A stretch of DNA of 46,810 bases from a virus. Below are positions 1 to 46,810 of this stretch, piece after piece. Position numbers and translations under genes: made by a program. The notes under the pieces are model-generated. The model was not told the DNA's origin, ran no database searches, and was given only the letters and a program-made list of their open reading frames with translations. How positions within the stretch are numbered: position 1 is the stretch's first letter; each line of letters begins with the position of its first letter. The stretch spans positions 1 through 46,810 of the IMG/VR virus record IMGVR_UViG_3300032322_001825; one strand, written 5' to 3'.

Positions 1-457
1 CTGGAGAACCCGGTTTTTGATTCGTCTGAATCGCCAACTGTTCACTTACCATCAAGTTACCCCATCGAATCAACTCCTTCGCGAAGTAGACCGCACCTTT
101 TATAGCTTGGTCATATTCCCTATCGTTTGTTGATTCTTCCAGAAGGGAATGAAGAGTAGAAATCATATGTTTTAGTTTCGGTTCAAGAATTTCTTTATGC
201 AGCCCAGCGACTTGCGCAACATATAGACCGCGTTGTTCTTTATCGAGAGGAGAAGGGTCACCTAATCCCATATCAATAAAAATTTTACCTGCTTCCAATT
301 TCTTAACTAGCTGTTCTAAAACTGAAATCTGTTTTTTCAACTCCTTATTCGCCACCTCTAAATCGGCTCTTTTAACCAAAGAGCGACCATAAGCATCAAA
401 CTCTGTTTGAGAGAGCCGATATCCGAATATTTTTCTGTAGATGCGACTTAATGACAT
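1..457 (-). CDS. Unidentified protein following portal, C-terminus outside window
   Basis: An open frame starts at ATG 457-455, 4 nt after the portal stop, and stays open to the window edge (152 codons visible). I do not recognise the family. The N-terminus (MSLSRIYRKIFGYRLS) is basic. It is followed by a helical, coiled-coil-like stretch (VANKELKKQISVLEQLVKKL), and the rest is charged and predicted helical. Its place between portal and scaffold-like genes suggests a virion assembly or head protein. If position 1 were joined directly to 46810, this frame would end after about four codons. Certain as a coding region, function unknown. Confidence 0.7.
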   Translation of the reverse strand, partial: MSLSRIYRKIFGYRLSQTEFDAYGRSLVKRADLEVANKELKKQISVLEQLVKKLEAGKIFIDMGLGDPSPLDKEQRGLYVAQVAGLHKEILEPKLKHMISTLHSLLEESTNDREYDQAIKGAVYFAKELIRWGNLMVSEQLAIQTNQKPGSP

Positions 458-461
458 ATTT

Positions 462-2510
462 TTATACTTCACTACCACTACCTCCTGCCAATCCTCCAGG
501 TGCCATACCTGCTGGCATACCTGGCGTGTTTGCTCGACCTGCAGGACCACCCTTGGCAGAAGGACCACCAGAAACACCTGCCATAGATTGGTTCATATTT
601 GTACTCGCAAATAATTTATTGCGAGGCTTACCCCAAACTCTGGCAAATTCTTCTTCGAGTCCTTCTTTGTTTGGGATTGAGCCTAGAGACATTAACTGAA
701 TCATATCTCCAAGCATGTCTTTGAACATCATCTTGAAGAATGGAGATGATTCTCTTTCTTTTCCGTTGATTACGATGTACCACAAAACTCCAGCGTTCTT
801 TACGCCTTCTGGACTTAGGAAAATTTTTCTAACAGGATAACCTTTTTGTTTTTCTTCCATTCTTTCGTATTCACGAATAACATTTTCATCTGGAAGTTCA
901 CCATCCTGAAGAATAACAGAGCGTTCACCTGGACCTTCGCCTTCGATGTTCGCATTAGTGCGAGTAACTTTACGATATGAATTAACCAACTGACGAACTT
1001 CATCAATTGCTTTAACTTTTTCATCAACAGGTTCAAACCAGTTTTCCAAAATATTATAAAGTCGTAGGTATGCAAGTTTCTTTTCAAGAAGAGAACATAC
1101 AGTAACAGTAAGACCAAGAGTAAGACGAGCTTGCTGTTGCATCACAGAAATTTCTGTAGCTGTAGTTCCTGATGGACCTTGCTGACCAGTGAATTGGTCG
1201 GACACAGTTGATTTATCAATCATGTCTTGGAATTTTGTAAGCATGTTTGCTTCACCAGCAGTAACACCTTGCACTTCATTACTAGCAATTGGAGTAAGGT
1301 CACCAGGATTGATACCCATAGAAATTCTTCCAGGTGAAAGTACCTTCCTATCAATGACACGACCTGAAGTATTTACATACGCAGGTGTAATACTCTTACG
1401 AGTTTTAAGCACGAAGAGTTTTAACATCTCATCAATAAGCATTGAGAGTTCTTTCACAGAGCCGGAAGAAACAAAGGCTCCACCATATGCGAATTTATCA
1501 GAGAGTACGCGGTACACTTGTTTAACAACATTGTATCCGCCCTTTGGTGACACAGCAGAAAGAGGGAAGCCAATCGGCAACATTAAAACACCGTTAATAA
1601 CGATTTGGAATTCGTCATTAAACTTATCTTGGTACATGATTATTTCTACTTGGTCGTCCTGTAGTTCAGTAAGTCTCCATTTATTATCAAAAATTGTTTT
1701 GGCTTCGTTAGCATCAGTCGAAGGAACTTTTCCTTTCTGAACATATTTCCAGTTTTCAAATTTTCCATACTTAGACTTTGCAGCTTCGTAGTTTGTTTGA
1801 ATCAAAACGAAAATAAATGGTTGCTCTTCCATGTAAAACTTTGTTACATCTCCAAGGAAAACATTTGGTCCATACAAAAGTGTACGAGTAGGACCTTCGA
1901 ATACAAGTTGCAATTCTTTTGTATAAAATTCTGGGTCTTGTTTAAACTTCCCATCAAATTCTTTGCTCTTAAGTTTTTTCTTTGTCTCAAATTTTCTGCA
2001 CCACTCTTCTTGCACGAAGACAGTTCCCTGTTTGAGAAGCTCGCGCTGACGTAGCATTCTTTTTTCTTCATCACCTGCACCGTCTGCGCCATCTTTTATG
2101 TTTGTATCATGAATAATATCTTCGAGTGCAACTCCAAGTGCAGCGATTTTATTATTTTCTTTATCAAATGCTAAAACTTCTGCACTCAAATTCAAATTAT
2201 TTATATGTGAGAGAAGTGAATCGAGTTTTTGTTCGATTGTTCCAGCGGAAACAACCACATCATCCGGATTTTTCTTTGGGTCCAGGTGATATGTGTTCGC
2301 AATCTTCTCGTTTTCTGTGTAATATTCGTAGTAAGTTTTATTATTAAACTCTGGGTAAGGTTGCTCCTTTTGTTTCTTAGCAGTTTCAAGTCGAGACTGA
2401 AGCATCGTCAGGTAAGTTTTGTCATCGTCAGAATAGAGTCTCTCAATTTCTCCTTGAGGTTTTACAGTGTCATCAAGAGTAGGATTTTGTGGATAAACTT
2501 TTTGTTCCAT
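462..2510 (-). CDS. Portal protein
   Basis: 682 aa, directly downstream of the large terminase. The portal forms the dodecameric ring at the head vertex through which DNA enters and leaves. Support is position (TerS, TerL, this gene), length in the range of podovirus portals, and overall character: an acidic, helical N-terminal half, a mixed central region (residues about 170-330), and a long helical C-terminal region (about 430-560). The last 40 residues are a Gly/Pro/Ala/Met low-complexity tail (for example GGPAGRANTPGMPAGM), probably disordered. The start ATG 2510 has no Shine-Dalgarno. A TTATCCACA box lies within codons about 5-8 (2488-2496). Family assignment rests largely on context. 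Confidence 0.82.
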   Translation of the reverse strand: MEQKVYPQNPTLDDTVKPQGEIERLYSDDDKTYLTMLQSRLETAKKQKEQPYPEFNNKTYYEYYTENEKIANTYHLDPKKNPDDVVVSAGTIEQKLDSLLSHINNLNLSAEVLAFDKENNKIAALGVALEDIIHDTNIKDGADGAGDEEKRMLRQRELLKQGTVFVQEEWCRKFETKKKLKSKEFDGKFKQDPEFYTKELQLVFEGPTRTLLYGPNVFLGDVTKFYMEEQPFIFVLIQTNYEAAKSKYGKFENWKYVQKGKVPSTDANEAKTIFDNKWRLTELQDDQVEIIMYQDKFNDEFQIVINGVLMLPIGFPLSAVSPKGGYNVVKQVYRVLSDKFAYGGAFVSSGSVKELSMLIDEMLKLFVLKTRKSITPAYVNTSGRVIDRKVLSPGRISMGINPGDLTPIASNEVQGVTAGEANMLTKFQDMIDKSTVSDQFTGQQGPSGTTATEISVMQQQARLTLGLTVTVCSLLEKKLAYLRLYNILENWFEPVDEKVKAIDEVRQLVNSYRKVTRTNANIEGEGPGERSVILQDGELPDENVIREYERMEEKQKGYPVRKIFLSPEGVKNAGVLWYIVINGKERESSPFFKMMFKDMLGDMIQLMSLGSIPNKEGLEEEFARVWGKPRNKLFASTNMNQSMAGVSGGPSAKGGPAGRANTPGMPAGMAPGGLAGGSGSEV

Positions 2511-2559
2511 GTGTATATTGTACTATATTTATACTTGTAAAGTAATATGTGGATATCTT

Positions 2560-4077
2560 TTATCCAAAGAAAGCTTGCTCTCTTTCTTGATGTTCTGCAC
2601 CTTCAAGTATTGGAACGCGTTCTCGCCACAATTCCGCAAGAAGACGAAGAGGGTCAGCGAAGTGAGAGTTGTCATCATGCCTCGGCTTATCTTTAAAAGT
2701 ACCCATTTTATCATCAAACTCTCTTCGGTAGTTGAAAAGCGCCTCGTGGAGTCTCTGACAATTTGTTTCATCGAACCAGAAACGAGGAAAAAGATTACGA
2801 ACCTTGTCGATTCCATCTGAGATTCCTACTTTTGTACCCACTCGGATATTCCTTAAGCCCAGATTATATAAGGTTTGTTTACGAGACACCCCTGTACCAA
2901 GCTCTTTAACCTCGATATCGTGAGGAAAATGATGGGTACCATAGCGATATCCAAGTGTATCCTTCTTATTTTTCAACCAGTCGTAGTAGTGAGAAAGCGC
3001 GTAGCCATGATTCCAGTACATATCAATAAACCGGATGTGCTGTCCTACTGTCTGAGTTAGGATAATCACATTGAAGTCGTTCATACCAAGGTCCCACCAA
3101 GTATCAACTTCGTACATTGGGTCGTATGGCAGTGGCTTTATGCGATTCTCAAGGTACACTCTCGCCATCTCGCGACCAAAGTAAGAACCTTCCACATTTG
3201 TTTGGAACGCTTCGTCAAGAGTTGAAGGAAACTCAGCGAACATTTTATCCTTCATTTTTGCCTTCTTCTTCACATACCAGTTTTTCTGCTCAGTCGTCAG
3301 TTTGATGCCATGCTTATTCTCAAGCATCGTGAAATAATCCTGCTCTTCTTTCGTAATAAGAACTGTACCACTCAAAACATACTTAGGGTCAATGTACCAA
3401 GGGAAGAAGAATATTTTCCAGTCCATCGGTGTGAGTTGGGTTCCCTCCTTGCGCATCTTCTCAGCATCCATACAGAACTCATAGAAGTACCCCTCACGAC
3501 CTGCTGCTGTTGATTCAATCGAAACGACATTTCCTATGTGAACAGAGTTAATCGCTCCTGTCACAATTTCCTCTGCCTTCTCTGGAGACTTCTGACAAAT
3601 ATATCCGAACTCAGAAATATGCAAAAACTGAATCGTACCTGAACGAGTCGTCATAGAAACGAAGATGTTACTTCCGTTGGGGAAACTTAGTTCCCAGGCG
3701 GAGTTGGTATTTGGCTCGCCAATATACTGACGAAGCCATGGATGTAAGTTATCCCATGCGAACTTAATCTTGTTTCGGAAAATCTTTTTCATGTCCTCCT
3801 GACGATGCGCGATAATACCGGCTGTTTTATTCTCCGAAAAGAGAATGGCATCAAAATATAAAATAGCAAAGTATGTAGTAATTCCAAGCTGACGAGCTTT
3901 CGGAACGATTGTAAAATACCAAAAATTATCGTGCAGCATTCTCTGCGCCTCGCGACTTTCTGGCTTGAAAAGAACCTTCTTTCCATCCTCATCTTTGATG
4001 TAGTAAAGATTGTTTAGTCTCCACCATCTGTTTCCAAGGTTCTTTATTATTTCTTCTAGTGTTATGTCATTATCCAT
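2560..4077 (-). CDS. terL: Terminase large subunit (packaging ATPase and nuclease)
   Basis: 505 aa from ATG 4077. The N-terminal ATPase has an adapted Walker A motif ARQLGITT (about residues 61-68) and a Walker B-like strand IQFLHISEFG ending in the acidic pair. The C-terminal RNase H-like nuclease shows WWDLGMNDFNVI (first Asp), HFPHDIEVKELG (second acidic region) and a late HFADPLRLLAE (final Asp). It cuts concatemers and drives DNA into the prohead through the portal. A longer reading from 4113 is possible, but the 4077 ATG gives an 8-nt overlap with the TerS stop and fits the usual family N-terminus (NRWWRLNNLYYI). Confidence 0.95.
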   Translation of the reverse strand: MDNDITLEEIIKNLGNRWWRLNNLYYIKDEDGKKVLFKPESREAQRMLHDNFWYFTIVPKARQLGITTYFAILYFDAILFSENKTAGIIAHRQEDMKKIFRNKIKFAWDNLHPWLRQYIGEPNTNSAWELSFPNGSNIFVSMTTRSGTIQFLHISEFGYICQKSPEKAEEIVTGAINSVHIGNVVSIESTAAGREGYFYEFCMDAEKMRKEGTQLTPMDWKIFFFPWYIDPKYVLSGTVLITKEEQDYFTMLENKHGIKLTTEQKNWYVKKKAKMKDKMFAEFPSTLDEAFQTNVEGSYFGREMARVYLENRIKPLPYDPMYEVDTWWDLGMNDFNVIILTQTVGQHIRFIDMYWNHGYALSHYYDWLKNKKDTLGYRYGTHHFPHDIEVKELGTGVSRKQTLYNLGLRNIRVGTKVGISDGIDKVRNLFPRFWFDETNCQRLHEALFNYRREFDDKMGTFKDKPRHDDNSHFADPLRLLAELWRERVPILEGAEHQEREQAFFG

Positions 4078-4687
4078 TGTCTTCTTCGGTTGCTTCCGCT
4101 GGTACGATACCACTTAGGATATCTCCTATCCTTTCGTGTACTCCCATCGTTACGCTTTTTCTTTTAACGACCATCGCTCGACCTGAAGATTCCTGTACCA
4201 TCGTATCGGACCCTCCATTTTTTTGAATAAATCTAATAGCTTCAAACATAATATCATTTCCTGTTCCTTCTCCTGCATTGTTTTTCTTGCTGCCATACTC
4301 ATCCGGATACCTTCGCTCCAGAAGCCACTGAGCAAGTTTGTCGTCTCCAGATTTTGCTTTCTGGGAAATGGTATAGAGTAGGTCCTTCTTGTATTCCAGC
4401 TCCTTCATCATGATTATTTTTTTAATCAGTGGCTCCATCTTCATCTCTTCCTCGAACTTTTTGAAATCTATGTTTACTAGGGTGCAAGCCTCATTTAAAG
4501 GCAACCCTACTTTGGCTGTGTAGTAGGCTATTTTTTTGAGAGCGCTGATGAATTTTGGTTTGTCTTTGAAGGCTTCTTTTGCTTGAGCATCAAGAGATTC
4601 ATTTTCCAGGTCAAAAAGAGACTGCTCTTCCATTTGGTTTTGCGACAATGGTGGGTCTATTTTAATTTCTGTGTCCTTTTTTCCCAT
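4070..4687 (-). CDS. terS: Terminase small subunit (putative)
   Basis: 205 aa, overlapping terL by 8 nt, so translation is probably coupled. The small subunit recognises the packaging site and stimulates TerL. Visible features are an acidic N-terminus, a helical region with possible DNA-binding character (YYTAKVGLPLNEACTLVNID, a short helix-turn-helix-like segment at about 54-73), and the stretch LAQWLLERRYPDEYGSKK (about 119-136), a signature seen in many phage small terminases. The C-terminal 60 residues look flexible. A -10-like TATAAT lies at 4707-4702, only about 15 nt before the ATG, which implies a very short leader. Confidence 0.82.
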   Translation of the reverse strand: MGKKDTEIKIDPPLSQNQMEEQSLFDLENESLDAQAKEAFKDKPKFISALKKIAYYTAKVGLPLNEACTLVNIDFKKFEEEMKMEPLIKKIIMMKELEYKKDLLYTISQKAKSGDDKLAQWLLERRYPDEYGSKKNNAGEGTGNDIMFEAIRFIQKNGGSDTMVQESSGRAMVVKRKSVTMGVHERIGDILSGIVPAEATEEDNG

Positions 4688-4840
4688 AATTATTTTTATA
4701 AATTATAATCTGCGATGAAATAAATTAAAATTCTGTAAAGATATTTTTTTACTATTAAAGTATACATCAAAAAATTTCCCAGGGCTAATTTTGGATTTGT
4801 GTATAAAGGGGGTGCCTACTGATTTCTGGGGTATACACCC
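4688..4840. other. Leader between HNH gene and terS
   Basis: On the minus strand, the first 50 nt after the HNH stop contain a nested hairpin: the outer arms GCCTA and TAGGC (about 4850-4817) enclose the near-palindrome GGGGTGTATACCCC. A second C-run (ACCCCC) can compete for the same G-run. The rest is AT-rich and holds the TATAAT preceding terS. The hairpin may terminate or attenuate HNH transcription before terS, but no long U-tract follows it. Confidence 0.4.
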
Positions 4841-5260
4841 CTAGGCAAACCTTTTTTTTACATTCTCACTAAAACTAATAACCTGTATGTTATCTAGTTC
4901 ATACCCTTTGGTATTGTCTATCCTGTCTACAGTTGGAGTGAACCTCATATCAAATCCATTCTCTACCCACTCCGCATATATACGCGCATAGTCATTATTA
5001 GATTCAAGAAACTTTAAAAAGTCTTCTCTTGAGAATCCTAATGTTCTGTTTTTGTAAACTGGGTTCTTTTTTAACCTGTTTCTTATTGAGTGATACATTA
5101 TGCTTTTCCTACCAAAGAAGGACCTAGACCAAGCCCTGACTATTATCCTAGCTTTGGCATTGTACTCCTCTCTGTTTTGCTTGGAGCGGTTTTTTGCTTG
5201 AGCGCGGATTCGTTCCCTGTTTCTATGATAATAACTTAATGCGTATTCTTTCTTGTTCAT
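4841..5260 (-). CDS. HNH-type (homing-like) endonuclease
   Basis: 139 aa. The N-terminal 45 residues are very basic (YYHRNRERIRAQAKNRSKQN), typical of DNA-binding segments in free-standing phage HNH enzymes. The C-terminal block TPTVDRIDNTKGYELDNIQV followed by ISFSENVKKRF matches the beta-beta-alpha metal core of this group (DRID, KGY, DN, N). It probably makes nicks or breaks in DNA. HNH genes next to terminases are common and may either promote their own spread or assist packaging. The gene starts directly at a predicted promoter (TATAAT 5272-5267), so the transcript may be leaderless. Confidence 0.85.
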   Translation of the reverse strand: MNKKEYALSYYHRNRERIRAQAKNRSKQNREEYNAKARIIVRAWSRSFFGRKSIMYHSIRNRLKKNPVYKNRTLGFSREDFLKFLESNNDYARIYAEWVENGFDMRFTPTVDRIDNTKGYELDNIQVISFSENVKKRFA

Positions 5261-5266
5261 TTGAAC

Positions 5267-5295
5267 ATTATATACTACTTATGTTTAAACATCAA
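5267..5295 (-). promoter_or_regulatory. Leftward promoter with ATGTTTAAACAT operator
   Basis: On the minus strand: -35 TTGATG (5295-5290), 17-nt spacer, -10 TATAAT (5272-5267). The perfect palindrome ATGTTTAAACAT (5292-5281) overlaps the -35 and spacer and ends exactly 8 nt before the -10. The predicted start site falls at or next to the HNH ATG (5260). The same palindrome with the same 8-nt spacing to a -10 occurs at 44971-45000. Confidence 0.6.
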
Positions 5296-5514
5296 AACCA
5301 AAAAACGACCTACTTATGCATGGCAGTACCTAACCATAAATTTTTACGGGTGGGGGGTCGTTTCCGCTGGTATGGGTATGGGTCGCCAGTCATTTACAAG
5401 CACAGAGCCACAGCCTAAAGAAGAGAGGCACAAATTCAAAAACACTGAAAAAAGCCTATAAATAAGGGCATATTTAGTGTCGCACAATATGTGTTATGCG
5501 ACTCATCACAATTT

Positions 5515-5538
5515 AACCTTATAATATAAGGGTTTTTT
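5515..5538 (+). terminator. AT-rich terminator-like palindrome
   Basis: CCTTATA-A-TATAAGG is a perfect 7-bp palindrome with a 1-nt centre, followed by GTTTTTT. Reading rightward it resembles an intrinsic terminator, although the stem is AT-rich and the loop too tight for a strong hairpin. Confidence 0.35.
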
Positions 5539-5731
5539 AGAATAGGGTCTATTTTTGAGCATTTATTTCAACACTTTTCAGCCTTTCTGTCAAACGCTAT
5601 CGCTCCGCTTAAATACCAAAAAGAGCGAGGGAGGGAGAGACATATATATTATTATATAATTTATTTTTTTTTTTTTTAATTTTTAATAAATGGGTTTATA
5701 GAAAAAATACCGAACTTGGGAAAAAATACCC

Positions 5732-5771
5732 GACACGCAAAAGAATTTTTTTCAAAATCCTTTTGCGTGTC
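5732..5771. repeat. Long hairpin, 12-bp perfect arms
   Basis: Arms GACACGCAAAAG (5732-5743) and CTTTTGCGTGTC (5760-5771) are perfectly complementary. After one A/C mismatch the helix continues with ATTTT/AAAAT. Possible roles are an origin structure or a transcript-end hairpin. It lies 55 nt before the strong rightward promoter. Confidence 0.7.
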
Positions 5772-5826
5772 TCGTCTCAGGCTATCAAAAAAAGCCTATT
5801 TTAAGCCTTTAAAATGGTTGATATTC

Positions 5827-5856
5827 TTGACAAAAAGCCTTATTCTGTGTTATAAC
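5827..5856 (+). promoter_or_regulatory. Strong sigma-70-type early promoter
   Basis: TTGACA (5827-5832) is followed by a 17-18-nt spacer and TTATAA / TATAAC (5850-5856). This is the closest match to the sigma-70 consensus in the window. The expected start site (about 5862) abuts a reverse TTATCCACA box (5864-5872), and a 9-bp inverted repeat lies at 5889-5909. It probably drives the rightward early genes beginning at 5990. Confidence 0.65.
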
Positions 5857-5888
5857 TCTATTATGTGGATAACTTTTGTAGCAGTATA

Positions 5889-5909
5889 ATAATAGTATGC
5901 TACTATTAT
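5889..5909. promoter_or_regulatory. Inverted repeat, possible operator
   Basis: Perfect 9-bp arms ATAATAGTA and TACTATTAT separated by TGC, about 25 nt downstream of the predicted early start site. Size and position fit a dimeric repressor site or a 5'-end hairpin of the early transcript. Confidence 0.45.
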
Positions 5910-5989
5910 AAATGTAATAGTTAAAGCATTATATAAATAATACTTTACCATTATACAATTATAAGAAAAAATTTAACTACAACATTTTT

Positions 5990-6160
5990 ATGCAAAATTT
6001 GTCAATAGCAAAAAAAGAATATACAACAATAAGAAAGTTCTATGCTTGGGTCGGTTTTGTGTTCACTTGGTCTCTTTTAGCACCTTTGAGCATCTTTATA
6101 GTTTGGTCTATGTTTGAACAAGACAAGGCTATAAATTTATTAGTTAACATTTTTTCATAA
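5990..6160 (+). CDS. Small membrane protein (56 aa)
   Basis: First gene after the early promoter, reading MQNLSIAKKEYTTIRKFYAW and ending in LLVNIFS. A basic N-terminus is followed by a hydrophobic segment (about residues 20-42, WVGFVFTWSLLAPLSIFIVW) long enough to span the membrane, perhaps as a hairpin. It ends 1 nt before the next ATG, so the two are probably co-transcribed. Early small membrane proteins of phages often modify the host envelope or exclude other phages, but nothing here identifies the role. Confidence 0.55.
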   Translation: MQNLSIAKKEYTTIRKFYAWVGFVFTWSLLAPLSIFIVWSMFEQDKAINLLVNIFS

Positions 6161-6161
6161 T

Positions 6162-6302
6162 ATGTATATACAAAATTTATTCGGGGTTTATATAGTGATG
6201 ATACGCAAGAATATAGGCACAGAAAAAAGAGCATTTATAAGCTTTCCAAAAGGCACAACAATGCAAGAAGCACTATTGACAGGTATCAAAGAAGCTTTCT
6301 AG
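6162..6302 (+). CDS. Small hypothetical protein (46 aa)
   Basis: Begins 1 nt after the previous stop and runs to TAG 6300-6302. It reads MYIQNLFGVYIVMIRKNIGT and ends with FPKGTTMQEALLTGIKEAF. The second half (AFISFPKGTTMQEALLTGIKEAF) resembles the beta-turn-helix character of small regulatory proteins, but no family can be named. The start could also be the internal ATG at codon 13. Tight coupling to the upstream membrane protein supports expression. Confidence 0.45.
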   Translation: MYIQNLFGVYIVMIRKNIGTEKRAFISFPKGTTMQEALLTGIKEAF

Positions 6303-6315
6303 TTGTCTTTCTCTT

Positions 6316-6416
6316 TTGTCTCTTTTTCTTAAGGAGACAATATGAGGGATGCAAATTTATTTTAACCGCATTTCTCTACTCGCCTTGCTGGTGGGTGGGT
6401 TCATTGAAAAATACAT
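6316..6416 (+). promoter_or_regulatory. Duplicated structured leader, copy 1
   Basis: A hairpin TTGTCTC / GAGACAA (6316-6340) has a loop and right arm containing CTTAAGGAG, a rare good Shine-Dalgarno. Next come a short ORF (6342-6365, MRDANLF), then TTTAACC, a GC-richer segment CGCCTTGCTGGTG, then TTGAAAAATACATATG at the gene start. An 18-mer (GTCTCTTTTTCTTAAGGA) and the whole order recur at 8744-8841. It is a candidate cis-regulatory leader or attenuator. Confidence 0.55.
6342..6365 (+). CDS. Possible leader peptide (7 aa)
   Basis: ATG 6342 lies 7 nt after AAGGAG (6331-6336), one of the few strong ribosome-binding sites in the window, and encodes MRDANLF before TAA. The binding site is inside the hairpin 6316-6340, so access could be regulated. 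Translation is unproven. Confidence 0.3.
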   Translation: MRDANLF

Positions 6417-7085
6417 ATGACAAAAGACAACGAACGAAAAGAGTTTATTTTTAATACTTTAGTATACGAATATAAAGGCGAATACAAAGTATTAGACTAT
6501 ATTTTTTTAGACTATTGGAAAAATCACCTTAGCACTGAAAAGCAAGAAGTTGGCTCAGTGTTCAAAGGGGCTACAGGCACAACGCTACAGATAATTAATG
6601 ACGAAGAAATAGCCGAAAGGTTAGAAAATTACGAAGGCGAAGACATTTGGCGAGAGCTTGTCCATAGTGGCAAATATACCGGCTCACTTGCGGACTTTGA
6701 AGATGAAGCAAGGGAAGACGAAGCGAATGTTTACGAAGAACACAACGAAGAAGTGAAAGGCTACACGCTAGAAGATGGCGAGCATTGGGAAGTTGTGGGC
6801 GGTGGTAGATGTTTTGATGCTCAGGAGATGCGAGAACTATTGAAAGCATACCCAGAAGCAGAGAGCGGAGAGCCTAGCGATGATGGAAATTGCTTTAAAA
6901 TATACGATATAGGGCTATATAAAGCCATTATAGCGGTTGAAAGTGATTTTAAGGACTATATAGACGAAAAAATAGCGGTCTTAAAAATAAACTTAGAATA
7001 CGAAAAAGACGAACAAAAGAAAGCGAAAATGTTGCAACAATTAAGACACTTGCAAGGCTACAAAAAAGCAGAGCAAGAGTCTTAA
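6417..7085 (+). CDS. Acidic hypothetical protein (222 aa)
   Basis: Preceded by the duplicated leader and followed by a terminator, so probably a single-gene unit. The N-terminus (MTKDNERKEFIFNTLVYEY) and the middle are very acidic (FEDEAREDEANVYEEHNEEV). A compact domain around residues 125-185 has GGGRCFDAQEMRELLKAYPE. The last 35 residues are a charged coiled-coil-like helix (YEKDEQKKAKMLQQLRHL). High acidity is common among phage DNA mimics and inhibitors of host enzymes, but I do not recognise the family. No Shine-Dalgarno. Confidence 0.75.
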   Translation: MTKDNERKEFIFNTLVYEYKGEYKVLDYIFLDYWKNHLSTEKQEVGSVFKGATGTTLQIINDEEIAERLENYEGEDIWRELVHSGKYTGSLADFEDEAREDEANVYEEHNEEVKGYTLEDGEHWEVVGGGRCFDAQEMRELLKAYPEAESGEPSDDGNCFKIYDIGLYKAIIAVESDFKDYIDEKIAVLKINLEYEKDEQKKAKMLQQLRHLQGYKKAEQES

Positions 7086-7144
7086 TCCAGTAGCACACAA
7101 AAAGCAAAAATCACCTTTTCACCTTGTGAATTTTCACAAGCTCA

Positions 7145-7184
7145 AAAGCTCATTTTTTCACCAGCAGAAAAATGGGCTTTTTTT
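7145..7184 (+). terminator. Intrinsic terminator
   Basis: AAAGCTCATTTTT pairs with AAAAATGGGCTTT (one T/G wobble) around a short loop, followed by seven T. It closes the unit of gene 6417-7085. Confidence 0.75.
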
Positions 7185-7212
7185 GTTGGTAAATTATCCC
7201 CGCTTTAACCAT

Positions 7213-7226
7213 TGCCTATGTTCCGC
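7213..7226 (+). repeat. 14-mer repeat TGCCTATGTTCCGC, copy 1
   Basis: Exact match to three other intergenic copies. With copy 2 it shares a longer 17-mer beginning CAT. TATGTTCCGC resembles TATGTTGCGT of the DnaA-box promoter at 10767. Confidence 0.75.
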
Positions 7227-7292
7227 GAAGCCTAGCTATAAGCCTAGAACAATTTTGTCATATGTATGAAAACCTAGATTAAAAATAGTCAT

Positions 7293-7306
7293 TGCCTATG
7301 TTCCGC
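7293..7306 (+). repeat. 14-mer repeat TGCCTATGTTCCGC, copy 2
   Basis: Located 80 bp after copy 1, upstream of the hairpin at 7340 and the gene at 7435. Confidence 0.75.
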
Positions 7307-7339
7307 AATAAAAAAGAGACACAATAAATGATTATTAGA

Positions 7340-7374
7340 TTTTGTGCATGATGTCTAGTCGCTCGCGCACAAAA
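7340..7374 (+). ncRNA. Hairpin with AGTCGCT loop, copy 1
   Basis: Perfect arms TTTTGTGC (7340-7347) and GCACAAAA (7367-7374) enclose a 19-nt loop containing TGATGTCTAGTCGCT. The same core appears in hairpins at 23902-23958 and 44818-44857. Type ncRNA is provisional; it could be a DNA element. Confidence 0.45.
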
Positions 7375-7434
7375 ATTAATAATAATTTATATATTGAAAG
7401 TCTTAGAAGGCTTTTGGATATATTATAAATATAT

Positions 7435-7989
7435 ATGGGATTAGATATGTATTTGAACAAAAAGCATTATGTTAAAAACTGGTCGCACCAAAAACCAGAA
7501 GAACAACATAGCTTTTTGATTAAAAAGGGCGGTAAGAAAGTAGCAGAAATTAATACCAAAAGAATTTGCGGTATTGAAGAGGAAGTCGCATATTGGCGTA
7601 AAGCGAACCAGATACACAATTGGTTTATTGAAAATTGTGCTGGTGGCGATGGCGATAGGGCTACTATGTATGTTAGTCGCGAACAATTGGTTGAACTTTT
7701 GGGAGTGGTTAACAAGGTTTTGGAAGCTAGTAAGCTTGTTGAGGGTAAGGTTTGTAATGGATATAGTTATGTAAACAATGTTAAAACACCTATTATGGTT
7801 GACGGAAAGTATATAGAAGATAGTAGTGTTGCTGAAGAACTATTGCCGACACAAAGTGGCTTCTTTTTTGGAAGCACAGACTATGACGAATTCTATATTG
7901 AGGATTTGAAGCACACTAAAAAGGTTTTGGAGGAAGAATTAAAGTCGACCGAAAGCTTTGCTGAATATGAGTATAACGCTAGTTGGTAA
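7435..7989 (+). CDS. Conserved phage hypothetical protein, MGLDMYL type
   Basis: 184 aa. It carries the pattern of a widespread uncharacterised phage and bacterial family: N-terminal MGLDMYLNKKHYVKNW, a central VAYWRKANQIHNWFIENC (residues about 51-68), then LLPTQSGFFFGSTDYDEFY and a C-terminal YNASW. The conserved Trp, His and Asp residues look like a structured core, but no biochemical role is known to me. It heads a run of four tightly spaced small genes (7435-8730), each begun by an A/T-rich start without a Shine-Dalgarno. Confidence 0.85.
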   Translation: MGLDMYLNKKHYVKNWSHQKPEEQHSFLIKKGGKKVAEINTKRICGIEEEVAYWRKANQIHNWFIENCAGGDGDRATMYVSREQLVELLGVVNKVLEASKLVEGKVCNGYSYVNNVKTPIMVDGKYIEDSSVAEELLPTQSGFFFGSTDYDEFYIEDLKHTKKVLEEELKSTESFAEYEYNASW

Positions 7990-7993
7990 TTTT

Positions 7994-8266
7994 ATGGAAT
8001 ACAAATTAGAAAATCAAGAAGTTGTAGCCTTTAGAAAAACTACTCGCTATGAGTATGAAGTTAAAAACTTTAAAGGTGAAGTGAAAAAACTTGTGCGTGT
8101 TTACTGGATAATTGATGACCAGTTTGATACAGATAGTAATGAAGAATGGTTTTTAGTTGATGAGAAAGGTGAAGAGGTTGAGCTTAATTGGGAAGAAATG
8201 CAAGACTGGTTAGGCGAAGATGATGATGTTGACGATTTAAAAGATAACTTAGTTGAACTAAAATAA
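7994..8266 (+). CDS. Acidic hypothetical protein (90 aa)
   Basis: I chose ATG 7994 because the sequence before it (GGTAATTTTATGG) repeats the start context of neighbouring genes and the spacing to the previous stop is 4 nt; an earlier start at 7958 would overlap that gene. The N-terminal half looks like an antiparallel beta sheet (YEYEVKNFKGEVKKLVRVYW) and the C-terminus is strongly acidic (LGEDDDVDDLKDNLVELK). No family recognised. Confidence 0.7.
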   Translation: MEYKLENQEVVAFRKTTRYEYEVKNFKGEVKKLVRVYWIIDDQFDTDSNEEWFLVDEKGEEVELNWEEMQDWLGEDDDVDDLKDNLVELK

Positions 8267-8270
8267 TTTT

Positions 8271-8516
8271 ATGGCAAAACCAAAAGAATTTAAAAAACCT
8301 ATTCTACTACTCGCATATTGGTACAGAAAAGAAGGTGATACAGATGCTTGTATTTTTATAGGCGATGAAGAAGGTGATTATGAAAAGCAGTTTTTAAAGT
8401 ATGCGAAGTCTCAGGATTGGGATATAGATGCCGAAGATGTTAATGGCGTGTACCCTTGCACTGCTGAAGATGATGCTTATGGTCGCAATTATAAAATAAT
8501 TGTTAAGAAAAATTAA
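8271..8516 (+). CDS. Hypothetical protein (81 aa)
   Basis: Starts 4 nt after the previous stop with the same TAATTTTATGG context. Sequence is MAKPKEFKKPILLLAYWYRK followed by ACIFIGDEEGDYEKQFLKYA and a C-terminal YKIIVKKN. A small mixed alpha/beta protein with a short hydrophobic strand (ILLLAYWY) and acidic middle. No membrane segment or known motif. Part of the 7435-8730 gene run. Confidence 0.7.
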   Translation: MAKPKEFKKPILLLAYWYRKEGDTDACIFIGDEEGDYEKQFLKYAKSQDWDIDAEDVNGVYPCTAEDDAYGRNYKIIVKKN

Positions 8517-8517
8517 T

Positions 8518-8730
8518 ATGGAGCCTATACTTTATGTCAAAAAGATAGTTAGCCTTAACCCAACAAAGTACAAGTTTTTCACTTTTACTCTTATGCTGGA
8601 GAAATATTCTAAATACCTTTTTACCATCCACGATACGCCTTATAAAAAAGATGGTAATAAAATTATTTATCCACACACTAGAAAAGAAAGTGCTAAAAGC
8701 TTTAAACAATGGCTATCAACAGAAATTTAA
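8518..8730 (+). CDS. Hypothetical protein (70 aa)
   Basis: ATG 8518 follows the previous TAA by 1 nt. The protein is basic (MEPILYVKKIVSLNPTKYKF, then HDTPYKKDGNKIIYPHTRKE) and ends QWLSTEI. Nothing identifies its role. A TTATCCACA sequence (8667-8675) lies inside the gene and is probably incidental. Confidence 0.65.
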   Translation: MEPILYVKKIVSLNPTKYKFFTFTLMLEKYSKYLFTIHDTPYKKDGNKIIYPHTRKESAKSFKQWLSTEI

Positions 8731-8743
8731 TTATCCATCCCTA

Positions 8744-8841
8744 GTCTCTTTTTCTTAAGGAAGAAGAGACAATGGGGCAGAGAATTAGCTTTGCCTTTAA
8801 CCAACGCCTTTGCTAGTGTTGGCGTACTTTGAAAAGTAAAT
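8744..8841 (+). promoter_or_regulatory. Duplicated structured leader, copy 2
   Basis: Same order as 6316-6416: the hairpin GTCTC..GAGAC with the shared 18-mer at 8744-8761, a short ORF, TTTAACC, CGCCTTTGCTAGTG and TTGAAAAGTAAATATG at the gene start. Here the arms can extend (TCTT/AAGA), and CCAAC/GTTGG forms a second small stem. The spacing from 18-mer to gene start is 98 nt, against 99 in copy 1. Confidence 0.55.
8772..8816 (+). CDS. Possible leader peptide (14 aa)
   Basis: ATG 8772 directly follows GAGACA, as in copy 1, and encodes MGQRISFAFNQRLC before TAG. The purine-rich AAGGAAGAAGAGA upstream could act as a ribosome-binding site. The peptide sequence is not conserved with copy 1; only position is. 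Confidence 0.28.
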   Translation: MGQRISFAFNQRLC

Positions 8842-9450
8842 ATGAGAACACAAAAATACAAAACATATTATGTTTGGGATGTTAGTAGTGATGATAGCGA
8901 TAGAAAAGTGTATGCGGTTGAGTATAGAGGAAAAGAAGGTAAAATATCTTATTCTTCTAAAGAAGTCGCAATAAATAAAGCAAGAAGAATTGCTTTTGAA
9001 AAGACAGGAAACCGAAAAATAATGCGCAGAACAAATGAAAACTTTTATCCCTACCAAGAAGGGCTAGAGATAGTGAAAGTACCTTTCAAGACGAAACAGT
9101 TAAAAGAATGGAAGGGTAAAACACGAAAAGCTATAGCTGAATTTGAGTTTGGTGATGAGTTTGATTTTGAAATGTTTTACGAAGCCTTAAAAGAAAAAAT
9201 GGGTAAAAACACCTATTTTAAGGTTGTTGGCAAAAATATTAATTGGCTCGGAGACTCAGGCTTTAAATATATCCAAGCTGAAACAGCAGAGGATTTATTA
9301 AAAGCATTTCACTATGAAGATATACTGAGACTATATAATGGTAAAAAAGGAAACCATTTTGAGATTAATGCGCCTACACACGACACACCTATGGGAAGCT
9401 ATTATTATTTTACGCCTATATCAGAGCGTACATTTAACACACAACAATAA
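8842..9450 (+). CDS. Hypothetical protein (202 aa)
   Basis: Preceded by the second copy of the duplicated leader. The N-terminus (KYKTYYVWDVSSDDSDRKVY followed by AVEYRGKEG) looks like a beta sheet with WDV, and a basic helix follows (EVAINKARRIAFEKTGNRKI). The C-terminus has GSYYYFTPISERTFN. No known family. It is followed by 9452-9784 with 1 nt between, and the pair is closed by a terminator at 9812. Confidence 0.7.
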   Translation: MRTQKYKTYYVWDVSSDDSDRKVYAVEYRGKEGKISYSSKEVAINKARRIAFEKTGNRKIMRRTNENFYPYQEGLEIVKVPFKTKQLKEWKGKTRKAIAEFEFGDEFDFEMFYEALKEKMGKNTYFKVVGKNINWLGDSGFKYIQAETAEDLLKAFHYEDILRLYNGKKGNHFEINAPTHDTPMGSYYYFTPISERTFNTQQ

Positions 9451-9451
9451 T

Positions 9452-9784
9452 ATGAAATTAGGAGCAATGATTTGGAGTGAGAAAGGTAAACAGATAACAA
9501 AAACAGGTAATGAATTTATTAAAATAAATATCATTGATGAGAAAAGGTCTTTACTTGCATATATTGAAGCACACGAAAACGGAGCTTTGAGAATAGTTTT
9601 ACCTACTAACGAACCTTTGAAGCTAGATAAATACAATAATAGTGGAAAGGAAGTGGTATTAAAGATGCGCAATTGTAAGGTGAATAACCCTTGTCCTATT
9701 AATTGTAAAGATACAGATAAAGAAGGTTTATGTGTAAGATGTGGATATAACACACTACACAAAACAAATGGAAGTCTAAAGTGA
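9452..9784 (+). CDS. Hypothetical protein with C-terminal cysteine cluster (110 aa)
   Basis: I use ATG 9452 (MKLGAMIWSEKGKQ) because it sits 1 nt after the previous stop in the usual AATAATATG context. The longer frame from 9338 lies entirely over the upstream gene. The last 35 residues carry four cysteines in CPINC and CVRCGYN, spaced as in a small zinc ribbon. The upstream part looks beta-rich (SLLAYIEAHENGALRIVL). A zinc-binding early protein of unknown role. Confidence 0.65.
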   Translation: MKLGAMIWSEKGKQITKTGNEFIKINIIDEKRSLLAYIEAHENGALRIVLPTNEPLKLDKYNNSGKEVVLKMRNCKVNNPCPINCKDTDKEGLCVRCGYNTLHKTNGSLK

Positions 9785-9811
9785 TGTCGTACTAACGAGA
9801 ACACAAAAGAG

Positions 9812-9845
9812 AACCACGCATATACTAGCTATGGGTGGTTTTTTT
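9812..9845 (+). terminator. Intrinsic terminator
   Basis: AACCACGCATA pairs with TATGGGTGGTT (one G/G mismatch) and is followed by seven T. It ends the 8842-9784 unit. Confidence 0.8.
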
Positions 9846-9882
9846 GTTGTCATTTTTTACCTTGCGGAGCCGGAAAATACCC

Positions 9883-9896
9883 TGCCTATGTTCCGC
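9883..9896 (+). repeat. 14-mer repeat TGCCTATGTTCCGC, copy 3
   Basis: Exact copy in the 226-nt gap between the terminator at 9812 and the gene at 10011. Confidence 0.75.
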
Positions 9897-9925
9897 AAAG
9901 TGAAAAAGAACAACAAAAGGTTGCG

Positions 9926-9949
9926 TTATCCACAATGCCTATGTTCCGC
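9926..9949 (+). repeat. DnaA box joined to 14-mer copy 4
   Basis: TTATCCACA (9926-9934) is followed directly by the fourth 14-mer copy (9936-9949). This layout parallels the promoters at 10767, 15243 and 23627, where TTATCCACA precedes TATGTTGCGT-like sequence. No convincing -10 box lies at 16-18 nt, so promoter function is uncertain here; TATACT at 9959 is too close. Confidence 0.55.
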
Positions 9950-10010
9950 GATGATGATATACTTTGAGAGGTCGAGAATTATTAATCAGTTAATTTTATA
10001 TATATATTTC

Positions 10011-10472
10011 ATGCAATATAAAGTAATTGGTGATGAAAATGGTGTTCGAAATATCGCTGGTGAAATCTACCAAGATGGTGCTGTTATTACACTCAATGAA
10101 GCTGTAGCAACTGTTGCTCTTGAGCAAGGATTTGTAGAACCAGTCGAAGTCGAAACTGAAGTTAAAGACGAGTCTGAAAAAGAAGAGTCTTCAACAGAAG
10201 TCGAAGTTCAAAAGAACCCTTGGGATGATAGTGAATATCTGATAACAAACAAGGAGACTGGAGAAACAAAAGAAGTTGCATTACACACATCTGGTGGTAC
10301 TGGAACTGATGAAGACCCATTTACTTCTACATTTGTAGTCCGCGATGGACTTACAATTGAACAATGGACTACTAATCCGTTTGAAGGTGAAACATTTGTA
10401 TTCGTGCATTCTGATGCACAGACAATGATTCCTGATAATGGAGAGTGGACTATTGAAAAAAAGGTAGTCTAA
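10011..10472 (+). CDS. Acidic two-part hypothetical protein (153 aa)
   Basis: Start chosen at ATG 10011 (MQYKVIGDENGVRNIAGEI), since the longer frame from 9831 would read through a terminator and two repeat copies. The N-terminal 45 residues form a small beta-type domain, and an acidic linker follows (VEVETEVKDESEKEESSTEV). A C-terminal beta domain (residues about 70-153) contains TIEQWTTNPFEGETFVFVHS. The linker and small domains resemble phage virion-decoration or adaptor proteins, but the position among early genes does not support that. Confidence 0.7.
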   Translation: MQYKVIGDENGVRNIAGEIYQDGAVITLNEAVATVALEQGFVEPVEVETEVKDESEKEESSTEVEVQKNPWDDSEYLITNKETGETKEVALHTSGGTGTDEDPFTSTFVVRDGLTIEQWTTNPFEGETFVFVHSDAQTMIPDNGEWTIEKKVV

Positions 10473-10482
10473 TATAAAAAAA

Positions 10483-10728
10483 ATGTCTAAAACAATTTAC
10501 ATTCTAAAAAATGTTCAAACTGGTGAAGAGTCTCAAGCGACACTTCAAGAGAGTACAGAAACGTCTATGATGTTCCTGCTTAAATCAGCGGACCCAGCAG
10601 AAAAAAACTTTGTTGGCTTCTCTGTTTCCGGTAGTGTTTTACATAACGACATGTATTCTCTAGTTGATTCTTTTGAAGAAGACGATGCTCCAGTAGCAGA
10701 AGTCTCTGAAGAAGAATCTGAGAAATAA
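10483..10728 (+). CDS. Hypothetical protein with acidic tail (81 aa)
   Basis: 10 nt after the previous gene and closed by a terminator. The body (MSKTIYILKNVQTGEESQAT) looks beta-rich. The last 20 residues are acidic (EEDDAPVAEVSEEESEK), a feature it shares with the upstream gene's linker. Acidic tails are typical of proteins that contact DNA-binding partners. No family recognised. Confidence 0.65.
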   Translation: MSKTIYILKNVQTGEESQATLQESTETSMMFLLKSADPAEKNFVGFSVSGSVLHNDMYSLVDSFEEDDAPVAEVSEEESEK

Positions 10729-10740
10729 TCTCAACTAATA

Positions 10741-10764
10741 ATACCCCTTAACAGGGGTATTTTT
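10741..10764 (+). terminator. Intrinsic terminator
   Basis: ATACCCCT pairs perfectly with AGGGGTAT around a TAAC-like loop, followed by TTTT. It separates 10483-10728 from the promoter at 10767. Confidence 0.8.
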
Positions 10765-10766
10765 AG

Positions 10767-10811
10767 TTATCCACAACATTATGTTGCGTAGTTTTTATAC
10801 TGTGATATAAA
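10767..10811 (+). promoter_or_regulatory. DnaA-box promoter, copy A
   Basis: TTATCCACA (10767-10775), 8 nt, -35 TTGCGT (10784-10789), 16 nt, -10 TATAAA (10806-10811). CAACAT-T-ATGTTG forms a perfect inverted repeat across the box and -35. The predicted start site (about 10818) coincides with the ATG of the next gene, so the transcript may be leaderless. Confidence 0.65.
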
Positions 10812-10817
10812 TAGTAT

Positions 10818-10985
10818 ATGAATAGTAATAATGATACAGATTGGAAAAGTGTTTTCTTCGGAATTCTGGCATTTATTTTCATATGCTTACTCTTCTCTTG
10901 GTTGGGAGATAGATTCGGAACCGATTATTATAAAGGCAATGGTTCATATTTCGAAGAGGCATGTAGTAATTGTGATTATCAATAA
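10818..10985 (+). CDS. Small single-span membrane protein (55 aa)
   Basis: Reads MNSNNDTDWKSVFFGILAFI, then FICLLFSWLGDRFG, and ends ACSNCDYQ. One hydrophobic segment (about residues 12-29) is followed by a polar tail with a CSNC pair that could be a disulfide or metal site. It begins at the predicted start of transcription from promoter copy A. It leads the operon containing the LemA/TPM genes, which are also membrane proteins, so an envelope role is plausible. Confidence 0.6.
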   Translation: MNSNNDTDWKSVFFGILAFIFICLLFSWLGDRFGTDYYKGNGSYFEEACSNCDYQ

Positions 10986-11030
10986 TAAAAAGTTAATTAT
11001 AAAAATAATTAATTTTAAATATAAACAAAT

Positions 11031-11483
11031 ATGGCAGAAGATAATATAAAAAGAAAGATGCTCTACCTTAATGAACGACACATGGAAATGTTGAATGACA
11101 TTAAGGCTGAGAAAGGATACAAGCAAGATACGATGGTGTTTTATCAGGCGCTTATTGATATGCACGCAAAGATGTTCCCTGCATATGCTCGTACTCGTGA
11201 GCTTGAAAGTCCTACAGAAAAAGTAAACCGCAAAGAAGAAGAGAAGAAGGCAAAAGAAGACATTGTAAAAAGTGAGCTTCTTGCTATTGCTCAGCAACTT
11301 GGTGGTGAAATAATAGACAAAGGCGGAAAAGAATTCGTGAAGTATTTCAACTACTCAGGTAAGAAAAGATTTGAGCAATTGGTTCCGTTAACAATGATGT
11401 CAACCGATTTGGTTAAAATTCAATATCAACCTAGTCGTGAGAGGGTCGAGCAATTACAAAAAGAAGGTAAGACTGAATACTAA
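11031..11483 (+). CDS. Ribbon-helix-helix-like DNA-binding protein (150 aa)
   Basis: The N-terminal 45 residues (RKMLYLNERHMEMLNDIKAE followed by KGYKQDTMVFYQALIDMHAK) have a short strand followed by two helices, the layout of ribbon-helix-helix repressors. A basic and acidic coiled linker follows (KVNRKEEEKKAKEDIVKSEL). A C-terminal domain of about 75 residues contains KEFVKYFNYSGKKRF and is unfamiliar. It could regulate its own operon, perhaps through the operator upstream at 10767. Moderate certainty. Confidence 0.6.
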   Translation: MAEDNIKRKMLYLNERHMEMLNDIKAEKGYKQDTMVFYQALIDMHAKMFPAYARTRELESPTEKVNRKEEEKKAKEDIVKSELLAIAQQLGGEIIDKGGKEFVKYFNYSGKKRFEQLVPLTMMSTDLVKIQYQPSRERVEQLQKEGKTEY

Positions 11484-11548
11484 AGTATTCGTAATTAAGA
11501 CAGAAAAAAGTCTATAACAGAGCTTATAAATTTAATCATTTAATTAAA

Positions 11549-11803
11549 ATGGCTAAAACAAAAACAGTTAGTAGTAAGAAGAAGGAGGTTTCTAAAGTCG
11601 CTAAGAAATCTCCAGCGAAAAAGAAAGCTCCAGCAAAAAAGAAAGGTATTAATGTAGTAGAGATGGAAGTCACACACGCAAGTGGTGATACTATTTCAAT
11701 CGCATTCACCGGTTCAAAAGATGCTCTTGGTCTATTCGTAGATGCAATGGGTGCTGGTTTAAAGCTAGTTAGATTATCAATTAAGGGTAAGTTAAAAGCT
11801 TAA
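11549..11803 (+). CDS. Lysine-rich histone-H1-like small protein (84 aa)
   Basis: The first 33 residues are almost all Lys, Ala, Pro and Ser with KKSPAKKKAPAKKKG repeats, like the tails of H1-type and HU-extended proteins, and should bind nucleic acid without sequence specificity. The remaining 50 residues (VVEMEVTHASGDTISIAF then ALGLFVDAMGAGLKLVRL) form a compact, probably beta-alpha, domain. It is 1 nt upstream of the LemA gene. Possible roles are DNA compaction or host-chromosome effects. Confidence 0.65.
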   Translation: MAKTKTVSSKKKEVSKVAKKSPAKKKAPAKKKGINVVEMEVTHASGDTISIAFTGSKDALGLFVDAMGAGLKLVRLSIKGKLKA

Positions 11804-11804
11804 C

Positions 11805-12365
11805 ATGAAAACATTTGCAATCATCGGAGGAATAGTCCTCATACTTGGTTTATGGTTTATGGGTTCTTATAATGGTCTTGTTTCAAGCAACGAAAAAGTA
11901 ACCGGAGCTTGGTCTCAAGTTGAGACACAATACCAAAGACGTTTTGATTTAGTTCCTAACCTCGTTAGTGCTACGAAAGGCGCTATGAAGCAGGAACAGG
12001 CAGTATTCGGAGCCATCGCAGAAGCCAGAACTCGCTACGCTGGTGCGCCAGCTGGTTCAAATGAGCAGGTACAGGCTACCTCTCAATACGAAGGAGCCTT
12101 GGCTCGTCTTCTTGTGGTGATGGAAAACTACCCTCAGCTTAAGAGTTTAGAAAATGTTACAGCTCTTACTGATGAACTTTCCGGAACAGAGAATAGAGTT
12201 GCGGTTGCTCGTGATAGATACAATGAAGTGGTACGCATTCATAACACTATGATTAAGCGCTTCCCACGAAACCTCTTTGCTTCTATGTTTGGATTTGAAG
12301 CAAGAGAATTCTTTGCCTCAGTCGGAGATGCGAAGACAGCACCAACAGTTAATTTAGATTTATAA
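11805..12365 (+). CDS. lemA: LemA family membrane protein
   Basis: 186 aa, normal length for LemA. An N-terminal membrane segment (FAIIGGIVLILGLWFMGSY) is followed by the family signature (YNGLVSSNEKVTGAWSQVE, then RRFDLVPNLV), the FGAIAEAR region, and the helical stretch ending RFPRNLFASMFGFEAREFF. LemA proteins are anchored four-helix bundles facing outward from the membrane. Their function is poorly known but they are usually paired with a TPM-domain protein, exactly as here. This looks like a cellular envelope gene pair acquired by the phage. Confidence 0.93.
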   Translation: MKTFAIIGGIVLILGLWFMGSYNGLVSSNEKVTGAWSQVETQYQRRFDLVPNLVSATKGAMKQEQAVFGAIAEARTRYAGAPAGSNEQVQATSQYEGALARLLVVMENYPQLKSLENVTALTDELSGTENRVAVARDRYNEVVRIHNTMIKRFPRNLFASMFGFEAREFFASVGDAKTAPTVNLDL

Positions 12366-12383
12366 AACATATAATAAATTATT

Positions 12384-12917
12384 ATGAAAAAAGGATTTAC
12401 TTTAATTGAATTGTTAGTTGTCATCGCAATCGCTGGTGTATTAGTAAGTATTATCATTTCTTACAATAAGAATGGTGGTGTAGATGGTAGCCAACTTGGG
12501 ACCATTGGCACTATGAATGAAGTTTTTTATCCAGAAGCTACCAATTACGCAGTTGATACATCAGGAGTCCTCACCGCTGACCAACTAGCTACGCTTAATA
12601 CAAAGCTTGGAGCTATCCAGGGTAAAGAAATAGGTGTAGCAGTTGTAAAAACTACAGCTCCACTTTCTATAGAAGAGTATGGAATAAAACTCGCTGAGAA
12701 ATGGAAGGTAGGAAATGCTGACCTAGATAATGGAGCAATAATTATTATTGCCACAGAAGATAGGAAGGTGCGCATCGAGGTAGGGTATGGTCTCGAAGGA
12801 GACATCAACGATGCGAAAGCAGGGCGTATTATTGATAACCATATGCTTCCATCACTTAAAAAAGGTGATTGGTATGGTGCCATTGTCGGTGGCATTGATG
12901 GTATAAATGCAGAATAA
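12384..12917 (+). CDS. Type IV pilin leader fused to TPM (YgcG-type) domain
   Basis: 177 aa. The first 25 residues (KKGFTLIELLVVIAIAGVL) are a textbook class III prepilin signal: cleavage expected after Gly4, Phe at +1, Glu at +5 and a hydrophobic helix. A short linker leads into a complete TPM domain (residues about 43-176), with TNYAVDTSGVLTADQLATLN, GAIIIIATEDRKVRIEVGYG and AKAGRIIDNHMLPSLKKGDW. Normal TPM proteins have a Sec signal, a later membrane helix and a Gly-rich tail. Here the pilin helix replaces the signal, and the tail appears on the next gene. It may enter the host pilus machinery. Confidence 0.92.
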   Translation: MKKGFTLIELLVVIAIAGVLVSIIISYNKNGGVDGSQLGTIGTMNEVFYPEATNYAVDTSGVLTADQLATLNTKLGAIQGKEIGVAVVKTTAPLSIEEYGIKLAEKWKVGNADLDNGAIIIIATEDRKVRIEVGYGLEGDINDAKAGRIIDNHMLPSLKKGDWYGAIVGGIDGINAE

Positions 12918-12921
12918 TTAT

Positions 12922-13323
12922 ATGTTAGAAGCAAATAAAAATTTATCAGTTGGGGATGAGGTTAAGTTCGATGCTGACCGCGAACCAATTGAAATAGTAG
13001 CGTGTGATAAGTGTTCCCACTTGATGGTGAACATTGATAAGGATGATTTGAAGCCAGGTGATTTACAAAAACTAAAACAAATAGGTGTGCGCATCTCTAA
13101 TCCAGAGACAGAAGAGCCGGTTTGTTTGTCTTGTGATATTGATACTTGGGGTCGCAAACTTAATTCTTGGTTCGAAGACGATGATAATGACGATGACTCA
13201 GGCTTCTTCTCTTCAGGCTCATCTGGATTAGGTGGATTATTCGGTGGTGGTTCATTCGGAGGAGGCTTTGGCGGATTTGGTGGTGGAAGCTTCGGAGGAG
13301 GTGGAGCATCAAGGGGATTTTAA
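12922..13323 (+). CDS. Zinc-ribbon protein with YgcG-like glycine-rich tail (133 aa)
   Basis: ATG 12922 (MLEANKNLSV) is preferred over 12907, which overlaps the previous stop. The N-terminal domain has Cys28/Cys31 and Cys68/Cys71, a four-cysteine zinc site. An acidic hinge follows (FEDDDNDDDSG). The last 45 residues are Gly/Ser/Phe (FGGGSFGGGGASRGF), which closely resembles the C-terminal tail of cellular TPM/YgcG proteins. The two halves of a YgcG protein therefore seem to be split between this gene and the preceding one. Confidence 0.75.
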   Translation: MLEANKNLSVGDEVKFDADREPIEIVACDKCSHLMVNIDKDDLKPGDLQKLKQIGVRISNPETEEPVCLSCDIDTWGRKLNSWFEDDDNDDDSGFFSSGSSGLGGLFGGGSFGGGFGGFGGGSFGGGGASRGF

Positions 13324-13342
13324 TAATTTAATTTATATATTT

Positions 13343-13741
13343 ATGTGGTTCAAAAAGAAAAAAGAAGAAAAATCAATTCAAGTAGATGGTACCTTTGTTA
13401 AAGAAGATGCAACAGGATACCTTATTGAAAGAGGAAATGCGGTTGGTATTCCTATGACCGTGCATTCAAGATTTGGTATGTTGGGTGGTTATGTTCGTGA
13501 AACTAGGATTTATTTTAGAAGGGGTTCAGAACCTATATGTGATGAAATAGTTGAAAGCTCTTCTGGTGTTCGAAGATTCTTTAGACAACTAGAAGTGAAT
13601 GCTGAAGGTGAGCCGATTGGCTACGAAAAAGTTAAAGAGAATATAACTGGCACTATTGAAGACATCGCAACTAAGAAACAGGTAGATGAAATGGTTCTTG
13701 CTAAAAAGAAACCTGGTCGCAAACCAAAGGCAAAAAAGTAA
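13343..13741 (+). CDS. Hypothetical protein with AT-hook-like tail (132 aa)
   Basis: Start at ATG 13343 (MWFKKKKEEKSIQVDG) in the context TATATTTATG; the longer frame from 13232 lies over the previous gene. The central part is beta-rich (LIERGNAVGIPMTVHSRFGM then YVRETRIYFRRG). The C-terminus KKKPGRKPKAKK contains the PGRKPK core of an AT hook, suggesting minor-groove DNA binding. Same operon as the LemA cluster, 20 nt downstream. Confidence 0.65.
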   Translation: MWFKKKKEEKSIQVDGTFVKEDATGYLIERGNAVGIPMTVHSRFGMLGGYVRETRIYFRRGSEPICDEIVESSSGVRRFFRQLEVNAEGEPIGYEKVKENITGTIEDIATKKQVDEMVLAKKKPGRKPKAKK

Positions 13742-13745
13742 TTTT

Positions 13746-14027
13746 ATGAAAGACATAGAATTAAAATGTAATTGCGGAAAGAAATTTATCTTCACTGAAG
13801 GTGAACAAAAGTTCTACGCAAAGAAAGGATTCGGAACTCCAAAGAGATGTGAGACTTGTCGCTTAGAAAAGAAGCAGAAGAAAATGAATGAAGAGACTGC
13901 TTTGGAGTCAGGTAAAGTGTTCGGAGAATGTATTTCCTGTGGGTTCGAGACCGTCTTGGTCGAAGAAGTGGGTCTCTGTGGTCCGTGTTGCTTCGGTGAG
14001 GCGGACACAATTAATGGTAATTGGTAA
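13746..14027 (+). CDS. Double zinc-ribbon protein (93 aa)
   Basis: The N-terminal 40 residues match the probable zinc-ribbon family found in many bacteria and phages (KFIFTEGEQKFYAKKGFGTP then RCETCR), with the first cysteine pair here as CNC rather than the usual CxxC. A second ribbon is seen in the last 35 residues (ECISCGFET and LCGPCC). Such proteins are thought to bind nucleic acids or partner proteins. It starts 4 nt after the previous stop. Confidence 0.78.
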   Translation: MKDIELKCNCGKKFIFTEGEQKFYAKKGFGTPKRCETCRLEKKQKKMNEETALESGKVFGECISCGFETVLVEEVGLCGPCCFGEADTINGNW

Positions 14028-14031
14028 TTAT

Positions 14032-14271
14032 ATGAGTCAAAAACAGCTAGAAAGTAGACCGTTATCAGTGAAAGAATATTGTCCTATGAGACCTGACTTT
14101 CATGTGAAGACAATAATTCAGGAGCGTGTTAACCGCGAAGCCGATGCCGAGTGGGGTCGCACTCCGAGTCATGAAATTCCGAAAGACATCAAGTACCCAG
14201 CTCGTTCTCTTCCGGATAATATGACAACAAGAACAGCACTGTACGCGTTCCTTAAAGAATTGAAACCTTAA
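14032..14271 (+). CDS. Hypothetical protein (79 aa)
   Basis: ATG 14032 (MSQKQLESRPLSVKEYCPMR) lies 4 nt after the previous stop. The earlier frame from 13888 overlaps the zinc-ribbon gene and is rejected. The protein is hydrophilic, with DFHVKTIIQERVNREADAEW and a C-terminal TTRTALYAFLKELKP. No motif recognised. Last gene before the tRNA-like element at 14306. Confidence 0.6.
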   Translation: MSQKQLESRPLSVKEYCPMRPDFHVKTIIQERVNREADAEWGRTPSHEIPKDIKYPARSLPDNMTTRTALYAFLKELKP

Positions 14272-14280
14272 AAACTAAAG

Positions 14281-14428
14281 TCGTGTATCCCAGCCCCTCT
14301 AGTTCAATGCGGTAGCTCAGTTGGTAGAGCATGGAGTGTACTCCTTAGGGTATGTATGATGTGCATACATCCGTACACACTGCGCGTTGGTTCAAGTCCA
14401 ATCTTCATTGAACGAGGGCTTGGGTACA
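14281..14428 (+). repeat. Long interrupted stem enclosing tRNA-like element 1
   Basis: 5' segments GTTCAATG (14302-14309) and CCCAGCCCCTC (about 14289-14299) pair with CATTGAAC (14405-14412) and GAGGGCTTGGG (14413-14423), with one C/C mismatch and one bulge. A further six pairs (CGTGTA with TACATG) extend the stem to about 14282 and 14429. More than 20 base pairs therefore close the tRNA-like top. Confidence 0.6.
14306..14410 (+). tRNA. tRNA-like element 1, not a canonical tRNA
   Basis: Canonical parts: TA then D-arm GCTC-AGTTGGTA-GAGC (14313-14330), T-arm GTTGG-TTCAAGT-CCAAT (14386-14402), and acceptor-like AATGCGG/CTTCATT (14306-14312 / 14403-14409, one mismatch). Non-canonical: 55 nt lie between D and T arms instead of about 27-45, with no credible 7-nt anticodon loop. 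Instead GTGTAC/GTACAC and ATGTATG/CATACAT form one long arm. No CCA is encoded. It may be a decoy, a processed RNA or a decayed tRNA. Confidence 0.5.
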
Positions 14429-14493
14429 TGACAAAGTTTAAAAACTTGTTCGGTACTCAGGTCGCATTATTAAAATTAATCAATAAAAATTAT

Positions 14494-14766
14494 ATGTTAG
14501 AAATTTTTATGGGTCTCGCGATGTTGATTTCCGCTAACTTCGGAAATTATACAACTGCAACTGTGCCAGGAGAATACTACGAATTCGTAGCTCCAGTACA
14601 ATGTCAGGATAATCGTTCATGGACAGTTGCAGTGCGCTATAAAGTAGATGTAGATGGAAAGCATAAACAACATTTGCAAGTTCGAAATCTTCCTGGTTGT
14701 GTAACAACTAAAGCCTTCATTGATGAAGCTGTAGTTGACCCTTACATAACTGTAATTGGACGGTAG
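14494..14766 (+). CDS. Small secreted or membrane-anchored protein (90 aa)
   Basis: ATG 14494 in AAAAATTATATG context; an earlier frame from 14356 would run through the tRNA-like element. The N-terminus MLEIFMGLAMLISANFGNYT looks like a signal peptide or anchor. The rest is beta-rich with two cysteines (VQCQDNRSWTVAVRYK and NLPGCVTTKAF) that could form a disulfide outside the cytoplasm. No family recognised. An envelope or exported role would match the LemA cluster and the secreted lysozyme nearby. Confidence 0.65.
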   Translation: MLEIFMGLAMLISANFGNYTTATVPGEYYEFVAPVQCQDNRSWTVAVRYKVDVDGKHKQHLQVRNLPGCVTTKAFIDEAVVDPYITVIGR

Positions 14767-14774
14767 TTAACTGG

Positions 14775-14845
14775 TGTCTCAACGCAGGGTGACATTATTA
14801 TTTTAGTGATAACTATTATAATTAATTTCCCTTGCGATTGAGACA
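14775..14845 (+). ncRNA. Large hairpin in leader of 14879
   Basis: The left arm TGTCTCAA-CGCA-GGG (14775-14789) pairs with CCC-TTGCG-ATTGAGACA (14829-14845), leaving two single-base bulges, around a 39-nt AT-rich loop. No T-run follows, so it is not a classical terminator. It is comparable in style to the hairpins at 22361 and 23902. Confidence 0.5.
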
Positions 14846-14878
14846 GCAACAATCTTATCAAATTAATAAATTAATCTT

Positions 14879-15046
14879 ATGAAAAAAGTAAAACAACAAA
14901 AACCTATAAACTCAGATGCCTACGCATATCTTAAAAAGTTAATTCATCCAGATGTAAAAATTTATGATGCGTTTGTGGATGGTAAATGGTTGAAAGCCTT
15001 ATTGAGTTCCGGTATTACTTTTTCTGTTAAGAATACAAGTAAATAA
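14879..15046 (+). CDS. Small basic protein (55 aa)
   Basis: Reads MKKVKQQKPINSDAYAYLKK and ends ITFSVKNTSK, basic and soluble. It ends 4 nt before the next ATG. Position after the large hairpin at 14775 suggests that hairpin forms its 5' leader. No family recognised. Confidence 0.55.
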   Translation: MKKVKQQKPINSDAYAYLKKLIHPDVKIYDAFVDGKWLKALLSSGITFSVKNTSK

Positions 15047-15050
15047 TTTT

Positions 15051-15239
15051 ATGGAACAAAATAAATTTCAATGGTGGGGCTATCGACATACAAATGGAAA
15101 TCTGCAAGCAAAAAGATATTTTGACAAAAGAGATTTAGATGATGCAGATGAGAGTCCTTTTGTTGCAAAAAGAACACAAGTGTTTATGGCATCAAGTCGT
15201 GAAGAAGCCTTACAAATAATAGATGAATTAACAAAATAA
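15051..15239 (+). CDS. Small hypothetical protein (62 aa)
   Basis: MEQNKFQWWGYRHTNGNLQA, then a charged middle, ending SSREEALQIIDELTK. The WWGYRHTNG stretch followed by an aromatic/basic beta hairpin and a C-terminal helix (REEALQIIDEL) is a layout I have seen in small phage proteins without assigned function. It directly precedes promoter copy B at 15243. Confidence 0.65.
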   Translation: MEQNKFQWWGYRHTNGNLQAKRYFDKRDLDDADESPFVAKRTQVFMASSREEALQIIDELTK

Positions 15240-15242
15240 AAG

Positions 15243-15289
15243 TTATCCACAACATTTTGTTGCGTTATATCAATTATTAAAGATACAAT
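15243..15289 (+). promoter_or_regulatory. DnaA-box promoter, copy B
   Basis: TTATCCACA (15243-15251), 8 nt, -35 TTGCGT (15260-15265), 18 nt, -10 TACAAT (15284-15289). The inverted repeat CAACA-TTT-TGTTG spans the box and -35. The predicted start (about 15296) is exactly where the hairpin TATAGGAA..TTCCTATA begins. Confidence 0.65.
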
Positions 15290-15295
15290 TATATA

Positions 15296-15397
15296 TATAG
15301 GAATGTTATAATAAACAAGTTCCTATACATCGAGGTCTTGGGACCAAGTTCGCCTCCAAAGCTTACTAGGCAGGTTCGAATCCTGAACGGTGTGCCA
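15296..15397 (+). tRNA. tRNA-like element 2 with 5' hairpin (possible tRNA-Trp relic)
   Basis: The hairpin TATAGGAA/TTCCTATA (15296-15327) is followed by a 71-nt tRNA-sized unit (15327-15397). Acceptor ACATCGA pairs with ACGGTGT at 6 of 7 positions; then come discriminator G and an encoded CCA. T-arm is CAGG-TTCGAAT-CCTG. The segment CTCCAAA (15354-15360) equals the anticodon loop of tRNA-Trp, but its flanking stem has two mismatches. The D-arm is reduced to GGTC-TTGG-GACC. It could be a decayed or unusual tRNA, or a mimic; standard tRNA function is doubtful. Confidence 0.45.
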
Positions 15398-15435
15398 TAT
15401 AAACACAGTGACAGAGCCAGGTGGATATATGAATT

Positions 15436-15906
15436 ATGACAACAAAATTTATAGCAATGTTCTTTGTTTCAGGTATTGCGATGATGTCACAACAGACAGC
15501 GCAAATGGAAGTCGCGCAAGTAACAGTTCCATTAGCACCTATCCCTGTTGTGGAGGTAATCCAAAAGAAAGTCGAAGTTAAACCCATAGAGGCTACGCCT
15601 GTTGAGGGAAAACTAAGACCGGAGTTAATCCCAATCTGCTCATGCGAAAGTACAGGTCATCCAGACCGAGTACCAAGGCATTACGAGGATGATGGAGTAA
15701 CGGTGAGACGAGGAAGAATAAATCCTAATGATATCGGCATGTGCCAGATAAACATTCAGGAGAACAACAACGGTCCACAAATTAGAAAAATGGGCTTAGA
15801 TGTTTTTAAAAAAGAAGATAATATTAAATACGCCAATTGGTTATACGACAAATATGGCACGAAGCCATGGAACTGGAGTAAACATTGTTGGGGTACCGAT
15901 AAATAA
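15436..15906 (+). CDS. Secreted lysozyme / transglycosylase-like protein (156 aa)
   Basis: An N-terminal signal peptide (FIAMFFVSGIAMMSQQTAQ) and a Pro/Val linker lead to a compact lysozyme-like fold: PICSCESTG with the probable catalytic Glu71, RRGRINPNDIGMCQINI, and a C-terminal DNIKYANWLYDKYGTKPWNW then SKHCWG. This pattern (CESTG, N-DIG-CQIN, YA-LY-KYG, W-S-CW) is that of goose-type/SLT lytic enzymes that cut the glycan strand. It is exported and encoded with early genes, away from the amidase-holin cassette, so it may act on the envelope from outside rather than at lysis. Driven by promoter copy B. Confidence 0.8.
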   Translation: MTTKFIAMFFVSGIAMMSQQTAQMEVAQVTVPLAPIPVVEVIQKKVEVKPIEATPVEGKLRPELIPICSCESTGHPDRVPRHYEDDGVTVRRGRINPNDIGMCQINIQENNNGPQIRKMGLDVFKKEDNIKYANWLYDKYGTKPWNWSKHCWGTDK

Positions 15907-15925
15907 TAAATAAAATAACAGTCGC

Positions 15926-17020
15926 ATGTTAGGAAAAATCAACAAATATATTGAAGAAGGTTTAGTTACAGAACAGGTTCATCCAGAGAATCCTGATGTA
16001 AAAATCTATAACTACACTCAGAAGTGCCAATTTGAAGGTGCCTGGGATGAGGTCACGATGCAGTGTCGTGGTCTTATCTTTGATACCAAGACCGGCAAAC
16101 AACTTTCCAATCCTTTTCCTAAATTTTTTAATTACGAGGAACACATAGCGAAAGGCTTAAGTGTTCCACATGAAACACCAATCATACATCAGAAGTTTGA
16201 TGGCTCTTTGGGTATTTTATACTGGCTTAATGACCTACCATGGATAGCAACTCGTGGTTCTTTTGCTTCCGACCAGGCTATCTGGGCGACTAATTGGTTC
16301 CGATTGAACGCAAACTTCGAGGATTTTAATAAGGACTACACCTACCTATTCGAGATTATCTACCCTGAGAATCGCATCGTTGTCAGCTATGACTTTTCTG
16401 GACTCGCGCTCATAGCTGTCCGAGAAATAGGAGGCACGGATGTATTGGTTCTTAACCAGCTCGGAATGCACCAATTCCCTCTTTTAAGGGGTCCATTTGA
16501 GTATCCGATGCTCTACAAGCCAACCGACTTCGCTGCCCTTAAGGCAATGAACCTAGCGAATCAGGAGGGGTTTGTGATTCACTATCCGAATGCTGACCTA
16601 CGACTGAAGATTAAGTTCGAAGACTATGTGAGATTGCATAAAATCATGACTGGTCTCTCAGCCATCGGCATCTGGGAAGCCCTTCGCGAAGGCAAAGAGA
16701 TAAGTATAGATAACGTACCAGATGAATTCTTTAAGTGGTTTACAGAAACTAAAGATGGATTGAATAATAAATTCAGTGATATTTGGCATGAGGCATACAA
16801 AGATTACCTTGATATAACAGAAAGTCTTGGTTACCCTATGGCTCCTAGAGGTTTACGGTTTCACGGACAAACAAGGAAACATTTTGCTGATAAGGCTGCA
16901 CAAACAAAATACCCATCAATATTATTCGCTATGTTAGATGGCAAAGATTATAGAGAAATCATTTGGAAGATGATACGTCCGCGTGGTCAGCAGACGTTTA
17001 AAGTAGATATAGATAGTTAA
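15926..17020 (+). CDS. rnl1: T4 Rnl1-type RNA ligase
   Basis: 364 aa, same size class as T4 RNA ligase 1. Nucleotidyltransferase motifs are in order: motif I KFDGSLGIL with Lys90 as AMP acceptor, an ATRGSFASDQA element, motif III/IIIa YLFEIIYPENRIVVSY, motif IV EGFVIHYP and motif V LKIKFEDYV. A helical C-terminal domain follows, as in Rnl1. These enzymes seal broken RNA, classically tRNA anticodon loops cut by host defence nucleases, with a partner kinase/phosphatase. That partner lies three genes downstream (18165). Confidence 0.93.
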   Translation: MLGKINKYIEEGLVTEQVHPENPDVKIYNYTQKCQFEGAWDEVTMQCRGLIFDTKTGKQLSNPFPKFFNYEEHIAKGLSVPHETPIIHQKFDGSLGILYWLNDLPWIATRGSFASDQAIWATNWFRLNANFEDFNKDYTYLFEIIYPENRIVVSYDFSGLALIAVREIGGTDVLVLNQLGMHQFPLLRGPFEYPMLYKPTDFAALKAMNLANQEGFVIHYPNADLRLKIKFEDYVRLHKIMTGLSAIGIWEALREGKEISIDNVPDEFFKWFTETKDGLNNKFSDIWHEAYKDYLDITESLGYPMAPRGLRFHGQTRKHFADKAAQTKYPSILFAMLDGKDYREIIWKMIRPRGQQTFKVDIDS

Positions 17021-17024
17021 TTTT

Positions 17025-17375
17025 ATGAAAAAATACGATAGAGAAAAAAGAAAATGGGTAGATGAAAAAGAGGTAGATAAAAAACTAGCTAAGCGTAAAC
17101 TTTGTAAGGGTGGTCGTGAACATGATTTTATTTTAGTATTGCCATCATATATAAGAACAAAAAATAGCATACTTGGTATAGAGCAAGCAGAAAAATACTA
17201 CCAAATAGAATTAGAAATAGAAGAACTCTTAGCAGAGAAACATAAAGAACTAGAAGCCCTTGGTATTTTACATAAACCGTATAGCAGAATTACTAATAAA
17301 CAATATAGAAGTTATATTTGTAGTGTTTGTAAAAAGCACGAATATAAAGAATATATTAAAAATAAGATAACATAA
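17025..17375 (+). CDS. Hypothetical protein with zinc-site-like Cys/His (116 aa)
   Basis: Starts 4 nt after the ligase. The N-terminal half has KRKLCKGGREHDFILVLPSY and the C-terminus YRSYICSVCKKHEYKEY. One Cys and His in the first part with the CxxC pair in the second could form one zinc site. A helical middle (GIEQAEKYYQIELEIEELLA) separates them. The pairing of CKGG..H and CSVC is familiar from uncharacterised phage proteins. Its place inside the RNA-repair cassette suggests a linked role, which is inference. Confidence 0.7.
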   Translation: MKKYDREKRKWVDEKEVDKKLAKRKLCKGGREHDFILVLPSYIRTKNSILGIEQAEKYYQIELEIEELLAEKHKELEALGILHKPYSRITNKQYRSYICSVCKKHEYKEYIKNKIT

Positions 17376-17379
17376 TTTT

Positions 17380-17853
17380 ATGGACCCAATAGAAGAATTT
17401 CTAAGACATTCAAATTACATAGAAGGCGAATACAGTGAAGAAGCCTATGAAGATGCTAAGAAAGCATGGGATTATTTGATATCTCAGAATGTTCTAACGC
17501 TTGATGTTATCTGTAAAACTCACAAGATACTAATGGAACGCAGACCTCTTGAAGAAAAATACAAGGGTCACTTCCGTGAGATTCCTGTGTATGTAGGACG
17601 AAGAGAGTGTACTAGCTGGAAAATGGTACCAATGCTTCTACAGAATTGGGTGTTCGAAACTATGCGTGCGCACCCAAAAGTTGATTCTATTGACCTTCAT
17701 GTTAAGTACGAGAAAATCCATCCGTTCGCGGATGGCAATGGTCGTACTGGTCGGATGTTCATGAATTGGACCAGGCTTAAAAGAAATAATGAACCCCTCC
17801 TTATAATTCACGAAGGCGAAGAGCAACGTGAATATTATGGATGGTTTAAATAG
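17380..17853 (+). CDS. Fic domain protein with inhibitory motif
   Basis: 157 aa. The Fic core motif is intact: HPFADGNGRTGR (His114 to Arg125), with the conserved catalytic His, phosphate-binding NG and Arg. The flap FREIPVYVG lies at about 65-73. Near the N-terminus SNYIEG (residues 11-16) matches the (S/T)xxxE(G/N) inhibitory helix of class II Fic proteins, so the enzyme is probably self-inhibited until activated. Fic enzymes transfer AMP or similar groups from nucleotides to target proteins. In a phage the target may be a host factor. Located 4 nt after the previous gene. Confidence 0.92.
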   Translation: MDPIEEFLRHSNYIEGEYSEEAYEDAKKAWDYLISQNVLTLDVICKTHKILMERRPLEEKYKGHFREIPVYVGRRECTSWKMVPMLLQNWVFETMRAHPKVDSIDLHVKYEKIHPFADGNGRTGRMFMNWTRLKRNNEPLLIIHEGEEQREYYGWFK

Positions 17854-17854
17854 T

Positions 17855-18163
17855 ATGAAAAAGATTAACGAATTTTCTCCAGATGCCTTTGCAAAGTTGA
17901 TGAATGAATTGATAGATATTCATCAAAAGAAAAACCACGACTACGCTGGTGGTGATTACCTATCTGACTTGATTGCAAGTAGGAGAATGGGTATAGTGCC
18001 TTGGAAGAACGCTCTACTTCGTATGCAACAGAAGATGAGTAGGATGGAGAGCTTTGCTAAGCAAGGCGAGTTTAAAGTAGCTGATGAAAAGGTCGAAGAT
18101 ACATTAAAAGATATGGCGGTATATAGTATTCTGTGTTTGATTCTATATAGAAACAAGAAATGA
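17855..18163 (+). CDS. DUF1599 / nucleotide-modification-associated-like protein (102 aa)
   Basis: ATG 17855 is 1 nt after the Fic stop. The pattern KKNHDYAGGDYLSDLIASRR, GIVPWKNALLRMQQKMSRM and VADEKVEDTLKDMAVYSILC is that of DUF1599-type helical proteins related to MazG-like nucleotide pyrophosphatases (conserved Lys-Asn-DYA, Arg/Met helix, DE..DTL.D.A). It may act on nucleotides or on a modified base pathway. The last codon is followed by TGA overlapping the region before the next ATG. Confidence 0.8.
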   Translation: MKKINEFSPDAFAKLMNELIDIHQKKNHDYAGGDYLSDLIASRRMGIVPWKNALLRMQQKMSRMESFAKQGEFKVADEKVEDTLKDMAVYSILCLILYRNKK

Positions 18164-18164
18164 T

Positions 18165-19037
18165 ATGTCAAAATTAATTATGCTTTCAGGTCTTCCTGGT
18201 TCCGGAAAATCTACGAAGGCGAAAGAAATAGTAGCGCAAGGGAACTGGATACGAGTAAATCGCGACCTACTTAGAACAATGCTTCACTTCGATAAGTTCA
18301 CCGGAAGGAATGAAGGGATGACTGTCGATGTAGAAAAATCAATCGCTCGAACAGCGCTTGTTTTAGGAAGCAATGTAGTCGTTGACGATACGAATCTCAA
18401 TCCGAAAAATAAAGAAATGTGGAAGAGTATTGCGAAAGATTGCAATGCTCAATTTGAACATATCCATATTAATACATCACCACAGGATTGTATTAACAGG
18501 GATATCATCAGACACAATAGTGTCGGTAGAGAAGTCATATTAAATATGGCTCTTCAAAGTGGTATTTATGAGCATAAGAGTGATAAAGGTTTTGTACTTT
18601 GTGACCTTGATGGTACATTGTGCGACATTAAACACCGACTCTGTTATGTAAAAGTTCCAGAAGGTGAGAAGAAAGACTGGAAGAAGTTCTTTGACGAAAT
18701 TAGAAACGACACTCCAAGACCAGAAGTCGTGGAGCTAGTTAACAATTTTGCCAGAGAAGGGCATCCAATTATTTTCGTATCTGCAAGACCGGATACTTAC
18801 AAAGCCGAGACAACTCTCTGGCTTCTTGATAATTTTAAGGCTCCATATTTCACTTTGATTATGAGAAGTGGTCAGGATAAAAGACCGGACACTGAAGTAA
18901 AGCGCGAGATGTACGAGAAGTATTTTAAAAACAAATACCCTGTTCACACTGTGATTGATGACCGCCCTAGTGTTATTCGAATGTGGAGAGAAGAAGGTTT
19001 GAATGTAATAGATGTTGGAGGTGGAGTAGAGTTCTAA
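18165..19037 (+). CDS. pseT: T4-type polynucleotide kinase / 3'-phosphatase
   Basis: 290 aa, close to T4 Pnkp (301). The N-terminal kinase has P-loop GLPGSGKST (9-17), lid region and VVVDDTNLNPKN. The C-terminal HAD phosphatase has DLDGTLCDIKHR (nucleophile Asp147), VSARPDTYK and VIDDRPSVIRMW. It heals RNA ends (5'-OH to 5'-P, and removes 2',3'-cyclic or 3'-phosphate) so that the Rnl1-type ligase at 15926 can seal them. The two enzymes form the classical phage tRNA-repair pair. The 3' end overlaps the convergent nuclease gene by 4 nt, with no terminator between. Confidence 0.94.
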   Translation: MSKLIMLSGLPGSGKSTKAKEIVAQGNWIRVNRDLLRTMLHFDKFTGRNEGMTVDVEKSIARTALVLGSNVVVDDTNLNPKNKEMWKSIAKDCNAQFEHIHINTSPQDCINRDIIRHNSVGREVILNMALQSGIYEHKSDKGFVLCDLDGTLCDIKHRLCYVKVPEGEKKDWKKFFDEIRNDTPRPEVVELVNNFAREGHPIIFVSARPDTYKAETTLWLLDNFKAPYFTLIMRSGQDKRPDTEVKREMYEKYFKNKYPVHTVIDDRPSVIRMWREEGLNVIDVGGGVEF

Positions 19038-19459
19038 CAAAGCTGACAAGCTCTCCCAATCTCTCTAGCTCTCTCAACTGTGAGACTCTCACGGTTACTT
19101 CGCTGTTTCTCTTCGAGCCACATATCAATATCAATCATAAAAAATTCCTTTTGTTTTTGCTCTTTTGAATTAAACATCACAACGATAAAAGCTGGCACCA
19201 TGACTAGCATAAAACAATCGAAGGGATTCTGATTCCCTAGGTCTGGTATTTTAAATACAAAGTTACCGTGCTTTGCTGCGAATAGTGCTGACTCCTGATG
19301 CTCTTGAACTGCATTAAACGGTAGGCTGATGCCAGGGGTCGCCTTCAATTCGAAAGCTCCAGTTTTATAGTGAATAGATTTTAACCATTTATTAAAGTCA
19401 GTTTGAAAATCTTTCTCCAAGTATTTCCTCTTCTTTGTTGTCAGTGTTTTCGTTGGCAT
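19034..19459 (-). CDS. RecU-like Holliday junction resolvase / PD-(D/E)XK nuclease
   Basis: 141 aa from ATG 19459 (19468 is an alternative). The core reads FELKATPGISLPFNAVQEHQ followed by ESALFAAKHGNFVF, matching the E-x-K catalytic pair and the following F..xxx-HQ helix of RecU-type resolvases. The hydrophobic strand VMVPAFIVVMF completes the fold. It would resolve branched DNA before packaging. The start lies inside the end of the helicase gene (about 60-nt overlap), so the exact N-terminus is uncertain. Last gene of the leftward replication unit. Confidence 0.75.
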   Translation of the reverse strand: MPTKTLTTKKRKYLEKDFQTDFNKWLKSIHYKTGAFELKATPGISLPFNAVQEHQESALFAAKHGNFVFKIPDLGNQNPFDCFMLVMVPAFIVVMFNSKEQKQKEFFMIDIDMWLEEKQRSNRESLTVERAREIGRACQLC

Positions 19460-20681
19460 ACATCGCAAGGCTAAAATCTTGCTTTCTCATTATAGCATTA
19501 TAGACTGATGTATCTATACCTTTTGACACCAAATGTAGGTAAACATTCTTCTTTAATTTATTAAGTCTCAATATTCTTCCGCGCATCTGTTTGTAGTTCA
19601 CATAAGAGTAGTCCATTGAAGCGAATACCATGAGTGGAAACGATGGAAGCTCATACCCTTCCGAACACGCAGCTTGAATTAAAACGATAGCGCTCTCACT
19701 TGCCTCTGCTTTCTGGACCACCTCATCCCTGTCTTTAACATCCCCTCGAATAACCAGTATCTCATTTAATCCTCTCAGATATTCCTTAAGGAAATCAATC
19801 TGGAGGTTGTATCTACAGACGATGATTATTTTTTTGTTGTCTTTACATAGCTCGATAAGGCGCTCGTTTTTTAAACAAGCGATATCTACTAGGTCAGGGG
19901 TATAGCCATCGGATTTAAGAACACCGTTTTCAATCTGGTGGTATTTGGTATAGCGGACAATAGGTGAAGCATCATACGCTTCAACTTTTTTATTCTTTTG
20001 AGCATCTGTTATTTCAAATAGTTCTACTTCATCTATCTGGTCCGGAACATCGGCACACTCATGGATACTAACAATAGAACCAATGTTTGAAATGATTCGA
20101 ATGAGTTTATCTTTTTCTTCCTGACCTTCTTTCATTCGAATAATGCGCTTACCTTTTACAGTACCGCCTTCTTGTTTTGAACGAAAAGTAAATCCTCCTT
20201 TGCCGACATATACTTCTTCAAAGAAAGTATCTCGCCATTTTATCCAACTCCAATCGTAACCAAGGTGTCTTGCTAGTACATAAATATCCCAAGGTGATGA
20301 ACGGTATGGAGTAGCAGTAAGAAGAAGAACATATCTTATTTGATGGAGCCGAATAAAAGCAGTAAGTATTTTAGAAAAAGCACTCTTAGTTCCTGCAAAG
20401 TAGTGAGCCTCATCAACTATAATAAACTCTGGTTTAGATAAATCTTTCCAAAGCTTTTTAAATTCTTCTTTCGTATATACGATAATCCAATTAGGAACAT
20501 TGCGTTGCCAGTTTGCTTTGAGTGCCTTTGGTACAATAGCGAATCCATGTTTCCCTGGAGTACGTTTAAGTTTAGACCACTCTATAGATGTGAGTGTTTT
20601 ACCTGTTCCAGTATCCCAGCACAATAAAGACCTATCTGGATTTTGCTCTATGAACTTTTTTTGATGTTCGTATAGTTCCAT
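19398..20681 (-). CDS. SF2 (SNF2-like) DNA helicase
   Basis: 427 aa. Helicase motifs are in order: Q-like start (MELYEHQKKFIEQNPDRSLL), Walker A WDTGTGKT (22-29), DEAH box at VDEAHYF (89-95), motif III LLTATPYR (120-127), IV IIIVCRYN, V VLIQAACSEGYELPSF and VI QMRGRILRLNK. It is a compact double-stranded-DNA translocase of the UvsW/SNF2-type group, which phages use in recombination or replication-fork remodelling. Start overlaps the upstream small gene by 50 nt. Confidence 0.92.
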   Translation of the reverse strand: MELYEHQKKFIEQNPDRSLLCWDTGTGKTLTSIEWSKLKRTPGKHGFAIVPKALKANWQRNVPNWIIVYTKEEFKKLWKDLSKPEFIIVDEAHYFAGTKSAFSKILTAFIRLHQIRYVLLLTATPYRSSPWDIYVLARHLGYDWSWIKWRDTFFEEVYVGKGGFTFRSKQEGGTVKGKRIIRMKEGQEEKDKLIRIISNIGSIVSIHECADVPDQIDEVELFEITDAQKNKKVEAYDASPIVRYTKYHQIENGVLKSDGYTPDLVDIACLKNERLIELCKDNKKIIIVCRYNLQIDFLKEYLRGLNEILVIRGDVKDRDEVVQKAEASESAIVLIQAACSEGYELPSFPLMVFASMDYSYVNYKQMRGRILRLNKLKKNVYLHLVSKGIDTSVYNAIMRKQDFSLAMYANENTDNKEEEILGERFSN

Positions 20682-20850
20682 TTTTTTTACTATTAAAACC
20701 TATTAAGCCTTTTTCTATATGTGGTTTGTTTGCCCTCTTCCAATCATCATCCAGCCAGATTTCGTCTGGCTTTACTTTGTTCTCAATCTTTAAAGCTTCA
20801 GTAATTGAAGAAGCTAAAATATATTTTTGTATAACAAAAAGTTTCTTCAT
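20632..20850 (-). CDS. Small hypothetical protein (72 aa)
   Basis: MKKLFVIQKYILASSITEAL then KPDEIWLDDDWKRANKPHIE. Its start overlaps the upstream stop by ATGA coupling and its last 16 codons overlap the helicase start. The N-terminal strand-helix (LFVIQKYILASSITEALKIE) resembles small proteins that feed position-specific modules in phage replication blocks. The C-terminus is basic (GTIRTSKKVHRAKSR). No family recognised. Confidence 0.55.
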   Translation of the reverse strand: MKKLFVIQKYILASSITEALKIENKVKPDEIWLDDDWKRANKPHIEKGLIGFNSKKNGTIRTSKKVHRAKSR

Positions 20851-21014
20851 AATTTTATTATCTCAATCTTAATAAGAAAAAAGCGTAGATATATACTAAC
20901 ACGCAATGACTTAAGTAGACCTTCATCTACATCACGATAGGTCACCCATCGGTAACCAATGATTGCATTAGTCCATGCTTCACCTTCTTCAATTTTTTTA
21001 AATAATTTAATCAT
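20847..21014 (-). CDS. Small basic protein (55 aa)
   Basis: Begins 2 nt after the upstream stop (ATG 21014) and ends in TGA that overlaps the next ATG by 3 nt, so it is almost certainly co-translated. Reads MIKLFKKIEEGEAWTNAIIG, then YRWVTYRDVDEG, ending FFLIKIEIIKL. The C-terminal 20 residues are hydrophobic and basic (SLRVSIYLRFFLIKI) and might associate with membrane. Function unknown. Confidence 0.6.
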   Translation of the reverse strand: MIKLFKKIEEGEAWTNAIIGYRWVTYRDVDEGLLKSLRVSIYLRFFLIKIEIIKL

Positions 21015-21016
21015 AA

Positions 21017-22339
21017 CTAGAATTGGTCAAAAGATTCTTGAGCTGCTTTTTCATCATCCATGAATCTATCAAGCTCACTTGAATAATCTTCGTCTTCATC
21101 ACTCACAGAATCCGAAAGGAGTGAACCTTCAACAATTTCTATGTCTTCTAATTTTATCATTATCTTTCGGTACTCTTCTTTCATCTTCCACATATCTCCC
21201 TGCGCTCCACCTTTTTTAAGACGAGTACAGATTCCAAGAGCGTTAACTTGAGCGAGATATTTACCAACTGATGGAGTAGGCAAATCCAAATAGGTAGCAA
21301 GTCCGGCACTTGAAATACCATCACGATACTTTGCGAGTGGTGATAGAGCGCTTCTTCGAGTTTTTGGAATGGAATCAAAGGCAGTCTTAAAAAGCAGTTT
21401 CTTTTCTGGTTCTGTAAGCTGACCTTTATGTGCGAGTGCATCTGGTCGAAGGTGAGGATTAGCCTTATTGATTGCAATGAATCCACTAGCAAGAGTATAA
21501 AGCTGAGCTGTCACACGCATAGGCATCTCTGGTGATGGCACGAAGTCCACAAGTCCAGATTTAAAGTCAGTCAAAACAGCTGAGCGAACACGAGTAGCAA
21601 AGTCAGCTACTACTAGTAGTTCCTCGCGCATCTCTGGTGAAAGATTTACTTCCTCTCCCATATCCATAGTGTTGATAACTAGGTTGATAAAGTGAGTAAA
21701 GCACGCCTTCAAATGGTCACGCTTAGCTTGGATATCACCAGCGTTACTGAGCGCTCTACGACCCACTTCCATACGGTCTGGAAGGTCAATGTTATACATA
21801 ATGAAACGGTCTCCCATGGCTGACATTTCCTCAAGGTGACGATAGATGATTTCAGTACACCCAGCAATGGCACCGACTTTACCTTTCCAGGTGATGTCAT
21901 CGCCTGTGCCTGTTCTTTTAACATATTCTCCATCGTAAATCTCACGAAGCTGAGACATGATTTCTTTTTTAGCATCCTTGTTCTTTGAAAGAACAGAAGT
22001 AAAATCCTTAAAAGCCATCAACCCATTATTCATTTTCAAAAGTAGTGAGGTTTCTTTTCCGGTCTTCTTCTGACCTGAAGCAAAAGTGTTAACGGTAAGG
22101 TCGGAAATAGGGTGAACAAAATCAAGACCAGAAATAGCAGAAATCATTTCTGTTTTACCAGCTGATGGTGGGGCAACAAGAAGAAGCCATACAGGGTCGA
22201 GGTCCATTCGATTAGCGATGACAGTAGCCACAACCATTCGAACAAGCCCCTTGTCTGCAAGGAGGAATACTTTCTCAACTTCTTTTTCAAGAAGCTCGAT
22301 TGTTACTATTTCTTCTGGTTTTAATAATTTTTCTTCCAT
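21017..22339 (-). CDS. AAA+ / MCM-like ATPase, probable replicative helicase
   Basis: 440 aa from ATG 22339 (CAATATTATGG context); a longer frame from 22372 would enter the hairpin at 22361 and is rejected. Walker A is APPSAGKT (56-63). A Walker B-like strand and acidic residue occur in GLMAFKDFTSVL. The sensor region shows GAIAGCTEII, and a finger-like Arg is in MGDRFIMYNIDLPDRMEVGR. The C-terminal third looks like a winged helix (ISSAGLATYLDLPTPSVGKY), then an acidic tail (VSDEDEDYSSELD). Next to the primase it is the best candidate for the DNA-unwinding motor. Loader function is an alternative. Confidence 0.75.
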   Translation of the reverse strand: MEEKLLKPEEIVTIELLEKEVEKVFLLADKGLVRMVVATVIANRMDLDPVWLLLVAPPSAGKTEMISAISGLDFVHPISDLTVNTFASGQKKTGKETSLLLKMNNGLMAFKDFTSVLSKNKDAKKEIMSQLREIYDGEYVKRTGTGDDITWKGKVGAIAGCTEIIYRHLEEMSAMGDRFIMYNIDLPDRMEVGRRALSNAGDIQAKRDHLKACFTHFINLVINTMDMGEEVNLSPEMREELLVVADFATRVRSAVLTDFKSGLVDFVPSPEMPMRVTAQLYTLASGFIAINKANPHLRPDALAHKGQLTEPEKKLLFKTAFDSIPKTRRSALSPLAKYRDGISSAGLATYLDLPTPSVGKYLAQVNALGICTRLKKGGAQGDMWKMKEEYRKIMIKLEDIEIVEGSLLSDSVSDEDEDYSSELDRFMDDEKAAQESFDQF

Positions 22340-22360
22340 AATATTGTTGGGGTAATAGCC

Positions 22361-22421
22361 CCTGTGAACCAATCAATCTTAGGTAAACAGCTAGTAAACC
22401 CTTGATTGAGTGGTTCACAGG
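22361..22421 (-). ncRNA. Long leader hairpin upstream of AAA+ gene
   Basis: Arms CCTGTGAACCA (22361-22371) and TGGTTCACAGG (22411-22421) are perfectly complementary over 11 bp. After one mismatch TCAATC/GATTGA adds 6 bp. The loop contains a direct repeat of GTAAAC. It sits between the stop of the small gene 22427 and the AAA+ start, and has no T-run, so it may process, stabilise or regulate the operon mRNA. Confidence 0.55.
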
Positions 22422-22426
22422 AAACA

Positions 22427-22585
22427 CTACTTTCCTGTTGCTTGTTTTGCTTTCTCAAGATACTTCGCTGCCTTCTTTTTCAACCTTAAGAAGAGCGCTC
22501 CTTCGTTTGGTCCAAGGTCTTTTATACTCATTAGTACCTTGTGACATTGCTTCATATAGTATTGTTGGTTATGTTTCTTTGTCAT
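22427..22585 (-). CDS. Small basic helical protein (52 aa)
   Basis: ATG 22585 follows the primase stop by 1 nt. Reads MTKKHNQQYYMKQCHKVLMS, then a helix LFLRLKKKAAKYLEKAKQAT. Basic and helical throughout. Close coupling to the primase and AAA+ ATPase suggests a replication accessory or nucleic-acid-binding role, which is inference. Confidence 0.6.
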   Translation of the reverse strand: MTKKHNQQYYMKQCHKVLMSIKDLGPNEGALFLRLKKKAAKYLEKAKQATGK

Positions 22586-22586
22586 A

Positions 22587-23612
22587 TTACTTTTCGTTTA
22601 AAATTATTTTAATTGCATCTGATAAGTTGCACTGGTTTAGTTGTTGTACGACATCAATAACATCTCCCAATTTGTCACATCCGAAACATTTTACTCTGTT
22701 TTGTTTCTCATAGTAGTGCATCGAAGGGGTCTTTTCTTGATGCCAGATACAGCAAGCGGTATTGTCGTTATTAAATCTAATGAACTGTGGAATCGGAACC
22801 TGTTTTGCTTGAGCTAGTTTATCATTATTGAAGTCGTCTCTCTTGACTTGAAAATATTTTATAGCTCTCTTGACTTCATTAAACTTATTCATGAACATCG
22901 TGATGACGTACTGCAGATGTTTATCACTTTGATACGCTGCTCTGACATCTCTTGCTCGTTCCATATATGAGTCAATAGCTGTTTTATACTGACGCTCATA
23001 TGCAACCATTTCTTTTTTCGTCTTCGCTCCTTTCCAATCTTCTGGTAGTAAGTAGCTTTCTGAATCAAGAAGTAGTGATGTAAATGTTTTCCCTGACTTC
23101 TGCAAAAATTCCGTCACATCTTTATATTCTTTTGGTATCCAGATTATTTTAGAGCGAGGTATCATTGCGTGTATCTTGAATGCTCCTTTTATTCCTGCAT
23201 CATCACTATCAAGACAGATATATATTTGTTCGAAGTTCTCATTTATATATTTCGCCCATCCTTCCTTAAAAGTGGAAGCTCCACCGGTAGAAGAAATAGC
23301 TTGAACACTAGCCGAAAGAAGACGAAGGCAGTCGAGTTCTCCTTCACAAATGACAAGCATTTTGTTTTCTTTATTAAGAGTTTTCAATCCATACAAAACA
23401 GACGAAGCACCGGCTTCGTATTTGTATTTAGGACCCTCAGTAGATTCAGGGTCTCTGCGATATTTATTAAATAGATGATTACCTTTGATGTCGTGGACTG
23501 GAATAACAATATGAGAACCATCCCAAGATAGTTCGTAAGTAGAAATTACTTCATCTGAGATTCCTCTCATTAAAAGCCAATCTTTAATTCTTGTTTCTAG
23601 CTGTTTTTTCAT
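22587..23612 (-). CDS. DnaG-type primase with C-terminal zinc finger (permuted)
   Basis: 341 aa. The N-terminal part (WDGSHIVIPVHDIKGN, then KYEAGASSVLYGL) matches the RNA polymerase domain of DnaG-type primases. The TOPRIM fold follows, with CEGELDCLRLL (Glu90) and CLDSDDAGIKG (Asp135, Asp137). A helical linker leads to a C-terminal CHC2-type zinc finger (residues about 282-335): CIWHQEKTPSMHYY and VKCFGC with Cys288, His291, Cys309, Cys312. In DnaG and T7 gp4 the zinc finger is N-terminal, so the order here is reversed. It should make primers on the lagging strand. Confidence 0.88.
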   Translation of the reverse strand: MKKQLETRIKDWLLMRGISDEVISTYELSWDGSHIVIPVHDIKGNHLFNKYRRDPESTEGPKYKYEAGASSVLYGLKTLNKENKMLVICEGELDCLRLLSASVQAISSTGGASTFKEGWAKYINENFEQIYICLDSDDAGIKGAFKIHAMIPRSKIIWIPKEYKDVTEFLQKSGKTFTSLLLDSESYLLPEDWKGAKTKKEMVAYERQYKTAIDSYMERARDVRAAYQSDKHLQYVITMFMNKFNEVKRAIKYFQVKRDDFNNDKLAQAKQVPIPQFIRFNNDNTACCIWHQEKTPSMHYYEKQNRVKCFGCDKLGDVIDVVQQLNQCNLSDAIKIILNEK

Positions 23613-23626
23613 AATGCGACTTTATG

Positions 23627-23672
23627 TTATCCACAACAATTCGTTGCGTATAATTATTATACTTGTTAGAAT
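23627..23672 (+). promoter_or_regulatory. DnaA-box promoter, copy C
   Basis: TTATCCACA (23627-23635), 8 nt, -35 TTGCGT (23644-23649), 17 nt, -10 TAGAAT (23667-23672). The inverted repeat is weaker here (CAAC-AATTC-GTTG). It drives the rightward genes from 23711; its 5' side also borders the leftward primase gene, so it could be a shared operator for both. Confidence 0.65.
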
Positions 23673-23710
23673 AATAATATACAAATATTAATGTGTGGAA
23701 AACTAAATTT

Positions 23711-23902
23711 ATGCCAAAGATTTTAAAAGAAAAACTACATATCTATGAAAAGTACCAAGAATTAGTGTGGGCTTTGTCATCTCAGGGTTATAATAACGAA
23801 GAGATTGGAGGTATCTTCAATCGCAGTAGGTCACAAATATCTCGCGTTGTAAATAGTATGCCAAAAGGATGGAAGACGAAATGGAAAAAGATTAAAGATT
23901 GA
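23711..23902 (+). CDS. Small helix-turn-helix DNA-binding protein (63 aa)
   Basis: ATG 23711 in AAATTTATG context; an upstream ATG at 23693 would add six residues. The segment LSSQGYNNEEIGGIFNRSRS followed by QISRVVNSMP is a typical helix-turn-helix with the recognition helix RSRSQISRVV. The C-terminus is basic (KGWKTKWKKIKD). It is the first gene after promoter copy C and so a good candidate for the regulator that binds the operator shared by the three promoters. That link is inferred. Confidence 0.75.
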   Translation: MPKILKEKLHIYEKYQELVWALSSQGYNNEEIGGIFNRSRSQISRVVNSMPKGWKTKWKKIKD

Positions 23903-23958
23903 ACGAAGGCAGGATAAGGTGTCTGCTAGTCGCTCGGACATCTTATCCTACTTTGGTT
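23902..23958 (+). ncRNA. Hairpin with AGTCGCT loop, copy 2
   Basis: AGGATAAGGTGTC (23911-23923) pairs with GACATCTTATCCT (23937-23949), 13 bp with one wobble, around the loop TGCTAGTCGCTCG. Outer flanks AACGAAGG and CTTTGGTT extend the helix with one mismatch. It is the longest of the three AGTCGCT hairpins and sits in the leader of the SSB-like gene. Confidence 0.55.
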
Positions 23959-24042
23959 GAAGGTAGGTTTATAAATTAACGCCACGGTCACAGTCACGGA
24001 CCTAGAAGGTCAAGGACAACGACATCGGCAAAATAAATTATT

Positions 24043-24462
24043 ATGTCTACTGAAGAAAATAAAGACTTAGGTCTTGACTCTGTTAAAGACGGAGAACTGC
24101 TTAAATGGGAAACCATTGGCACAAAGGTAGTTGGTGTTCTTAAATCTTATACTCCTCGCAGAACAGCGATGGGTGACGGACACATCTACGAAGTTAAAAC
24201 AAAAGAAGGAACTGTTCCCTTCTTTGCAACGATGCTTCTTCACAAGAAGCTTCGCGATGTTCCAATTGGAAACATTGTATCTATTACTTATGTGAAGAAA
24301 ACAAAGACAGGCGGAGGTACAGACCTCAAGCACTTTGAAGTGTCACAAGGTAAAGCAACTCCAGAACGCCTTGCAGCAATCGGAGTTGAGTTATTCGATG
24401 ATACCGCTTCTACTATAGAAGAAGGTGAAGACCAAGCAAAAAAGGACTTCGATAATATGTAA
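24043..24462 (+). CDS. Putative single-stranded DNA-binding protein
   Basis: 139 aa. A beta-rich body (LLKWETIGTKVVGVLKSYTP, then HIYEVKTKEGTVPFFATMLL, then IGNIVSITYVKKTKTGG) has the strand pattern of an OB fold. The acidic C-terminus (STIEEGEDQAKKDFDNM) resembles the partner-binding tail of phage SSBs such as T7 gp2.5, although the last residue is Met rather than Phe. Next to the exonuclease gene (2 nt apart), consistent with a recombination-replication set. Confidence 0.7.
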   Translation: MSTEENKDLGLDSVKDGELLKWETIGTKVVGVLKSYTPRRTAMGDGHIYEVKTKEGTVPFFATMLLHKKLRDVPIGNIVSITYVKKTKTGGGTDLKHFEVSQGKATPERLAAIGVELFDDTASTIEEGEDQAKKDFDNM

Positions 24463-24464
24463 TT

Positions 24465-25457
24465 ATGAAAACCTTAAGCGTTGAACAAATTCAAACGATA
24501 CTTAAGGAGAAAATTCCTGATGATTTAATTGTTGCTGAGCATACAGATAATAGTCACTTCTATCGCCATACGCGCGTGAATGAACTGTATGCTTCAGTGA
24601 CAACTAAATGTAACATTCTCGAATCTCCTCACTTAAAAAAATGGGCGGCTAAATTAGCTGTTGAGCATTTTGTAAATGAGGTAACGCTCGATAGGAACAT
24701 TCTTATTGAGCCAGGCAGAATTGAGATTTTACAAAAAGCTTCAATATTGAAGCATCAAGATACCTTCGAAGATGCCGGTGATGTAGGTACTCGCGGTCAC
24801 GCTGTTGTTGAACAATATCTTAATCAATGGATGGAAACAAAAGTCCGACCAGATGATATAAGAAAGTTCATTAATGACGAGGATATGCGCGTATTTGCCA
24901 TCGCTCGCAGTGCAGAAATGTTCTGCAGAGATTGGAATGTCATTCCGATTGCTTCAGAAATGAGAGTTGCTTCTACTAAATACAAGTTCGCAGGAACCTT
25001 AGATTCACTTATGATGGTGCTTAGCATTACAGAGAAAGGGAAAGGAGATTGTATCAACCACGATTTCCTTCCACTCTCCCAGAGTAATCCTCTTAAAGTT
25101 AAATGCCTTCATTGTGAATTAAAAGGTCAATACGAATTCGCTATTGTGGATTGGAAGACCTCTAACTCAATTGATAAAGTAGAGTATGCCATGCAGACCA
25201 GCGCCTACTGGCAAGCACTCTACGAGATGACAGGTCTGAAGCCTAAGAAGATATTTATTGTGAGACTTGATAAGGCTCATGCTAAATATGAGGTACGATG
25301 TTTGTCGAACCGTACCAAAGCATTCAAGGCTTTTGTGCTTGCAACGAAGATTTATGATTGGTTACATGACAATGAGCCAAAGCTAGTATCAGCAAATTCT
25401 CGTGAGCGTATTTCACTTGAATCATTAGTCGTTAATACAGAATCATCAAATGGATAA
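24465..25457 (+). CDS. RecB/Cas4-type PD-(D/E)XK exonuclease with zinc-like insert
   Basis: 330 aa. Motifs: GTRGHAVVEQYL (GxxxH-type helix), ASEMRVASTKYKFAGTLDSL (conserved Glu and GTLD), FAIVDWKTSNS (Asp and ExK-like DWK) and YAMQTSAYWQAL (QxxxY). This is the classical order of RecB-family nucleases. Between GTLD and VDWK there is an insert with CINHDFLPLSQ and KCLHCELKG (Cys, His, Cys, Cys) that could bind zinc. It probably degrades DNA ends for recombination or host DNA breakdown. The next gene overlaps its end by 8 nt. Confidence 0.88.
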   Translation: MKTLSVEQIQTILKEKIPDDLIVAEHTDNSHFYRHTRVNELYASVTTKCNILESPHLKKWAAKLAVEHFVNEVTLDRNILIEPGRIEILQKASILKHQDTFEDAGDVGTRGHAVVEQYLNQWMETKVRPDDIRKFINDEDMRVFAIARSAEMFCRDWNVIPIASEMRVASTKYKFAGTLDSLMMVLSITEKGKGDCINHDFLPLSQSNPLKVKCLHCELKGQYEFAIVDWKTSNSIDKVEYAMQTSAYWQALYEMTGLKPKKIFIVRLDKAHAKYEVRCLSNRTKAFKAFVLATKIYDWLHDNEPKLVSANSRERISLESLVVNTESSNG

Positions 25458-25767
25458 TGAACAAAAAGCTCTGTTTAATCGCTACGAAGATATCAAGACT
25501 GAAATTCGTAAGCTAGAAACAGAAGCCGAGGAGATAGCTCCTAAGATTATTTCTTTGGTTCCAGAGGATAAAGAACTGCAAGGTGAGAAAGGATATTTCT
25601 ATATACAGAAGCGTAACAAATGGAAGTATAGTCCTGCTCTTACTAACGCAGAGAAGAAACTCAAGGAAGATAAGAAGAGAGAGGAAGCCGATGGCACAGC
25701 CGAGGCAACTGCAACTCCGGTCTTATACTACAAGAGTGGAACAATCCCAGAGAAGAAAGAAGAATAA
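25450..25767 (+). CDS. Helical nuclease-partner-like protein (105 aa)
   Basis: Overlaps the exonuclease stop by 8 nt, so co-translated. The N-terminus is a coiled coil (FNRYEDIKTEIRKLETEAEE). The middle (GEKGYFYIQKRNKWKYSP) and ALTNAEKKLKEDKKREE resemble the small proteins found after RecB-type nucleases in many siphophages and podophages. Function unknown. It ends just before the bidirectional terminator. Confidence 0.65.
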   Translation: MDNEQKALFNRYEDIKTEIRKLETEAEEIAPKIISLVPEDKELQGEKGYFYIQKRNKWKYSPALTNAEKKLKEDKKREEADGTAEATATPVLYYKSGTIPEKKEE

Positions 25768-25797
25768 TAAAAAAGCCCTCGATGTGAGGGCTTTTTT
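25768..25797. terminator. Bidirectional intrinsic terminator
   Basis: AAAAAAGCCCTC-GATGT-GAGGGCTTTTTT: a 12-bp stem including A/T tracts on both sides, so it can stop the rightward nuclease unit and the leftward late unit that ends at 25806. Confidence 0.9.
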
Positions 25798-25805
25798 ATT
25801 TGCTA

Positions 25806-26048
25806 TTACTTTTCTTGAAAAGGTTTAATAAAGAAGTTGTAGAACGCTGATGAAGCAGCGAGAACTCCTAATATTGACTCCCATACATTCGTATCCTTAA
25901 GGAAGAAGTACGCACCTCCGAGGACAATCGAAAGAAGTATTGTGAGCCACATTGCCCCAGCTGAGTTTGTGCCAGTCTTCATTTTAATGAGCTGAACAAG
26001 TCCAGAAAGAGCAACACCTACGATACCTATTTGTAAAAATTCATTCAT
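25806..26048 (-). CDS. Holin-like membrane protein (80 aa)
   Basis: Three hydrophobic segments: IGIVGVALSGLVQLI (about 7-21), AMWLTILLSIVLGGAYFFL (about 32-50) and SILGVLAASSAFYNFFI (about 58-74), with a basic or polar tail KPFQEK. Size and number of spans fit a class I holin. It directly follows the amidase gene. Holins form membrane holes that release the endolysin at the time of lysis. Last gene of the late block. Confidence 0.78.
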   Translation of the reverse strand: MNEFLQIGIVGVALSGLVQLIKMKTGTNSAGAMWLTILLSIVLGGAYFFLKDTNVWESILGVLAASSAFYNFFIKPFQEK

Positions 26049-26052
26049 ATAA

Positions 26053-26640
26053 TTAATTATTAACTAATATGTCTGTTAATGCCTTAATTTGCCTACCAAT
26101 TTCGACCTTATCAATTGGCGCAAGTTTCGATTTCACATCAAGGATGAAGGCTTCCCATGTTTTACCTATCTTAGAGAAGGCATTGATAGGGTCGGTCCTT
26201 CGCCCTGGGTCCAGCCTATGATGACCTACGAGCTTTGTTTCATTGAGACTGTACTTTTTAAGTAAAGAAACAATGTACTCAACATAGTTCTCATAAGCTT
26301 TCTTTGAATCGAAATTACCCTTAGTTGTGTAGCATAACTCAACACCAAGGGCAGCATCGTTAGAGTCGAGACCAAAGAGTTCATTATCCTGTGGCTGACC
26401 ATAACGAACATGCCATGCTTTTTCATCAAGTGGAATACACTCGATGACACCTTTATCATCCACAAAGGCGTGAGCCGATGCGGACATTTCATTTGCAGAG
26501 TTGATGTAGTAATTTACATTGCCTTCTGCTGTAGAAGAATCGTTACCGGTATCATGACAGACAATAAATTTAACACCGGTATTTTTAAGACCGCTTCTTC
26601 GTAATGTACCTATTGGAATTAATTTAGTTTGTATTGTCAT
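26053..26640 (-). CDS. Endolysin, N-acetylmuramoyl-L-alanine amidase (Amidase_2)
   Basis: 195 aa. Zinc ligands and fold are visible: FIVCHDTGNDSS (His29), DEKAWHVRYGQPQ, GVELCYTT, and HHRLDPGRRTDPINAF carrying the last zinc ligand and the conserved Lys/Arg-DP. The C-terminal 40 residues are helical and may bind the wall or act as a linker. It cleaves the amide between muramic acid and the peptide. It has no signal peptide, so it relies on the holin-like partner at 25806. Confidence 0.93.
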   Translation of the reverse strand: MTIQTKLIPIGTLRRSGLKNTGVKFIVCHDTGNDSSTAEGNVNYYINSANEMSASAHAFVDDKGVIECIPLDEKAWHVRYGQPQDNELFGLDSNDAALGVELCYTTKGNFDSKKAYENYVEYIVSLLKKYSLNETKLVGHHRLDPGRRTDPINAFSKIGKTWEAFILDVKSKLAPIDKVEIGRQIKALTDILVNN

Positions 26641-27061
26641 GTTCGTTTTTTATACTTTTAAAGTGTTCTTCTAACAGACCATATAAGTGTTCGACATTCT
26701 TATTTGTGTCTGTGACTACTTGCATAACAGCTTTAATTGATTCACCTGTCATCTTTTGAAACTCAAGAGTCGCAGCATCGCGCCCTTGGAGTATTTTAGC
26801 CATCACTTCGTTCTCAGTTTTAATCCTAGTGAGTTCTAGTATTGTGGTCTGCTGAGAAGCTTCAAGGTCTTTCACCTTAGTCTCAAGTGCATCTACAGTT
26901 GATTTCAATAAATTAATAAGGCGGTCATCAGCCTTGTCAGTCTCTTCTCGTTTTTCTTTTACACCTTTTCCAAAAACAGAGAAGAGGGCAAAGCCACCAA
27001 GAATAATAATGGTGATTGCAGTTATCCAATTTGATGCTGTGGTTGGTAATAAATGTTCCAT
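26624..27061 (-). CDS. Membrane-anchored coiled-coil protein, spanin- or holin-like (145 aa)
   Basis: One N-terminal membrane segment (WITAITIIILGGFALFSVF, about 12-30) is followed by a basic stop and a long coiled coil (TVDALETKVKDLEASQQTTI). It overlaps the amidase start by 17 nt and lies inside the lysis cassette. This is the layout of inner-membrane spanins or of holin regulators. A lipoprotein partner is not visible, so a pure spanin pair is not supported. Confidence 0.65.
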   Translation of the reverse strand: MEHLLPTTASNWITAITIIILGGFALFSVFGKGVKEKREETDKADDRLINLLKSTVDALETKVKDLEASQQTTILELTRIKTENEVMAKILQGRDAATLEFQKMTGESIKAVMQVVTDTNKNVEHLYGLLEEHFKSIKNEHDNTN

Positions 27062-27067
27062 AATATT

Positions 27068-30010
27068 TTATCGACTTTTCTTAACTTCTTTTAATTCTTC
27101 ACGAAGGCGCTTAGCGTATTCTTTTTGACCGTCTCGCTGAGCATCTTTCGCTGCACGTTCCAATTCTCTAATCTTTGTTTCGGTATCCCAGAGATAGAAC
27201 TTCTTTGCGTAACTTGGGTTATACAAGGAAGTCTTACCGAACATAGATTGAAGAATTCTGTCTCCTGTGGTTCCATCAGGCGTAAAACGCCCACCACGCT
27301 TCTCAGAGGTTGTAATGGTTCCGATACCAAGAGGAAGCCTAAACCCTGCTTCTGGGGCTACTCTGTTGATTAAGGAAGGTGAATCTTTGTCTCCGAAGAT
27401 GGAGCCAGGGTTCAATTTATCAAGCTCATTTAGGATACGGATATTCTTCAAAATATAAGCTGTCTTCTTGCGCATTGTGAGACCGAGGTAGCTTTGATTC
27501 TCCTCTGGATAACGCTCTATTTTAGAAGGCTGACCGAATGTATCCTCAAAGAAAGTAGACTGGTTAGCCCACAATTCGATAGGAGTTTTCAAGAATGGTG
27601 AGACGGATGTAACAAGGTTTTCAGTTGGCTGAGATAGGAAGTCAATTGCTTGCGCTGCTGGGAGCCATGAACCTAAAAGGAAATACATTGTGTTGCCCTC
27701 TTTGTCATTTCCAACTCTGATACCTACGTTATCTTTGATGTAGTCACCAAGGTATTTTTCATTTGGCTTCTCTACATTATTCTCAATCATATTAGTAACC
27801 TTTGGAATTGCAGCGAACTTAGCTGGTTGTTTAACAAGCTGACCTAATTGAAGAGGAATGTTTTTACGAGTCCATGTGTAGAAAGGAACAACTCTTTTGA
27901 ATAGGTTCTTTTCAGTTGAAGTAAGGTCACCGTAATCGAATAGGAATTTCTTAACAGATATCGCAGCATCGTCAAGAGTTGCACCACCCTTAAGTTTTGA
28001 AATGAAGTGAGCAAGACGAGCGTTGTTTTCAAGAACGGAACCGGCTGCACGATTGGCTTTGAATAGTCCGAAGTTTTGTTTAAGAGGATTCCATGATGCA
28101 CCTCCGAGTTCAGAAGAGAGAGCCATATCAATGTCTTTCGCGTACCAACCTTCATTAATAACACCACTTCTTTTCGCAGCTTCAGTGATAGTTTTTGTAT
28201 CCCATACTCTTCCAGCATCATCAGTGAAATTAATCATCTTGCCATTTTGGACCATACCAGCTTGGTAATAATCTTTAGGGTCAACGACTCCACCTAGGAA
28301 GTTATTCCACATGTTACCCACAAAGTTTCGAACGTGATATGAAGGAGCTGTAAGCGCTTGAGCTTTCCACCAGTTTTGAACACTATCGAAGCTCTTAAGA
28401 GCCTTAGAAAGTGAAGCAGGTTTCACAGCTTCATAGTATTCATCAATTTGTTTTGCGATGTCAGCAGGGAATTTAAGACCCTTCAAATCTTTAACCTTTG
28501 TTTCTACCCCCGAGATATTCTCACCTTCTTTAAGAGCGAAGTCTTTAACAGAGTTAAAGAATTCTTTTGAAGTGGTTGCCTTAGCTGAACCAAGTGCGCG
28601 TTTTGCATAAACGATAGCTGGTCGGTCATCGAATGTGATACCGAAGTTGTCACGAATTTGCTGGATAGTTCCTTCATAGTTACGAGAAAGAGATGAGTCA
28701 AGTTTAGTTGACCATACTTTTGCATCACCGAATTTACTAGCACCTTCTTCCATATCATCAATAGTTCCATCAGCTTTCACAAAGAAATCTTTGAACTTAG
28801 CCCAAGCACTTCTTGAATCTTTAGCACCAGTTTTTACTAATTGGTGAGGGAAGTAGTTTTCAATATCAGTCTTAAGAAGACCAAGACCTTCTTCTGTCTT
28901 TCTTATATCTTTAAAATTTAAATCAAGTCTCTTTGCTGCAGTATCAATAATGTCATCACCTGATTGAACACCAGTTTCGATAACATCAATAACTCTTCGA
29001 GCTTCCTCTGGAGAAAGTTGTGCAAGGTCATTCTGTAGAGACATTGCTTCATCCATAACTTTTCCTTTTTTGTATTCCAAAAGATTAGTGAAATGCTCTT
29101 TCACTTTATTGAAACCTTCATCGCTAGTCTTTGTAGAAAAAACATCAGCAACCATTTTAGATGCTTTTGTTTGTTTGATTCCAGCAGCTAAATTATCAAA
29201 CATATCATATATACGAGTACCACCAGCTAGAGATTTCTCCCAGCGAGTGTTTGCAAAAACTGTAAGAAGCGCACGTTGTCCTTTAGCAACCTGCTCTGCT
29301 TTAGTCTTTCCAATTTTAAGCATATCGTCAGTAAGACCAAGAGCTTTTATTTGAGCTGCTAGTTTTGAATCTGCTTTGATTGTATCTCCAGCAAGTTTAA
29401 GCTTAGTAGCTTTTTCTGCTAGTTTACCTTTATTTGTAAGACCACCACCTACGAAGTTTAATGGGTCGGCTGCGATGTCTGTAATAAGACCAAAGATTTG
29501 TGGCACTCCATCGTTCCAGAAATTAACCATAGTCTTTTCACTTGCCTCACCGTCACCAATTTTTACTGCATCCCAATTCTCTGAGAAGACATCAGTGAAA
29601 CTTCTTTGACGAGTACCAGTTAGAATACCTCCAACTTTACCTGGGATATTTTTAGTATTTTCCAAAGCATCTTTGATAGATGACATATCACCAGACTGAA
29701 CACCATAAGCAACATCACCAATCACGCGACCAGTTTCTTCCGCAAGAGTGGCAACCACACCAATCGGCTTCATTAATTGCTTTGAAATTTTACTCCAAAG
29801 AGAAGGGTTTTCTGATTGTAACTTTCTAGCCTCATCAACATTTCTTGGAAGGGTTGATGTATCATCTCCAACTAAATCTTTCATCATAGAAGATTTTATT
29901 GGTACTCCTCCAGCACCTTTTGTTCCTGCAAAATTAGAAAGGGAGCCACCATTCTTAGTTGGGGTTAGTGTGTTACCTTTATTATTTTGTGCAAAATCTG
30001 ATAGTGGCAT
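27068..30010 (-). CDS. Large internal virion / DNA ejection protein (980 aa)
   Basis: The largest gene. Mostly helical, with a flexible N-terminus (MPLSDFAQNNKGNTLTPTKN), amphipathic helices throughout and a C-terminal basic coiled coil (ELERAAKDAQRDGQKEYAKR). The stretch FKRVVPFYTWTRKNIPLQLG (about residues 690-720) and the following ERYPEENQSYLGL are features of large polyvalent virion proteins of podoviruses. Together with the 508-aa neighbour it probably builds the ejection channel extended into the host at infection. No lytic or polymerase domain is seen. Confidence 0.7.
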   Translation of the reverse strand: MPLSDFAQNNKGNTLTPTKNGGSLSNFAGTKGAGGVPIKSSMMKDLVGDDTSTLPRNVDEARKLQSENPSLWSKISKQLMKPIGVVATLAEETGRVIGDVAYGVQSGDMSSIKDALENTKNIPGKVGGILTGTRQRSFTDVFSENWDAVKIGDGEASEKTMVNFWNDGVPQIFGLITDIAADPLNFVGGGLTNKGKLAEKATKLKLAGDTIKADSKLAAQIKALGLTDDMLKIGKTKAEQVAKGQRALLTVFANTRWEKSLAGGTRIYDMFDNLAAGIKQTKASKMVADVFSTKTSDEGFNKVKEHFTNLLEYKKGKVMDEAMSLQNDLAQLSPEEARRVIDVIETGVQSGDDIIDTAAKRLDLNFKDIRKTEEGLGLLKTDIENYFPHQLVKTGAKDSRSAWAKFKDFFVKADGTIDDMEEGASKFGDAKVWSTKLDSSLSRNYEGTIQQIRDNFGITFDDRPAIVYAKRALGSAKATTSKEFFNSVKDFALKEGENISGVETKVKDLKGLKFPADIAKQIDEYYEAVKPASLSKALKSFDSVQNWWKAQALTAPSYHVRNFVGNMWNNFLGGVVDPKDYYQAGMVQNGKMINFTDDAGRVWDTKTITEAAKRSGVINEGWYAKDIDMALSSELGGASWNPLKQNFGLFKANRAAGSVLENNARLAHFISKLKGGATLDDAAISVKKFLFDYGDLTSTEKNLFKRVVPFYTWTRKNIPLQLGQLVKQPAKFAAIPKVTNMIENNVEKPNEKYLGDYIKDNVGIRVGNDKEGNTMYFLLGSWLPAAQAIDFLSQPTENLVTSVSPFLKTPIELWANQSTFFEDTFGQPSKIERYPEENQSYLGLTMRKKTAYILKNIRILNELDKLNPGSIFGDKDSPSLINRVAPEAGFRLPLGIGTITTSEKRGGRFTPDGTTGDRILQSMFGKTSLYNPSYAKKFYLWDTETKIRELERAAKDAQRDGQKEYAKRLREELKEVKKSR

Positions 30011-30022
30011 ATTTTTTTAATT

Positions 30023-31549
30023 TTAGTAGATTCCAAAATCTTCTGGATTCTTACCATTGCTCATAATTTCTTGCTTCTTTTCTTCATCACTCATACCTCT
30101 AGCCTCCTCTGAAGAAAGCCAGCTCCATACAGTAGAATCAGGAAGTTCAACGTCTTTTGTTTTAGCAAATTGAAGGAAAGCATCTCCAAGAAGTTTTTTA
30201 GCATCTGCTTCTTTAATTTGGTTATCACTAAGAGGTCCTTCAAATTTATCACTAACAATCTCTTTTTCACCAAGAACATTCTCAGCGTATCCCATAACAG
30301 CACGAGCCTCAGATGGTCCACCAACAAGCTTACCGGTTGAGTTAGCGTAAAGAGAAAGGATAGGATTTCCATAATCAATTGATTCGTTCGCTGCGCGAGT
30401 ATTAATAAGTGAGCGAGTATTTGTAAGGTCTGCTTCAGCCTTCGCAATATCAAGCTTATATTCTTTTGAACCGCGGACTTTTTGTTGTGCGACATCAAAT
30501 GAATCTGAGCGTGAGATACCAGCACTAGGGTATTTTGTTGCAAGTGAAACAACTTGTGCTGCTTCTTTCTCAGCTCTTTCAGCAGAGAGTTTATTAACTT
30601 CTCCCATAAGGAGATTAGGGTCAATACGAAGGTCTTTTGCTGCACTGATGATGTAGTTAAGAGACTGTGTTTCATCCATACCAGCAATACTTTCCAAAAG
30701 GGTAGGAGCGATTCTTTCTGAACGGTCAATTGCGTTCTTAAGAGTTGATGATTCTGTTTGACGAATTTCTTCAGAAAGCTTAATTGATTGGTCAAAGAAT
30801 TTATTTCTTCGGTCATTAATTTCTTTATCAAGATTTTTAACTTCCTCAGCTTTTTTACGAGCAAGTTCAAAAGATTTATCATCAATAGCATTATTTGCTT
30901 CACGGATAGCAGCTGCTCGTTTTGCCTCAAGAGCAGTAATCTCTTGTCTATGTGTTTGGGCTAAATTGTTTAAAACGCCAACTCCAGAAATTTGTGTGCC
31001 AAGATATCCTCCAGCTCGCATAAGAGCAACATTAGTTGTTCCTTTTTCACGATTCTGAGCATCTTCAGTTTTTACTTTAGTAGCATCGAAGGAAGCATTG
31101 ATACCTTCAATCTCAGCCTTTCTTCGCTCTTCAAGTTTAGTTAATTGGTCATCAATAAGCTTCATATAATCTTCTGAAGCTTTCTTTGTTGTCTCTATAT
31201 TAGGGTCAGGAATATTAAGTCCTTTAATTAAGGATGTAGTATTTCTTTCATCTTGAACAACATTGTCAGATGAACTTACAATATTTTTTGTATTAGTTGT
31301 TTGCTGTGAATTAGCTAGGTCTGTAGCTTGGTCTTTTGGAGTAGTTGCAGTTGATACACCCTTCAAAAGATTCTGAAGGATTTTAGTGTTGGCATCAGCG
31401 TTCCCTGCATTAACAGCGTAGGTTGAAGCATTGTACCCTGCTGCTTCGGCTGCTGCTTTGAATGCTGGGTCAGCAAAGCGCTCTGCTGCTGTTTTAGGAA
31501 GCACTTTATTTTGTGAACTATAGTATTGTGATAAATTTTGTGGTTGCAT
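30023..31549 (-). CDS. Coiled-coil internal virion protein (508 aa)
   Basis: Ala/Gln/Asn-rich N-terminus (PAFKAAAEAAGYNASTYAVN) followed by long coiled coils (AIDDKSFELARKKAEEVKNL). Helix-rich to the end (EEARGMSDEEKKQEIM). It lies between the nozzle/fibre genes and the 980-aa protein, where podoviruses carry their second ejection protein. The short Gly/Gly segment (RAGGYLGTQISGVGVLNNLA) may insert in membrane. Function by position and composition. Confidence 0.65.
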   Translation of the reverse strand: MQPQNLSQYYSSQNKVLPKTAAERFADPAFKAAAEAAGYNASTYAVNAGNADANTKILQNLLKGVSTATTPKDQATDLANSQQTTNTKNIVSSSDNVVQDERNTTSLIKGLNIPDPNIETTKKASEDYMKLIDDQLTKLEERRKAEIEGINASFDATKVKTEDAQNREKGTTNVALMRAGGYLGTQISGVGVLNNLAQTHRQEITALEAKRAAAIREANNAIDDKSFELARKKAEEVKNLDKEINDRRNKFFDQSIKLSEEIRQTESSTLKNAIDRSERIAPTLLESIAGMDETQSLNYIISAAKDLRIDPNLLMGEVNKLSAERAEKEAAQVVSLATKYPSAGISRSDSFDVAQQKVRGSKEYKLDIAKAEADLTNTRSLINTRAANESIDYGNPILSLYANSTGKLVGGPSEARAVMGYAENVLGEKEIVSDKFEGPLSDNQIKEADAKKLLGDAFLQFAKTKDVELPDSTVWSWLSSEEARGMSDEEKKQEIMSNGKNPEDFGIY

Positions 31550-31563
31550 AATTTTATATTTAA

Positions 31564-33429
31564 TTATCCTTCAGCTTCCCAATGTATTTGAAACGTTTGA
31601 GAACCAGGAGCATTAGTTTTAACCCAAGCAATACTTATATTTGTGCTATCGACCGATACCGTACCTTCATTGTAAGCATTATTTGTTGCATCACTTATTA
31701 ATGTTAATGCCTTAGTAGCACTATTCCCACCTCTTTTAATAGCATTGTTAGCACCTGAAAATATACCTGATTGACCACCTGAGTCGTATGAACCAAAGGC
31801 TGTATGAACAGCTCCTGATGTACCAGTATCACTTGTAGCCCAAAACCTAACTCTTTTTGGAGCAGCACCAAGTCCGTGAGCTATAGTTTGTGTTGTATCT
31901 GCATCAGAAATATTTTTTGTTGTAACACCATTTTTGTAAGTAGTTGCAACTGTTAATGGAGAGATTATCTGAAAATTTGTACCATCATAAATAACTTCAA
32001 CAATTTGATTTTGCAATATATCACCTGTTGCCATATCATCAGAAACATTTTTCTTTATTGTTTTAGCACCAAGTGAATTTACGTTTAAAGTACATGCACC
32101 TGTATTAGCAGTTCCAGCCTTAAAACGAACAACCATTCCAGTAAAATATGCAGGTGGTGTTGGAGTAAGTGTAACTGCATATGAATCTGTACCCACTGAA
32201 TCAGCTGCATATAAAGTAGAACCATCTTGGTCTACACCATATACGCTATCAGTAGCCATAAGTAATTCATTAGTAGAAAGCGCCCATCCTACAAATCGCA
32301 TATTTGCACCAACTGTTGTTGATATAGTACCAGCTGTTCCTGAAATATAGTATTGGCTTCCAGCTGTTAGTGAAGTACCTGTCCTATTTATTCCACCAAT
32401 TCTAATTATACCTACACCATCAGCAGAGGCAGCCGATTGCATAACACCTATTTTAATACCCTTAGTTGTACCAACTGCATCAGCATCAGTTTTCCACCAT
32501 TTTTGGTCTGATGTTTTGAAATAAACCCAATCTCCAACAGACAGAGACTCTCCTGCTGTATCTACAATTAGGTTTTCTCCAAGAGTTGAACCTAGACCAT
32601 TTGGAGCAAAGAGAAGTCTTGTGGTTGAAATAGCCCAACCTATAAATTTTTGGATTGTACCAGGTGTTGTTGAAATTGCACCAGCTGTATTTGAAAGATA
32701 ATATTTTCCAACAGTTAATCCTGTTAAGTTTTTTTCTAGTCCACCGATAAGTATTGTAACTGCATTACCAGCATTAGCTGAACCTTGAGCAAAACCAAGT
32801 TGAATTAAATCAGTTGTTGCAAAGGCATCAGCATCAGCAAGCCACCATCTTGAATCTGATTCTTTAAAGTAACATAAATTTCCTGCAACCAATGTTTCAC
32901 CAGCAGTTCCAGGAATAAGATTCTGGTCATAAGCAGCAGAGCCACCAACTACAGCATCAACATATGCTTTAGTAGTAAACTCGTCTGATGATGTTGGAGT
33001 AGTTGAACCAGATTTCTTAGGAAAACTTGAAAAAGTTTTTACTCCATCTACATCTTGGTCTCCGACTGTTCTAACAACATGCTCAAGAAGTTGTGGCACA
33101 TCTGTACCAAGTTCAACTATTGTTTCATTCTTAATCCATGTAAGTTTATTTGCAGTAACCTCAGTCGTAAGGTCTCCTGTAAATTTAAGACCTCTTCGAA
33201 GAACAGTTATCGAAGCGCTTGCAATTGTTTCTGGGTCAAGCTCCATTATTTCCATCAGAGTGTTTGAATCATTACGCAAGATTGCGTAAAGTTTTGTACC
33301 AAAGTCAGATGAAGTTAGGGCATTCCCATCCCATCCAAGTATATTGTTTACTTGAATAGCAGAAGATGCTGCTGTGATGGAAGCAGCTAATCTTTTTGAC
33401 GGTACAGTTGTAAATTTTATTGTTGCCAT
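31564..33429 (-). CDS. Tail fibre / virion adhesin with two repeated modules (621 aa)
   Basis: Begins with a short head (TTVPSKRLAASITAASSAIQ). Two copies of a module of about 110 residues follow: GTAGETLVAGNLCYFKESDS and DTAGESLSVGDWVYFKTSDQ, each ending in FIGWAIST / FVGWALST. A Pro-rich joint leads to a module AYFTGMVVRFKAGTANTGAC that is also present in the gene at 40523. The C-terminal domain contains GLGAAPKRVRFWATSDTGTS. Modular beta-rich layout fits a receptor-binding or virion-surface fibre. Confidence 0.75.
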   Translation of the reverse strand: MATIKFTTVPSKRLAASITAASSAIQVNNILGWDGNALTSSDFGTKLYAILRNDSNTLMEIMELDPETIASASITVLRRGLKFTGDLTTEVTANKLTWIKNETIVELGTDVPQLLEHVVRTVGDQDVDGVKTFSSFPKKSGSTTPTSSDEFTTKAYVDAVVGGSAAYDQNLIPGTAGETLVAGNLCYFKESDSRWWLADADAFATTDLIQLGFAQGSANAGNAVTILIGGLEKNLTGLTVGKYYLSNTAGAISTTPGTIQKFIGWAISTTRLLFAPNGLGSTLGENLIVDTAGESLSVGDWVYFKTSDQKWWKTDADAVGTTKGIKIGVMQSAASADGVGIIRIGGINRTGTSLTAGSQYYISGTAGTISTTVGANMRFVGWALSTNELLMATDSVYGVDQDGSTLYAADSVGTDSYAVTLTPTPPAYFTGMVVRFKAGTANTGACTLNVNSLGAKTIKKNVSDDMATGDILQNQIVEVIYDGTNFQIISPLTVATTYKNGVTTKNISDADTTQTIAHGLGAAPKRVRFWATSDTGTSGAVHTAFGSYDSGGQSGIFSGANNAIKRGGNSATKALTLISDATNNAYNEGTVSVDSTNISIAWVKTNAPGSQTFQIHWEAEG

Positions 33430-33443
33430 ATAGTTATATTATA

Positions 33444-35504
33444 CTAAATACTTTTAATTCTTGTAGTGTCGACTGATACACTTTCTGATAATCCGAGACC
33501 GATTCTCGTCACCTCGTAGTCCAGGTCGCTTCCTGAAGAGGAAAACCCTACCGAGAAGTGGTTTCCATACTGGAATGGGAAGTAAACTCGGAAGTAAAAG
33601 TGCCTACGACCTTCCGAATCAGCTTCGCCAACTGCTCCCATTGGTCTTAATCCTATTGGAGCCGAACCAAGGAATGCTCCGATTTCTTGACCATCCAACA
33701 ATGAGCTTTCTGTTCCCGAAAAATCAAAGCTGAGGAATTCAGAATTAGAGAAATCTTTCCATGCTTTGAATGTAAATGTTGAGTTTCCTTTTATATACCC
33801 CTCAAGGTATATAGCATTCAAAGCTTGAGAATATCCATGAGATGCTGTCAAATTCATGAAGTGACTTGCATAGTCTGAAGATATAGGGAACCTATCAGTA
33901 CCAACAACATCTGAATTACCAGTATTAAGTTGATAAACATTTGGTGTATTACTTTCTATGTAATATATAGAATTATTAAATCTTTCAAAAAAGTTTGCAT
34001 GAATTTCCCACACTCCTTCAAAAGCTTTGTTAACTTTATTATAAACAAGCACAATATCATTATTAGTTTCTGTGCTTATTGATTTACATGGAATATAAAT
34101 TCTATCTACATCTTCAATTCCACGACCTGTTCCAAAAACATAATCATTAAGAAGTCTTTGGATTTTAAATCCAATATTATCTGTTTGAGGTAAAACGTCT
34201 TTTGATGCTACACGACCGATTGAAGTAAATTTCTTATCTTCACTTATAAAATAAATGTCATCAGAACCCTTAATAACAGGACCAACAGAACCAACCTCAG
34301 CTTTTAATGGAGTTCTATTTGCTAAATCATTAGCATCTTGAGAATATTGAACAGATTCTATATATCTATTTTTAAAAACGTAAGCTGTATCTTCTTGAGC
34401 AACCACATCTGTTATATCGCCACCTCCATATGGAGTTGCAATAATATCTCCTTCACCAGCCACGCGAGTTGCTGTAAAAGAAAAGTCAGTTGGGTCAGAA
34501 AGTTTTGAAACAAAGTAAGAACCAGCAGAAGCAAAACCAGATAGGACTCCGCCAGAATCACGAGCAAGTGCTGAGCGAACATTCCCTACAATAATTCTTC
34601 CAAGGTAATTTGCTAAACGATTACCTCTTGGGGCAGCAGGGTAAGTTGTTGGAACTAATGCTACTGCACTATTGTCTGCAGCTGCATGAGCGCTTGCTAC
34701 AGTAAATTTATTGTATTCAGGGATTGCTGTATAAGCGATAGTTGTTCCATTATATATTAGTGTTCCAGAAGCAGGGAAAGCTGCTTTACGAATCTGGAAT
34801 GTACAAGAACCTGGGTCTGAACCAAGGGTATCAAAGGTTATTGTATTGTTATCATTTGATGTAATTAATCTAATCTTTCCAGAGTGAACACCTGATGTTA
34901 TGTATACATACATATTAATCCACATACTTGCAGCCCATGGAGTTCCAGATACATCTAAGGTTGTGGCACTTGAAGCTGATGCAGTTTTGCTTTCAAAAAT
35001 TTCTTCTGTAAGAACCGAATCAACAATAACTGATGTTTCAGCTCCAACTAAGGCACCATCTAAAAGAGTAACAGCGCCCTGCCATCTTTGATATTCTTCA
35101 TAACGATTACAGAAAACAACGAAGTCTTCATTACTTGTATTTACTAATGAAGTAATAAAACCAAATTCTTTATCTGATGTAAAACCATTCTTTAATCTCC
35201 ACCAACCAGCTGAAGAATGATTTTTTGAATATACTTCTAACTCATCATCATAAGCCTTAAGAAGAAATTCATCTGAATCATAAGACTTCCTAAAGTTATA
35301 CAGACCTTTACCAGACAATGCACTTGAATTGAATGTTCCAAGTAAAGAAGTTCCAAGTCGAGGAGAAATACCACCCCTGTCAGTAATGCGCATGTTTCTC
35401 ATTATTCGCGCAGTACCAAATGGGGCTTTGGTGGTATCTTCAAGAGCGTACAAACCTAATTTGAACTTCTCGTAGTCTATGAAAATGTCTGTTGATTTTG
35501 GCAT
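33444..35504 (-). CDS. Tail nozzle / tubular protein B-like (686 aa)
   Basis: The N-terminus has the pattern of the T7 gp12-type family: FIDYEKFKLGLYALEDTTKA then NMRITDRGGISPRLGTSLLG, where N-M...GG...R.G is conserved. The long beta-rich body (residues 60-640) would form the propeller-like hub. An inserted domain SSATTLDVSGTPWAASMWIN (about 175-260) resembles a small fibre-type module. It should cap the tail tube and guide DNA. Follows the 35507 adaptor by 2 nt, in the same order as T7 gp11-gp12. Confidence 0.75.
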   Translation of the reverse strand: MPKSTDIFIDYEKFKLGLYALEDTTKAPFGTARIMRNMRITDRGGISPRLGTSLLGTFNSSALSGKGLYNFRKSYDSDEFLLKAYDDELEVYSKNHSSAGWWRLKNGFTSDKEFGFITSLVNTSNEDFVVFCNRYEEYQRWQGAVTLLDGALVGAETSVIVDSVLTEEIFESKTASASSATTLDVSGTPWAASMWINMYVYITSGVHSGKIRLITSNDNNTITFDTLGSDPGSCTFQIRKAAFPASGTLIYNGTTIAYTAIPEYNKFTVASAHAAADNSAVALVPTTYPAAPRGNRLANYLGRIIVGNVRSALARDSGGVLSGFASAGSYFVSKLSDPTDFSFTATRVAGEGDIIATPYGGGDITDVVAQEDTAYVFKNRYIESVQYSQDANDLANRTPLKAEVGSVGPVIKGSDDIYFISEDKKFTSIGRVASKDVLPQTDNIGFKIQRLLNDYVFGTGRGIEDVDRIYIPCKSISTETNNDIVLVYNKVNKAFEGVWEIHANFFERFNNSIYYIESNTPNVYQLNTGNSDVVGTDRFPISSDYASHFMNLTASHGYSQALNAIYLEGYIKGNSTFTFKAWKDFSNSEFLSFDFSGTESSLLDGQEIGAFLGSAPIGLRPMGAVGEADSEGRRHFYFRVYFPFQYGNHFSVGFSSSGSDLDYEVTRIGLGLSESVSVDTTRIKSI

Positions 35505-35506
35505 AA

Positions 35507-36703
35507 TTAATAATCGTGATAGTTACTTGTCATAATTTTTGCGTGGCTAGGATTTTGCATCATATAAGCTTTCGCTTTATTGATAAATCCTGACTCAGCA
35601 TTCTTTGATATATCGTATTCTTTTACTTCGGCTGCTGCCTTTTCAATCGCTTTCTGTATAATGATTTGGTATTCGTCTGCATCAGCAACCAATAAATCAG
35701 AATCATCTGTTGAGTTTTCTTTATAAGCACCAGCAGAAGATTGCCATCCATATTTTGTGTAATACTCAACATTGTGAATAACTCCTTTTTTAAGAACCAA
35801 CCAATCAAACTTATAATCTGTTTCTGAGACTTTACCTACAGCTTTTGTCATATAGATTGCAAAGTATTTGATATTTGTATTTGTTGGAGTTCCAGTTGTT
35901 GAGTAAGAAGAAACATCAAACTTAAGAAGATTCCATCCATTTACGAATGCAGTTCCATCAGCTTGTGTTGTTACTGTCTTAGAGTAGTAATTAGATGAGT
36001 CAGTACCAAAACGAAGAATGTAGTTTGTAAGGTTTGTTGTTGATGCAATCTTTACCCAAATGAAGAATGAACTTGTGCCACCAAAGTAGTCGGTCATGTC
36101 AAGAGCATTAATAGAAGAATGTTGTATACCGGCTGTGGTTCCACCACTTGCATTAATATTGCATTTTATAGAACCATTTCCTTTAATATAGTCATCACTA
36201 TCAGCTGATAAAGTTTCCATGTCTCCAAAAGCAGCCCAACTAGAGCCATTAGATGAACCTGAAGTAAGTGAATCTAATTCTGAAGCAAGAAGTTCTTTAT
36301 CATTTACATTTGAATTAATTTGAAGAACACGAGTGCCATTGTAATCTTTTATTGCAATAGCACCTCTTTCTTTTCGGAGCGCAAATTCTGTAGTAGGAAC
36401 AAGATAAAAATCTCCATCTTGTCTTTTTGCTTGTGCAGGTATATCAATTATTTTTTGTGCAGCTAAGTCAGCAGGACAAACATAATCAGATATTCCATTA
36501 TATAAATTAGGTGAAAGAGTTGTTATTCTTCGAGCAGAACGAAAATCAAGTGGCATTAGTCTACCTCTTTCATCAATAAAACCGTTAGCAAAACATTCTC
36601 TAACAGCTTCATTTACTGTTTCGTTCGCATCAATAAGCATCCCTTGTTTTCCATGGATACCTGCATTCATGCGTGATTTAAGTTGTGAACGTGTATATAT
36701 CAT
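35507..36703 (-). CDS. Tail adaptor with inserted jelly-roll domain (398 aa)
   Basis: The N-terminus (KSRMNAGIHGKQGMLIDANE) and the DYVCPADLAAQKIIDIPAQA region, together with the C-terminal helical part (IIIQKAIEKAAAEVKEYDIS), look like a podovirus tubular protein A / head-tail adaptor. Between them (about 150-300) lies a beta sandwich: GDMETLSADSDDYIKGNGSI, FFIWVKIASTTNLTNYILRF and YKFDWLVLKKG. These strands resemble carbohydrate-binding domains that follow a ligand site on virions. The insert could bind surface sugars. Confidence 0.65.
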   Translation of the reverse strand: MIYTRSQLKSRMNAGIHGKQGMLIDANETVNEAVRECFANGFIDERGRLMPLDFRSARRITTLSPNLYNGISDYVCPADLAAQKIIDIPAQAKRQDGDFYLVPTTEFALRKERGAIAIKDYNGTRVLQINSNVNDKELLASELDSLTSGSSNGSSWAAFGDMETLSADSDDYIKGNGSIKCNINASGGTTAGIQHSSINALDMTDYFGGTSSFFIWVKIASTTNLTNYILRFGTDSSNYYSKTVTTQADGTAFVNGWNLLKFDVSSYSTTGTPTNTNIKYFAIYMTKAVGKVSETDYKFDWLVLKKGVIHNVEYYTKYGWQSSAGAYKENSTDDSDLLVADADEYQIIIQKAIEKAAAEVKEYDISKNAESGFINKAKAYMMQNPSHAKIMTSNYHDY

Positions 36704-36713
36704 ATAATTAATT

Positions 36714-38057
36714 TTACCATGTATAAATAATTGCGTAGCCTTTTCCTCCTAATCCACCAGCACCACCGAGACCAGGGTTCATTCCAACACCGCCACCACC
36801 TCCGCCTCCACCGCCAGTACCACCAGCACCACCGGCTGCTCCTGCAGTTGAAGCGGTAACAGTTGTTCCACCACCACCACCACCAGCACCACCTTTTGTT
36901 GAGTCAGCAGAAGCTCCAGCAGAACCAGCGGTTGGCGAAGCACCATCTGTACCAACAGCTCCTCCTCCTCCAGCAGAATATCCACCAGATTTACCACCAG
37001 CACCACCAGCAATAATAGCTGGAGTAGCAGAGTGTGAACCGCCAGCACCACCACCACCACCTCCACGAACTGAGCCTCCACCTAATGATGAAGCAACTGG
37101 TGTGGCAGCAATACCTGCTCCTGCAGCACCTCCATTTTCAGCATTTCCTGTTGTTGAGACAGCAACGGTACCTGTAACACCTTGACCTCCTGAACCATTA
37201 GTAGCTGCAGTTGGGAGACCTCCTGCCCCACCGGAAGTAGTACCTACACCACCAGCACCACCTATTCCTCCACCTCCGCCGCCACCAGTAACAACTGCAG
37301 AAATTGCACCACCTCTTCCTCCTCCTCCTCCATAAGCTGTAAGTTTGGTACCAAAAGTTGTGTTGCCACCAACACCACCATCGCCACCGGCTGCTCCTGC
37401 AGCACCAGGTGTTCCAGCTGTTCCACCAGCACCAATTGTGACAGTTTCAGTTGCACTTAAATCAGATGCCTGAAATACACATCTAGCCCATGCACCACCT
37501 CCACCACCACCTCCGCCTTTAGCAACTACAGCAGTTGCAAGAGATGCACCGGCACCACCTCCACCACCACCACCAATTAATTCAACAATAACTATCTTAG
37601 GAGTAAAAGATGTTGGTTTAGTCCATGTATTTGCACCTGTTGTATCAAATATCTGAACATCTGTTGGTCCTCCTTGATTACCAATAATAGGAGTACCAGA
37701 GCTGTTAGCTTTCATCCATCCACTTGAATCTGTATATGTTAGAGATTCACCTGTTCCAAGTGTTCCTTTCCATAAAATGTATTCAGTACCATTGTCAGAA
37801 AATTTGACTGTAACAGTTTGTTGAACAGTATCTTGGTTATATATATTAATTAAATCAACAACTCTTTGAGTAGATGCACCAGGAGAACCAACAATCGTAA
37901 CATCTGTAGTATTGTTTGTGTTAATAACTGTTCTTCCTGGAGTGAAAGCAGAGGTTGTAATATCTCTCCAAGAGGTAACACAACGAAGCTGGTTAGTTGT
38001 AACACTACCACCTAATACTGCTTCTATTAAATCTGTTGTTGCGTTTAAAATAATCAT
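36714..38057 (-). CDS. Glycine-rich adhesin (polyglycine domain)
   Basis: 447 aa. The first 125 residues are a beta domain. From about 160 on comes the familiar phage glycine-rich domain: NTWTKPTSFTPKIVIVELIG then runs of 5-9 glycines alternating with Ala, Ser, Thr (GGGGGGGIGGAGGVGTT), ending in GLGGKGYAIIYTW. Such regions fold as polyglycine II sandwiches and present variable loops that recognise receptors, as in phage adhesins. Its simple-sequence DNA makes it a natural site for variation. Confidence 0.85.
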   Translation of the reverse strand: MIILNATTDLIEAVLGGSVTTNQLRCVTSWRDITTSAFTPGRTVINTNNTTDVTIVGSPGASTQRVVDLINIYNQDTVQQTVTVKFSDNGTEYILWKGTLGTGESLTYTDSSGWMKANSSGTPIIGNQGGPTDVQIFDTTGANTWTKPTSFTPKIVIVELIGGGGGGGAGASLATAVVAKGGGGGGGGAWARCVFQASDLSATETVTIGAGGTAGTPGAAGAAGGDGGVGGNTTFGTKLTAYGGGGGRGGAISAVVTGGGGGGGIGGAGGVGTTSGGAGGLPTAATNGSGGQGVTGTVAVSTTGNAENGGAAGAGIAATPVASSLGGGSVRGGGGGGAGGSHSATPAIIAGGAGGKSGGYSAGGGGAVGTDGASPTAGSAGASADSTKGGAGGGGGGTTVTASTAGAAGGAGGTGGGGGGGGGVGMNPGLGGAGGLGGKGYAIIYTW

Positions 38058-38060
38058 ATA

Positions 38061-39431
38061 TTATGCTCCACAAAAACTCCTTGCTAATACTTGTGGGTGA
38101 GTTAATCCACTTCCTGCTGACATTAAGTCCAGTATCGACTGTACTGTTGCTTTTTTTAAATTACTTGAGTCAGAAGTGTCTCCTATTAATATTGTGTCAT
38201 CAGCTGCAGCACTAACGCTTCCCTTATTAGAAATTGCAGTCTTATCAACAGTAAGCGTGGTACTACCAGTAACTTCACCAGTGTGTGTAGCATTGCTAAC
38301 CTTTGCATTATTTGTAGTTGTATCTGACTCAAGTGTGTCTAGGTCAACATTTTGAGTCACTGTAATAAAACCAAGTTTAGTTTTCTCTGCTGCTGTTGCA
38401 AATTTATTAGTAGCACCAACACTAATATCATCAGTATCATCTACAGATTTATTAAAGTAAGGAGATAAATCTTGGTCTCCGGTGTTTGTACCAGAAAGAG
38501 ACAAGTCTGATTTAAATTGAGCTATTGTTCTATTGACCCATGCTCCAGCTTTTCTTTGAATAATATCGTCATTCGTTGGTGATAATCCAGCAATAGCTGT
38601 TAAGTCAGAATCTATAGGTTGTTTTTCTGAATCAAGCTCATTAATAGCATCTTGAACTGTTGTTGAAGCAATACTTCCTGCGGGTGTATTGGTTATTTGT
38701 CCTGCATTATAGTCACCAGAAGCAGCAACCACATTACCATTTCTTCCAAATACACTACTAACATCATCTGTTGCATCAAGTTTAGTCCAGTTACTTGCAT
38801 AAGTTGTAGTAGATGCGTTATTTGCTACACCTATTAGTCTATCTCCAACTGCAAAAGCAACTCCATCAACTGTTCCTGCTATTGATACTGTATAAAACCA
38901 TCCTATTTCTGCAGAACCAGTACCGGGAAAACTACCAGAAGAAGCATCCCAATTACCTTTATAAACCATTCCGTTAGCCAGAGCAGCAATATCAGTCTCC
39001 ATTTGGTCAAGGTCAACTGCTTGTGTAACAGAAATATAACCAAGCTTAGTTTTCTCTGCTGATGTTGCAAATTTATTAGTTGAACCAACTGTTATATCAT
39101 CAGTATCATCTACAGATTTATTAAAGTATGGAGTAAGATTTTGGTCTCCAGTATTTGTACCAGAAGTATTTTCAAGAACTGTACGCTGTGCATCAGTTAT
39201 ATATCTTTTATTTGTAGAATCTGCGATATCTGCTGTATCTAATACAACATCTCCAGTTTCACCATTTACTGAATCAACTGCTCCACCGCCACCTCCACCA
39301 CCTGTATTATTTACAGTAACATCTTCACCATCAACAATAAATTCAATACCAGTTCCACCGATAAAGTTAGTGTTTCTAGCTCTTGGTATACTATCTATTT
39401 TTATTATGTATTGTGGAGATTCTTTTTTCAT
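38061..39431 (-). CDS. Tail fibre protein with 52-codon repeats (456 aa)
   Basis: Two repeats of 156 bp (38341-38496 and 39010-39165) encode SGTNTGDQ..L.PYFNKSVDD TDDI followed by NKFAT.AEKTKLG and VTQ.VDLD. The middle has FGRNGNVVAASGDYNAGQI and a trimeric-fibre-like motif DAINELDSEK. The C-terminus ends SGLTHPQVLARSFCGA. These triple-beta or short collagen-free repeats are typical of phage side fibres and T4-like long-fibre segments. Transcribed between the glycine-rich adhesin and a DNRLRE-type protein. Confidence 0.78.
   Translation of the reverse strand: MKKESPQYIIKIDSIPRARNTNFIGGTGIEFIVDGEDVTVNNTGGGGGGGAVDSVNGETGDVVLDTADIADSTNKRYITDAQRTVLENTSGTNTGDQNLTPYFNKSVDDTDDITVGSTNKFATSAEKTKLGYISVTQAVDLDQMETDIAALANGMVYKGNWDASSGSFPGTGSAEIGWFYTVSIAGTVDGVAFAVGDRLIGVANNASTTTYASNWTKLDATDDVSSVFGRNGNVVAASGDYNAGQITNTPAGSIASTTVQDAINELDSEKQPIDSDLTAIAGLSPTNDDIIQRKAGAWVNRTIAQFKSDLSLSGTNTGDQDLSPYFNKSVDDTDDISVGATNKFATAAEKTKLGFITVTQNVDLDTLESDTTTNNAKVSNATHTGEVTGSTTLTVDKTAISNKGSVSAAADDTILIGDTSDSSNLKKATVQSILDLMSAGSGLTHPQVLARSFCGA
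38341..38496 (-). repeat. 156-bp repeat, unit 1, in fibre gene
   Basis: Pairs with 39010-39165: same length (52 codons) and about 85 percent similar by eye, for example ACAGATTTATTAAAGTA and TTGGTCTCC in both. Confidence 0.8.
39010..39165 (-). repeat. 156-bp repeat, unit 2, in fibre gene
   Basis: Second unit, same frame as unit 1. Differences are mostly third-position, so the copies have been kept as protein. Confidence 0.8.
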
Positions 39432-39435
39432 AATT

Positions 39436-40518
39436 TTAAGCTAAGCCATTAATGTTTTTAACGCTTGATATAGATAGACCTTTTGATGTCTTAACAGATG
39501 CTATAAGAATACCATCGATTGAACTTATTGAAGTTGTAGAATAAACTACTACCAACTTAGGGTCAGTTGAATCTCCAGCCTGATTAACACCTCTTGCATT
39601 GTTTATACCTCCTCTTTTTGTTACAGCCCAAGTACCAGTAAATGAGTTATTAAAGTCCCAAGAAGTAAGCCAACCAAAGAAACTATTTCCTGTTTTATTT
39701 ATTGAGGCAATACCACTAGCGTTAAGACTTATGTCATTATAAACACCACTACTCCAACCTCCATTTGCTATACTTCCGAAAGAAGTAGCGCCATAACGTG
39801 CCTGAGCATAGTCAGCAGTAGAAAATGCACTTTCACTATTAGGTGTTCCATCTACTGTGTAATAATCAGGATTTGCTGTTGCAAACTCATTATAAGCACT
39901 TCCTCCATACAAACTATTTGTTGCAGAAGAAATAGTTGCACTACTACCTATTGATGAAGTATCAAAACCTACTAATGCTCGATAATTAGCATAGAAATTA
40001 TTTGATGTATTAGAGACATCTGTTTCTAAATAGAAAGAAATAAAATCGTCATAACCATATGCTGTCGTTCCAGCACCAGCACGGATAGTAGTAAGACTTT
40101 CATTGACACCATTTCTTCGGACATAACCACTACAAGGAGCGCCACTACCAGAAGCAGGATAAGCGGTCAGTGTAGTAAATCCAAAGCTAAAATTAGGAGC
40201 AAATTTATCAGCAAAGACTTCGTCCCAATAGTGAAGCATCCACCAGAATGGTTTAAAAGCATAGTACATTCTTTTTGAGAATTTATCATGAGTTCTAAAA
40301 TCTGCTGTGATAAAAAACTTCTTATCTTTATATTCTACTTTTTTAAGAAACCTATTTGGGAAGATTCCATAAATTACTTCATTTAATGGATGGTCAATTT
40401 TTCGTATTCTCATTACCCATCTAAACCAAACTTTTATTATTGGAGCATTTAAAAGAAACAACAATACTCTTTGATGCTTCTTGAACCATTTTTCGTTGAA
40501 TGCTTTATAATGTTCCAT
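39436..40518 (-). CDS. Virion protein with DNRLRE-like C-terminal jelly-roll (360 aa)
   Basis: The N-terminal 115 residues are basic and aromatic (WFKKHQRVLLFLLNAPIIKV, then WVMRIRKIDHPLNEVIYGIF), unlike the rest. The remainder (about 120-330) is a beta sandwich: LVGFDTSSIGSSATISSATN, then YNDISLNASGIASI and DPKLVVVYS, a pattern of DNRLRE-type domains. The C-terminus ISSIDGILIASVKTSKGLSI is a short repeat found in environmental phage fibres. It may attach to the virion by its N-terminus and bind surface polymers. Confidence 0.65.
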   Translation of the reverse strand: MEHYKAFNEKWFKKHQRVLLFLLNAPIIKVWFRWVMRIRKIDHPLNEVIYGIFPNRFLKKVEYKDKKFFITADFRTHDKFSKRMYYAFKPFWWMLHYWDEVFADKFAPNFSFGFTTLTAYPASGSGAPCSGYVRRNGVNESLTTIRAGAGTTAYGYDDFISFYLETDVSNTSNNFYANYRALVGFDTSSIGSSATISSATNSLYGGSAYNEFATANPDYYTVDGTPNSESAFSTADYAQARYGATSFGSIANGGWSSGVYNDISLNASGIASINKTGNSFFGWLTSWDFNNSFTGTWAVTKRGGINNARGVNQAGDSTDPKLVVVYSTTSISSIDGILIASVKTSKGLSISSVKNINGLA

Positions 40519-40522
40519 ATTA

Positions 40523-41443
40523 TTATGTGTGAGTTATGTAATCTGAACTTGGGCAGAAGAATAATTCATCTGCAGTATTAGCAAATCCAACTACACGAAT
40601 AACAACATCAGTAGTAGTTGGTTGTGTTCCAGTAATATCTCCAGCTGTTTCAGATACATAAAGTGGATTGTTTACTGTCATTGCAGGGAATGCTGTATCA
40701 GCGCGAACCTTACCCCAGAGAAGCATTTTTGTAGCGCTTCCATCTGAAGCTGCAGCAAGAACACAAATTCCAAGTCGTCCGCGAGAATCTCCATCTGCAC
40801 CTGCGGCTGCGTTAGCATCACAAAGTTCCCATCGAGAATCGGTAGGGTCAAGGTAACAAAGGTCTCCGAAAGCAAGAGTGGCTCCTGCTGTTCCTCCTTC
40901 AACTATTCCAGAATATTTTCCATCTGCTGAAAGTGCCGGGTCAAGAAGTACGCCAAATTCTTGAAGTTCAAGTTCCCCTCCTAGTTGCGGAGTGGTATCT
41001 TCAACCATGTTTGCTATAGCACCAGTTGCTACACCAGCAAGCTTTGTTTTTTCAGTGTTAGTGTACGAACGGTTTGTTGAACCATCAGCAATTTCATCTT
41101 GTGTGATGTTTGAATCAGTTGAAACCATTTGGAAATTAGTTCCATCGTAAACAACACTAATAATTGAACCAGCTTCAATATCTCCAGTTGCAGTATCTTG
41201 GTCTGTATTTTTCTTTATAGTCTTTGCACCAAGACTGTTTACATTCAAAGAAGAAGCACCAGTGTTAGCAGTGTTTGCTTTGAAAGTAAATATCTGACCG
41301 GCTACATAAGCAGAAGGTGCAGGACTTAATGTAATCGCATACGCATCACTCGCTTGTGCATCAGCTGCATAAGTATAGGTAGCATTTTGTATATTTGCTG
41401 CAGTTGCGAATGTTGATGTACTTATAATTGGTATTCTTCCCAT
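40523..41443 (-). CDS. Modular fibre protein (306 aa)
   Basis: The N-terminal half has AYAITLSPAPSAYVAGQIFT followed by FKANTANTGASSLNVNSLGA, a module nearly identical to one in the 31564 gene. A fibre-type joint YTNTEKTKLAGVA follows, and a C-terminal module GTAGATLAFGDLCYLDPTDS that matches the repeated unit of that same gene. The two proteins have therefore exchanged or duplicated modules. Probable tail or head fibre. Confidence 0.7.
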   Translation of the reverse strand: MGRIPIISTSTFATAANIQNATYTYAADAQASDAYAITLSPAPSAYVAGQIFTFKANTANTGASSLNVNSLGAKTIKKNTDQDTATGDIEAGSIISVVYDGTNFQMVSTDSNITQDEIADGSTNRSYTNTEKTKLAGVATGAIANMVEDTTPQLGGELELQEFGVLLDPALSADGKYSGIVEGGTAGATLAFGDLCYLDPTDSRWELCDANAAAGADGDSRGRLGICVLAAASDGSATKMLLWGKVRADTAFPAMTVNNPLYVSETAGDITGTQPTTTDVVIRVVGFANTADELFFCPSSDYITHT

Positions 41444-41452
41444 AGTATTTTT

Positions 41453-42100
41453 TTAATCACTGTTAAATAATTTAACTTTCAACGTAATCGCTCCAGCTGA
41501 CCAAGCAGTAGGAAACGCTGTAAGGTATTTAAGTCCGTTTGTGTTGACTTCATATGTTCTATGTAAGTCTGTTCCAGCGCTTGTAATACCACCATCTCCT
41601 TCAACCGCTGCACCATCTTCCAGGTTTATGATTGCTGGATATGTATAAGGATTAGTATCACTTTGAGTTGCTCCAAAATTTGGAGTATCTCCATGAGAGT
41701 TAGCATCGCCAGAAGTCTTACCTAGAGAAGAAGCAACTTTTATTGTTGCATTCAAACTTCCTGAAGTGTGGAGTTCAAGAACAGCGTGAATATAATCTTC
41801 TACTAAGATTATTTTTGGTGCTGAAACTACAATTCCACCAGCACCAGCACCACCACCTGAGCCAGCAATATTTGCTCCTGTGTATCTATCCTGAAGAGAG
41901 AATGTGTCAGCTGTTAATCTAGTTACTTTATAAATTCCATTTGCTGCTATGTTGGTTGTGTGACCAAAAATTAAAACAAGGTCGCCAGTGGCAAACCCGT
42001 GTGAAGTAGCGGTAACAACAATTGGAGTAGCATCAGTAGAACTGGTTATTGCAACCGGTGTTACTGAGTCAAAAATTGAATATTCTTTATAATTTCTCAT
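41453..42100 (-). CDS. Small fibre-associated beta protein (215 aa)
   Basis: Begins MRNYKEYSIFDSVTPVAITS. Residues 24-80 hold a known small phage beta module: SHGFATGDLVLIFGHTTNIA, then GIYKVTRLTADTFSLQ. A short Gly-rich linker (GSGGGAGAGGIV) leads to a C-terminal beta domain (HTSGSLNATIKVASSLGKTS). The HGF.TGD..LI.G motif occurs in virion proteins of many environmental phages. Probable head or tail surface protein. Confidence 0.7.
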   Translation of the reverse strand: MRNYKEYSIFDSVTPVAITSSTDATPIVVTATSHGFATGDLVLIFGHTTNIAANGIYKVTRLTADTFSLQDRYTGANIAGSGGGAGAGGIVVSAPKIILVEDYIHAVLELHTSGSLNATIKVASSLGKTSGDANSHGDTPNFGATQSDTNPYTYPAIINLEDGAAVEGDGGITSAGTDLHRTYEVNTNGLKYLTAFPTAWSAGAITLKVKLFNSD

Positions 42101-42131
42101 ATGATTTAATTAAATTAATAATTGATTAAGG

Positions 42132-42180
42132 CTTCTGACCTTATACCAACCCTCGTAAAAGGGCTGGGTAAGGGCAGAAG
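42132..42180 (-). ncRNA. Intergenic hairpin after beta-helix gene
   Basis: CTTCTG/CAGAAG, then CCTTA/TAAGG, then ACC..GGG and CCCT/AGGG form one long interrupted helix between the stop of 42182-43138 and the next ATG. There is no T-run on the minus strand, so processing or mRNA-stability roles are as likely as termination. Confidence 0.55.
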
Positions 42181-42181
42181 A

Positions 42182-43138
42182 CTATGAATCGACTGCTGGA
42201 AGAACGTAACCTGTTGCACCTGCAACACCAGAAGCTCTGTTTTCGAAGAAACCAAAACCAGATGAAGCAGTAACAAGTATTTCTGCTGCAGTGTCCGCAT
42301 GTTGTGCGTAGTTGTTTGCAATAATACCTGTGTTTGTACTTTGGTTTGTTGTGATAAGCAATCCTCCTGTAGCTGTGTCGGTGTTAAGGCGATAAACCTT
42401 GTTTCCTTCACAACGAAGGTTGGTAACAATTTTACCAGCTGCAATAGCCATAAGCGTAGCAGTGTTATTTTGTACACCAACATTTACATAGTTGTTAGAT
42501 ATTGTGACAGAATCATTTGTTCCATCCATCTTAACCATGTAAAGAGTAGCTGTATCAGGTTCAATCCAAGAACAGTTAGTGATAGACAATCCATCAGCAT
42601 CAGCAGTTGTTGTATTTGTATCAACAACACTTAAGAAGTTCATATTTGTAGCTGTTGCCTTAAAGGAACAGTTATCAAGTTTGAAATTCTTTGCTGTAGT
42701 TAGAGTAAACACTGAGACAATATCGGCAAAGTTTGCAGAGAATATAATGTTTTTAATAGCAATATTCGCAGCAGAAACTCCGATAGTTGTATCTGTTCCT
42801 GTATCTAATGTGATAACAGGTCTATCATTACCATTACCAAGACCAATAATTTCAATTCCAGCAACATCAAGCGCGAGCGCTGTTGATGAAGAAATTGTCT
42901 CAGTGTGTCCTGGAAGGACCATGACTTTATCTCCTGCATTTGCAGTACATAGACCGACTGCTGCATCAATAGTTGCAGCGAAACGTACTCGACCTGATGG
43001 GTCCGGTACGAATAAATCAGTATACATATCACGATATGCAACAGATGATTTACCAACAACAAACAGTTTACCGGCAACACCTAAGCCCATTCTCTCGGCT
43101 ACAAGTCTTCCGTATCCTGAATTTAAATTGAAATTCAT
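42182..43138 (-). CDS. Right-handed beta-helix virion protein (318 aa)
   Basis: Residues 40-290 are made of short repeated strands typical of pectate-lyase-like beta helices: VAGIEIIGLGNGNDRPVITL, ANIAIKNIIFSANFADIVSV, AKNFKLDNCSFKATATNMNF, ADGLSITNCSW and SVTISNNYVNVG. No catalytic signature is evident. It is the first gene after the major capsid protein, where many marine phages carry a head-fibre or capsid-associated beta-helix. It may bind polysaccharide. Confidence 0.78.
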   Translation of the reverse strand: MNFNLNSGYGRLVAERMGLGVAGKLFVVGKSSVAYRDMYTDLFVPDPSGRVRFAATIDAAVGLCTANAGDKVMVLPGHTETISSSTALALDVAGIEIIGLGNGNDRPVITLDTGTDTTIGVSAANIAIKNIIFSANFADIVSVFTLTTAKNFKLDNCSFKATATNMNFLSVVDTNTTTADADGLSITNCSWIEPDTATLYMVKMDGTNDSVTISNNYVNVGVQNNTATLMAIAAGKIVTNLRCEGNKVYRLNTDTATGGLLITTNQSTNTGIIANNYAQHADTAAEILVTASSGFGFFENRASGVAGATGYVLPAVDS

Positions 43139-43172
43139 AATTTTATATAAGCTAGTAGTCCACCACCGTCCT

Positions 43173-43188
43173 AGAGAGAAATCTCTCT
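43173..43188 (-). repeat. AGAGAGA-AA-TCTCTCT hairpin after capsid gene
   Basis: Perfect 7-bp arms in the 83-nt gap between capsid and beta-helix genes. The same tight AGAGA..TCTCT hairpin followed by CATAA occurs at 44892-44903, upstream of the capsid genes. Confidence 0.5.
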
Positions 43189-43221
43189 CATAACCCTATG
43201 CTTGCTTAAGCTAATAAAATA

Positions 43222-44229
43222 CTAAGCAGTTCCATCTCCAGAAGAGAAACCGAGCCATGCTGCTGAGACGATAACAATCATCCAACCTGCACGAGTTCCA
43301 AAGTTCCAGTCATCGGTTGAAAACTCTTCAGCGTTCGAACCAACAGCAGGAAGCTTGATGTGAGCCTCTTCGTGGATACCAAGATATGCAGTTGACATCT
43401 CTGAAGATGCAACACCCCAATACTTAGACTTTGTAGAGTCATTAGCACCGGCTGCAGTAGTGTCAAGGCGAGGCAAAATAACATGGCGGTATTTACCTTG
43501 GTATGTATTAACAACACCAGAGTTATTTTGTGTGTTATTTGAAGAAGACTTCAAAGTTTCAGCAATTGTACGAACAGTATTTGGGTCATCAGCTGACCAG
43601 ATAAGGTCGTCATTTATAACCATTTTCTCACCGAATTGGTTATAAGTATTTTGCTTACGCATTGTCTCCATACTCTCAAGCGCTCCAGGGGAGAATTGAG
43701 GGTTGTTAGCCAAACGGTTTCGGAAGGTTGTTGAAGACCCACGAAGTGTGTGAACTGTACTAAAGAGAGCAAGCGTATCACCAACAGCAATGTTGATTGT
43801 GTCACCATCCATATCAGTATAGCTAGTAGCTGTACCGAAAGTGAAACGGTGAGTAAGGTCCAAATCCATACGGTTTGGAGCTAGTTTACCAAGATTTGTA
43901 AGCTTTTCCTTGATTTCAAGGTACTTGCCTTGGGTTCGCATTTCGTAAGAAATACCAATATCTTTGGCGACACGGTACAAAGTACCAGTCTTTGAGTAAC
44001 CTTGCTGAACGCGTGCGCGTGTAGCTTGGTCACTTTCACCCTTTTTCGATGCGTACTCTTCAAGGTCAATTTCTGAGAATTCTCTGGTATTACCAGTCAT
44101 CTGAGGAATTGGAACTTCTTTGAAGAGTCCTGACTTACGAGCAAGTTGCGGAACGCTCATCGCGCCTTTATTCCAAAGGATTTCCGCATTTCTCACCATG
44201 TCAGATAGAACATTTATATTGAGTTCCAT
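43222..44229 (-). CDS. Major capsid protein (HK97 fold, by context)
   Basis: 335 aa, the right size for a HK97-type capsid protein. It follows the decoration-like protein and precedes fibre genes. N-terminal arm MELNINVLSDMVRNAEILWN, E-loop-like beta region (TREFSEIDLEEYASKKGESD), a long spine helix region, the A-domain part (QFSPGALESMETMRKQNTYN then KMVINDDLIWSADDPNTV), and a late TAYLGIHEEAHIKLPAVGSN. It should assemble into the head on the scaffold at 46238. Confidence 0.85.
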   Translation of the reverse strand: MELNINVLSDMVRNAEILWNKGAMSVPQLARKSGLFKEVPIPQMTGNTREFSEIDLEEYASKKGESDQATRARVQQGYSKTGTLYRVAKDIGISYEMRTQGKYLEIKEKLTNLGKLAPNRMDLDLTHRFTFGTATSYTDMDGDTINIAVGDTLALFSTVHTLRGSSTTFRNRLANNPQFSPGALESMETMRKQNTYNQFGEKMVINDDLIWSADDPNTVRTIAETLKSSSNNTQNNSGVVNTYQGKYRHVILPRLDTTAAGANDSTKSKYWGVASSEMSTAYLGIHEEAHIKLPAVGSNAEEFSTDDWNFGTRAGWMIVIVSAAWLGFSSGDGTA

Positions 44230-44252
44230 AATTTATGATTGAAATTAAACTA

Positions 44253-44660
44253 TTAATAAGCACCATTGACCTTAAGGTAACCACGAATTTTTGTGCCTGA
44301 ACCGCTGATTGGGCGGAAGACTTTATTTGTGGTGTCATCTAAGTCAAGGTTAGTTGCATCAACAATTCCGCACTCTACACCCTGGTGGGTTGCAAGAACG
44401 TATGTATCAGCTGTGTCCGCTTCCCAAACAACATGTCTTTCGACAGGAACGAGAACAGGGACTTTACGAGCAGTTGCGTAGTCTGAATCGCTTGAAGTAA
44501 TTGCTTTTATCAAAACTCCAGCAACATCAGTATCGTTGTCATCTGCAGCTGCAATATATCCAGAAGTCCACTCTACGAGTGAATCTTTAGAAAGTGCAGT
44601 TGAAACAGTAACATCGAGATACTCAACTCTTGTCTTACCTTTTATCTTTTTAAATGCCAT
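44253..44660 (-). CDS. Capsid decoration-like protein (135 aa)
   Basis: Small beta-rich protein: TRVEYLDVTVSTALSKDSLV, SGYIAAADDNDTDVAGVLIK, RKVPVLVPVERHVVWEADTA. Strand pattern and position directly upstream of the capsid gene resemble lambda gpD / 'capsid cement' type decoration proteins, which bind the outer head to stabilise it. There is a 300-nt structured leader before it. Identification by composition and position. Confidence 0.65.
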   Translation of the reverse strand: MAFKKIKGKTRVEYLDVTVSTALSKDSLVEWTSGYIAAADDNDTDVAGVLIKAITSSDSDYATARKVPVLVPVERHVVWEADTADTYVLATHQGVECGIVDATNLDLDDTTNKVFRPISGSGTKIRGYLKVNGAY

Positions 44661-44710
44661 ATATTTTTCTTTATGGTTAAGCGTATCAGATTAATAATGT
44701 AATCATCGTA

Positions 44711-44723
44711 TTTTTTAACTACG
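44711..44723 (-). repeat. Direct repeat TTTTTTAACTACG, copy 1
   Basis: Exact 13-nt match to 44779-44791, 68 bp apart. Both copies are preceded by an ATCATC or GATGATA segment that could pair. Confidence 0.6.
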
Positions 44724-44778
44724 GTTTTTTTCCACGATTTGAGGGCTATCGCCTGATACAACGCTCCTCGGATGATAA

Positions 44779-44791
44779 TTTTTTAACTACG
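44779..44791 (-). repeat. Direct repeat TTTTTTAACTACG, copy 2
   Basis: Second copy in the same leader as copy 1. Confidence 0.6.
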
Positions 44792-44817
44792 CTTTATTGC
44801 GCGAATCTGCTTGTATG

Positions 44818-44857
44818 CAGAGGGGTGATGTCCAGTCGCTTAAACACCACCACTCTG
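44818..44857 (+). ncRNA. Hairpin with AGTCGCT loop, copy 3
   Basis: CAGAGGGGTGATG (44818-44830) pairs with CACCACCACTCTG (44845-44857), 11 of 13 bp, around TCCAGTCGCTTAAA. It shares TGATGTCYAGTCGCT with copy 1. The core is on the plus strand although local transcription is leftward, unlike copies 1 and 2, so a DNA-level role is possible. Confidence 0.5.
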
Positions 44858-44870
44858 AACACAAACGAAA

Positions 44871-44928
44871 AACAGCGGAACAAATTAATATAGAGATTTC
44901 TCTCATAATTAAATTTGTATCCGCTGTT
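44871..44928 (-). repeat. Large inverted repeat with nested hairpin
   Basis: AACAGCGGA-A-CAAATT (44871-44886) matches AATTTG-TAT-CCGCTGTT (about 44911-44928) in inverse, with an inner AGAGA-TT-TCTCT palindrome (44892-44903). It starts about 35 nt after the predicted start of transcription from the promoter at 44971. Confidence 0.6.
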
Positions 44929-44970
44929 CTTCAGTCAGAGACAACTATAAAGCTGTAATGAACTATCTAA

Positions 44971-45000
44971 AGTATACAACAAGTATGTTTAAACATACAA
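44971..45000 (-). promoter_or_regulatory. Leftward capsid-unit promoter with ATGTTTAAACAT operator
   Basis: On the minus strand: -35 TTGTAT (45000-44995), 18 nt, -10 TATACT (44976-44971). The 16-bp perfect palindrome GTATGTTTAAACATAC (44998-44983) overlaps it, and the 12-bp core ends exactly 8 nt before the -10, as in the promoter at 5267. A TTATCCACA box lies directly upstream (45010-45002). Confidence 0.6.
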
Positions 45001-45010
45001 TTGTGGATAA

Positions 45011-45196
45011 CTATGTTAAGTCGGTGGACTCGAAAGCCTTCATTATTCTGAAGGGTGCGCCATCCCTAACCTGCATAAGTATCTCCCCAAATCGAAAACG
45101 GTTCCGGATTAGCCAGATAAGCTGGAGTTCTTTAGGGGTTAATTCCCCTATCATCTCCTTAGTTACTGTCTTTGGTTGTGCCGGTAGTGTCTCCAT
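45011..45196 (-). CDS. Small hypothetical protein (61 aa)
   Basis: Overlaps the end of 45159-45620 by 38 nt and ends at the DnaA box of the next promoter. Reads METLPAQPKTVTKEMIGELT, then PKELQLIWLIRNRFRFGEIL and ends FESTDLT. The KELQLIWLIRNRFRFGEI segment, helical with aromatic and basic residues followed by RDG, resembles the small proteins near capsid genes in environmental podoviruses. Function unknown. Confidence 0.6.
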   Translation of the reverse strand: METLPAQPKTVTKEMIGELTPKELQLIWLIRNRFRFGEILMQVRDGAPFRIMKAFESTDLT

Positions 45197-45620
45197 TGCT
45201 TATTTTTTTAAGAATCTGGTCTGCTTCTAATAATGTTCGTGAACCCATTGAGTCTCCACTAGGAACGAAGTATTTATCATCTCCAGTCCATAGGTAACTC
45301 GTAGCTCTATCAAAAGCATTTAACAACTTTTCTGCTAGGTTGAGAGTAATGTATTTGATATCATCGTGTTTTACATTTTCCTCAAGAAGCACAGCTGCTA
45401 ATTTTTCTAGGATTGGTTGATAACGAATTTGTCGCAATGTTGTCAGGTCAATAGGTGTTTCACTTACTAACCTTTCAAAAGTTTTTTTAGAGAATAATTC
45501 GGATTCGCCATTCTCATAAAATATTTTTACAACTTCATCACCTTCTGGAGTTTTGTAATCTTGAATTACTGCGCCAGTGATTTTGAATGGACCAAGATAT
45601 TTTTGTGTTTGTGTATCCAT
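45159..45620 (-). CDS. Hypothetical virion-region protein (153 aa)
   Basis: N-terminal beta part (YLGPFKITGAVIQDYKTPEG then VKIFYENGESELFSKKTFER) and a helical C-terminal part (YITLNLAEKLLNAFDRATSY). No known motif. Between the scaffold-like pair and the capsid promoter, with 2-nt spacing to the upstream gene, so part of the same late transcript. Confidence 0.65.
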   Translation of the reverse strand: MDTQTQKYLGPFKITGAVIQDYKTPEGDEVVKIFYENGESELFSKKTFERLVSETPIDLTTLRQIRYQPILEKLAAVLLEENVKHDDIKYITLNLAEKLLNAFDRATSYLWTGDDKYFVPSGDSMGSRTLLEADQILKKISNGDTTGTTKDSN

Positions 45621-45622
45621 AA

Positions 45623-46234
45623 TTAGAAAGGGTTAACGAATCGAGTATCAAGAGTTAATTTCTTTCCATCTTTCAATTCGATAGTCCAGTAATCACGACC
45701 ACCACGACTCAATGTTTCGATAACTTCTCCTGATTGAGTTGTAGTATTTTGCGCCCAGAACAAGTAATCAACTTCAACTTCCTTTGGTTTCTCTTTTCCT
45801 TCATCAAGGAAAATCATAACCTTCTGAGTTACCTGAAGTCTTCCATCACGGAAACCAACTTCATCTTTAACATTAGCCCAACCAATAACCGGTAGACCTT
45901 CCCACATACCAATCTTTGCAGTACGAATAAGGTTTCCATCTTGATTATTTTCAAGTTTATTAAGACGAGCTTTGTCTGCTGCACCACGAAGAATTGCAAT
46001 TTCTGCATCACGCTTTGTATCACGCGCCTTCAAATCTTCAAGAGAAGAAAGAATCGCATCCAAAGTTTTCTTTGGAATAGTAACTTCTTCATCTGTTTCT
46101 TTCTTCGGTTTCTTTTCCGGAAGGACTAAACCTTCTGGTGCTTCAATTTTATCTCCAACTTTTGCTTCTTTCAAAAGTTCTGGATTAAGAGCAATAAGCT
46201 CTTCTGTGACTTCAATTTTTTTTGTTGCTGCCAT
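45623..46234 (-). CDS. Hypothetical virion-assembly protein (203 aa)
   Basis: N-terminal flexible and charged region (KIEAPEGLVLPEKKPKKETD), a coiled coil (LDAILSSLEDLKARDTKRDA), and a C-terminal beta domain (IGMWEGLPVIGWANVKDEVG to KLTLDTRFVNPF). 3 nt downstream of the scaffold-like gene. A head-assembly or head-protein role is plausible by position. Confidence 0.65.
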   Translation of the reverse strand: MAATKKIEVTEELIALNPELLKEAKVGDKIEAPEGLVLPEKKPKKETDEEVTIPKKTLDAILSSLEDLKARDTKRDAEIAILRGAADKARLNKLENNQDGNLIRTAKIGMWEGLPVIGWANVKDEVGFRDGRLQVTQKVMIFLDEGKEKPKEVEVDYLFWAQNTTTQSGEVIETLSRGGRDYWTIELKDGKKLTLDTRFVNPF

Positions 46235-46237
46235 ATA

Positions 46238-46810
46238 TTATTTATTACCCTTATTTTTCTCATAATTTGCTCGGTCTTCGTCCGTTATACCAAGCACGTT
46301 TCCAATTGCCTTCTCGTTTGCAGTAACTTCTCGCTGATTTGTTGGTCCTTTATAACCACCACCATCACCCTTATCTCCCATTGAAACTACTGAATCAAGA
46401 AGGTTTGGAGTTGGCTTATTTCCTGTCGCCAACTGGTATGCTTTAAGCATACGCTCTGTGATATCTTTCTTAGAATTCATACCTGCTCGGTAGTTATCAA
46501 ACTCAAGTTCGATTTTCTTTCTAAGTTCAACATCACCCTTTGAAAGTTTTGCAAGAATTTCTTCTTTAGTATCACCAATGATTTCTTTTTTGAAATCATC
46601 CATTTCTTTTTTGATACCTGCGATAGATTCTTCTGAAGCTTTCTTCGCATCATCACGTTCTTTTGTGAGGCGCTTAATTTGGTTTTCGTTACCGCCATTC
46701 TTAATTGCTTCTGCAAGGTCTTTCTCTTTATCATCGAGAGCTTTCTTAAGCTCATCAATTTCTTGAGATTTGTCAGGGTTAGCTGCTTTAAAGTCTTCAA
46801 TGGCTTTGGC
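46238..46810 (-). CDS. Scaffold-like protein, N-terminus outside window
   Basis: The frame is open to the window edge, so the usual ATG at 46603 is not the real start. The visible 190 residues are highly charged and helical (QEIDELKKALDDKEKDLAEA, then QIKRLTKERDDAKKASEE), giving a coiled coil, then a flexible Gly-rich part (VSMGDKGDGGGYKGPTNQRE) and a C-terminal helix with GITDEDRANYEKNKGNK. Charge, coiled coil and place upstream of the capsid gene fit a scaffolding protein that shapes the prohead and then leaves. Confidence 0.75.
   Translation of the reverse strand, partial: AKAIEDFKAANPDKSQEIDELKKALDDKEKDLAEAIKNGGNENQIKRLTKERDDAKKASEESIAGIKKEMDDFKKEIIGDTKEEILAKLSKGDVELRKKIELEFDNYRAGMNSKKDITERMLKAYQLATGNKPTPNLLDSVVSMGDKGDGGGYKGPTNQREVTANEKAIGNVLGITDEDRANYEKNKGNK

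Follow-up and report, generated by a model that had tools for sequence, protein, structure and literature searches.

The DNA analysed here (hereafter the window) is a virus record of 46,810 bases from an uncultured phage, in which a tRNA-like element is present at positions 14280–14432 on the plus strand. The element lies as a single copy within a 222-nt intergenic gap, most neighbouring gaps being shorter than 110 nt, and the flanking genes are encoded on the same strand, the upstream gene ending at 14271 and the start chosen for the downstream gene being the ATG at 14494 (Table 1). Most genes of this phage have AT-rich leaders devoid of Shine-Dalgarno sequences, a pattern to which this ATG conforms. 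A longer listed open reading frame, 14356–14766, overlaps the element and starts within the 55-nt insert described below; one of the three plus-strand frames is open across the element, with no gene recognised in it. The product of the downstream gene gave no Pfam match over cut-off, and no relatives were retrieved when it was used as bait.

Table 1. Coordinates of the element, its parts and other features of the window.
Feature	Position	Strand	Basis or remark
Basal stalk, 5' strand, continuous with acceptor stem	14280–14309	+	MFE pairing with the 3' strand; flank duplex
Acceptor stem proper, 5' strand AATGCGG	14306–14312	+	Rfam tRNA alignment; 6 of 7 pairs standard
D arm, GCTC-AGTTGGTA-GAGC, T8 A9 just before	14315–14330	+	Rfam tRNA alignment; pair probability 0.91
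55-nt insert replacing anticodon arm; more than one hairpin possible, 7-nt anticodon loop absent	14331–14385	+	Folds, shuffles
T arm, GTTGG-TTCAAGT-CCAAT	14386–14402	+	Rfam tRNA alignment; pair probability 0.69–0.84
Segment not followed by a CCA end	14403–14409	+	Sequence, Rfam alignment
Basal stalk, 3' strand	14406–14432	+	MFE
14-nt near-direct repeats flanking the element	14263–14276, 14433–14446		12 of 14 identical
Downstream gene, 90 aa	14494–14766	+	Start chosen by AT-rich leader resembling other genes here
Strong hairpin directly after downstream gene	14772–14847	+	z = -6.95; no clear T run
Degenerate tRNA-like sequence	15326–15397	+	tRNA-Trp-like CTCCAAA loop, T arm, encoded CCA
Rnl1-type RNA ligase	15926–17020	+	phrog_562, E = 2.5e-64; T4-type relatives
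Fic protein	17380–17853
Protein right at the DUF1599 cut-off	17828–18163
Pnkp-type polynucleotide kinase/phosphatase	18165–19037	+	Pfam HAD_PNKP, E = 3.4e-31; AAA_33
LemA-family protein	11805–12365	+
TPM-domain protein	12384–12917	+
Two tandem long hairpins ahead of capsid gene cluster	44780–44945	-	z = -9.5

Genes for an Rnl1-type ligase and a Pnkp-type kinase/phosphatase are located 1.5–4.6 kb downstream of the element, and together make up a T4-like tRNA-repair pair. Phage tRNA-repair enzymes counteract PrrC (PMC2610378), and the proximity of the two genes makes tRNA cleavage relevant to this phage, without tying the RNA of the element to it. The degenerate tRNA-like sequence situated 0.9 kb downstream of the element is a candidate attachment site, or else a relic. 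Upstream, the LemA-family and TPM-domain proteins are encoded adjacently. A Ro60/TROVE domain was found in none of the 40 proteins scanned.

A match to the Rfam tRNA model (RF00005) was obtained at 14306–14410, scoring 34 bits where the cut-off is 29, despite a large insert between the D and T arms, thereby confirming the original prediction of canonical arms at this locus. Of the two kinds of search suggested with that prediction, it was the covariance search that recovered the element; ARAGORN, run on the window, did not call it a tRNA. ARAGORN and Rfam also returned no tmRNA across the whole window. The bases that fold the elbow, as read from the sequence, are complete (T8/A14, G15/C48, G18–G19 with TTC, and T54/A58), and together with the D and T arms (14313–14330 and 14385–14402) they are those of a tRNA. 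The acceptor end is altered: AATGCGG faces CTTCATT with one C·T mismatch and one G·T pair, and, in place of a 7-bp stem with a free 3' end for CCA, the helix runs on to 26 bp and CCA is absent. Since the arms and elbow-folding bases are intact while the decoding and amino-acid ends are changed, decay alone provides no ready explanation, in keeping with the earlier view that this is not a plain decayed tRNA.

The extended stem, predicted at more than 20 bp, was recovered in the minimum free energy (MFE) fold, in which 14280–14309 pairs with 14406–14432 to give 26 bp with small bulges. The 170-nt region has an MFE of -63.4 kcal/mol (z = -5.0; equalled by 0 of 200 shuffles), and the flanks alone, tested as the 32 nt outside the 7-bp acceptor so that the tRNA core was excluded, gave -30.9 kcal/mol compared with -14.7 ± 3.2 for 5000 dinucleotide shuffles (p = 2e-4), values that presuppose a site fixed before testing and hence overstate the true significance, the stems themselves having drawn attention to the site. 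Comparisons made across the window, where none of 6661 segment pairs at the same distance reached the flank energy, and against the 122 listed elements considered below agree in direction with the shuffle values, and the pairing of the stalk is far beyond chance. The acceptor extensions originally named exist, including GTTCAATG at 14302 with CATTGAAC at 14406, and CGTGTA with TACATG at the base. Midway along the stem, AGCCC/GGGCT is the predominant pairing rather than the proposed CCCA/TGGG register, which has a probability of 0.20–0.25.

The region in place of the anticodon arm was only partly as envisaged. The 55-nt insert is present, as are both of its proposed stems (GTGTAC at 14336 with GTACAC at 14373, and ATGTATG at 14352 with CATACAT at 14364), but the GTGTAC/GTACAC arm has an ensemble pair probability of approximately 0.1 and costs 1.4 kcal/mol to force. 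The best fold of the insert is a GGAG/CTCC hairpin, near-equal in energy to this alternative, and the insert alone is no more stable than its own dinucleotide shuffles (p = 0.29). A 5-bp anticodon stem with a 7-nt loop and U33 was absent, both directly and after removal of an inner piece, the latter being a strict test that also demanded a purine at position 37 and that about half of the ACAGCAA-like phage tRNAs described below fail too. There is no anticodon in the element under any reading tried.

Relatives of the phage were sought in IMG/VR, where a terminase bait retrieved five and a capsid bait 24, some of them from the same contig; the portal as bait retrieved none. The element was absent from all of the lineage relatives found, although several of these records are fragments, so that absence is weak evidence, and a DNA search of phage records left it unmatched. 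Neither the element nor Rnl1 was found in a relative of nearly equal size (G023), whereas another (G027; L255 4542–4946, minus strand) encodes a 134-residue protein like the C-terminal part of Rnl1, without the ligase core. Ordinary tRNAs are present in five relatives, and a weak 118-nt match near a contig end in a further record (G039) looks like the 3' portion of a tRNA. Being absent from the relatives found, the element sits in an accessory region. The exact D- and T-arm pattern occurs in five other IMG/VR contigs, two of them identical and none with a stalk, and, among bacterial genomes, in one Clostridiales MAG, as an intron-like tRNA. No description of such phage RNAs was found in the literature searched, which lay mostly outside subscription journals.

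Long inserts in the anticodon region are no rarity among phages: IMG/VR, scanned for type-I D arms with a T arm 45–75 nt beyond them, gave at least 120 stretches, a figure that carries no measure of prevalence. Among the 122 scored long-gap elements listed, the window element has by far the strongest acceptor extension (flank z = -6.0), followed among the matches listed by L127 (-3.7, with a weak absolute energy), L142 (-3.5) and L179 (-3.3); the extension in L142, from a GC-rich phage, is shorter, with about 13 bp in the fold. Sorting of the matches listed by regular expressions and strict rules, which yields approximate counts, gave about 46 with an ACAGCAA-like motif and small hairpin, about 18 marked by an AAGGACC-like motif, and a rest of mixed kind. 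The ACAGCAA-like sequences (L127 4649, L134 471, L143 1356, L145 474, L188 1722, L269 4984 and about 40 more) are phage tRNA genes with an insert of some 40–50 nt on the 5' side of the anticodon arm, comprising the small hairpin and the conserved motif. Removal of the insert after position 28, conducted by hand for L127, L145 and L188, restores a normal anticodon arm, and the inserts of this group have the look of very short tRNA introns that form one family. Another set of tRNA-like sequences from phages (L129 2473, L138 7607, L148 11788, L157 11337, L163 136, L166 8642, L170 3693 and others) is united by an insert, TCATGGTGAAGGACCAAA..GC.GG, that is conserved and separates the D arm from the T arm, RF00005 being the sole Rfam report in the loci scanned.

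Several elements of the mixed rest (L109 1305, minus; L146 1050, plus; L174 3312, minus; L191 2696, plus) carry one long hairpin instead of the anticodon arm, have good acceptor, D and T arms, and are scored as tRNA by Rfam. Like the window element they keep the D and T arms and have the anticodon arm replaced, whereas they have a clean 7-bp acceptor where the window element has its stalk. The D and T arms and insert of the window element are like those of this hairpin-replacement group, to which it may belong, its own hairpin being ambiguous and the group itself defined by the search pattern alone. Phage records searched by BLAST gave no match to the L142, L191 or L171 element. From these scans, uncultured phages seem commonly to carry tRNA-like elements whose anticodon inserts are long; part of them are intron-like, and others apparently lack an anticodon loop. 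Such elements can escape tRNA finders, as the window element does with ARAGORN.

Comparison with known RNAs places the element closest to tRNA, with which it shares the D arm, T arm, elbow bases and a score over the RF00005 cut-off, and from which it differs in lacking an anticodon loop or CCA, in its 26-bp stalk and in being negative by ARAGORN. The bacterial Y RNA YrlA (RF02553) is about 90–150 nt in length, with two ends that form a long stem and a tRNA-like module (PMC8394870), features that are both present in the fold of the window element; in some bacteria it is also located in RNA-repair operons. In YrlA the acceptor arm, like the D and T arms, has its counterpart inside the module, so that the long stem is something other than a continued acceptor; in the window element it is the acceptor that is extended. 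Identity with YrlA was rejected, the covariance score being 11.8 bits against a cut-off of 69, and 13 of the 14 control genomes yielded matches equally weak. A tRNA fold is likewise put to use outside ordinary decoding in tmRNA and in the tRNA-like structures of viruses, but the window element has neither a chargeable 3' end nor an mRNA-like part.

The most economical reading of these data is a tRNA mimic that binds an elbow-recognising factor, since the tRNA score exceeds the cut-off despite the insert, the elbow bases are complete while the anticodon and acceptor ends are altered, the stalk is beyond chance and the strongest of those listed, the flanking genes share its strand and leave a gap wider than most nearby, and a hairpin-for-anticodon design is found in elements of other phages (L109, L146, L174 and L191). 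The element is accordingly proposed, tentatively, to be a phage-encoded, non-decoding mimic, its elbow intact and its acceptor end concealed by the stalk beneath; it is probably an imitation of a tRNA and not a working one. If transcribed from the plus strand, the RNA is predicted to fold as a normal tRNA elbow atop a helix that extends the acceptor stem, with a hairpin insert for the anticodon arm. The elbow of tRNA is recognised by the ribosome, RNase P, T-boxes and many proteins, and is mimicked by some viral tRNA decoys (PMC4810234), and we infer that here it would be presented to a host factor of this kind, as a decoy or tether. For RNase P, the elbow is the point from which a fixed distance is gauged along the stack of T and acceptor stems (PMC4919913). 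An elbow on a continuous helix, which would conceal the end used by RNase P and for CCA addition, may offer the first contact without a normal end. The same helix might allow RNase III or a similar double-strand nuclease to free the RNA from a polycistronic transcript. Counted against the mimic are the absence of the element from the relatives found, the shuffle-like fold of the insert and the failure to find Ro60/TROVE in the proteins scanned.

The structure could act in cis instead, as a leader of the downstream gene that protects or matures its mRNA, for example as an RNase III site, with the second hairpin past the gene as its counterpart. The element ends 61 nt before the ATG, and it is the strong hairpin following the same gene that renders this alternative the more serious; a processing signal, as originally suggested, is possible, the evidence being neutral as to the packaging signal also suggested. 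A cis-acting stem has no need of an intact tRNA elbow, though, and the gene concerned is without a known Pfam family or relatives; this explanation, less likely than the mimic, is nonetheless a serious rival. Somewhat less likely again is that the element is a functionless relic, either a captured tRNA gene disrupted when palindromic DNA inserted into it, or a small insertion element whose ends are inverted. The degenerate, CCA-bearing tRNA-like sequence downstream, the near-direct repeats that flank the element and its absence from the relatives found would all be accommodated by such an origin, but the undecayed D and T arms and elbow bases would not, nor would a stalk improbable by chance in an element present once in the record.

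The repair genes raise two further alternatives. A pre-tRNA that bears an anticodon-arm intron, is cleaved by a nuclease and is then sealed by Pnkp and Rnl1 of the phage would suit both the nearby genes and the short intron-like inserts at this place in many phage tRNAs. It is nevertheless very improbable, as no removal of an inner piece yields the 5-bp stem, 7-nt loop, U33 and purine 37, the acceptor is mismatched with its end buried in the stalk, and the ACAGCAA-type motif of the intron-like group is missing. Anticodon nucleases cut within the anticodon loop, and the original proposal of a mimic for such host nucleases, least probable of the readings considered here, is not supported, as that loop was neither found nor rebuilt. 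A decoy of this kind would operate alongside the T4-type repair pair, phage tRNA repair being known to counter PrrC (PMC2610378); yet in 20 Rnl1-bearing records searched, tRNA matches longer than 110 nt numbered three, from two records.

Phage tRNA genes are usually viewed as providing extra decoding capacity, or replacements for tRNAs cut by host defence systems, and an element that retains the elbow alone suggests that phages use tRNA mimicry as a tool in its own right. As a speculative and rather improbable extension of the tRNA-mimic reading, phages might encode a whole class of elbow-keeping, hairpin-for-anticodon mimics by which a host factor that binds elbows, RNase P for instance, would be titrated or tethered. 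The window element would be an extreme member of this class, with the stalk making it an uncleavable analogue of an RNase P substrate. If part of the long-insert elements are functional, which host factor they bind becomes a testable question.

Elsewhere in the window, two long hairpins stand in tandem ahead of the capsid gene cluster (Table 1), the first of which, having a T run after it, may be a terminator. The same gap in relatives L220, L215 and L221 contains paired hairpins of different sequence, with some bases in common (TTAAGCGACTGG in the window and L221).
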